Of a DNA stretch of 36,920 nucleotides, positions 1 through 36,920 are shown one piece after another. Position numbers and translations under genes: made by a program. A model generated the notes under the pieces. The model saw only the letters and a list, made by a program, of their open reading frames with translations. It was not told the origin of the DNA and did not search any database. This DNA comes from Candidatus Undinarchaeales archaeon (GTDB lineage: Archaea; SpSt-1190; JASMDC01). Position 1 is the stretch's first letter. Each line of letters opens with the position of its first letter. The stretch spans positions 240 through 37,159 of the forward strand of contig JASMDC010000034.1 in assembly GCA_030753015.1 (NCBI GenBank). Direction: 5' to 3'.

Positions 1-3000
1 ACGAGCAGCTCGGCACCAACACCAACTCCGCCGCCACCCTGCAACGTCAACCTCGAAGGCACACCTTACCACATCAACACGCAGGATTGCATCTGCGAGT
101 TCCAGTGCGGACCCAACTGGGTGTATGAATCGCACAGCGAGGACCGGATCGATGTTGGTAATATCTACAAGGACTGTCCCAATCCTGAATCCGAAGAAAT
201 GAATAACGATGAGCCGTTCCTGACGAGCGTGACGTGTAAGTACGTTACGCCGACTCCCGAACCGACGCCGACTCCTACACCTTCCCCAACACCCACACCG
301 ACGCCCCCGACAGATATTATCGTAGCAAATACGGAACTGGTCCCGATAGCTCCGACGTTGACCGGGATATGGCAGCCAAATAACTACCTTGCCCAGCACG
401 GTATCAATCCGGACGACGTCCAGGACATCATACTTAAGTTCCAGATGCAAGGTGATCTGAGCGGTGAGTACCCTCCTTCAACTCCACTTGCGTCCCCGCT
501 GAACGAGTCAGTCTCCTTCTGGGTCGATGGTTTGTTCCTCGGTTATTATGGTAACTGCTATTCTGAGACCCAAGAACAAATACCATGCACGCAAGGTGGC
601 TGTTGTCAGTGTCCACAGACAGAGGTGTCTGTACTAGAGCTGGCACTCGACGACGAGCTCAGTATCCTGGTGAAAGGCACGAATGACATTTCCGGCGATC
701 CGTGCCAACTCGGCGCTCCTTTCCGAGCCGAGGTCATGCTCGTAGCAATTCTAAAGGAAGGTGCTGGAACTGGTACCGGTACAGGTACCGGTACAGGTAC
801 CGGTACGGGTACCGGAACCGGTACAGGTAGTGGCACAGGAAGTGGTACGGGTACAGGGGCGGCTTCGGATTACAATCCCACATACTGCACTGTATTGTCG
901 ACCGGCGTATGGGACGCTACAAATGGCTGCTGTGATACCGATGATGCCTGGTGCGCCGATGATGGATGGTACTGCTACGACGGTCATCGGTCACCGCTCT
1001 CCGATCTTTCGGGCGGTGCATGCGCCTGCCTCTCCCCTGGAAGCGGCTGGGACACAACACGCATGTGCTGTGATGCATGGGATTCTTGGCCGACGGCCTG
1101 TCACGCCGAGGAACCAGGGGAGGACCTTGGGGCAGTGGATGCCTACTTTGCTTCCGGAGCCGGACATACGGCGCTCCTTGATTTGGATAAAGAGAGTAAG
1201 ACCATCATAGATAAGATGCGCGAGGCCTACATGGTGGCCTACATATTCGATGCAGGCGCTGATATTTCTGAGATTAATGCGTTCCGAGGTCTGACCGAGG
1301 ATGAGTATCATACCCTGATCCGGGACACGCTCCGCACACGTGCGGACGCGCGGGTCAAGGAGATACTGGATATGCCCCTCTTCCAGCGCCCGCCGGACCC
1401 GACGGCCGATATAGTCGCACTGGTGAACAACGGCCTCACCGCAGAGGAGCTCGACAAGCTTTCTCGGTACAGCGAGAACCGCTCCTACGTGGCGGTCGTG
1501 CTCGGACGCATCGATGCCGCGAGCGTCCCGATCACGGTCAGTGTGGTCAAGCAGTTGGGGGACGACTCTCTCGGTGACGAAGTTCGGCGTCGCCTCATCA
1601 CGCATACCTGGTCGGTGTTCTCTCGCAGGCTCGATCACGATGCAAAGTTGTTCTCAAGTACCTGCTCGCTGGATTCGGACCTGCGCGCTCTCAACGTCCA
1701 AGATGATATCGACCTTGTGGCGATGGAGTACGCGCAGGTCAACGACCTCCTTGTTCTACTGGAGGACGATCCGGACGGTTCGATGTGCGGGAACTGGTTC
1801 AACCGCGGAGGGTGCGGGAGATGGAAAGCGTACACTGTCGCATCTCGTCCCGTCGACATACTCGCATGGACATGCAACGAACCGGAGTGTACATGCCTCT
1901 CACCGACATTCTCGGTCAATGATGTGCTCACGATGTCGAACGCGTTCTCTCCTGCTCAAGAGTACTCATTCCCAGAGGAACGAGGACAGAGCTGGACCGA
2001 CCGGTTCACGCCGTCCGCGGGTAGGATCATCGTAGAATCGGACGGGTGTTTCTTCCTCCGGATGTCCCAGAAGCTTCCCTATGGGCAATTCGTACCTCTC
2101 GATACCGAAGGGGATTGTACGAAGGTGTTTACAGGTGACGGCTGTAGCAGTGTCAAGGATTATGAAGCCCCCGATAGTGAGATTGTTGCTGAAGTGATGC
2201 CGTTCGATGAGAAGGAGGCGTCGCTCTTCGATCCACCTTGGTGGGACGAGAGATGGTCACACCGTGTTCCTGTCACGATCACCAATGCGGTCGCTACTGA
2301 TCTCACGAATGTGCAGGTCGTAGTACCTCTGGACACTAAGGCAATCATCGACGCCGGTAAGATGGGTTCGGATTGCGGCGATATCCGCGTCGTCGACCAA
2401 GAGGGAGCTCTCTTATCACATTGGGTGGGTCCTGACTGTGGGGGGACAGCGACGAAGGCATGGGTGAAGCTCGCAACCCTCCCGGCATCGGGCACAGTAG
2501 TCTTCCATATCTACTATGGGAACAAAGACGTAGGTTCGATCAGTGACGGCCCGTCCGTCTTCGCCCTCTTCGATGACTTCGAGGACGGTAATATCGACGG
2601 CTGGGCCGCCTCCCAGACACTTAAGGACGCCTCTGGGGAGACCTACCAGGTCACCGCCACCAGCGACTCTGCAGGCGCAGGCACGTACAGTCTTTTCATC
2701 GATACGCATGCCAGCTGCTACGCAACGCCGTGTTGCGGTATCTACGCACTAGCCTCCCGGGACGTCGGGCTCCCTGACGGCACGTACGTGGTCGATCTTC
2801 TACGACGGGCCTGGGGGCAGAGGTGGGGTTACTGTGGTAAAGGTGGTGGAGCATGGGTTCCCCGGTCGTTCGTGCGCCACGGTGATGCGGACATATTCTC
2901 AACGACAGCGACCTATACGAGCAACGAATGCGGGAGCGGGGACATCAACTGGGGCGAGGTGACAACTGATCCTTTCGATGTTACGGGCGGCACCGCCACA

Positions 3001-6000
3001 ATCCGCCTTGTCACATACTCCTGGGACTGTGAGGACGGCAGAGGATGGTTCGACGACGTGCGTGTCCGCAAGAGCGTGGACCCTGCACCTGCGGTCACCT
3101 CTGGCGACGAGGAGTCGCTGGAGCCAGAGAGCAGCGACTGGATTCCATCAAAAGCACCATTCGACGAGAACGTAGTTAACAGCGAGACGTCCGGAGGGTT
3201 CGGGACCGCGCTGGCTTTCGATGGCGTAGATGAATACGTGGCCGTGCCTTCTCATGCAACGATCAACTTCGCAGGGGATGACGACTTCACCCTCGAGGCC
3301 TGGGTGTACAACGAGGCTGATGGGACCGCATCACACATCATCGGAAAGCGGTTCGTCGGGCGTTGCGATCTCAGCCTCTATCTGGAGGTGAAAGCGGACA
3401 ACAAGCTCACGTTCGGCATAGACAGCTTCTCGTGCTCGACGTGTGGTGGCTCGAGCGCTCGTTGCTGGAGCTGGACCACGTCCACAACAGAAGTGCCTGC
3501 CAACCGTTGGGCTCATGTGGCGATAGCGAAGAGCGGATACGACGTCAAGATGTACATCAACGGAAAGCTCGACGCCACGGGCACGCTATCGTCCGAATCC
3601 TACGGCGCCAAGACCGCCGCCACCGAACTGAGGATCGGCCGGTCGCGCGGTGAGCATCCTAATGACGTCGTCGATTATTTCAATGGCAAGATCGACGAGG
3701 TGCGTGTCTGGAACACCGCTCTGAACGAGGGGACGATCCGCGATTGGATGTACAAGACGGTCGATGCGACACACACTTCATATTCCAACCTCGTGGCTTA
3801 CTACCCGTTCGATGAGGGCGAGGGCAATACCGCTGCCGACCTCGCGGGTGGGGACAACGATGGAACACTTATGAACATGGAAGGAGGTCCCGTACTCGTC
3901 GAGGTCGCCGCCGATGTGTGTGGTGACGGCCAAAGGGGTTTCGCCTTCCGGGACAGGAATGGTGACGGTATCAATGACGCGCTATGCTCACCGCCCCCGA
4001 AGACCGGATGCTGGTGCACGGGCCCCGACTGCTGTTGTTGCTACGTCAAGTATCACGATCACGATCTTGGCGCCGTGTACAAGCCGGAAGCGCTCGTCGT
4101 CCAGTTCGCGTCTAGCTACCCGAGCCCTGGGAAGAGCGCTGAGGTGTCAGTGTCCACCGATGGTCACGAATGGACCCTGATCGGCGAGACAAATCCCGGT
4201 TGGAAAGGGAGTCCGCGCAACACAACCTTCAATGTCAAGGGTAAATCCTTCCGATTTGTTCGTGTCAAAGCCACACAAGGGTACAACGACGACTGGTCGG
4301 GCGTATGGGTTTACGAATCTGAACGTCATGGTCCCTTCGACCTCGCGTTCGGCCGTGCGGGTGATACACTGGACACCCCGTCGATCTCTTGTGGTAGCCT
4401 CCCTTGCCGCTATATATTCAAACCGGGGGCGGGTAATCTCCAGGTCGCGACCGACCAGGAACTGAACATCACGCTCCGCAAGCTCGGGACGTTCGAACGG
4501 ATAATCAAGCCGGCAGCCCAGGACATGATCGCGAGCGCTGAGGAGGACCAGATCGCCGTCATCGAGAACCTCATCGCGATTCTCGGCGACGCTCCGGAGG
4601 GTCTTGGTATCGGCCAAGAGCTCCGGGAGATCGGAAGGGAGGCATCTGAGGTGCTCAACCAGAGCGTCGATGTCATTTTCGCGAGCGAGGCCCTGTATTC
4701 CGTCGGTCTGGACCTGAACATAACTGGGCTAACGAACGAGACCCTCGAAGCCCTGGTGAACGGTACATGGCTCGCTCTACAGCTCGATATCGAAGGATCC
4801 CGGGAGGTCATCTCCGACGCGGCCTCACTATCGGATCATGCGGCCCGGACCATCCGTACCAGAGAGAACGTGCGCACGATCGCGGAACAGGCATTAGTGA
4901 AGGTAATCCTTGAACGGGCCTCCGCGGCGAAGGAGGGCCGTCTCGCCCTCGTACTCGGCGCTCGCAAGCTCGTCGTGGATATCTATGCGAGCGTTCTCGG
5001 CTTTGAGGCGACGGCTGAGCTAGTCGCCAAGCTCAATCTCGCTATCGAGGAGTTAAAGAAGCCCGAGCCTGACGAGGCCATCGTCGAGGACGCCCTGCAG
5101 TTCGTACGTGAGAACCTCCCCGAGGTCGAGTATATGGGTTCGAACGTCGTACCCGTCCTCGGACTGGGTCGGGGGGAGCTCGCAGCTTCGGCACGCATTG
5201 CCGGCGGGACCTCTACGGGGATGTCCACAGTCGTAGAACGAATGCAGGGTCTGATCGAGGGGACATCCGTTAATACATCAGTCGACACCTACCTTGTTAA
5301 TGGCAAGCAGGTCTCTGTGTTCACCATGTCAATCGAGAACGAGGGGGACAAGGAGCTAAAGGACGTGGGCATGCCCCTCAAGATCGCGAAATGTCATCTC
5401 ACATGGTTCAACGATGCTAACTTCGACGAGAAGCCGTCGATGGTGCGGCCCGATCCGCTCGTGCTCTGGAACCTCGGCAACCTCAGGCCCAAGCAGAAGA
5501 CCGAGCTCAAGTTCTCGACGACGCGTATCTTCTGCTCGGACGGCTCCACGTGCACAGGGGGCGCCTTCTGCGCGGACATCTGCCTCACCTTGGGACAGTG
5601 CGCGACGTCCTGCCAGGTATGTGGTCAGGTGTGCGACTCCGATCCCGATAAGGACGAGATGTGCTCGAGCGATGGTGGGTGCGTACCAAGGGGCTCGAAG
5701 CTCCGTAACGAGCGGTGTGGATGCGATCCTGAGTGCGAGACGGACAACTGTGTCCGCAGCGTGTGCTGCGAAAAGAACGAGTTCGCTGATGCTTCGGGAC
5801 AGTGCACCGATGTCGTGAACATGATGAATGTAGAAGTGGAAGCGCTCTCGATAGTGCTCGATGACGAACGCGTGATCCCGATCCACCTAATAAATCCTCT
5901 CAGTCGGCTCGCAGACGTGGACGTCATCATCGTGGAGGGCGGGGCGTTCGCTGAACTTTCGCGACAAAAGGTCGCCCTCGGTCCGGGCGAGAAGCAGCTG

Positions 6001-6234
6001 ATCGGGCTCCGTGTACAGGCCCTCCAGGCCGGCACCCATTCCGTGGTGCTCGACCTGAGCTCGGCTGACGGGATACGTGAATCCTTATCCATTTCCGTAC
6101 AGGTGCTCACGGATACAGAATCGATGGGCATCGAGATGCGTACGGCACCCGGTCCCGGCCTACCCTTGCTGACGGTCCTTGCGGCAGTATGCGCTTTGTG
6201 GACCTCCACTGGACGTCGACGCGAGAGTGACTGA
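1..6234 (+). CDS. giant multidomain cell-surface protein, 5' end missing
   Basis: The frame is open from base 1, so the gene begins left of the window; at least 2077 residues are present. In order it has a Thr-Pro linker (residues ~81-104), a Gly-Thr repeat (~254-286), a Cys-rich segment, a DUF2341 domain starting at WWDERW (~747) that ends in the usual DDVRVRK block (~1016), a LamG/concanavalin-like domain (~1067-1277), a second Cys-rich patch, a discoidin-like beta domain (~1347-1442), a long helical region (~1480-1700), another Cys-rich block (~1845-1935) and a C-terminal tail with a PGPG motif, a hydrophobic segment and an Arg-rich end. DUF2341 and LamG are typical of archaeal surface or adhesion proteins. 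The tail fits membrane anchoring and resembles archaeosortase PGF-CTERM signals. An extracellular binding or structural role is inferred; no catalytic motif was recognised. Confidence 0.85.
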   Translation, partial: TSSSAPTPTPPPPCNVNLEGTPYHINTQDCICEFQCGPNWVYESHSEDRIDVGNIYKDCPNPESEEMNNDEPFLTSVTCKYVTPTPEPTPTPTPSPTPTPTPPTDIIVANTELVPIAPTLTGIWQPNNYLAQHGINPDDVQDIILKFQMQGDLSGEYPPSTPLASPLNESVSFWVDGLFLGYYGNCYSETQEQIPCTQGGCCQCPQTEVSVLELALDDELSILVKGTNDISGDPCQLGAPFRAEVMLVAILKEGAGTGTGTGTGTGTGTGTGTGTGSGTGSGTGTGAASDYNPTYCTVLSTGVWDATNGCCDTDDAWCADDGWYCYDGHRSPLSDLSGGACACLSPGSGWDTTRMCCDAWDSWPTACHAEEPGEDLGAVDAYFASGAGHTALLDLDKESKTIIDKMREAYMVAYIFDAGADISEINAFRGLTEDEYHTLIRDTLRTRADARVKEILDMPLFQRPPDPTADIVALVNNGLTAEELDKLSRYSENRSYVAVVLGRIDAASVPITVSVVKQLGDDSLGDEVRRRLITHTWSVFSRRLDHDAKLFSSTCSLDSDLRALNVQDDIDLVAMEYAQVNDLLVLLEDDPDGSMCGNWFNRGGCGRWKAYTVASRPVDILAWTCNEPECTCLSPTFSVNDVLTMSNAFSPAQEYSFPEERGQSWTDRFTPSAGRIIVESDGCFFLRMSQKLPYGQFVPLDTEGDCTKVFTGDGCSSVKDYEAPDSEIVAEVMPFDEKEASLFDPPWWDERWSHRVPVTITNAVATDLTNVQVVVPLDTKAIIDAGKMGSDCGDIRVVDQEGALLSHWVGPDCGGTATKAWVKLATLPASGTVVFHIYYGNKDVGSISDGPSVFALFDDFEDGNIDGWAASQTLKDASGETYQVTATSDSAGAGTYSLFIDTHASCYATPCCGIYALASRDVGLPDGTYVVDLLRRAWGQRWGYCGKGGGAWVPRSFVRHGDADIFSTTATYTSNECGSGDINWGEVTTDPFDVTGGTATIRLVTYSWDCEDGRGWFDDVRVRKSVDPAPAVTSGDEESLEPESSDWIPSKAPFDENVVNSETSGGFGTALAFDGVDEYVAVPSHATINFAGDDDFTLEAWVYNEADGTASHIIGKRFVGRCDLSLYLEVKADNKLTFGIDSFSCSTCGGSSARCWSWTTSTTEVPANRWAHVAIAKSGYDVKMYINGKLDATGTLSSESYGAKTAATELRIGRSRGEHPNDVVDYFNGKIDEVRVWNTALNEGTIRDWMYKTVDATHTSYSNLVAYYPFDEGEGNTAADLAGGDNDGTLMNMEGGPVLVEVAADVCGDGQRGFAFRDRNGDGINDALCSPPPKTGCWCTGPDCCCCYVKYHDHDLGAVYKPEALVVQFASSYPSPGKSAEVSVSTDGHEWTLIGETNPGWKGSPRNTTFNVKGKSFRFVRVKATQGYNDDWSGVWVYESERHGPFDLAFGRAGDTLDTPSISCGSLPCRYIFKPGAGNLQVATDQELNITLRKLGTFERIIKPAAQDMIASAEEDQIAVIENLIAILGDAPEGLGIGQELREIGREASEVLNQSVDVIFASEALYSVGLDLNITGLTNETLEALVNGTWLALQLDIEGSREVISDAASLSDHAARTIRTRENVRTIAEQALVKVILERASAAKEGRLALVLGARKLVVDIYASVLGFEATAELVAKLNLAIEELKKPEPDEAIVEDALQFVRENLPEVEYMGSNVVPVLGLGRGELAASARIAGGTSTGMSTVVERMQGLIEGTSVNTSVDTYLVNGKQVSVFTMSIENEGDKELKDVGMPLKIAKCHLTWFNDANFDEKPSMVRPDPLVLWNLGNLRPKQKTELKFSTTRIFCSDGSTCTGGAFCADICLTLGQCATSCQVCGQVCDSDPDKDEMCSSDGGCVPRGSKLRNERCGCDPECETDNCVRSVCCEKNEFADASGQCTDVVNMMNVEVEALSIVLDDERVIPIHLINPLSRLADVDVIIVEGGAFAELSRQKVALGPGEKQLIGLRVQALQAGTHSVVLDLSSADGIRESLSISVQVLTDTESMGIEMRTAPGPGLPLLTVLAAVCALWTSTGRRRESD
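763..858 (+). repeat. Gly-Thr-encoding short tandem repeat
   Basis: A run of alternating GGT/ACC-type codons with a mostly 6- and 12-base period (units close to GGTACCGGTACA) encodes a (Gly-Thr)n linker with a few Gly-Ser units inside the surface protein. Synonymous third-position changes interrupt the repeat, so it is not a perfect microsatellite. Length change by slippage in multiples of six bases would keep the frame. Confidence 0.85.
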
Positions 6235-6245
6235 GGAGAAGGACC

Positions 6246-6830
6246 ATGACGCCCGCAGCTGGGACATGTACCGGTTGGGGTGGCCAGAACACCGCGATGG
6301 GGAAACCGTCCGGATTCTCCTATCCACAGCCCACGTATTATGGGAATAATCTGGCGCAGCAACGGTCTGAACAGGTCGCGTGGACACCACCTGAAGAGAA
6401 AGAGAGCGGCGGTTGGAGTGCTGGAAGGATCCTCATGCTCCTCATCATCCTCGTCGGGATAGTGGGTCTTCTCGTCTGGCGGAGCGGTCTCGTCCCAACG
6501 TCGTCATCAAGCACGGGGCAATCCGGTATCGCTGAAGGGGTACACGCCATCGAGGCGACACTGAACAAGAACTCGTTCTCGGTCGGAGAGACCGTCGTCA
6601 TGCAGGGGATGCGTATCGGAGCTGCACCCGGTGAAGAAGAGACGATACGCAGCATGTGCGAGTGGCGTGACCTGGAGCGGGGTACGTCAGAGAGCACGGA
6701 CGCGGCGGTGGACGACTTCGGGATGTTCTCTCACAGCTTCACACCCCGGCATGTGGGTCAGTACGAGGTCGGCCTCTACGTGGGTGGTTCGGTGACCCCA
6801 CAGACGACGCTCACTTTCACCGTCACCTAA
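6246..6830 (+). CDS. single-span membrane protein with extracytoplasmic beta domain
   Basis: A 194-residue protein of unknown function. Residues 1-58 form a polar, Tyr/Gln/Pro-rich tail. Residues ~61-79 are one strong transmembrane helix. Residues ~95-194 look like a compact Ig-like beta domain (pattern SVGETVVMQG... HVGQYEVGLYV... TLTFTVT). The ATG at 6246 has a Shine-Dalgarno-like GGAGAA at 6235-6240, immediately after the stop codon of the giant surface protein, so the two genes are probably co-transcribed. A later ATG at 6297 is possible but lacks such a site. A role as an accessory of the surface protein or envelope is inferred only from context. Confidence 0.75.
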   Translation: MTPAAGTCTGWGGQNTAMGKPSGFSYPQPTYYGNNLAQQRSEQVAWTPPEEKESGGWSAGRILMLLIILVGIVGLLVWRSGLVPTSSSSTGQSGIAEGVHAIEATLNKNSFSVGETVVMQGMRIGAAPGEEETIRSMCEWRDLERGTSESTDAAVDDFGMFSHSFTPRHVGQYEVGLYVGGSVTPQTTLTFTVT

Positions 6831-6882
6831 GGACGGCTGCCTCCGTGCACCCCGGTGACAGGGGGCAGGCCAATCGGTGGCG

Positions 6883-6891
6883 CTTAAAAAT
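6883..6891 (+). promoter_or_regulatory. TATA box of the aldolase-Fae gene
   Basis: CTTAAAAAT lies about 35 bases upstream of the ATG at 6923. A transcript starting roughly 25 bases downstream would have a very short leader containing GAGGGA (6912-6917). This supports the 6923 start over an upstream GTG at 6845. Confidence 0.55.
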
Positions 6892-6922
6892 CTACGTCAG
6901 ACGTCCGGAGCGAGGGACGGAT

Positions 6923-8410
6923 ATGTCTCAGAAAAGCTTCACACTATCGGGTGTGCTCCCCGCGCTCGTCACTCCTTTCGATAAGGAGGAGGACCTTGAC
7001 GAACCCGCGTACCGCACGCTCATCTCACATCTCATCGACCAGGGGGTCACCGGAGTGGTTCCAATGGGTACTACGGGCGAGTTCTCCAACATGACACTAG
7101 AGGAGCGCCAGCGTGCCGTGGAGGTGTGCATCGATGAGGTGAACGGGAGGGTGCCCGTGGTCGCAGGTATCGGTGACAGCGCTACCAAGCACGTCATCGC
7201 AGGAGGCCTTCATGCCATGGACGCGGGTGCGGACGCCGTCATCATCGTCACGCCCTACTACCTCAAGCCCGGGGCCAAGGGGCTCTACGAGCACTACGAC
7301 ACCATCGCCAGCAAGCTCGAGCTGCCCATCGTGCTCTACAACATCCCCGTGTGCACGGGGCTCAACCTCCCCTGGCAGGTGGTGGAGGACCTGGCCGACA
7401 TCGACAACATCGTTGCCATCAAGGACTCGTCAGGTGACATGAGGTACTTCATGTCCGTCCTGGAGAAGGTGGGCGACACACTTTCGGTGCTCATCGGTTG
7501 GGACGAGCTGGTCCAGCCCGCCCTTGCCGCCGGTGCTCATGGGATGATACTTGCCTCGGCCAACATAATCCCGGACATGTGGCTCCAGGTCTACGATCAT
7601 ATGAAGGAGGGCCGCATCGAAGAGGCCGTCGCCATCCAGCGAAAGGTCCAGAAGTTCACGCGCATCATCGTTGCCAGTGGCGCCCTCGGTACCAAGTGCT
7701 GCATGAACGACATGGGCGTCATACCGTCGGCCCGATGCCGTAAGCCCCTCATGCTCGGCGACACCCTATCCTTTGAGTTCCGCGACGAGCTGCGGGTTGA
7801 GCTGGAGACGTTCGGCAAGCTGGAGAAGAAGGCCATCACCTTCGAGTTCTCGCCCGATGAGCGTCTCGACTCTCGGTTCTTCCGCGTGGGCCTCACTCCC
7901 GAGACCATCAGCGGCTTCGACCTGCGTATCGGCGAGGCGCTGGTGGGCGACGGGAACGAGGTGGCCCACATCGACATACTCATCGGCAAGCGCGACGGAC
8001 CGGTGGGCGATGCCTATGCCCGTGCGCTCTCCAATCCCGTGAAGGGCTATGAGGTGCTACAGGTCATCCTGGAGCCGAACATGGTCGTCAAACCCAGTAC
8101 GATCATGGTCCCCACGGTGAGGAATCAGAGCCTCCGCCACTCGAGCCTTGTGTACGGCCCCGCCCAGGCTGCCATCGGCAAGGCGATCATGGACTCGGTG
8201 GAGGCTGGGATCCTGCCCGAAGTGGAGGAGCTGTTGATGATCGCCAACGTGTTCGTCCACCCGTCCGCCTCGCGACGAAAGCGAATCCATATCAACAACT
8301 ACAAGGCCATGCGCAACGCTATCAGGCACGCCATGGAAGGAACCCCCACGGTGGCAGACGCGCTCGAGCACGCCCGCTCTGCGCGCCACCCGTTCAGGGA
8401 CGAGATCTAG
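6923..8410 (+). CDS. fae: DapA-family aldolase fused to formaldehyde-activating enzyme (Fae)
   Basis: A 495-residue two-domain protein. Residues ~8-300 are a DHDPS/N-acetylneuraminate-lyase type TIM barrel with the GTTGE motif (Thr50-Thr51), Tyr139 in YNIP and Schiff-base Lys167 in VAIKDSSG. The Arg that follows YNxPS in true dihydrodipicolinate synthase is Cys144 here (YNIPVCTG), so the aldehyde substrate is probably not aspartate semialdehyde. Residues ~334-495 match Fae closely: IGEALVGDGNEVAHID with His349, EPN..VKPSTIMVP, YGPAQAA and a C-terminal SARHPF. Fae condenses formaldehyde with tetrahydromethanopterin to methylene-H4MPT. The fusion suggests that formaldehyde released or used by a pyruvate-type aldolase is handed to the C1 carrier (inference). 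The gene is followed 33 bases later by an unrecognised gene that is probably in the same operon. Confidence 0.88.
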   Translation: MSQKSFTLSGVLPALVTPFDKEEDLDEPAYRTLISHLIDQGVTGVVPMGTTGEFSNMTLEERQRAVEVCIDEVNGRVPVVAGIGDSATKHVIAGGLHAMDAGADAVIIVTPYYLKPGAKGLYEHYDTIASKLELPIVLYNIPVCTGLNLPWQVVEDLADIDNIVAIKDSSGDMRYFMSVLEKVGDTLSVLIGWDELVQPALAAGAHGMILASANIIPDMWLQVYDHMKEGRIEEAVAIQRKVQKFTRIIVASGALGTKCCMNDMGVIPSARCRKPLMLGDTLSFEFRDELRVELETFGKLEKKAITFEFSPDERLDSRFFRVGLTPETISGFDLRIGEALVGDGNEVAHIDILIGKRDGPVGDAYARALSNPVKGYEVLQVILEPNMVVKPSTIMVPTVRNQSLRHSSLVYGPAQAAIGKAIMDSVEAGILPEVEELLMIANVFVHPSASRRKRIHINNYKAMRNAIRHAMEGTPTVADALEHARSARHPFRDEI

Positions 8411-8443
8411 GATATTCATGAGATAGACAAAGAGGATGATACC

Positions 8444-9700
8444 ATGGACATCAAGGACCTACAGATCACCCAGACGCGCCTCGACGAGGTGAACGCCGTC
8501 CTCACGGACCCTACCAATGACCTCGTCTCCGACCTGTTCAAGCTCATCGAGAAGTACGGTGGCATCGAGGAGATCCGCCGAAGAGCCGCTGAAGCAGGTA
8601 AGGTGAAGAACATTATGCTGCGCCTTGGCGAGATGCGCTCGCCCTTCGTAAAGGACCTGGAGTGGCTCATCGAGCAGAAGGAGAAGGGCGCGTTCATCTC
8701 CATCGATGACTACCGGAAGAAGACGCTGGGCGACAAAGCCGTGGGAATGACCTTCGATACTACCTCGGCGGTCACGCTCGAGATAAGCGCTTGCCAGTAC
8801 TTCTCCTTCTTCATGGCGCAGGCCCGTCAGGCCATAGAAAAGGGAGAGCTCATGCCCGGTCGCTTCATCCGCGTCCGGAACATGAAGGAGCAGGAGTCCG
8901 ACGGCGACCTTCTGGCCATGACCGCGGCCATGCAGATCATCGGCGCCAGCTGGTGCGAGACCTTGGACACTAAGGGGACCGACGGTTCCAACGTGCACCT
9001 GGGTGGTCCCGAGACCATCACCGGCTACTTCGGCGGGGTCGGTCAGCCAAACGAGTACGCTCTCAAATGGGCGGACGAGTTCCTCTACTATCACACCAAC
9101 TTTGGTGTGAAAGAGGTGCTCAACCTCAATCCAGGGACCGTGCTCATCGGCTACCTCCTCTACAGGCTCGGAGTCGATATCCAGTTCAAGATATCGGTGT
9201 TCATGGGCAATGACAATCCCTACGCTGTGATGTGGACGCTCATGCTAGCGAGGCTGCTCGCTCGTGAGGACGGTACGACTCCCCTCATCGGATTCAACTT
9301 CTCCAACTCCGTGGACAACACGACCATCGAGGCCAGCTCTCATGTCCGCAAATCCCTAGGACTCGAGGAGAACGTCAGGTTCGAGCATCACATCACCGAG
9401 ACCTGGAAGAGCATCGTGCGCCAGCCCTACAACCGGAGAGACGAGCTCATGGAGATCGCACCGACGGTGCCCAACATCTCGGCCAAGCACGAGGGCGGTG
9501 AGGTCGATGTGGACAGTAAGCGTGATCACCCGTCGGACATCCTCGACTACTTCGTACCGCGTGCGGACATCGAGGCGCAGGGGCTCATGGATGCAATGAC
9601 CCGTAACTATCTGGACAAACACGAATCGGTGAACATCACTGCTCGGGCACTGATGGAGCACGGCCAGACGTTCGTAGCGGCGACCGAACTGCACAAGTAG
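8444..9700 (+). CDS. unrecognised soluble 418-residue protein, partner of aldolase-Fae
   Basis: I do not recognise the family. The protein has no signal peptide or membrane segment and looks like an alpha/beta enzyme. The N-terminal ~110 residues are helical and charged. A conserved-looking centre has GASWCETLDTKGTDGSN (around residues 167-183), then HLGGPETITGYFGG and a GFNFSNSVDNTTIEASSHVRKS block near residue 285. The C-terminal part contains HEGGEVDVDSKRDHPSD. The runs of Asp, His and Asn in loops would suit a metal- or cofactor-binding barrel, but that is a guess. The ATG at 8444 has GAGGA at 8432-8436. The short distance from the DapA-Fae stop codon suggests co-transcription and a shared C1 or aldol reaction. 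Confidence 0.75.
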   Translation: MDIKDLQITQTRLDEVNAVLTDPTNDLVSDLFKLIEKYGGIEEIRRRAAEAGKVKNIMLRLGEMRSPFVKDLEWLIEQKEKGAFISIDDYRKKTLGDKAVGMTFDTTSAVTLEISACQYFSFFMAQARQAIEKGELMPGRFIRVRNMKEQESDGDLLAMTAAMQIIGASWCETLDTKGTDGSNVHLGGPETITGYFGGVGQPNEYALKWADEFLYYHTNFGVKEVLNLNPGTVLIGYLLYRLGVDIQFKISVFMGNDNPYAVMWTLMLARLLAREDGTTPLIGFNFSNSVDNTTIEASSHVRKSLGLEENVRFEHHITETWKSIVRQPYNRRDELMEIAPTVPNISAKHEGGEVDVDSKRDHPSDILDYFVPRADIEAQGLMDAMTRNYLDKHESVNITARALMEHGQTFVAATELHK

Positions 9701-9736
9701 GCCCACTCTTAGCGGAGCATCGTCCCAAAAGGAGGG

Positions 9737-9744
9737 TATAAATA
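9737..9744 (+). promoter_or_regulatory. TATA box of first tandem paralogue
   Basis: TATAAATA sits exactly 32 bases ahead of the ATG at 9769 and is preceded by AAAGGAGGG. The same 18-base block, from AAAGGAGGG through TATAAATAG, occurs before the second paralogue with the same spacing. A leaderless transcript is expected. Confidence 0.8.
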
Positions 9745-9768
9745 GGCCTTGGAGGGCCTAGGATACCC

Positions 9769-10281
9769 ATGATGGCCGACATGGACCTTGCTGACGGCGA
9801 TTATGGCCGGGCGGACGCTGCTGAGGGATACAGTACGACCGACGACCTCTCGGCAAAGGACGTTGGGTACGCCGCTCTCGCGGCAGGTGTCATCGGCGGC
9901 GGTATCGCCCTGTACCAGGCCAACGAGTCAGGGGCCCTCGACGAGTTCAAGGACTACATGACCCGTCCTCACCCTGACGGGCGGGCGATCTCGGCGATCA
10001 AGTGCATCGAGTCCGATTACGCCGACACTCCCCATCACATGCTCGCTCACGACCTGGCCCGTGTTGTCCAGGACTCCGAGGACGGCTCCTTCGGCGACTA
10101 TAAGCCCACGACGACAGCAGGATGGGAGCTACGTAAGGCCATCGAGACGGATTTCGACTATAATCCGAGCCACATGACCGCCTCCGCCGTCGCGAAGTAT
10201 CTCCAGGTGGACGGCAACATGCACGATGGAGACTTCTCCGCGTGGATCAAGGACGGTAACTACATCTGGCACGAGCGGTAG
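9769..10281 (+). CDS. membrane-anchored protein of unknown function, tandem paralogue 1
   Basis: A 170-residue protein not recognised as any known family. It opens with an acidic stretch (DLADGDYGRADAAEGY), has one hydrophobic segment at about residues 33-49 (VGYAALAAGVIGGGIALY), and then an acidic soluble domain with repeated His/Asp/Trp positions, ending DGDFSAWI..GNYIWHER. It aligns without gaps over all 170 residues to the next gene, about 69% identical by hand count, with the strongest matches around GALDEFK, YMTRP.PDGRA, ARVVQDSEDG and the C-terminus. The gene begins with two consecutive ATG codons (9769 and 9772), as does its copy. Confidence 0.75.
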   Translation: MMADMDLADGDYGRADAAEGYSTTDDLSAKDVGYAALAAGVIGGGIALYQANESGALDEFKDYMTRPHPDGRAISAIKCIESDYADTPHHMLAHDLARVVQDSEDGSFGDYKPTTTAGWELRKAIETDFDYNPSHMTASAVAKYLQVDGNMHDGDFSAWIKDGNYIWHER

Positions 10282-10310
10282 TCGTGCGTCCCCTCCGCCC
10301 CAAAGGAGGG

Positions 10311-10318
10311 TATAAATA
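10311..10318 (+). promoter_or_regulatory. TATA box of second tandem paralogue
   Basis: TATAAATA is 32 bases upstream of the ATG at 10343 and is preceded by AAAGGAGGG, as in the first copy. The duplicated unit therefore includes its promoter. Confidence 0.8.
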
Positions 10319-10342
10319 GCGTTCATCGGCCTCGAAGCACGC

Positions 10343-10855
10343 ATGATGCTCGACGTGGACCTTGAGGGCGGGGCCTATGGTCGGTCCGATGCTGCGGACG
10401 GGTATGCTACAGCGGAAGACCTGTCCGGCAAACAGGTAGGGTACGCAGCTCTTGCCGCAACTACCATCGCTCTGGGCATCGGTCTCTACAAGGCGAACGA
10501 ATCGGGCGCCCTTGACGAGTTCAAGGAGTACATGACCCGCCCAAATCCCGATGGCCGGGCCGTGGCGGCCATCCGGAACATAGAGTCCGGGTATACTACC
10601 AAGCTGCACCACATGATGGCCGCTGACATGGCACGTGTGGTCCAGGATTCTGAGGACGGCCATTTGGGCGATTATACTCCGAACTCCGGCTGTGGATGGG
10701 AGCTCAAGAAGGCCATTGAGAGCGGATTCGAGTACAAACCCCAGCACGGTGCTGCCGCTGCTGTTGCCCGATACCTTCAGGTGGACGGCGACATCCACGA
10801 CGGCGACTTCTCAGCGTGGATCGAGGACCGCAACTACATCTGGCACGAGCGCTGA
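10343..10855 (+). CDS. membrane-anchored protein of unknown function, tandem paralogue 2
   Basis: A 170-residue duplicate of the preceding gene with the same length and layout: acidic N-terminus, hydrophobic segment ~33-49, then a soluble domain ending DGDFSAWIEDRNYIWHER. The hydrophobic segment and the middle (around residues 80-95 and 112-120) diverge most, while GALDEFK, MTRP.PDGRA and VVQDSEDG are kept. The conserved C-terminal half suggests functional constraint after duplication. Each copy has its own near-identical promoter, so they may be separately transcribed or co-regulated. Function unknown. Confidence 0.75.
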   Translation: MMLDVDLEGGAYGRSDAADGYATAEDLSGKQVGYAALAATTIALGIGLYKANESGALDEFKEYMTRPNPDGRAVAAIRNIESGYTTKLHHMMAADMARVVQDSEDGHLGDYTPNSGCGWELKKAIESGFEYKPQHGAAAAVARYLQVDGDIHDGDFSAWIEDRNYIWHER

Positions 10856-10864
10856 CCGGTCGCG

Positions 10865-11923
10865 TCATCTCGAACCTGCGGACGTAGTGGCGTTCACTTG
10901 ACCTGACGTCAATTCAAGAATCGGTCTTACGAGCGCCTCGGCCATCATGCCATGCGCCCTTGCGTTCGGGTGATGGTCGGTCGGATGAATCCAGAGCTCC
11001 TGATCAGGAATACCCTTGAGCACGGGGAGCATGTCGACGACCTGGATCCCCTGCTCCCTGCAGAAACCGGTGACTTTACCGTGGATGTCGGTGAACGGAT
11101 GGTCGTCCAGCCTGTAGATGAGCGGTAAAACGGCAACTATGAGCTCAATGTCATGTTCGCGACAATAGACGGCCATGGCGGCGAGGTCACCTGAACTCCG
11201 CTCCCACCGGTCCGCACGCTCCCCGACATAGAAGGAGCGATACCACGCTTCTATTTCGCTAGTTCGCTGCCGGTCCGACCGACGGTCCGATATGAGGTCG
11301 TACAATGCGCTCGCTGAACCCCTGGTGCTATTAGCGGTTGCCATCAGGTTCATGAGATCGTTCTCGAACGGGACCATATCGCTCTCTGGAATTGGATCGT
11401 TGAGGGTGAAGGCAACCACCACGACATGCGGGCGCATCAGCTGTGAGTAGTCGCGCAGACGAGCAAGTTCGTCCGCAGTACCGTACCCGGATAGTGCTGC
11501 GTTGAGCACCTGGTACCGGACGCCGACTTTTACCTGCTCCTGGAGTGATTTCTCCAAGCGGGAGGGAAACGCTTCATCGAGCGTCACACCCTCACCGAAG
11601 GCGAACGAGTCGCCCAGCACCATGATCCGCACGACATCGTCGGACATATCGGGGAACCGGTCGGGGCCACGCATTCCGATCGAGTTGATACGATAGACCA
11701 TGCGCTGGTCTGGTGGTAGCGTGTCATAGGGATCGCCGTCGTACATATGCACGAAGGTCGCGTTCACACGGTTGTCGTATGTGGCCACTTTCCCCTTCAA
11801 AGGTTGTGGTACGAGAAGCCGGGCAGCGAGCTCCATCAGGAGAAGAGCGAGGATGATACCGCCGAGGATCATGGCTATTCGCCTGGGTGTCTCCTGCGAA
11901 CTCGCCCCGGTCATGGCGATCAT
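10865..11923 (-). CDS. membrane-anchored SGNH/GDSL-family hydrolase
   Basis: A 352-residue protein with a hydrophobic anchor at residues ~16-36 and an SGNH hydrolase domain from about residue 97. All four blocks are visible: Ser106 in VLGDSFAFG, Gly147 in SGYGT, Asn175 in TLNDP, and Asp316/His318 in HPTDHHPN. This layout matches acyl-ester hydrolases or acetylesterases such as the AlgX/AlgJ-like SGNH group, acting outside or at the membrane surface. The substrate is unknown; removal or transfer of acyl groups on surface glycans is a reasonable guess. A TTG start at 11938 is possible, but the ATG at 11923 (or 11914) fits better behind the T-rich stretch at about 11937-11946. Confidence 0.8.
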   Translation of the reverse strand: MIAMTGASSQETPRRIAMILGGIILALLLMELAARLLVPQPLKGKVATYDNRVNATFVHMYDGDPYDTLPPDQRMVYRINSIGMRGPDRFPDMSDDVVRIMVLGDSFAFGEGVTLDEAFPSRLEKSLQEQVKVGVRYQVLNAALSGYGTADELARLRDYSQLMRPHVVVVAFTLNDPIPESDMVPFENDLMNLMATANSTRGSASALYDLISDRRSDRQRTSEIEAWYRSFYVGERADRWERSSGDLAAMAVYCREHDIELIVAVLPLIYRLDDHPFTDIHGKVTGFCREQGIQVVDMLPVLKGIPDQELWIHPTDHHPNARAHGMMAEALVRPILELTSGQVNATTSAGSR

Positions 11924-12025
11924 TGTGCGGCCGACCAATAAAAAGGTGTCGTCAGGGAGAACTAGGAGGGGTCACGTCGATGTGAGCTCATGGACACCCT
12001 GAGGGCTCTCCCGGTTCTATCATCA

Positions 12026-12205
12026 TCATCCGAAGAGCTTGCCGGCATGGGCCCAGTTCTCACCGGGCACCTCGTCGATGATGACATAGGTGTACTGAGG
12101 GGGCTTACCGCAGACGTCTTGGATGGCATCGGTGATGCGCTTTGAGAGCTCTTCCTTCTGCTCGTGGGTAAGCGTCCCTACGAGCTTCACGTTCACTACT
12201 GGCAT
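12026..12205 (-). CDS. 4-oxalocrotonate tautomerase family protein
   Basis: A 59-residue small tautomerase. The start is placed at the ATG at 12205 because Met is then followed by Pro, the catalytic N-terminal base once Met is removed (MPVVNVKLVGTLTHEQK). The fold pattern beta-alpha-beta is clear, with the TYVIIDEVPGENWAHAGKL ending. The Arg that 4-oxalocrotonate tautomerase uses at position 11 is Thr here and the second active-site Arg position is Tyr, so the substrate probably differs from 4-oxalocrotonate. A TATA-like CTTTTATT (minus strand, 12228-12235) lies 26 bases upstream and supports this start. The physiological reaction cannot be told. Confidence 0.85.
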   Translation of the reverse strand: MPVVNVKLVGTLTHEQKEELSKRITDAIQDVCGKPPQYTYVIIDEVPGENWAHAGKLFG

Positions 12206-12227
12206 GAGCATCTGAAGAGGAGGGAGC

Positions 12228-12235
12228 AATAAAAG
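12228..12235 (-). promoter_or_regulatory. TATA box of tautomerase gene
   Basis: On the minus strand CTTTTATT is centred about 26 bases before the ATG at 12205. A GTGACG...CGTCAC inverted repeat (12237-12260) lies just upstream and overlaps the stop of the aldehyde dehydrogenase homologue. It could be an operator or a weak terminator. Confidence 0.5.
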
Positions 12236-12256
12236 CGTGACGTTGAATGACGTTCG

Positions 12257-13759
12257 TCACTGCTCCTCCTCGATGGTTCTGGTGACCGTGAGCTCCATGA
12301 TACACCGCTTGATTGCTGCGTCCGACCACGCTTCTGCCCATGGCCTATTGATGACGATGACAGGCGCATCGAGCTCACGCTTTGCACTGCCGATCCGTGC
12401 CCTGTCACGGGCGTAGACGACACAAGTGCCAGTATTGATTTCGTTCGCGAGCGCGATGGCCTCAGCAGCGTCCTTGGCATCGACGATGGAGAGCACCGGT
12501 CCTGAAACGCCCTCTCGGACGAGAGTGCTCTTCTGGGGAAGGTCCACGAACACCGTGGGCTCGATGAACCATCCCGTTCGCTCGATGCGGCTCCCGCCGA
12601 TAACGAGTCGGCCCTCTTCCCGGCCTGTCTCAATGGCCATGATGGCACGGTTGAGCACGTCCTCGCTCATAACAGGCCCGATATCGTTAGCAGCCTCACG
12701 TGTCGGACCTATAGCGAGCTCGGTGGTCAGTCCCACGATCAATCCCACCAGCTTCTCACGAACATCGGCCGCAACGATGAGCCGAGCACAAGAGGTAGAT
12801 GCCTGGCCCTGGAACATGAACGCTGATGAGACAATGCCTCCGGCCGCAAGCTCAAGGTCGGCGGACCTATCGACGATGACGGTCGTTGAGCCCGCGATGT
12901 CCGCGATCACTCGTTTGAACCCGCGTGATCCCTTGGTAGGTCGTGCTGCATGAGTGCAGGCGCGTTCAGCGCTCTCTCGGTCCCCGCACACAGCGATGTA
13001 GCGGATCCCCTTGTGCTCCATGAGGCGATCGCCCATCTCTGCATCCGCGACCGGGCAGAGGTTGACGATCCCGGGGGATAGCCCCGCCTCGTGAACAAAT
13101 TTCACGAAATATGCAGTTGCCACCGGGAAGGTGGAGGGGGGGATGATGATCACGGTGTTGCCCGATCCAATGCATGCAGCCATCATCCCGGCCATGTCGG
13201 CGAGAGGGGAGCTGGAGGCGCAGACCATGAGACCGGGTCCCCGCGGAAGGAGACCATGCTCTTCCACTTCGCCGGAGCAGGGTACTTCGGGTCCGGCCTC
13301 TGTGAGACGCAACAACATAAGACCCGTCCGTTCGATGCGATCGATTGCGTCAGCCGTCTCGTCAACGGCGTCGTTCCAGCTCATCCCGGCCTCGAGCATG
13401 AGACCTGCCGAGAGTTCGGGCCATCGCGAGCGCAAGGTGTTCGCTATAGCAAGGATGTCCGTCGCTCGTTGTCCGGGAGACACGGTCCGCCACTCTGTGA
13501 ACGCTTCCGCGGCTTTCTTCACAGCGAGATCGGCGTGCTCAGCATCGGCCGTGCAGAGCTCGCCCACGATCTCCTCCGGATTCGAAGGATTCAGGGACGT
13601 AATGGTCCGATCGGTGATGATGCGGTCCCCCCCTATGATGAGGGGGTGGATTGTCCCGAAAGATTCCTCCACATCGCGCACCGCCGACTCTGCGGCAGCC
13701 TGCTCGTTCTCCCAGGCAGGATCGAATATAGACTCAGGATCGGATATATGTGGCATCAT
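12257..13759 (-). CDS. aldehyde dehydrogenase superfamily protein (P5C dehydrogenase-like), catalytic residues altered
   Basis: A 500-residue protein with the full ALDH fold. The N-terminal part (PLIIGGDRI, NPSNPEEIVGE, WRTVSPGQRATDIL, ALDH-like AIDRIERTG) resembles 1-pyrroline-5-carboxylate dehydrogenases, and the end keeps the FVDLP...SGPVLSI.DAKDAAEAIALANEINTG region. At the nucleophile loop, where the family has FQGQKC, this protein reads FQGQAS, so the catalytic Cys is Ser321. The only nearby Cys is Cys324. The general-base Glu of ELGGK is Asp287 (ADIAGS). The protein may be inactive, regulatory, or use another residue. The start is set at the ATG at 13759, about 30 bases after a TTTTTAAAAC element (minus strand, ~13786-13796). 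A GTG at 13765 is the alternative. Confidence 0.82.
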   Translation of the reverse strand: MMPHISDPESIFDPAWENEQAAAESAVRDVEESFGTIHPLIIGGDRIITDRTITSLNPSNPEEIVGELCTADAEHADLAVKKAAEAFTEWRTVSPGQRATDILAIANTLRSRWPELSAGLMLEAGMSWNDAVDETADAIDRIERTGLMLLRLTEAGPEVPCSGEVEEHGLLPRGPGLMVCASSSPLADMAGMMAACIGSGNTVIIIPPSTFPVATAYFVKFVHEAGLSPGIVNLCPVADAEMGDRLMEHKGIRYIAVCGDRESAERACTHAARPTKGSRGFKRVIADIAGSTTVIVDRSADLELAAGGIVSSAFMFQGQASTSCARLIVAADVREKLVGLIVGLTTELAIGPTREAANDIGPVMSEDVLNRAIMAIETGREEGRLVIGGSRIERTGWFIEPTVFVDLPQKSTLVREGVSGPVLSIVDAKDAAEAIALANEINTGTCVVYARDRARIGSAKRELDAPVIVINRPWAEAWSDAAIKRCIMELTVTRTIEEEQ

Positions 13760-13785
13760 GAACACTGTGGGCTAAAACCCGCTCT

Positions 13786-13796
13786 AGTTTTAAAAA
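13786..13796 (-). promoter_or_regulatory. TATA box of aldehyde dehydrogenase homologue
   Basis: On the minus strand a TTTTTAAAAC-like element is about 30 bases upstream of the ATG at 13759, consistent with a leaderless transcript. Confidence 0.5.
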
Positions 13797-13841
13797 TCGC
13801 ACGCCTCGGGCATCGGCGGCGGTTCACTATTTTGTCTTTAC

Positions 13842-14144
13842 TTAACCCTTTGTGTTCGCTGCTACGCTCTCTAGCAGGCTCTCGATCCGGTCCATCCGCT
13901 CCTCGTGATCTAGGCGGATGGTGTCGATCTTGAAGAAGAGCGAGGTGAATCCGAGGGTGACCGCCACCAGGAAGATGAGGAAGAAGGTGACCGCCACGAC
14001 GAGGAACCGGGTCGTATGGTCGTTCGCGGCCAGCTCCTGCACAGAGAAAGAGAAACGCATGGTTACGTAGCTAGCGAACACCAGCACGAGCGCCATCACG
14101 ATCCCATAACCGATGGAAAGGCGACGCTGTTCTGGCATGGTCAT
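13842..14144 (-). CDS. small two-span membrane protein with coiled-coil tail
   Basis: About 100 residues and not recognised. Two hydrophobic helices (about residues 12-32 and 45-70) are followed by a charged C-terminal coil (DTIRLDHEERMDRIESLLESV) that should lie in the cytoplasm. It is the last gene of a minus-strand operon. Its ATG at 14144 lies four bases after the stop codon of the preceding membrane protein (a GTG at 14147 would abut it). This tight pairing suggests the two small membrane proteins work together. Confidence 0.7.
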   Translation of the reverse strand: MTMPEQRRLSIGYGIVMALVLVFASYVTMRFSFSVQELAANDHTTRFLVVAVTFFLIFLVAVTLGFTSLFFKIDTIRLDHEERMDRIESLLESVAANTKG

Positions 14145-14147
14145 CAC

Positions 14148-14645
14148 CTATGCTTCATCATTTATATCCTCCGGTCTCTCGCCCGTGGGCTTCGAGATGT
14201 CCTCGTAAGGCGAGAAGTCGAGGGTCTCGAAAGCATCGTTCCATTCCTCGGCCCTAAGGATATAGACAGCAGCGGCCAGCATGGTGAACGACATGGTGAG
14301 TGAAGGGCACACGAGGATCTGGGTCAGGCCGATAAGGAGAGCGAGGGGGATAACCAGGCCTGCGATCGACAGGAAAGCCAGATAATCTTCATATCTATGC
14401 CGGACCAGTTCGGCCAATCCCCCGATGAGGACGTACCAGAGCATGAGCCCTGACATGATATTACGGACGCTGCGTGATGAGCCGCATGGAGTGGAAAGTG
14501 ATAGATAATGCAACGCCACGAGTGTGAGGATCCCGACTACAACGATCCTACGGAGCCTGATGGGATCTGAACGCTGTGCGGATTCGGTCAGTTCCACCTT
14601 ATCAAAGGACCCATCCAGGTCCGACGCTTTGGGTTCGGGGGCCAT
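14148..14645 (-). CDS. polytopic membrane protein of unknown function
   Basis: A 165-residue protein with a polar N-terminus (~30 residues), about four hydrophobic segments between residues ~33 and 132, and an acidic C-terminal tail (YEDISKPTGERPEDINDEA). No catalytic or transport motif is recognised. It sits 11 bases downstream of the RpoH-like gene and abuts the next small membrane protein, so it is read from the same operon. Function unknown. Confidence 0.7.
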   Translation of the reverse strand: MAPEPKASDLDGSFDKVELTESAQRSDPIRLRRIVVVGILTLVALHYLSLSTPCGSSRSVRNIMSGLMLWYVLIGGLAELVRHRYEDYLAFLSIAGLVIPLALLIGLTQILVCPSLTMSFTMLAAAVYILRAEEWNDAFETLDFSPYEDISKPTGERPEDINDEA

Positions 14646-14656
14646 GCTGTAGAGCG

Positions 14657-15073
14657 CTACTCACGGCCCAAGGCGGCGACGACGACGCGGTAATAGTAGA
14701 CCTCGCCTGCCGTCTGTGACTCTCGCTTGATCCTGATGATGTCCCCGGGTTTCGCATTGAGCGATACCACGGCAGGATCTTTCTGGAGGATCTTTGGGAG
14801 CTGTCGCAGGTCGACATTGTACTGCCCGAGGAGCTTCTCTACATCTTCCTTGGTTAGGACCTCGTGGTTAGGGACGAGACCGTGCATGAAGAGGTCGAAG
14901 TTGGCCCCACGATACTCAGCATAGTACTCCCGTAGCCTGTTAGCATCCAAGTTCTCGGCTAGTCTTTGGATGAGCTCATTCTTCTTTCCCTTTGTCTGGA
15001 GCTTCTCTTCCTTGGCTATTTCAGCAAGCTCTTTGTAACGTAGATTGTTCAATAGTGATTCGATACCTATCAT
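14657..15073 (-). CDS. rpoH: RNA polymerase subunit H (Rpb5-type) with N-terminal SAP domain
   Basis: A 138-residue protein. Residues ~63-138 match archaeal RpoH, the C-terminal domain of eukaryotic Rpb5: [54 protein letters not shown]. Residues ~8-43 form a SAP-like helix-extended loop-helix ([29 protein letters not shown]), a DNA-binding motif that standard archaeal RpoH (about 80 residues) lacks. RpoH normally sits just before rpoB. Here it lies in an operon between the CBS-HPF gene and two membrane proteins. The ATG at 15073 has GAGGTG about eight bases upstream. It is a subunit of the archaeal RNA polymerase jaw, and the SAP part may add contact to DNA near the polymerase. Confidence 0.88.
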
Positions 15074-15084
15074 GGATTTTCACC

Positions 15085-16176
15085 TCATCGTCTCTTACGG
15101 GGCGTGACCTCTTTCTCAAGGCGCTTGAACGCCTTGGAAGTGCACGCAATGAGGTCCCAGCTGTTGGCCGTCGCGGCATGAACCTTGAGCCCCGCGACCG
15201 CCCGCACCTTGACCTCGTACTCGACATTGGCCTTCTTATCATGAAGGCGCTTGACATGGACATGGACCTTCTCGAGGTCGGTCAGGAAGGTCGAGAGCTT
15301 CTGGACATACTCACTTGTGACCTTCTTGAACACGCCGACCGTGAAGCCCTCTTCCTCATCAAGACCCTTTATCTGAACTAGAGCGCGTCGTCCTGCTGGT
15401 TCGACGAGCCTTCGAAGAATGCCTTTCCGTGTAACGAGCCCGATGGGCTCGCCTGTCTCATTTGACACGGGGACGGCACGAAGGCGATTATCGAGCATGA
15501 GCTTGATAGCATCTGTTACGAGGCGGTGCCGCTCAAGGACGTGTGATTCCCGAGGCATGATTGAAGTGACCGGGTTCCCTAGCGCGTGGTGCTTGATACC
15601 TGCCAACTCGCCTAGGGTTTCGCGCTCCTTCGGATGGATTAGGATCGAGATAAGGTCGCGCCCTTCCACCATCCCGCTGAGACGGAAGTTGTCGTCGACA
15701 ACGACGAGCCTGTTGACACGGTGGTTCTTCATCAACGCACGAGCAGTGTCGATGCTCTCCTTCTCGTTGATGGTGATCGGCGAGAGGCTCATGAACTCCT
15801 CGACCGCATCGTCACCCTCATACTGCTCAAGGATATCGTCGATGCAAACCGCACCCAGGAGATTGCCTTCCTCCACGACGGGAATGGTCTCCACACCGGA
15901 CTGCAGCATCTTCCGTGCAGCGATTTCAACCGTATCCTCTGGACGGATGGTCGGGGGCGGGAACATCACGGTGCGGACCTTGGATGTCGTCGGATTGATG
16001 GTGCCGTCCAGGACACTGTGGATGGTGAGCATCCCCTCAAGCGTGCTGTTCGACACGACGATCATCTCCCTGATGGACTTCCTCGTCATCTCGCTAATTG
16101 CCTTGACGACTGATCCTTCGGCGGATGCCTTTGGAACATTACTGCGAATCATGTCACGAGCAAAACTCTGCATCAT
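15085..16176 (-). CDS. four-CBS protein with C-terminal HPF/RaiA-like domain
   Basis: A 363-residue protein. Four CBS motifs occupy roughly residues 5-60, 70-125, 130-190 and 205-262. They show typical GMLTIHSVLDG, GAVCIDDILEQ, GMVEGRDLISIL and GLVTRKGILRRLV ends. CBS pairs bind adenine nucleotides. Residues ~285-355 resemble the ribosome hibernation/sigma54-modulation fold (LEKVHVHVKRL, YEVKVRAVAGLKVHAATANSWDLIACTSKAFKRLEKEV). A protein that ties ribosome dormancy to energy charge is the natural reading (inference). The start is set at the ATG at 16176 (a second ATG is at 16173), about 27 bases after a TTAATAAT element. The upstream TTG at 16200 is unlikely. It is the first gene of an operon with rpoH. 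Confidence 0.85.
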   Translation of the reverse strand: MMQSFARDMIRSNVPKASAEGSVVKAISEMTRKSIREMIVVSNSTLEGMLTIHSVLDGTINPTTSKVRTVMFPPPTIRPEDTVEIAARKMLQSGVETIPVVEEGNLLGAVCIDDILEQYEGDDAVEEFMSLSPITINEKESIDTARALMKNHRVNRLVVVDDNFRLSGMVEGRDLISILIHPKERETLGELAGIKHHALGNPVTSIMPRESHVLERHRLVTDAIKLMLDNRLRAVPVSNETGEPIGLVTRKGILRRLVEPAGRRALVQIKGLDEEEGFTVGVFKKVTSEYVQKLSTFLTDLEKVHVHVKRLHDKKANVEYEVKVRAVAGLKVHAATANSWDLIACTSKAFKRLEKEVTPRKRR

Positions 16177-16198
16177 GGTCGTCACTCCAAGGATGAAC

Positions 16199-16207
16199 AA
16201 TTATTAA
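16199..16207 (-). promoter_or_regulatory. TATA box of CBS-HPF/rpoH operon
   Basis: On the minus strand GTTAATAAT lies about 27 bases upstream of the ATG at 16176. It overlaps the last codons of the elp3 gene, so the operon has its own promoter inside the upstream gene's end. Confidence 0.55.
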
Positions 16208-17778
16208 CCTTTCGCTAAAGGACGTCGCACCATATACGGTCCTGAGCGCTTGTAACCGAGCTTGTGGAAGTAGGGGCGGACACCGATGCCACTGAGGATA
16301 AGCAGGCGTTCCTTATCATGTTCACCGGCTATGGACTCGGCTTCTTCAAGGAGCTGGCGTCCCAGTCCACGATGCTGGACGGCCCCTTGTCCATGTGCAC
16401 CAAGTGGTAGCGCCTCCCCGCACACTCGAAGCTCACGGACGATCGCGCAGTCGATCCCCACTTCCTCGCGATGTGCCTGAGAGGAGGGGAAGCGAAGACG
16501 GCAGTAGCCCAGGAGGGCATCGTCCTCATCGTCGGCCGAGATAAAGAGCTCGGTACCGTTCCCCGCGTCGTACTGTTCAATGGAGAGATTGATGGATGCT
16601 GCCGGGGATTGTCGCACTCTGCGTTGCCCGCGGCCTACCTCTCGGCATCTGATGCACGAACACTTGGTACCGCGTTTCGCCATTTCCCTTTCGACGAGCT
16701 CTGCGAGATTTCCAGCGAACACTCCATCAGCGATACGATTGGACGGGATGTCCCGTAGGATACGCATGGTGCGGACCCAGCGCGGCATCATGGACTTCAC
16801 CTCGGCCAACAAGTCCACCATTTCCTCCGTCTTCGGGGGACGATAGTCGCCTTGGCGCCATTGGTCGTACAGTCCGGTCCCTTCCAGGACCTGAGTGGGG
16901 TACACCTTGACCATATCGGGACAGAACCGTGGATCGGTGAACACCTGACGGAAGCTCTCCAGGTCCCGTTCTCTATCCGAGCCGGGGAGACCGGGCATGA
17001 GGTGGTAATTGACCTTGAACCCCGCATCACGAGCCGTCCTTGTCGCTTCAACAACATCTGCCACGGTGTGACCTCGTCCCACCATCTCGTACACATCATC
17101 GAACACGGTCTGGACGCCCAGTTCGATCCTTGTCGCTCCCAGCCTGAGCATGAGGTCGATGTGGTCCGTCCGGCAGTAGTCCGGCCGCGTCTCGAAGGTT
17201 ATGCTCACGCAGCGATGCGAGGCACGCTCGTTATTGCACTGTGCCTCCTCGAGCGTAGGTGAATCTTCTCCGTTGAGCGCATCGAGGCAACGGTGGACGA
17301 AGTGCTCCTGCTCCGCAGGGGGACGGGCAGGGAAGGTACCACCCATAATGATGAGCTCGACCTTATCGGTCGAGTGTCCGGTCCTCTCCAGTTGTCTGAC
17401 CCGAGTATCGGTCTGATCGAATGGATCGAATCCATGGGCGATGGCCCTCATTGCCGCCGGTTCGTGTCCCGTGTAGCTCTGTGGAGCTTTTTCGCCCCGA
17501 GGACAGTAGGAGCAGGTCCCATGGGGGCACGGCGCGGGTGCGCTCATGACGGCGACCACCGCAACACCTGAAAGGGAGCGGACAGGTTTGGTCCTCAGTA
17601 CGGCTCGCCACTGCTTTTGTTCCTCCTCCGAGAGGGCCGTGAGGATATCCGCATTCGACGGTACACCGCCGAGCACGAACTCGCGTGCAACATCGGTCTT
17701 GATAGTGGCCAGGTCACCCACACCTCGGGTCTTGAGCCTCTGGATTATGGCTCCTGCTGCCTCCCTGGAAAGCTCCAC
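16204..17778 (-). CDS. elp3: Elp3-type tRNA U34 modification radical SAM/GNAT enzyme
   Basis: A 524-residue protein of the usual archaeal Elp3 size. The radical SAM cluster motif is Cys84-X4-Cys89-X2-Cys92 (PCPHGTCSYCP). It is followed by the TGHEPAAMRA, GGTFPA and LMPGLPGS blocks. Residues ~385-524 are a GNAT acetyltransferase domain, with the acetyl-CoA loop around GAHGQGAVQHRGLGRQLL. Elp3 makes the carboxymethyl side chain on wobble uridine of tRNA using acetyl-CoA and S-adenosylmethionine. The start is GTG at 17778, about 28 bases from a TTTAAG element, giving a probable leaderless message divergent from the RDD gene. A Zn-binding Cys set (CSCIRCREVG) near residue 373 is present. Confidence 0.93.
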   Translation of the reverse strand: MELSREAAGAIIQRLKTRGVGDLATIKTDVAREFVLGGVPSNADILTALSEEEQKQWRAVLRTKPVRSLSGVAVVAVMSAPAPCPHGTCSYCPRGEKAPQSYTGHEPAAMRAIAHGFDPFDQTDTRVRQLERTGHSTDKVELIIMGGTFPARPPAEQEHFVHRCLDALNGEDSPTLEEAQCNNERASHRCVSITFETRPDYCRTDHIDLMLRLGATRIELGVQTVFDDVYEMVGRGHTVADVVEATRTARDAGFKVNYHLMPGLPGSDRERDLESFRQVFTDPRFCPDMVKVYPTQVLEGTGLYDQWRQGDYRPPKTEEMVDLLAEVKSMMPRWVRTMRILRDIPSNRIADGVFAGNLAELVEREMAKRGTKCSCIRCREVGRGQRRVRQSPAASINLSIEQYDAGNGTELFISADDEDDALLGYCRLRFPSSQAHREEVGIDCAIVRELRVCGEALPLGAHGQGAVQHRGLGRQLLEEAESIAGEHDKERLLILSGIGVRPYFHKLGYKRSGPYMVRRPLAKG

Positions 17779-17801
17779 GGACCGGGCTCTCGGGAAAAGT
17801 C

Positions 17802-17810
17802 CTTAAAGAT
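17802..17810. promoter_or_regulatory. shared bidirectional TATA element between elp3 and the RDD gene
   Basis: A single near-palindromic element CCTTAAAGA (ATCTTTAAGG on the other strand) lies 26 bases before the ATG at 17832 and about 28 bases before the GTG at 17778. No other TATA-like site is present in this 53-base interval, so one element may serve both divergent genes. Confidence 0.55.
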
Positions 17811-17831
17811 ATGCCGGGGAGACGCACTTGA

Positions 17832-18629
17832 ATGAAGGACGACGTATCCGATAATGACGGATCGATCCCAAATGGAGGGAGCCCTGAGGCCGTGAGGGGC
17901 TCGCACAAGAAAGAGACTTCCGTCAAACCGCGGACCCCAAAGGCCGTTAGCCCCGGGCCGGGGTATCCTGGAGAGGAGGGAGGATTCTCCAATGATGAAC
18001 GTGCCCTTGCCTTCGAGCTCATCGGCGACCTTGCTGTCGTGGGACGCGCAGGGATTTTCAAACGGTTGGTAGCGGGCGTGATCGATCTAGCCCTCGTGCT
18101 CATATTCATCGTGTGGCCGTGCATGGTCGCTGTAGCGTTCTCCTCGGACATCGACCTGAACGAGGCCGAGAGCTTCGATTACTCGGGCGATGATGCCGAA
18201 CTCTTCATCGAGGAGCACCAGACCCTCTTCAACGCAATACAGCGCTCCCTCATACTCGCAGGAATTCTTGTTATCGTCTACTTCGCGGTCACCGAGGGAA
18301 CATTGGGCCAGAGCATTGGAAAGGCTTTCATGGACATAGGTGTCGTCGCTGAGGACACGTCCTCACTGGGTATCTCTGCAGCATTTGGTCGTAACGTGCT
18401 CAAAGGTGCCCTCCTCGCTACGATGGTGACCATCCTGGCCCCTATCGTCCTTGTGGTGTTCCTCATTGACGTGATATCCATCATTTATGCTGATAAGCAC
18501 CAGCGCTACCTCGAGCGGTTCGTAGGCTCGGTATGCGTCGAGGGCTATGTGCTTGAGCACAGCAAGAAAGGCTCCACCTCATCCGGGAACGGCGAGTTCA
18601 TTACCTTCAAGGGGGTAGACAAGCGATGA
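17832..18629 (+). CDS. RDD-family membrane protein
   Basis: A 265-residue protein. The first ~75 residues are polar and low-complexity. The RDD signature follows: GIFKRLVAGVIDLALVLIFIV (residues ~74-95), a second hydrophobic segment near residues 135-155, then TLGQSIGKAFMDIGVV, and a third hydrophobic segment around residues 190-218. RDD proteins are integral membrane proteins, some linked to Na+/H+ exchange, but most are uncharacterised. The stop codon overlaps the ATG of the SppA gene (ATGA at 18626), so the two are translationally coupled and probably act in the same membrane process. Confidence 0.8.
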   Translation: MKDDVSDNDGSIPNGGSPEAVRGSHKKETSVKPRTPKAVSPGPGYPGEEGGFSNDERALAFELIGDLAVVGRAGIFKRLVAGVIDLALVLIFIVWPCMVAVAFSSDIDLNEAESFDYSGDDAELFIEEHQTLFNAIQRSLILAGILVIVYFAVTEGTLGQSIGKAFMDIGVVAEDTSSLGISAAFGRNVLKGALLATMVTILAPIVLVVFLIDVISIIYADKHQRYLERFVGSVCVEGYVLEHSKKGSTSSGNGEFITFKGVDKR

Positions 18630-19546
18630 ACCTGAAGAATATTGGTATAGGTATCCTCATCCTCATAGGGCTCACCCTCGTGAGCATCATTATGGGAGCT
18701 CTAGTATCGGTGTCCGCCGAGGATGTAGTGGGGGAGGCGATCGGTGTCATACACCTCAATGGTATCATCACGTATGAGGCGTCTGCAGGATTACTTGGAG
18801 GCACCTCTGACATCGATGACGTCATTACGCAGCTCGACAAGGCTCGCAAGGCCGGTAATATCAGGGGAGTGCTTCTGATCATCAATAGTCCCGGCGGAGC
18901 CCCGGTGGCCAGCCATGAGCTCGTTCGGGCCATCGAGCGCGTCAAGGTGCAGAAACCGGTCGTTGCATGGATTGCCGACGTGGGGGCCTCGGGAGCCTAT
19001 TGGGCTGCCTCAGCATGCAATCGGACAGTGGCCGACGAGCTCTCGGTCACAGGTTCTGTCGGCGTTATATCACAGCATATGGATTATGGTGGTCTGTACG
19101 ACAAGCTCGGGATAAACACAACGATCATCAAGGGCGGCCGGTTAAAGGACGCTGGAGCGAGCCACCGTCCCTTGACCGATGAGGAACTAGAGCTCATCCA
19201 AGGTATCGTCAATACGACACATAAAGTTTTCATCCAGGACGTGGTCCGGAACCGGGGCCTCACCGTAGAGCAGGTGCTCGAAGTGTCCACGGGTCGACTC
19301 TTTATTGGTATTCAGGCCAAGGACATCGGTCTTGTGGACGAGCTAGGCGGTAAAGATGACGCCCTCCGTGTTGTGACAGACCTTGCAGGCATCCAATGGC
19401 GCCCACGGACCGTCGAGCTGAAGACCAAGAAGGGATTCCTCGACCTCATGGACGGGCTCACGGCAACCCTTGGCTATGGTATCGGTCGAGGTATGGTCGC
19501 CTCTGCTGAGCAGACGGCGACACAGCAAGTACTCTCTGTGGCATGA
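18626..19546 (+). CDS. sppA: signal peptide peptidase SppA (S49 protease)
   Basis: A 306-residue protein with an N-terminal transmembrane helix (~5-28) and an S49 protease domain (~38-265). The expected Ser/Lys dyad is visible: Ser122 in DVGASGAYWAAS and Lys174 in GGRLKDAGASHRPLT. The INSPGG motif is at residues ~87-91. It cuts remnant signal peptides or other membrane peptides and is oriented with the active site outside. Length agrees with the short archaeal and Gram-positive SppA form. It is coupled by a four-base overlap to the RDD protein. Confidence 0.9.
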   Translation: MNLKNIGIGILILIGLTLVSIIMGALVSVSAEDVVGEAIGVIHLNGIITYEASAGLLGGTSDIDDVITQLDKARKAGNIRGVLLIINSPGGAPVASHELVRAIERVKVQKPVVAWIADVGASGAYWAASACNRTVADELSVTGSVGVISQHMDYGGLYDKLGINTTIIKGGRLKDAGASHRPLTDEELELIQGIVNTTHKVFIQDVVRNRGLTVEQVLEVSTGRLFIGIQAKDIGLVDELGGKDDALRVVTDLAGIQWRPRTVELKTKKGFLDLMDGLTATLGYGIGRGMVASAEQTATQQVLSVA

Positions 19547-19632
19547 TCTCCCTCATGAGGGTGGAACAGATGAGGTATGAAAGCCTTTAACGAATGACTA
19601 TCGCATGGGCTCCGTTGCCTCTCAGCGACAGA

Positions 19633-19640
19633 TTTATAAG
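19633..19640 (+). promoter_or_regulatory. TATA box of the phospholipid headgroup operon
   Basis: TTTATAAG lies about 28 bases ahead of the ATG at 19665. It falls downstream of another in-frame ATG at 19605, which argues that 19665 is the real start. Confidence 0.65.
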
Positions 19641-19664
19641 TCAGGCAGGGCACAATCTCACGGC

Positions 19665-20312
19665 ATGGAGCCCCTCCTATTACAAGGACTCCTCTCGATT
19701 GGAATAGTGAGCGGGCTCTTCTACATGTTCTTCCACCGGGATCCGGAACGCATGCCTCCTAGTGAGGACGGTATCATCCTCAGTCCGGCAGACGGTTGGA
19801 TCAAGTGTGTCAAGCCCATCAAGGCCGGAGAGGTTCCGGTCGTGGAGAAGTATGGTCGTGAGATCGAGCTCGTAGATCTTCCGCACATGGGGATCCTCAA
19901 GGAGGGTCAGGGCGGTTTCTTGGTGAGCGTCTACATGTCCCTCATGGACGTCCACGTGAACCGGTCCCCCGTAGGAGGGACTGTCGAGAACATCCAGTAC
20001 CGCCCGGGAAAGCTCAAGCTCCTTATGGGACGCACGTTCCAAGCGGAGAACGAGAGAAACACACTTGTGCTCCAGAATGAGGACACTGACATGAGAGTAG
20101 GAGTTGTCCAGATCGCCTCACCTTTCGTGCGCAAGATAGATTGTTACGTCGCTGACGGTGAGCTCGTCGAGCTTGGTCAGCGCATCGGTATGATCCGGCT
20201 CGGGAGCCAGGTCGATGTGATCCTTCCTGATAAGGAGGGGCTCGAGATTGTTGCCCGCAAGGGGATGCGCGTCCGGGCAGGGACCTCCATCTTGGCAAGG
20301 TTACGACAATGA
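19665..20312 (+). CDS. asd: archaetidylserine/phosphatidylserine decarboxylase
   Basis: A 215-residue protein of the short decarboxylase class. It has an N-terminal hydrophobic helix (~3-22), FFHRDPER, SPADGWI, then VHVNRSPVGGTV, and the self-cleavage site LGSQVDV with Ser181, which becomes the pyruvoyl group. It converts archaetidylserine to archaetidylethanolamine at the membrane. The start at 19665 is chosen because a TATA box sits between it and the earlier in-frame ATG at 19605. It overlaps the next gene by four bases (ATGA at 20309), starting a three-gene lipid operon. Confidence 0.9.
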   Translation: MEPLLLQGLLSIGIVSGLFYMFFHRDPERMPPSEDGIILSPADGWIKCVKPIKAGEVPVVEKYGREIELVDLPHMGILKEGQGGFLVSVYMSLMDVHVNRSPVGGTVENIQYRPGKLKLLMGRTFQAENERNTLVLQNEDTDMRVGVVQIASPFVRKIDCYVADGELVELGQRIGMIRLGSQVDVILPDKEGLEIVARKGMRVRAGTSILARLRQ

Positions 20313-20908
20313 GCTTCACATTCCTTTGCGAGTGTGCCAGAGACTTCCGTGCCATTGGATCCCCCATACCTACCCTTGGGATGGCCGTCCGACTCATGGT
20401 CCGCCAGGCCGGAGTGAAGGAAGGGGATATCGTGGCCGACGCAGGAGCCGGCACAGGTGTCATCGCAATCGAGGCTGCGCGTAAGGTCGGTCCGTCCGGT
20501 CACGTAATAGCCGTCGAGATGAACGAGAACCTCTGTACCAAAGCACGTAAACGCATCGCGAGCGCGGATCTGGAAAACCGCATTACACTTATCCAGGGTG
20601 ACGCCTTCAAGCTGCGCGAGTACCTCTCGGACTTAGACGAACGAGCCGAGCGGTTCGATTCTGTGCTCTCGACAGTGCCCGTTAGCTACATGCCCGATCC
20701 GACCAGTTATATCAAGAGCCTTTACGACGCGACCAAACCCGGCGGCACTGTCGTCCAGGAAACCCATTTTGCACAGAAGGTACGACACCTATTCCGTGAG
20801 GTCGGTCTCCAGAGTATCCACTCCGCGTTCACGATAATCACCTTCGCTCCCGGAGCAGTGGTCTCAGGTACAGTACCGAAGGAAGATAAGGTGTCCGACC
20901 AACGATGA
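20309..20908 (+). CDS. SAM-dependent methyltransferase, PmtA-like (possible phospholipid N-methyltransferase)
   Basis: A 199-residue class I methyltransferase with the SAM-binding motif VADAGAGTGVIAIEA (residues ~43-57), acidic loop VIAVEMN, and the QGDAF motif. Two regions resemble bacterial phospholipid N-methyltransferase PmtA: the N-terminal FLCECARDFRAIGSPIPTLGMAVRLMVR helix, and the STVPVSYMPDP...PGGTVVQETH strand. It lies between the decarboxylase that makes the ethanolamine headgroup and the CDP-alcohol synthase, overlapping both by four bases. N-methylation of archaetidylethanolamine is therefore the leading guess. A tRNA m1A or isoaspartate methyltransferase is the alternative, since the SAM fold alone cannot decide. 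Confidence 0.75.
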   Translation: MSFTFLCECARDFRAIGSPIPTLGMAVRLMVRQAGVKEGDIVADAGAGTGVIAIEAARKVGPSGHVIAVEMNENLCTKARKRIASADLENRITLIQGDAFKLREYLSDLDERAERFDSVLSTVPVSYMPDPTSYIKSLYDATKPGGTVVQETHFAQKVRHLFREVGLQSIHSAFTIITFAPGAVVSGTVPKEDKVSDQR

Positions 20909-21606
20909 TCCGTGGGATGCTCGCTTTCATTGGAATAAAGGACCTGGTCACAATCTGCAATGCCTTCGCAGGATTCGCCGCAATCGTTGTGGCCGCCAAA
21001 GGGGGGAATCTCCCGCTCGCATGCGGGCTAATCTTCCTTGCAGCGGTTTTCGACTTCCTCGATGGTGCCTTGGCACGCGCAACAGCGCCCAATCCATTTG
21101 GCAAGGAACTTGACTCACTCTGTGATGCCGTCTCCTTCGGATTGGCTCCGGCCGCACTTGTGTTCTTCCAGGGTCCGACCGCACCTCTTTACTATCTTGC
21201 GGCCCCCTTGATCTACCTCGCCGGTGCGATCTTCCGCTTGGCGCGCTTCAATGTCACGACACAGAAGAACTTCACAGGAATACCTTCGCCTGTGGCCGCC
21301 CTCACTGCTACGGCCTTAACGCTTGGTGGTCTTTCGTGGCAGATGCTCCATGGTACACTCATCGTGCTCTCTTTCCTCATGGTCTGCGACATCGAGTACC
21401 GGTCCCAGAAGAGCTTCTCGTCCCGTCAGATCCTCCTCATCGCCATCCTTGGAGTATCGGTCTACCTTGCAATAGGCTCCTTGGGTGGTAACGTCCTTGG
21501 GACCGCAGGATCAGCAGTGGGCGTCGGCTACATACTCTCCCCTCTCGTGCTGGGTGGGAAAAAACCTGATTCTGAAGAAGAGGGCAACGACACCGACGAT
21601 GATTGA
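20905..21606 (+). CDS. pssA: CDP-archaeol-serine O-phosphatidyltransferase (archaetidylserine synthase)
   Basis: A 233-residue polytopic membrane enzyme. The CDP-alcohol phosphotransferase motif is clear: DGALAR, then GKELDSLCD and AVSFG (residues ~51-76), with seven rather than eight residues between AR and G. It has about six hydrophobic segments and an acidic tail ending DTDDD. It joins serine to CDP-archaeol (or CDP-diacylglycerol), giving the substrate of the decarboxylase two genes upstream. The ATG overlaps the stop of the methyltransferase gene, so all three lipid enzymes are coupled. Confidence 0.9.
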   Translation: MIRGMLAFIGIKDLVTICNAFAGFAAIVVAAKGGNLPLACGLIFLAAVFDFLDGALARATAPNPFGKELDSLCDAVSFGLAPAALVFFQGPTAPLYYLAAPLIYLAGAIFRLARFNVTTQKNFTGIPSPVAALTATALTLGGLSWQMLHGTLIVLSFLMVCDIEYRSQKSFSSRQILLIAILGVSVYLAIGSLGGNVLGTAGSAVGVGYILSPLVLGGKKPDSEEEGNDTDDD

Positions 21607-21627
21607 GCTCTCGGCTACGAGCATCAA

Positions 21628-21635
21628 TTTATATT
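21628..21635 (+). promoter_or_regulatory. TATA box of membrane protein gene
   Basis: TTTATATT is about 27 bases upstream of the ATG at 21658, favouring that codon over an in-frame TTG at 21634. Confidence 0.55.
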
Positions 21636-21657
21636 GATTAATGGCCAAGGCATCGAT

Positions 21658-22335
21658 ATGGGCCATGGTATGGGTCTAACAGATGAGATGCGCTATCTAC
21701 TACTAGTCTCTCTCTTCGGTTTCTCCGGTGTCATCCTTACATGGGCCCTGAACATAGTGTTCGTGTACCTGGCCAACGAGATCGTTGTTTCGTTGGGTGC
21801 TGTGGGGCGGCTCATCCCGGGACTTGCTGACCATCTGGTGACCTTGGTATCTGGTTCGCTGTGGGGATTCTTCCTGTTCCTCGGTGTTTCCCAGGCTCGA
21901 GGTAAACGACAGAAGACGCACTCCTCCCAATTTACCTTGTGCTCCCTCTCCTTGGGATTCTCTCTTCTGGGCGCGAGCGCTATAATCGAACTCCTTGCAA
22001 TGATACTCCCTGGACTCGTTGATGTCGTCGGCCATATCCTACATGGAGCGCTCCTCGGCTGTCTTTATGGTGCCTTCCTGGCCCAGATCCTGCGCCTTAA
22101 TGTCTGGCATATGTTCGTCCCTCTCCTCAGTGTCGGTGGTGCGGTCGGCGCCTTGGCAGTAAATGTTCTCCAGGATGTTCCAATGAGTTCCCAAGGCACT
22201 GTCGAAATGTATATCGCGCAGTACGCCTTTACGTCCCAAGGATTCGTGCTCGGCCTGTTCGCGGGATACGCATTCTTCCTCTGCGACATGCACATAGGGA
22301 TATTGCGCCATGCTCGGTGGATGCCCGAGGACTAG
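21658..22335 (+). CDS. polytopic membrane protein of unknown function
   Basis: A 225-residue protein with about six hydrophobic helices and short loops; not recognised. The only clearly charged loop is around residues 80-90 (QARGKRQKTHSS). Small residues are common in the helices (GHILHGALLGCLYGAFLAQ). The N-terminus reads MGHGMGL. Its 3' end overlaps the stop of the convergent FwdB gene by four bases. A transport or channel role cannot be supported from sequence alone. Confidence 0.75.
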   Translation: MGHGMGLTDEMRYLLLVSLFGFSGVILTWALNIVFVYLANEIVVSLGAVGRLIPGLADHLVTLVSGSLWGFFLFLGVSQARGKRQKTHSSQFTLCSLSLGFSLLGASAIIELLAMILPGLVDVVGHILHGALLGCLYGAFLAQILRLNVWHMFVPLLSVGGAVGALAVNVLQDVPMSSQGTVEMYIAQYAFTSQGFVLGLFAGYAFFLCDMHIGILRHARWMPED

Positions 22336-23663
22336 CTGTATTCTGTGGGTTCTTTCTCCCTTAAGCGTGCGACCTCTTTCCTGAGGCGGTGGACGATCTC
22401 ACGGTCAGGGAGCAGACCACCGGGTGCAGACAGAGGTGCCCGCATGCGTACAGGTACACCATCCATCCGGTATGCTGTCCCCTCGGACTCAATTCCTGTG
22501 AAAGTGCAGGGAATGTACACGTCCGCGAGCTCGGACGTGACGTTCCATACCGGATCGATAACGATGACGGGGATTCGTCGTAGGGCGCCGAGGGACTTGA
22601 GCGGTAAGTGAGCAGCCGGGTCCGAAGCTACCACTAGGAGACAGTCGCACTCCCCCGAGGAGAGGACAGGGAACAGGTCCGTCTCACCCGGATTATAGCG
22701 GGGGTGGCCGCGGGAGAGGTCAACGGCGAAAGGGTAGCCCGTTCGCCAAGTGAACGCCTCACATGCACCCGTGACGTTATAATGGCCTCGCATGGGGAGG
22801 ACCACAGCCTTCGTGTGTTCACTCAGGTCCCTGATGAGGGAGAGGAGGGCGTCAACGTTACGATGACGGCCGGTCGATGTCGTCAGTCCCAATCCGAAGA
22901 AGAAGGCACAGAACTCACTGCTCTTGAGCGTGTCGGAGAGCCAGCGGAGCTCATCCAGGGGAACACCTTCGATGGGATCCGGAACGTCCTTTCCTTGTAC
23001 TAGCATACGTAGAGCGCATAGAGTCTCGTAATCGCTCCCAGGTCGGACCTTGATGAACTTGTCCGCTACTTCAGCCGTACCAGTGGGGCGGACGTCGACC
23101 ACGACCACCTTTCGATCGTCCCGGCCCTTTTCACGGAAAGCACCCTGCGGGAAGACGGTGTAGCGGCTCAAGTGCCGGTCATGGGATGCGGCGGGATTCG
23201 AGCCCCAGTATACCACACAGTCCGCGTGGTTGAGCACCTCGCCAAGTGTCGCGGAGGATATTCCCACTTCCTGGATGGCCTGGATGGAGGGTCCGTGGCA
23301 GAAGGATGAGCAATTGTCGACCAGGGCGCCCAATTCCTCAGCGAGATCAAGCCCCTCGCATATGGTCTCAGTACTTGTTGAGCTCCAGCCGAACAGGACT
23401 GGACGCTCTGCCTTCTCAAGGAGCATTGCCGCTTGTGTCAGGGATTCATCCAGTGTGGCATCGTGGAAGTGGTCAGCCCGGACATCCTTCAAATCTCCGC
23501 TCTTTACCCTGATTCTGGGGACGAGCTCTCGAGATGTTGGCCTGGAGAAGACGTGATCGCCGACCTTGCAGGCATTGCAGACCTCCGTTATCATGTTCCC
23601 CGAAGTACGCACTTCTATGTCGTCACAGAGGCATCCGCAGTAGGGACACACGACATCCTTCAC
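22332..23663 (-). CDS. fwdB: formylmethanofuran dehydrogenase subunit B (FwdB/FmdB)
   Basis: A 443-residue molybdo/tungstopterin oxidoreductase of the FwdB type. The N-terminus has the 4Fe-4S motif VCPYCGCLCDD (Cys6, Cys9, Cys13) with a further Cys at 32. The metal-coordinating Cys is in NCSSFCHGPS (Cys122), as in FwdB. It reduces CO2 to formate, or oxidises formyl groups in reverse, for transfer to methanofuran. It is translationally coupled to the FwdD gene (overlap 23660-23663). The amidohydrolase FwdA and the FwdC subunit are not in this window. Confidence 0.9.
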   Translation of the reverse strand: MKDVVCPYCGCLCDDIEVRTSGNMITEVCNACKVGDHVFSRPTSRELVPRIRVKSGDLKDVRADHFHDATLDESLTQAAMLLEKAERPVLFGWSSTSTETICEGLDLAEELGALVDNCSSFCHGPSIQAIQEVGISSATLGEVLNHADCVVYWGSNPAASHDRHLSRYTVFPQGAFREKGRDDRKVVVVDVRPTGTAEVADKFIKVRPGSDYETLCALRMLVQGKDVPDPIEGVPLDELRWLSDTLKSSEFCAFFFGLGLTTSTGRHRNVDALLSLIRDLSEHTKAVVLPMRGHYNVTGACEAFTWRTGYPFAVDLSRGHPRYNPGETDLFPVLSSGECDCLLVVASDPAAHLPLKSLGALRRIPVIVIDPVWNVTSELADVYIPCTFTGIESEGTAYRMDGVPVRMRAPLSAPGGLLPDREIVHRLRKEVARLREKEPTEYS

Positions 23664-24055
23664 GGCACTGCCCTCCTGAGAAGTTCGCGCACATCCTCGA
23701 CATCCTCACCGGGCGCTCGTGAGACTTTGGCTTCCAAACCTTTGAGGCCAGGCAATCCTGAGCCTTCGCACGCGGCGGTGCTCACGGCACTGGCCCATGG
23801 CCCGAGAGGTATCAGTACAAGTCCCTTAATACCCTCGAGGCCTGCCAGGACCCGGACGACGACCGAGCCACCATCGGTTGTGACGCGGACGGTATCCCCT
23901 TCAGCAACGCTCAACGAATGCATGTCCGATGGAGAAAGGGAGCAAACACCCACATTCTCGCGGTATTCGGCGTGGAGTTTCTTGTGGATCGTTATTCCCT
24001 GGCCCACGGTGCGCATGGTGACCAGGGTGAGCGTTAGCTCCTTAGAGCGTCCCAT
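23660..24055 (-). CDS. fwdD: formylmethanofuran dehydrogenase subunit D (molybdopterin-binding)
   Basis: A 131-residue protein matching the molybdopterin-dinucleotide binding domain of FwdD: LVTMRTVGQGITIHKKL, LSPSDMHSLSVAEGDTVRVTTDGGSVVV, and LVLIPLGPWAS near the end. It completes the cofactor pocket of FwdB, and its stop overlaps the FwdB start. The ATG at 24055 is preferred over GTG at 24070, since a TTTTAAAA element lies about 33 bases upstream. Confidence 0.88.
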   Translation of the reverse strand: MGRSKELTLTLVTMRTVGQGITIHKKLHAEYRENVGVCSLSPSDMHSLSVAEGDTVRVTTDGGSVVVRVLAGLEGIKGLVLIPLGPWASAVSTAACEGSGLPGLKGLEAKVSRAPGEDVEDVRELLRRAVP

Positions 24056-24083
24056 GGGTACGGTCCCCACTAGGCCTCCTTTT

Positions 24084-24091
24084 TTTTAAAA
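24084..24091 (-). promoter_or_regulatory. TATA box of fwdD-fwdB
   Basis: On the minus strand TTTTAAAA, followed by further A residues, sits about 33 bases before the ATG at 24055 in the short gap after the upstream operon. Confidence 0.55.
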
Positions 24092-24112
24092 CCAGCCCTT
24101 TAACGGACCAGC

Positions 24113-24418
24113 TCACTCCTTCTTTTTCACCACGACCTCGAACTGGCCATCCCAGCCGGTCCCTTGGACCTTAAGGCCGTCCTCGTTCGCCTTGTCCAGG
24201 AACTCACGCAGAGGCTCGAGCATGTCGACCAAGAAGCCAACCTGAGCATTCACAGTAACACCCTCACGTCGGATACCGTGCATAGCGCAGATGAGCGCAT
24301 GCATATCGTTCGCGGGATCAGCATTGCATTCGACGCCCTCTTTGTAGCCCAGCATCTTTCCTAGCGGACAGATATCGCATCGTGTGAAAGACTTGACGTT
24401 GTCGAAACCCATGAGCAT
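24113..24418 (-). CDS. small four-cysteine protein of unknown function
   Basis: A 101-residue soluble protein, not recognised. Cys14 and Cys17 form a CxxC (TRCDICPLGKM), with Cys31 (GVECN) and Cys44 (LICAMHG). This fits one zinc or iron-sulfur site in the N-terminal half. The C-terminal half is mixed alpha/beta (VGFLVDMLEPLREFLDKANEDG, then a strand before VVVKKKE). The start is ATG 24418 or 24412. The gene follows the M42 peptidase by about 14 bases and ends just before the FwdD promoter. Confidence 0.7.
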   Translation of the reverse strand: MLMGFDNVKSFTRCDICPLGKMLGYKEGVECNADPANDMHALICAMHGIRREGVTVNAQVGFLVDMLEPLREFLDKANEDGLKVQGTGWDGQFEVVVKKKE

Positions 24419-24432
24419 CACCTATTGGCCCC

Positions 24433-25497
24433 TCACAGGGCCCTAATGAATCCCTCCAGGAGGCGTAGGGATGCCTCCAGGTCCTTGAGAGAGAATATCT
24501 CCGCCGTGGAGTGGATGTATCGTGTAGGCACACCTACGGCACCGCTCATCACTCCCCGTCTGACGGACTGGATGGCGGCCGCGTCGGTTGTCGAGCCTTC
24601 AGCGATCTCGTACTGGATGGGGATCTTCCCCTCTGCAGCCGCGTCCTGGAGCGCCTTGAGCACCCGTTCGTGGACGATGAGCCCCCAATCGGCGATGACG
24701 ATTGCAGGACCCTTTCCAAGTTCGATCTTGGGTTGTCCCTCGGGCACACCTGGGAAATCCGTTGCGATCGAGACCTCGAGAGCAAGAGCGGCATCAGGCT
24801 GGACCGCGTACGCCGCGGTGGCTGCACCCACGGTACCGAACTCCTCTTGGACCGTACCAGCAAGGTATACCGTATTCTTAGGTCGGTTATCATGAAGGTG
24901 GCGGGCCAGGAACACGAGCATGAGACAACCTACACGGTCATCAGCCGCGGATATCATCACACGGTCCTTCCCGAGCATCCTGACACCCTTTTCGAAGACG
25001 ATGAAGTCTCCTGGCGAGATCCCAAGGGCGAGTGTCTCATCCTTGGTCGACGTTCCGACATCAAGGAAGAGATCGTTGATCTTGAGCTTCTTCACATCCT
25101 CCTTCTTGCGAAGGTGGGGCGGGAGAGCGCCCATGACACCGTGGAATGCTCCCTTCTCCCTTGTGAGCACCTTGGCTTGCTGACCGAGGACCATGCGCGG
25201 ATCCAGCCCGCTCAGGGTAGTGAACCTGATCTGGCCTGTGTCCTCAATGACGGTGGCGAGCATGGCGATCTCGTCCATGTGTGCAGCCATTAGGATGGAG
25301 GTCCCGTTGTCATCAGTGCCCTTGATGATGCCCACGACGTTCCCGAGGCGGTCGACCTTGATCTCGTCCACGTACGGTCGCAGGAGCTCTGTGAGGGCCT
25401 CTCTGACCGCACCCTCGCGGGCGGGCGGTCCGTCAGCGAGTGCGAGGTTCTCCAGCACCTCGATGGTCTCTGTCCGGTCAAGCGTGATCTTCTTCAT
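24433..25497 (-). CDS. M42-family metallo-aminopeptidase
   Basis: A 354-residue enzyme of the M42 (TET aminopeptidase/FrvX-like) group. Visible metal and catalytic positions are AAHMDEIA, the bridging Asp in ISAADDRVG, the Glu pair in VQEEFGTVG, and the His in RYIHSTAE. In place of the usual ALDVTHATD block it has ALEVSIATDFPG, so one metal-site Asp position is Glu. It removes amino acids from short peptides in the cytoplasm, usually as a dodecameric tetrahedral particle. A GAGGT site precedes the ATG, and the Ntn hydrolase gene ends 12 bases upstream, so this is an operon. Confidence 0.88.
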   Translation of the reverse strand: MKKITLDRTETIEVLENLALADGPPAREGAVREALTELLRPYVDEIKVDRLGNVVGIIKGTDDNGTSILMAAHMDEIAMLATVIEDTGQIRFTTLSGLDPRMVLGQQAKVLTREKGAFHGVMGALPPHLRKKEDVKKLKINDLFLDVGTSTKDETLALGISPGDFIVFEKGVRMLGKDRVMISAADDRVGCLMLVFLARHLHDNRPKNTVYLAGTVQEEFGTVGAATAAYAVQPDAALALEVSIATDFPGVPEGQPKIELGKGPAIVIADWGLIVHERVLKALQDAAAEGKIPIQYEIAEGSTTDAAAIQSVRRGVMSGAVGVPTRYIHSTAEIFSLKDLEASLRLLEGFIRAL

Positions 25498-25509
25498 CGT
25501 ACGGACCTC

Positions 25510-26319
25510 TTAGTCGAAAATGTGTGATATAAAATCGTGGGTGCAGCCGTTACCGGGAGCGTTGAGGAGCTCCGGGACACCATCATCGTTCTTTGGGATC
25601 ATGATGGATGAGGACACTGTGTCGTGGTTCATGAGATTCTCGGGGATGGCGTGGCGGCAGATCGAGTATTCGGAGGGATCGGGATCGTGGTCGCGGTAGA
25701 CCTCCATGATATCCTTGGGAGCCACCTTCTTCTTAGGTGCTAGGAGATCCTGTACTCGCTTCCTTCGCATGTAGGAGCTCGGGTATGAGTAGACATCAGG
25801 ACCGAACTCATCCAGGAAGATGAAATGATTGGTGCGGACTTGGATCCCCTTCGTGATGCGCTGGACCGCGAACTCGGAGTCCGTGCCTTCGATGATCGCA
25901 CCCTCGGTAGCATCTGCCAAGAGCATGCTCCCGCCCATGTACCGTCCGTGCTCGATCTCCTCTGTAACGAACCGGATGGCCTCCTCGACGTTCGCACAGA
26001 GGCCGAGGATGGCTCGACCAAGTACACCACACTTCCGCAGAGTAGCGTCCGCGCCAGGGATAGGTTTCCAATCCTCTTCCCATCCTGGTTTATTGATCTT
26101 GACGAAGAATGTACCCAGGCATAGTCCCTTCTCATTGATCCCCTGGGTGATGATGTCCGGTCGGCTCCTGTGATTGACGCCCATGAAGGAGTAGTCCAAG
26201 CGGTCCTTGACGACCATCTCCTCCCCGCGAATCTCCCCGCACTCCTTGTCCCTGTTCTTAGCCATGAACACCCGGCCGAAAGAAGAACGGTCAGCGCCGA
26301 TGATAATGCCCGTACACAT
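25510..26319 (-). CDS. Ntn-type cysteine hydrolase (C69/C45-like)
   Basis: A 269-residue protein. The start is set at the ATG at 26319, because Cys then follows Met directly (MCTGIIIGADRSSFGRVFMAKNRD). This is the form of N-terminal nucleophile hydrolases of the C69 dipeptidase or acyl-CoA:6-aminopenicillanate acyltransferase type, in which Met removal exposes the catalytic Cys. The AKNRD motif provides the following Arg/Asp pair. Later matches include GINEKGLCLGTFF and RTNHFIF. The reaction should be amide or peptide hydrolysis. It leads an operon with the M42 peptidase. Longer in-frame starts up to 26394 would bury the Cys and are rejected. Confidence 0.8.
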   Translation of the reverse strand: MCTGIIIGADRSSFGRVFMAKNRDKECGEIRGEEMVVKDRLDYSFMGVNHRSRPDIITQGINEKGLCLGTFFVKINKPGWEEDWKPIPGADATLRKCGVLGRAILGLCANVEEAIRFVTEEIEHGRYMGGSMLLADATEGAIIEGTDSEFAVQRITKGIQVRTNHFIFLDEFGPDVYSYPSSYMRRKRVQDLLAPKKKVAPKDIMEVYRDHDPDPSEYSICRHAIPENLMNHDTVSSSIMIPKNDDGVPELLNAPGNGCTHDFISHIFD

Positions 26320-26375
26320 GTGAACCAGCTCAATGACCGCAGTACGCGGTCGTATCGAGAGGTGCGCAACAAACA

Positions 26376-26384
26376 CATAAAAAG
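26376..26384 (+). promoter_or_regulatory. TATA box of RimK-type ligase gene
   Basis: CATAAAAAG lies 26 bases ahead of the ATG at 26406. On the other strand a CTTTTTATG reading is about 60 bases upstream of the Ntn hydrolase start, so it might also serve that gene with a 35-base leader. Confidence 0.55.
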
Positions 26385-26405
26385 CTGTTGGCACCCTTGC
26401 GGTTC

Positions 26406-27302
26406 ATGTCCCTCAATATAGGGCTATTCACACGTAAACTCACATGGGAAAACCAGAAGGTGCTCGTAGCCCTCATCAAGAAGGGATGCGACGTTCTCAC
26501 GATATCTCCCGAGGAGATCCGTTTCGAGATCTCTGACGGGATAAAAGCAAGGCTCGAAGACTATGATTTGACACATCTCAGTGGTGTGTATAATCGTTTG
26601 GACGTCACTCCCGACCTCGGTATGCCCTACCATGCATTCCAGGCGATCAAGTACATCGACAAGGCCGGTGTGCCCATCGTCAACAGCCCAGCATCTATCG
26701 CGAGAGCTCATAACAAGTTCAACACGTTTGCGGCTCTCATGGATGGGGGGATTAGGCTCCCGCGCACCATTCTTGCCCAGGACGTTGTACAGGCCGAGTC
26801 CATCCTTAACCGGAGTGATCTCCCACTTGTCATCAAGCCTGTGTTCGGTTCGTGGGGTCGCGATGCATTCCTGGTAAATGATCTGGAGGAGGGCCACTAC
26901 ATCCTTGAGAACCTCTCTGAACGTGGTTGGTTCCATGAATCAGGTATCCTCATCCAACGGTACATCGACAATCCAGGTAGAGACATCAGAGCTCTTGTCG
27001 TGGAGGATCGTGTCGTCGCTGCTATGTACCGGTACGCGCCTCGAGGTGAGTGGCGTACCAACATCTCTCTCGGTGGCCGTGGAGAGCCTTGCAAGATAAC
27101 GCCTGAGATTGAGGAACTAGCCGTCCGCTCCCTCGAGCTCTTGGGTGGTGAGATCATGGGCGTCGACCTCATGGAGAGCAAGGAAGGGCTCTTTGTCCTC
27201 GAGGTGAACGGTTCCGCTGACTTCCGTGGCCTTACGCGGGCCACGGGTGTAGATGTAAAGGAGATCATCGCCGACTACCTGATCAAGACTTTTAAACGAT
27301 GA
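26406..27302 (+). CDS. RimK-family ATP-grasp ligase
   Basis: A 298-residue protein with the RimK-type layout: N-terminal preATP-grasp domain (NIGLFTRK... YNRLDVTP... VNSPASIARAHNKFNT), ATP-binding LVIKPVFGSWGRDAFLV (residues ~140-156), and the metal-binding end GVDLMESKEGLFVLEVNGSADFRGL. Relatives add glutamate to peptides or cofactors: RimK on ribosomal S6, CofF on F420, MptN on tetrahydromethanopterin, LysX on LysW. The nearby Fae and Fwd genes suggest MptN, while the M20 peptidase directly downstream would fit a LysX/LysK-like pair. The sequence does not decide between these. Confidence 0.85.
   Translation: MSLNIGLFTRKLTWENQKVLVALIKKGCDVLTISPEEIRFEISDGIKARLEDYDLTHLSGVYNRLDVTPDLGMPYHAFQAIKYIDKAGVPIVNSPASIARAHNKFNTFAALMDGGIRLPRTILAQDVVQAESILNRSDLPLVIKPVFGSWGRDAFLVNDLEEGHYILENLSERGWFHESGILIQRYIDNPGRDIRALVVEDRVVAAMYRYAPRGEWRTNISLGGRGEPCKITPEIEELAVRSLELLGGEIMGVDLMESKEGLFVLEVNGSADFRGLTRATGVDVKEIIADYLIKTFKR
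27291..27297 (+). promoter_or_regulatory. TATA-like element before M20 peptidase
   Basis: TTTAAAC at the very end of the RimK-type gene is about 29 bases upstream of the ATG at 27323. It may give the peptidase an independent leaderless transcript. Confidence 0.4.
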
Positions 27303-27322
27303 TTCGTCTTTGATATCAGTTA

Positions 27323-28765
27323 ATGAGGCACACCCGAAAGAGCCTCTATTCCCGGATCGAACGGGAGCACGCGACCATCATCGACACACTCTGTGGCCTC
27401 GTCCGGACCCGGCCTGTGAACCATCCTGAGCGGGGTATCAAGCCCCCATCTGAGACCGCCCATATCTGCTGTGACCTCATGGAGAAGGTTGGTCTTAAGG
27501 CGATGGTGCATGAAAGGAACGGCTATTATTCAGCGCTAGGGATCCTGGACACCGGCCGAACGGGACCCACAGTGGTGATGGAGGGCCATCTTGACGTCGT
27601 TCCTGGAGCGGAGGACCAGTTCGAGCCACGTGTGACCGAGGACAGGATCATCGGGCGTGGTGCCCTCGATATGCTCTGCTCGGTCCCTACCAGTATCGTT
27701 GCTATCAAGGCAATCAAGGAGTCGGACGAAGAGCTGGGCGGGAAGCTCTATCTCGCCCTCGGTGCCGACGAGGAGACCGGTGGGATGTATGGAGTCGGGC
27801 ACATGGCCACTATGATGGAGCGCCCCGACCATGTCATCGGTATGGAGCCCACGGACCTCGGGATAGTCGTCCGAAGGCGTGCCATGCACATCATTGATGT
27901 CCGGTTCCCTCAGCGTCTGGTACCTCGTGGTTTTATTGATCCATGCGCTGTGTACGTCCGTGTGGACGGCCATGCTGTGCACTCCAGCCATATGTGGAAG
28001 TGCCGTGCTCACGCAGCTGTGAACGCGGCACGGTTCCTCGAGGATATACGCCAGCAGTTCAACGTCGGTGTCCTTGGACTGCGGTTCGGTGATGTCAAGA
28101 ACCGAACACCCGAACACTGTGACCTCAAGCTCGTTGTGAGCGCAGCGGACCTCGAGAGACTGGGTGTTCCATACAAACTGCTGTTCCCCGTCGCTGCCGG
28201 TGTGACGGACGAGGGCCTAGAGCATCTCCTCCGGGCAGTGGCTGTAATCAGTGACACACACGTACCACAGGCCGAGACCTCTGATTACGGAGTTGCCATC
28301 GGGCCCAATGTCATCGTCAACGAAGGGCGCGGTGGGTATGTCCTGAAGGTTGACACGCGAGTGATGACCGACCACTCAGCAGAGGTGGCGCATTCCTTCC
28401 GGAATTCCCTGTACAACGCAGGTGTGTCGTTCTCGTCCCTCGATATCGTCCACTCGGACCGTTCCCTCATGACTTCGCCAACGAGCGTACTCTTCAGATC
28501 CATGGAGCGCAACCTCATGTCACTCAGGAAGTCGAGGGGCGAGGAGTTACCAGTGACCCTCGTTCGGGAGGGCGCAGGCCAGTCCGATCTTAGGTATTTC
28601 CCCGGTACAGGTGCCCAATGCATCGAAGTAGGCCCCCGGGGGAACGGTGCCCACGCTCGCAATGAGTATGTCGAGACGGATTCACTGACGATTCATGCAA
28701 AGGCGCTTGCGGCCACACTTCTCGACCTCATGGGTGATGGGCGTGCCACGTGGGCGACGTCCTGA
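27323..28765 (+). CDS. M20-family metallopeptidase (ArgE/DapE/LysK-like)
   Basis: A 480-residue protein. Zinc-ligand motifs are VVMEGHLDVVPG (His/Asp), GRGALDML (bridging Asp), the ADEETGG Glu pair, and MEPTD (residues ~175). The dimerisation/lid domain lies between about residue 185 and 350 and is longer than usual, and the family's last His appears in the GPRGNGAHARNEYV segment near the C-terminus. M20 enzymes hydrolyse acylated amino acids or dipeptides such as acetylornithine, succinyl-diaminopimelate or LysW-lysine. It follows the ATP-grasp ligase by 20 bases, so a ligate-then-release pair is possible. Confidence 0.85.
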   Translation: MRHTRKSLYSRIEREHATIIDTLCGLVRTRPVNHPERGIKPPSETAHICCDLMEKVGLKAMVHERNGYYSALGILDTGRTGPTVVMEGHLDVVPGAEDQFEPRVTEDRIIGRGALDMLCSVPTSIVAIKAIKESDEELGGKLYLALGADEETGGMYGVGHMATMMERPDHVIGMEPTDLGIVVRRRAMHIIDVRFPQRLVPRGFIDPCAVYVRVDGHAVHSSHMWKCRAHAAVNAARFLEDIRQQFNVGVLGLRFGDVKNRTPEHCDLKLVVSAADLERLGVPYKLLFPVAAGVTDEGLEHLLRAVAVISDTHVPQAETSDYGVAIGPNVIVNEGRGGYVLKVDTRVMTDHSAEVAHSFRNSLYNAGVSFSSLDIVHSDRSLMTSPTSVLFRSMERNLMSLRKSRGEELPVTLVREGAGQSDLRYFPGTGAQCIEVGPRGNGAHARNEYVETDSLTIHAKALAATLLDLMGDGRATWATS

Positions 28766-28799
28766 TCCATTGTAGGAGCGCGATTTGGGTTTGAGCTTT

Positions 28800-28952
28800 A
28801 TGAATCATGAAGGACTCTGTCAGACTCTCATGGACGAGGGGGATGAGCAGTTTCTGCATGGGGAGGAGCTGCGACGGATCGATGAGATCATCGATACCAT
28901 GTTCGTATCGCTCCGTTCAATGGAGATGGCCTCCCCACCGAACGAGTATTGA
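28800..28952 (+). CDS. candidate small acidic protein, 50 residues
   Basis: An ATG at 28800 opens a 50-residue frame, 34 bases after the M20 stop. The protein reads MNHEGLCQTLMDEGDEQFL... and ends in ASPPNEY. It is rich in Glu/Asp and predicted to be mostly helical, with codons such as GAG, GAT and ATC in the local style. No family is recognised. A longer overlapping frame on the same strand (from 28807) has many Arg/Ser/Cys codons and looks spurious. Expression is unproven. Confidence 0.4.
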   Translation: MNHEGLCQTLMDEGDEQFLHGEELRRIDEIIDTMFVSLRSMEMASPPNEY

Positions 28953-29109
28953 GCTGCACGTTCGCTTTCCGAACTGCAGTTCATTGATTTCTGAGCAAGC
29001 TCATATCTACGTAGGTGAACCGCTCATTATCACAATGATGGAAAAGCCACGTCGCCACCTCCGCTCGATCAGCATCATCGGCCGGGACATAGTATATGGG
29101 TTATTTTTC

Positions 29110-29192
29110 CAGACGCCACCCGTCGGGCGCCTAACGGTCGGGACATTAAGTCCCGCAACCAGGTAAAGGTTGCTTGGTACATCGTTTTTTTC
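29110..29192 (+). ncRNA. candidate structured small RNA with three hairpins and U-tract
   Basis: Inside a gene-free stretch three stem-loops follow one another. CGCC/GGCG occupies 29114-29129. A perfect six-pair stem CGGGAC-ATTAA-GTCCCG occupies 29139-29155. A perfect stem GCAACC/GGTTGC with an AGGTAAA loop occupies 29155-29173, sharing one base with the previous stem. Seven T residues follow at 29185-29191, as in an intrinsic or archaeal poly-U terminator. An AGTATATGGG element at 29089-29098 could be its TATA box. It is not a tRNA and I do not match it to a known RNA family. It could also be the terminator region of the upstream operon. Confidence 0.45.
29185..29191 (+). terminator. poly-T transcription terminator
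   Basis: A run of seven T residues directly after the hairpin region is typical of archaeal transcription termination. It would end either the candidate small RNA or the operon of the M20 peptidase. Confidence 0.5.
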
Positions 29193-29219
29193 TACTGGAC
29201 TACTTAATGGTGATAAAGA

Positions 29220-29257
29220 TTTATTAAAGTTTATTAAATCAGTGTCACCTTGTGACA
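29220..29257 (+). promoter_or_regulatory. AT-rich direct repeat plus inverted repeat, candidate operator
   Basis: TTTATTAAA occurs twice (29220-29228 and 29230-29238), ten bases apart, and is followed by a perfect inverted repeat TGTCAC-CTT-GTGACA at 29243-29257. The first part may act as a TATA element, and the palindrome would then lie close to the transcription start. This would be a good place for a dimeric repressor of the downstream radical SAM gene. Confidence 0.45.
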
Positions 29258-29307
29258 TACTCCCACGACAGCTACCGTAGTAAATGCTATAAGCAGCCAT
29301 TGACATG

Positions 29308-29316
29308 ATATATGCT
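29308..29316 (+). promoter_or_regulatory. TATA-like element of radical SAM gene
   Basis: GATATATGC lies about 31 bases upstream of the ATG at 29343. A second TATA-like CTATAAG occurs at 29287-29293. Confidence 0.45.
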
Positions 29317-29342
29317 AGGGTGTTGGAAAACCCTCCGTGAGA

Positions 29343-30698
29343 ATGGTACGAGAAGGGAAGAAGAAGGCAGGACGCGAACGTCGATCATCCCCCAAAGGAT
29401 CACGTGATGACTCCCGGGATCACGCTCCTGTTGACGATGCAATCGAGTTGAAAGAGATCGGTGATGAGAGGCCGCTCCAAGTCGTGAACCGTCGGGACTT
29501 CGTGCAGGAAGGGATTACCTTTCTTGCGCTGGCCGGTCTTGCCGGTATAAGCTTACGTGCGCTCAAACCCCCGACGACAGGACCTGATCCGACACTCCAC
29601 CCCCTTGAGGGCCCACCTTCACCCATTCCGGGTGATAGCGCTTCTGGACCGTCACCAGCAGGCACTCCCGTTCCAGGTCTGCAAGAAGCGAGCTTCTATG
29701 TCCAGGCAGCAGGTGGCAAGGTCGCCTGCGACCTGTGCCCTCATGGCTGTGTCCTCTCGCCAGGCCAACGCGGCATCTGTCGGGTCCGGGAGAACCATGA
29801 CGGACGCCTTTATACCCACGGTTATGGGAATCCGTGCTCGATCCATATTGATCCCATCGAGAAGAAGCCACTGCTCCACTTCCTCCCGACCACCACGGCG
29901 TTCTCTATCGCTATCGGTGGATGTAACTTCAGATGTCTCAACTGTCAGAACTGGGAGATCTCCCAGCGTACTCCCGAGGAGGTCGAGCAAGGGGAGTTAA
30001 CCCCTGCCGAGGTAGCCGAGCTCGCCAAACGGGACGGCTGTGCATCGGTCGCCTATACGTACTCGGAGCCATCTGCGTGGTACGAGTACATGCTCGACAG
30101 TGGGACCGCGACACGTGCACTGGGTATGCGGAACGTGTGGGTGACGAACGGCTATCTCAACCAGAGGCCGCTCAAGGAGCTGTGCAAGGTGCTCGATGGT
30201 GCGAACGTCGACCTCAAGGCATTCTCTGAGAAGATGTACAGCGAGCTATGCTCGGGGACATTACGACCGGTCAAGGACACCATCGTGACGCTCAGGGAAC
30301 AGGGTGTATGGGTGGAGGTTGCAACACTACTGGTCCCCGGGTATACCGATGACATGGACCTTTTACGTGATATGTGCACTTGGCTGGTCAAGGCCCTCGG
30401 TCCTGATGTGCCGCATCATATCTCCCGGTTCCATCCGGACTATAAGCTTACTCACCTTCCTTGGACACCTATGAAGGCACTGAAGGAAGCTCGTGAGATC
30501 GCACGAGATGCTGGGGAGCATTATGTCTATGTGGGTAACGTCGCCCCATCCTCCGACATCCCCGATCCCGAGACGACCTACTGTCCGTCATGTGGACAGG
30601 CCGTCATCGAGCGCACTGGTTTCGTGGTAACAAAGTTCGATTTAGAAGGTGGCTCCTGCCCGAAATGTGGTGAATCCATTGCAGGAGTGTGGGCCTAG
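29343..30698 (+). CDS. amrS: AmmeMemoRadiSam-type radical SAM protein with Tat-like leader
   Basis: A 451-residue protein. The catalytic part (residues ~120-415) resembles the radical SAM member of the AmmeMemoRadiSam group and pyruvate-formate-lyase activases. It has CDLCPHGC...GQRGICRVR, the cluster motif GGCNFRCLNCQN (Cys194, Cys198, Cys201), AYTYSEPSAWYEY, and NVDLKAF. The C-terminus is a zinc ribbon (CPSCG...CPKCG). Residues 1-48 are highly charged, and residues ~49-75 (NRRDFVQEG followed by a hydrophobic stretch) resemble a Tat signal or N-terminal anchor, then a Pro/Gly-rich linker. This suggests membrane attachment or export. GTG at 29337 is an alternative start. Confidence 0.85.
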   Translation: MVREGKKKAGRERRSSPKGSRDDSRDHAPVDDAIELKEIGDERPLQVVNRRDFVQEGITFLALAGLAGISLRALKPPTTGPDPTLHPLEGPPSPIPGDSASGPSPAGTPVPGLQEASFYVQAAGGKVACDLCPHGCVLSPGQRGICRVRENHDGRLYTHGYGNPCSIHIDPIEKKPLLHFLPTTTAFSIAIGGCNFRCLNCQNWEISQRTPEEVEQGELTPAEVAELAKRDGCASVAYTYSEPSAWYEYMLDSGTATRALGMRNVWVTNGYLNQRPLKELCKVLDGANVDLKAFSEKMYSELCSGTLRPVKDTIVTLREQGVWVEVATLLVPGYTDDMDLLRDMCTWLVKALGPDVPHHISRFHPDYKLTHLPWTPMKALKEAREIARDAGEHYVYVGNVAPSSDIPDPETTYCPSCGQAVIERTGFVVTKFDLEGGSCPKCGESIAGVWA

Positions 30699-30762
30699 TT
30701 CTCTCACACTCACCACTGTATTTTTCAATCTTGACCGAATGCTAATCGGCGAGGGATCAATA

Positions 30763-31392
30763 ATGGAAATGTTGGACAACATCCACTGGCTCGGTCATGC
30801 GAGCTTCAAAGTCACTGGACCGCTCACGGTCTATATCGATCCTTGGAACGTCTCCGAGACCCATGATGCTGACATCGTGCTGGTCACGCACGACCACTAC
30901 GACCACCTCTCGGTGGACGATGTCGCCCGAGTCGCCAAACCGGACGCCGTTGTCGTGGCACCCCCGGGCGCGGAGGGTAAGATCGGTCCCACGGGCCTCG
31001 CATTCCAGCCACTCGGTCCCGGGCAGGCAGCTACTGTGAAGGGTATGGCAGTCGAGGCGGTCGCTGCATACAATCCTGCTAAACCATTTCATCCCAGCTC
31101 CAACGGATGGAACGGATATGTGTTCACTCTCGACGATACACGCATCTATCATGCTGGTGATTCCGACCTGACTCCCGAGATGCAGCGCGTCACCGCTGAC
31201 ATAGTACTTCTACCGGTGGGCGGGAAGTTCACCATGGATGCGAGCGAGGCCGCGCGTGCGGTCCAGGCGATAAAGCCCAAAGCTGCCATCCCGATGCATT
31301 GGGGGACCATCGTGGGCAACGAGGACGACGCTCGACGTTTCTGCTCCATTGTTGGCATGGTAGGACTCATCAAACCAAAGGAGAGCAATTAG
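30763..31392 (+). CDS. UPF0173-family metal-dependent hydrolase
   Basis: A 209-residue metallo-beta-lactamase-fold protein. The metal-binding motif THDHYDHL is at residues ~45-52, with further ligand positions in YHAGDSD (residues ~128-134) and MHWGT near the C-terminus. The fold opens with IHWLGHASFKV, as in UPF0173 proteins. Substrate unknown; likely a cytosolic hydrolase. The ATG at 30763 has GAGGGA seven bases upstream. Earlier in-frame starts (30649, 30739) are not supported by homology. It follows the radical SAM gene by 64 bases. Confidence 0.88.
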   Translation: MEMLDNIHWLGHASFKVTGPLTVYIDPWNVSETHDADIVLVTHDHYDHLSVDDVARVAKPDAVVVAPPGAEGKIGPTGLAFQPLGPGQAATVKGMAVEAVAAYNPAKPFHPSSNGWNGYVFTLDDTRIYHAGDSDLTPEMQRVTADIVLLPVGGKFTMDASEAARAVQAIKPKAAIPMHWGTIVGNEDDARRFCSIVGMVGLIKPKESN

Positions 31393-31443
31393 CTGAGACC
31401 GTGGGCAGGGGCTCCCGCGCACATTTACCACTCCAGGTCTAGG

Positions 31444-31452
31444 TATATAAAA
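31444..31452 (+). promoter_or_regulatory. TATA box of zinc-hook gene operon
   Basis: TATATAAAA lies 31 bases ahead of the ATG at 31475, giving a leaderless transcript that also covers the downstream membrane regulator. Confidence 0.7.
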
Positions 31453-31474
31453 CATAACGAGGAAAGGTCGCGCG

Positions 31475-31810
31475 ATGGGTACGAAGGGGAAGCTAGCGGA
31501 AAAGGCAGTGGCCCTGGAAGCGGAATTTATCAGGCTCGAGTCCCAGCGTCGCGTTCTTAGGGACGAGATACGCATCCTCGAACGTGAGGTGTACGAGCTC
31601 CATCATCTTCGGGCCGAGAAGAATGGTACATGTCCCTTCTGCAAGAGAGCCTTCACCTCCGAGGTCATCGACAACCTTCTTGTCGAACGCGAGGAAGAGC
31701 TCGAGGGCATCATTTCGGCTCTCGACGATGTGCGTGAGAGTCATGCGGAAGCCGAGAAGAATCTTGTCGATATGCACAAGAAGATGAGCGGTGGTACGAA
31801 GGACGTCTAA
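31475..31810 (+). CDS. isolated Rad50-type zinc-hook coiled-coil protein
   Basis: A 111-residue protein made of two heptad-rich helices around a CPFC turn. Residues ~5-48 are a coil, residues 50-65 read KNGTCPFCKRAFTSEV with Cys53 and Cys56, and residues ~66-104 are a second coil. The pattern CPxC-x-R-x(2)-T followed by an acidic helix (LLVEREEELEGI) resembles the zinc hook at the apex of Rad50/SbcC coils, where two CxxC motifs share one zinc and join two molecules. No ATPase parts are present. It may be a free-standing dimeriser. The next gene begins one base after its stop, so the two are co-transcribed. Confidence 0.75.
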   Translation: MGTKGKLAEKAVALEAEFIRLESQRRVLRDEIRILEREVYELHHLRAEKNGTCPFCKRAFTSEVIDNLLVEREEELEGIISALDDVRESHAEAEKNLVDMHKKMSGGTKDV

Positions 31811-31811
31811 T

Positions 31812-32870
31812 ATGGTACCGCGAGGATGGACCTTCGCTCTGTTCGTATTGGCGCTACTAGCCATACCTTGTGTGGGTTATAGCTTCGATTCGATCACTTA
31901 CTCCATCAGTATCATAAACGAGACGGCCTCTGACGAGGAGATCGAGTTTACCATCATCAATGACGAGAACACGACACTGGACTCTTTCAACCATACATTC
32001 TCAGGTTCTCTCGAAGTGTTCTCAGTGCTCATGGATGGGCAGAAACCGTCTTATGAACTGCATCCACTTGATGAGCGTGGCTCACGTGTACAACTGCGAG
32101 TGCCGTTCAGTCGGCCGATTGATCCTGGGGACCGCTCCAGCTTCATTATTAAGGTCAGAACGCATGGGCATGTCGAGAAGGTGGGGGACGGGTATATGTT
32201 CTCCCGCAGCTTCGGTTTCAAAAAGCGGTCCTCCCTCTTCAAATCCTCCGTATACCTTCCCATCGGGGCCATGCTGCCCACTCCGGGAAAGGAAGAGGCA
32301 CCAGCTCTCTTCTTCCCACTGGGTGACATTTCACATGATGGCCGCAGGCTCAAACTTTCCTGGGCCGTGAACGACCTTGCTGCACGCGAGTCCTTTGTCA
32401 CCTTCATCCTCTACGAATTCCCACCAGAGGTCACTACGATCGTCAAGACCGTACTGATTGAGAATAATGATACACGTCGCATGCTAGATAGTGCGCTCAA
32501 CACCTCCGAGCTCCTGCGGGTCCAGCTCCAGGACGAGCAGTCCACGAAGCTGATGCTCTATGCATTCCTCCTTTTAGAGACCGTGGCCCTGGCACTCATC
32601 GCTTACTTCCACCTATTCTCCCGCGCCCGCGCCGCCCAGGGCGTCAGCTCCCTTATCCTCGATAGCCTTGACGAGGACGAAGCATGCGTGCTATCCAAGG
32701 TCGTGGAACAGGTCGAGCCCATCACCCAGCGTGAGATTCAGGACATCCTCGGATTCAGCAAGGCAAAGCTATCGCGAACCCTGGACCGACTCGAGGCGAA
32801 GGGTTTCATCAAGAAGGTGAGGTGTGGACGCACAAACAAGGTCCACGTCACAGAAAAAGCGCTCCGGTAA
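31812..32870 (+). CDS. membrane-anchored winged-helix regulator with extracytoplasmic domain
   Basis: A 352-residue protein. It has a signal peptide (~1-23), an extracytoplasmic beta-rich domain (~24-245) with several Asn-X-Ser/Thr sites, a transmembrane helix (~248-268), then a cytoplasmic winged-helix DNA-binding domain (~283-350). In the latter, ITQREIQDILGFSKAKLSRTLDRLEAKGFIKKV is the recognition helix and wing region, MarR/ArsR-like. This is a one-component transmembrane sensor layout seen in archaea. It probably reads an envelope signal. The ATG at 31812 directly follows the zinc-hook stop codon, implying coupling. The GTG at 31791 is less likely, since it overlaps the previous gene. 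Confidence 0.82.
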   Translation: MVPRGWTFALFVLALLAIPCVGYSFDSITYSISIINETASDEEIEFTIINDENTTLDSFNHTFSGSLEVFSVLMDGQKPSYELHPLDERGSRVQLRVPFSRPIDPGDRSSFIIKVRTHGHVEKVGDGYMFSRSFGFKKRSSLFKSSVYLPIGAMLPTPGKEEAPALFFPLGDISHDGRRLKLSWAVNDLAARESFVTFILYEFPPEVTTIVKTVLIENNDTRRMLDSALNTSELLRVQLQDEQSTKLMLYAFLLLETVALALIAYFHLFSRARAAQGVSSLILDSLDEDEACVLSKVVEQVEPITQREIQDILGFSKAKLSRTLDRLEAKGFIKKVRCGRTNKVHVTEKALR

Positions 32871-32930
32871 CGCCGCAGGATAGCTTTAAGTGCTTTGGGC
32901 GGAGAGAGGGATGCTACGAGGTGCTTGACC

Positions 32931-33341
32931 ATGAGTGAAGACAAGAAGGACAAGGATCGAAAGGATGATGTCGACGAGTCGGCGTCCGATACGATTGAGG
33001 AGAAGACGGTCGAAGCACCCCGCGAAGAGAAAGATTCACAGGAAGAGGATGCTGCTGAGGAAGAGTCTACCGAGGACGAGGAAGAAGAGGAGAAGACGGA
33101 AGAGCGAAAGCCTCTTGCTAAACGCCCAACTAAACCCCCCGCTCCCAAGAAGAAGGCGGAAGAGGCCGGTCCCCTTGGGATTCCACAGCGCGACATACTC
33201 CCGCTTGTTATTGCACTGTCAGGATTGCTGGTGATGGTATTTGCTCGGTACCAGACCGCGAACCTCAACCTGCTCTATGGAGGTCTTGGACTGGTCGTCA
33301 TTGGTGTCATCGCCTTCGTTGTCACGAGCCTCACACGATGA
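32931..33341 (+). CDS. acidic low-complexity protein with two C-terminal membrane helices
   Basis: A 136-residue protein. Residues 1-60 are almost entirely Asp, Glu and Lys, residues 61-80 are Pro/Lys-rich, and two hydrophobic helices occupy about 89-105 and 114-133. The charged tail should be cytoplasmic. No family is recognised. The ATG at 32931 is preceded by GAGGTG (32919-32924) and a possible TTTAAG element at about 32885, so it has a short leader. Its end overlaps the convergent SpoIIM-like gene by 11 bases. Confidence 0.7.
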   Translation: MSEDKKDKDRKDDVDESASDTIEEKTVEAPREEKDSQEEDAAEEESTEDEEEEEKTEERKPLAKRPTKPPAPKKKAEEAGPLGIPQRDILPLVIALSGLLVMVFARYQTANLNLLYGGLGLVVIGVIAFVVTSLTR

Positions 33342-34053
33342 GGTATGCTTCGACAACGCCCGCCACCACGAGCGCGGTGCAGAGCACCCCGAGCAGACGG
33401 ACGTATGGTCTATGCACTCTTCGAACGGCGGAGTCCACGTCCCCACTGCTGTCCATGACCGTCAGGACCTCACATGCGATTGCGTAGCCTACCGATGCAC
33501 CGATAACCAGGACAGGAAGCTCTACGATCGCATGTGGGAGCACGTACCGGACGAGCGCGTAGAGACCATCGAGGCCGGTCAGGCCAGCGAGACCGAGGAG
33601 CATACCCGCGACCGCTCCATTGAGCGCCATCCCGCCTCCAGGGAAAAGGAATAGGAGGAAGTATGTGTCCTGGTCCTCGTCCGTAACATCATCCAGACCG
33701 GGATCGACATAGGCACCTAGCCTGTAGATTGCACGAGAGACCGGTCCCGGAGGGCGACGTTCGGTGATCCGTGCGAGGAACAGTCCACCAAGTGCCATGA
33801 ATAGGAGAGCAATGACGTTGTTGGCCATCAAGGCAAGGGAGATGCCAGCACCTGTCGCGCCTGCGGCCTCTCCTACTGCATGCCCGACCGCAACCGGCGC
33901 GACGACCCGGGTCATTGCCACGGTAATAGCTTGGCCTGATCGGATAGGTGCCGCGAGATTACCCAGAAAGACCAGGCCGAGGCCGAAAAGAACCCCCTCG
34001 ACGAACCTCCATAACATGTGCGGGATAGCGACCCGCACCCCGGGAGGGAGCAT
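33331..34053 (-). CDS. SpoIIM/DUF95-like membrane protein
   Basis: A 240-residue protein with about five or six hydrophobic helices. It carries the family's hallmark LNGAVAGMLLG followed by YVLPHAIVELPVLVIGASVGYAIA, and an earlier NNVIALLFMALGG. Archaeal and bacterial SpoIIM-like proteins are integral membrane proteins of largely unknown role. The ATG at 34053 is two bases from the exchanger's stop codon; a GTG at 34062 would overlap it. It is the second gene of the exchanger operon. Confidence 0.8.
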   Translation of the reverse strand: MLPPGVRVAIPHMLWRFVEGVLFGLGLVFLGNLAAPIRSGQAITVAMTRVVAPVAVGHAVGEAAGATGAGISLALMANNVIALLFMALGGLFLARITERRPPGPVSRAIYRLGAYVDPGLDDVTDEDQDTYFLLFLFPGGGMALNGAVAGMLLGLAGLTGLDGLYALVRYVLPHAIVELPVLVIGASVGYAIACEVLTVMDSSGDVDSAVRRVHRPYVRLLGVLCTALVVAGVVEAYLIV

Positions 34054-34054
34054 C

Positions 34055-35098
34055 CTACGCACCGGTACCTGAACCGACGATGTTCACTATGAGCGCCAAG
34101 TAGAGCAGGAACAGGAGCGAGGCCTCGAACCGAGTAAGGCGCCTGTCAATGAGCATGATGACCAGGAGGAGGGTCACCAGCACCATGGCCGGTGCATAGA
34201 ACGAGAGGATGAGGGGAGGTACCATCATCACACTACCGCCGGACATCGAGGGGTAGATAATGGAGCAAATCCCGATGACGACCAGGATGTTGAAGTTGTT
34301 CGAGCCCATTATACCGCCCGTGATCATCTCCTCTTGTCCCTTGAACTGGGATATGAGCGAGGTGACGAGCTCTGGGAGCGATGTACCGATGGCGACGATG
34401 GTGAATCCGATAATGACGTCGAGGACGTCATCGGCGATGCCCAGCATCCTGCCCACATCGGTACCGATGGAGACCGCACCGGTCACCGTTGCTCGGGAAC
34501 CTAAGAACACGAACACGATCCCCAGCAGGACAAGCATCCCGGCCTTGCGGGGAGGTATGCTTGGCTCCTCCGCCTTGCTGCGGGATCCGCGGAGGTTCGT
34601 GACATATGCCACGTACATCATAAGGAGGATGACACCTTCCAGGGGGACGATCTTCCCGTCGAGCGAGACGATGACGAACGCGAACGTGGACACAAGAAGG
34701 AAAGGGACCTCGGCAAGGAGCACGTTCCACTTGATATCGATACCATGGACCATACCACAGATACCGAGCACGAGAGTGATGTTGGCGATGTTGGAACCTA
34801 CGATGTTACCGAGCACCAGGTCAGGTTTATCGATAGTGAGAGCCATCAGCGATGCGCCAAGTTCCGGAAGGCTCGTTCCCAGTGCGACTATCGTGGAGCC
34901 GACCAAGAATGCCGGTACTCCAAAGTGGATCCCGAGATTGGACGCGCCCTCAGTGAACCGGTCAGCACCGGATACGAGCACAACGATACCACAGAGGAAG
35001 AGCAGATAGGGATTGTTCAACCCCGTCGTTGGGAATAGCATGCCCATTAATAAGAGGATAAAGGCCAGAGCTGAGGCGATATCCTGCTGACTGACCAC
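34055..35098 (-). CDS. Na+/Ca2+ exchanger family antiporter (CaCA, YrbG-like)
   Basis: A 347-residue protein with about ten hydrophobic helices and the two inverted alpha repeats of the CaCA family. Repeat 1 is VALGTSLPEL...GNIVGSNIANITLVLG; repeat 2 is VAIGTSLPEL...GGIMGSNNFNILVVIG. The acidic Glu residues in the two SLPEL blocks are the ion-binding positions. It exports Ca2+ in exchange for Na+ or H+ at the cytoplasmic membrane. The start is GTG at 35098, 27 bases from a TTTATAAA element. It is the first gene of a two-gene operon. Confidence 0.9.
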   Translation of the reverse strand: MVSQQDIASALAFILLLMGMLFPTTGLNNPYLLFLCGIVVLVSGADRFTEGASNLGIHFGVPAFLVGSTIVALGTSLPELGASLMALTIDKPDLVLGNIVGSNIANITLVLGICGMVHGIDIKWNVLLAEVPFLLVSTFAFVIVSLDGKIVPLEGVILLMMYVAYVTNLRGSRSKAEEPSIPPRKAGMLVLLGIVFVFLGSRATVTGAVSIGTDVGRMLGIADDVLDVIIGFTIVAIGTSLPELVTSLISQFKGQEEMITGGIMGSNNFNILVVIGICSIIYPSMSGGSVMMVPPLILSFYAPAMVLVTLLLVIMLIDRRLTRFEASLLFLLYLALIVNIVGSGTGA

Positions 35099-35119
35099 GG
35101 TGGCAGCTGGGCGCTCACA

Positions 35120-35128
35120 TTTTATAAA
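35120..35128. promoter_or_regulatory. TATA element between exchanger and STT3-like gene
   Basis: TTTTATAAA is self-complementary at its core. On the minus strand it is about 27 bases from the GTG of the exchanger. On the plus strand it would start transcription near 35150, leaving a leader of roughly 47 bases before the GTG at 35197. Confidence 0.55.
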
Positions 35129-35196
35129 GGCATGGGTGACGGGATTCGCCTGTTACGGGGAAACCCTTTTCAAGCTTAGGCAAGGGTGGGGTCATT

Positions 35197-36920
35197 GTGA
35201 AACGGGCCTCGAGGCTTGTCGTGGTCATGGTTGTCGCGGCACTCCTCTACATACTCCCAGAGATCTTGCGAGAGCTCTTCCTTGGAACGTACGGTTTCGT
35301 TGGCTGGCCAACCTATTACCACACACGGATCGCCCGACTCATCGTCAACGAGCAGGCCTTCCCTGAGTATGACGAGCAGTCCTTCGGCGGAAGACCCTGG
35401 TCCTATCCACCAGGATTCCCATCGCTCCTCGCTGTAGTGGCCATCGTTAATGGGTGGGAACCAAGCTTATCGGTCATCATCGTCCCCCCGATCATCGGAG
35501 CGGTCTCCATCGCTCTCGTCTATGCCATCGCCCGACGGGTCGGTGTACCCCCTCTGTTAGCAGCAGTGATATTTTCCATCAGCCCACCTCAGGTGTACTC
35601 TGCCAGTCACTCGATGTCACGTATCCTTCCCGTGTTCGAGACCTACGCTCTCCTCCTCCTGCTCCTCTGCTATCTACGCTCGCGCCGGACCGCGTACTTG
35701 GCCCTCTCTGTCCTCTGTCTCGCTACGACCTGGGGATCGCATCTTGCGGTTAGCCTCTACGCCTGTATCCTTGCAGCTGGTCTCCTCTACGAGGGGGGGT
35801 GCCGTCGTTCGGAAGCCCTTCTGCTCTTCGCAGGATCCTTCCTCCTCGTAGGTTTCTGGTATGTGCATATCTACACGACGCTCGGTATACCTGAGGAGAA
35901 CGCGTTCCACCAGAACTTCGGCGACCTGACAGCCTACTTTCCCGACCTGATCTTCGAGTTGCGGCTAACGTCCTTGAGCCTTCTTGTGTATGCTGCATCC
36001 CTCCTTGCTATCCCCATCCTCTCCCGTAGCCCCGAGGGGAGAGCTGTGGCGTGGTGGATGTTCGTGACCCTCGTGTTCGTAATGGTCGTGGGGAATCGAG
36101 AGAACATTCACCTCGCGATGCCGTTCTCGCTTGCCGCATCCGTTGTATTGCGCAAGCTCCCGCGACGTCTCATGGTCCCTATACTTGTCCTCTTGTTGTA
36201 CTATGCGTGGAACCAGACTGCGTTCATGGCGATCCTCCCCCCAAACACACCCATACTGGACGCGATGCGCTGGCTCGGCAACAATACCCCCCCGGACGCT
36301 GTCGTGCTCTCTGAGTGGTCGAAAGGCCATTGGATTGCGACAGTAGCTGGTCGACAGAACGTCATGGACTTCTTCGCTGAGTACGTGGACCATGCCGACG
36401 AGGTCTGGTGGGATACGCGCATAATCTTCCAGGGTGATAACGTTACCAAGTCCATGGGATTACTGGCCAAGTACAATGTCAGTCACATCCTCATCGACTC
36501 ACCGATGCGTCAGTGGGAGTTGTGGGGATGGGAGAAGTACGGTCTGCTCTCTTACGTCAATGATACGGAGGAGTTCAACCTTGTGTACAACAACACCTAC
36601 GCTCAGGTGTACGAGGTGCACAACACATCACCTCCCATCGAGGTCCATATCCCCAAGTTGGAGCGACAACAGAACATTTTCACAAGCCTGTCCCGTGTGC
36701 TCCCTGTGTTGGCGCTCGTTGTGGCGGGTGGTGTGTGGTGGAGCGGAACCCTCTCTACCGCTGCTCTCTCGTTGTTGATGCTTCTTATCGCGCTCCCATT
36801 CCATATCTATCCCATCGCGGCCAACGTCGCTCCTCTCGGATGGGACGCTGCGTTCCACCAACGGCTGACATCACTCCTCGGGAGCCAGGCAAACCTCCCC
36901 GTGTTCGATCCGCTCTCGAC
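35197..36920 (+). CDS. STT3/AglB-like membrane glycosyltransferase, 3' end missing
   Basis: The frame is open to the right edge, with at least 574 codons. After a short basic start (MKRASR) there is a transmembrane helix, then an external loop GWPTYYHTRIARLIV...FPEYDEQSFGGRPWSYPPGFP, strongly like the first loop of oligosaccharyl transferases. About nine further helices follow, then a soluble part with AMRWLGNNTPPDAVVLSEWSKGHWIATVAGRQ and KYNVSHILIDSP, matching the STT3 region around the WWDYG motif. The catalytic Asp of the DPYYH loop is replaced (WPTYYH, residues 37-42) and WWDYG is degenerate (EWSKG, ~373-377). It is therefore a divergent or non-catalytic relative that may transfer a sugar by another route. 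The GTG start follows an ATT codon; ATG at 35227 is an alternative. Confidence 0.8.
   Translation, partial: MKRASRLVVVMVVAALLYILPEILRELFLGTYGFVGWPTYYHTRIARLIVNEQAFPEYDEQSFGGRPWSYPPGFPSLLAVVAIVNGWEPSLSVIIVPPIIGAVSIALVYAIARRVGVPPLLAAVIFSISPPQVYSASHSMSRILPVFETYALLLLLLCYLRSRRTAYLALSVLCLATTWGSHLAVSLYACILAAGLLYEGGCRRSEALLLFAGSFLLVGFWYVHIYTTLGIPEENAFHQNFGDLTAYFPDLIFELRLTSLSLLVYAASLLAIPILSRSPEGRAVAWWMFVTLVFVMVVGNRENIHLAMPFSLAASVVLRKLPRRLMVPILVLLLYYAWNQTAFMAILPPNTPILDAMRWLGNNTPPDAVVLSEWSKGHWIATVAGRQNVMDFFAEYVDHADEVWWDTRIIFQGDNVTKSMGLLAKYNVSHILIDSPMRQWELWGWEKYGLLSYVNDTEEFNLVYNNTYAQVYEVHNTSPPIEVHIPKLERQQNIFTSLSRVLPVLALVVAGGVWWSGTLSTAALSLLMLLIALPFHIYPIAANVAPLGWDAAFHQRLTSLLGSQANLPVFDPLS

Follow-up and report, generated by a model that had tools for sequence, protein, structure and literature searches.

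A fused DapA-type aldolase barrel and formaldehyde-activating enzyme as a candidate link between pyruvate and the H4MPT pathway in archaea

An open question of anaerobic and early metabolism is how Asgard archaea and Bathyarchaea tie their C1 units to central carbon, and the locus analyzed here raises it in a concrete form: what could be the function of a protein in which a DapA-type aldolase barrel is joined to a complete formaldehyde-activating enzyme (Fae)? The gene lies in the window, meaning the whole analyzed stretch of 36,920 nucleotides. The answer considered in this work, for which we judge the chances to be even, is a bifunctional Schiff-base pyruvate aldolase that would make or cleave a formaldehyde adduct, with Fae passing the formaldehyde to or from H4MPT.

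The fusion gene and its distribution

The enclosing open reading frame (6845-8410, plus strand) is continuous and its start was set at the ATG at 6923, where the homologues begin, which gives a single uninterrupted frame of 495 aa with the DapA-type barrel N-terminal and Fae C-terminal. The features of the fusion and its neighbor are the following.

6923..8410, plus strand: DapA-type barrel-Fae fusion, 495 aa, stop codon included (frame, Pfam, NCBIfam, 45 copies)
6944..7753, plus strand: DHDPS/DapA-type class I aldolase barrel (Pfam residues 8-277; the fold reaches about residue 300)
7352..7354, plus strand: Cys144 codon, site of the DapA carboxylate-binding Arg, E. coli Arg138 (alignment to 2YXG)
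7421..7423, plus strand: Lys167 codon, Schiff-base lysine (invariant, 45/45 fusions)
7928..8395, plus strand: Fae domain, residues 336-491 (Pfam; alignment to 1Y5Y/1Y60)
7967..7969, plus strand: His349 codon, conserved Fae histidine in GNEVAHID (alignment; 26/26 single-copy fusions)
8444..9700, plus strand: partner gene p418, a 418-aa TIM-barrel protein of no known family (linkage; AF2 model)

Pfam assigned the barrel to DHDPS (PF00701; profile positions 2-272 of 289, E 6.3e-77, 258.6 bits) and the C-terminal region to Fae (PF08714; profile positions 1-158 of 159, E 5e-52), and the fusion protein passed the NCBIfam models dapA (238.8 bits, cut-off 206) and one_C_fae (TIGR03126; 179.9 bits, cut-off 118). 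In the predicted structure (AlphaFold, mean pLDDT 87), modelled residues 7-300 superpose on DHDPS structures with a Z of 41 and an rmsd of 1.3 A over 289 residues. The N-terminal half is a member of the PF00701 class I aldolase superfamily by its barrel, Schiff-base Lys and Thr-Thr/Tyr pyruvate site, and the C-terminal half a member of the Fae family by its domain, conserved His and pterin-site motifs. The frame and both sets of profiles thus bear out the earlier note, made from this DNA alone, which had described a complete barrel joined to a complete Fae in one frame.

The relatives set comprised 197 genomes, the window's own counted, and six other archaeal genomes in it carry the fusion, namely G101 (63% identical to the window protein), G120 and four genomes of one family, f40. 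Two fusions stand in tandem in G120, as does a pair in each of the four f40 genomes. Scans of genome contigs and viral contigs with the window protein as lone query gave no match; in the wider genome contigs the fusion was detected only with an alignment of the Fae half as query, which retrieved nine Lokiarchaeota loci, many Bathyarchaeota, one Thermoproteota MAG, Borrarchaeum and four Chloroflexota MAGs. In total, 45 fusion copies read as a single frame. Chance, frameshift and chimeric assembly are therefore excluded.

In the barrel tree (45 fusions and 24 unfused archaeal homologues) all fusions fall on one side of one branch with support of 100/99, and in the Fae tree they are likewise separated from 40 canonical Fae domains by one branch (SH-aLRT 99, by a quick method). 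A single separating branch in both domain trees indicates that the domains stayed joined over phylum-level distances, for which a single ancient fusion event would be the simplest reading, and the Chloroflexota copies would imply transfer between domains of life. Both the wide spread and the age of the fusion are absent from the earlier note, as are the linked partner gene, the duplicated copies with complementary Fae half-sites and the presence of the fusion in Chloroflexota genomes that gave no Mch match, all described below.

Three other genes of the window were observed in their own right. A 2037-aa protein (121-6234, plus strand) with DUF2341, laminin-G-like and F5/8 type C domains is probably a large surface protein. 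An RNA polymerase subunit H (14657-15073, minus strand) has, besides its Rpb5 C-terminal domain, a SAP DNA-binding domain at the N-terminus, which is unusual for archaeal RpoH. In one protein at 15085-16200 (minus strand), a sigma-54 modulation/S30AE ribosome-hibernation-type domain comes after four CBS domains.

The barrel active site and the lysine question

Alignment to M. jannaschii DapA (2YXG) places Thr50, Thr51, Tyr139 and Lys167 on the DapA catalytic residues and Cys144 on the Arg of the 'YNVPSRT' motif, in agreement with the assignments made beforehand. Across the fusions, Lys, Tyr and Thr51 are conserved in 45/45 and Thr50 in 43/45; stated by equivalents, those of Tyr133 and Thr45 are invariant together with the active-site glycine, and that of Thr44 is Thr in 43/45. 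A DE pair is near-invariant as well (Asp194 45/45, Glu195 44/45). Arg at the DapA position is found in none of the 45 fusions (32 Cys, 8 Val, 5 others), while 21 of the 24 unfused archaeal homologues keep it. Since the Schiff-base Lys and the Tyr/Thr/Gly set are conserved, a Schiff base with a 2-oxo acid is expected, and since the Arg is lost throughout, a carboxylated aldehyde is not expected at that site. The description first given for one protein, a barrel devoid of the aspartate-semialdehyde Arg and equipped with pyruvate and Schiff-base residues, holds for 45/45 copies.

It could be argued that the fused barrel simply serves as the DapA of the lysine pathway and that Fae is attached as an unrelated passenger, given that the dapA model is passed (238.8 bits) and that the closest solved structures are DHDPS. 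The genomic context makes this highly improbable. No match to dapB (TIGR00036) was obtained in the window genome, which is 98.9% complete, against matches in 11 of 14 control genomes, and dapB is absent at the family cut-off from 12 of the 14 fusion genomes. The two fusion genomes with a full dapB are both Lokiarchaeal, and in each another, unfused DapA adjoins it (G101, C88; G201, C67). No second PF00701 (DapA-type) protein is encoded in the window genome. With neither dapB nor another DapA in the window genome and a separate DapA where dapB is present, the barrel is not the lysine enzyme; the replacement of the Arg in every copy and the retention of the fusion across phylum-level divergence argue in the same direction. 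Identity as a true lysine-pathway DapA was accordingly rejected (Cys144 in place of Arg; no dapB), and lysine biosynthesis is excluded as the role of the fused barrel in the window genome.

The Fae domain, tandem copies and linked genes

The GNEVAHID motif, to which the earlier reading had assigned His349, aligns with its counterpart in M. extorquens Fae (1Y5Y). Single-copy fusions keep the entire conserved Fae set in 0.97-0.99 of alignment cells, with 0.98-0.99 for the His face, PN-K-P and GPAQ. Fae is a ring-shaped pentamer whose pterin site lies between neighboring subunits, and it is against this architecture that the tandem pairs are best read. In copy A the N-terminal His face is fully preserved (60/60) and the C-terminal motif mostly so (65/70), with the PN-K-P face reduced to 13/40 and GPAQ to 3/30; copy B keeps PN-K-P (35/36) and GPAQ (27/27), with the His face at 15/54 and the C-terminus at 15/63. 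In the barrel tree the copy-A barrels form one clade and the copy-B barrels occupy several branches near the base.

As each tandem product carries only half a Fae active site, the two would have to assemble together, and the complementary losses at a site located between subunits predict that A and B form a hetero-oligomer with only one type of active interface. An obligate hetero-oligomer of the tandem products is thereby implied, judging from the alignments. The complementary partition also indicates that the pterin site is under selection, so that the sequence evidence favors a Fae site which is used rather than decorative.

Methenyl-H4MPT cyclohydrolase (Mch) is present in 12/12 archaeal fusion genomes tested, the window genome included, which points to H4MPT chemistry in them. 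Subunit B of formylmethanofuran dehydrogenase is encoded in the window at 22332-23663, and the window genome has no Fae besides the fused one. No Mch match was obtained in the two Chloroflexota genomes tested, both with tandem fusions; either H4MPT is not the carrier everywhere and another pterin serves in the Chloroflexota fusions, or those MAGs are incomplete.

These observations bear on a second alternative, in which the 2-oxo-acid aldolase reaction of the barrel involves a different aldehyde, neutral or hydroxylated, as in the N-acetylneuraminate lyase or sugar-acid aldolase branches, and Fae binds a pterin as a scaffold or works on C1 units by itself. In its favor, non-DapA branches of the superfamily have lost the Arg too, the DE pair could bind hydroxyls, and two Chloroflexota genomes with the fusion gave no Mch match. 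The strict co-conservation of the Fae active site and its complementary partition in tandem pairs argue, however, for coupled catalysis rather than scaffolding, and we regard this alternative as unlikely, though deserving serious weight.

The gene downstream of the fusion in the window, p418, has no Pfam, NCBIfam or PDB sequence match. The two genes lie close together in 21 of 36 loci, and their arrangement varies: p418 is upstream of the fusion and co-oriented with it in Lokiarchaea, divergently oriented in most Bathyarchaea, and downstream in L077 and the window. Seven of the 197 relatives have p418 (the window's own counted), six of them with the fusion, a co-occurrence with a Fisher p of ~6e-10 uncorrected for kinship. 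In family f40 the gene does not adjoin the fusion; an ECF S-component gene is beside it or one gene away in 4/4 genomes, and a threonine-synthase-like gene is near it in two. Its predicted structure (AF2, pLDDT 85) shows a TIM barrel preceded by a helical part, for which the match to the glutamate mutase E chain (1CB7_B; Z 12.1, rmsd 4.0, 243 aligned) ranks high but is tied with unrelated TIM barrels, and PF06368 (glutamate mutase E) has no match in the window genome. The linkage suggests that p418 acts in the same pathway as the fusion.

In p418's place, a family of about 316 aa adjoins the fusion in G120, one Bathyarchaeal locus and Chloroflexota. The protein is encoded directly upstream of the fusion or fusion pair, with 81% mean column identity across archaea and Chloroflexota, at the following positions.

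L094, 7072-8022, upstream of the fusion: 316-aa protein
L118, 7984-8934, upstream of the fusion: 316-aa protein
L063, 7340-8287, upstream of the fusion: 316-aa protein
L091, 8052-8990, upstream of the fusion: 316-aa protein

Profile comparison with p418 gave an E of 0.0017 at a probability of only 15%, and the 316-aa family may be its distant relative. Ten relatives without the fusion also have the family, and in the four fusion-less loci examined it stands beside citryl-CoA-lyase-, fumarase- and MmgE/PrpD-type genes. A separate observation on relatives without the fusion is a conserved cluster of four gene types at L199 8136-12193 and the equivalents in L197, L198 and L200, consisting of MmgE/PrpD, a U32-like TIM barrel of ~300 aa, an Fe-S fumarase/tartrate dehydratase-type protein and a citryl-CoA-lyase-like protein. 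In the Lokiarchaeal loci L062 and L068-L074, the fusion is in many cases followed by genes that on visual inspection resemble those for a peroxiredoxin and a nitroreductase.

Proposed chemistry and comparison with known systems

In the mechanism that we propose, Lys167 of the barrel would form a Schiff base with a 2-oxo acid, almost certainly pyruvate, and the barrel would make or break the bond from it to a small uncharged aldehyde. The Fae domain would convert formaldehyde and H4MPT to methylene-H4MPT, or release formaldehyde in reverse, and the natural adduct would be 4-hydroxy-2-oxobutanoate or a close relative, which the 418-aa barrel probably makes or uses. Where the fusion is duplicated, both products would be needed in one assembly. 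Substrate, direction, the role of p418 and channelling are all inferred. The choice of formaldehyde is suggested by the Fae domain and the missing carboxylate-binding Arg, neither of which identifies a substrate, and the Arg loss fits any neutral aldehyde. Nothing in the fusion neighborhoods stands out as a source or a sink of a C4 adduct.

One conceivable sink is biosynthetic: pyruvate and formaldehyde from methylene-H4MPT would yield 4-hydroxy-2-oxobutanoate and then, by amination, homoserine for Thr and Met, replacing homoserine dehydrogenase. Two genomes, the Chloroflexota G200 and the Bathyarchaeota G203, match this expectation with adjacent homoserine kinase and threonine synthase genes and no homoserine dehydrogenase match, and the threonine-synthase-like gene near p418 in two f40 genomes is in line with it. 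Against it, the window genome, G199 and G202 possess homoserine dehydrogenase, homoserine kinase and threonine synthase along with the fusion, and the Lokiarchaea and two Bathyarchaeal fusion genomes have no homoserine dehydrogenase match or homoserine kinase above the cut-off. Among the genomes compared, some of which are incomplete, the three enzymes vary independently of the fusion. Homoserine supply as a general role was rejected on this inconsistent pattern, and we consider the route doubtful, less credible than the other-aldehyde aldolase.

Returning to the pyruvate-formaldehyde aldolase, we put forward tentatively, at slightly less than even chances, the fuller proposal that a dedicated natural aldolase-Fae with a new TIM-barrel partner connects pyruvate with the H4MPT pathway, as a hitherto unrecognized C1-C3 junction, in lineages of Asgard archaea and Bathyarchaea. 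Several lineages would use an obligate two-protein assembly with half of every Fae site on each subunit. If a pyruvate aldolase-Fae is indeed at work, it would be a direct entry or exit between the H4MPT branch of the Wood-Ljungdahl pathway and pyruvate, and would provide nature's own catalyst for chemistry that synthetic biology at present takes from promiscuous aldolases. The complementary decay of the two Fae copies would be a clear example, found in nature, of how an active site shared by identical subunits becomes dependent on an obligate heteromer.

Comparison with DapA (dihydrodipicolinate synthase) reveals a common fold and common Schiff-base and pyruvate residues; unlike DapA, the window barrel lacks the carboxylate-binding Arg, has no dapB in its genome and is fused to Fae. 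The whole Fae domain aligns with M. extorquens Fae (1Y5Y/1Y60), sharing GxEVAHID, PN-K-P, GPAQ and the C-terminal motifs, and differs from it in being fused behind an aldolase and, in tandem pairs, in having its motifs split between two proteins.

Fae fused to an aldolase is already known from the archaeal Fae-HPS (PRK13307), likewise a union of Fae with an aldolase-type barrel handling formaldehyde, and the same carrier is expected in both. In Fae-HPS, the N-terminal Fae is followed by an HPS/OMP-decarboxylase-type barrel whose substrate is a sugar phosphate, whereas in the window fusion a DapA-type barrel with a Schiff-base lysine is N-terminal. PRK13307 matches the window protein over its Fae part only (residues 2-161 of 392; 141 bits against a cut-off of 274), and Fae-HPS identity was rejected, the score being below the cut-off and the barrel being PF00701 and N-terminal. 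Separate Fae frames in G101 (438 aa) and G120 (416 aa) have the length of Fae-HPS. By analogy, the fusion parallels the logic of Fae-HPS with a different aldolase and reversed domain order. A literature search, with most subscription papers outside its coverage, found no paper on a DapA-Fae fusion, consistent with the earlier impression that none had been described, nor on this domain order, a split hetero-oligomer or a linked partner with Fae.

The homoserine cycle, a synthetic route, includes a HOB aldolase step, and its reaction is the one proposed for the fusion. RhmA belongs to the class II aldolases, which depend on a metal. A review describes HOB (4-hydroxy-2-oxobutanoate) as a non-native metabolite and the HOB aldolase activity as promiscuous in E. 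coli RhmA (PMC8879981). RhmA was recruited by engineers, whereas the window fusion would be a dedicated natural class I enzyme fused to Fae.
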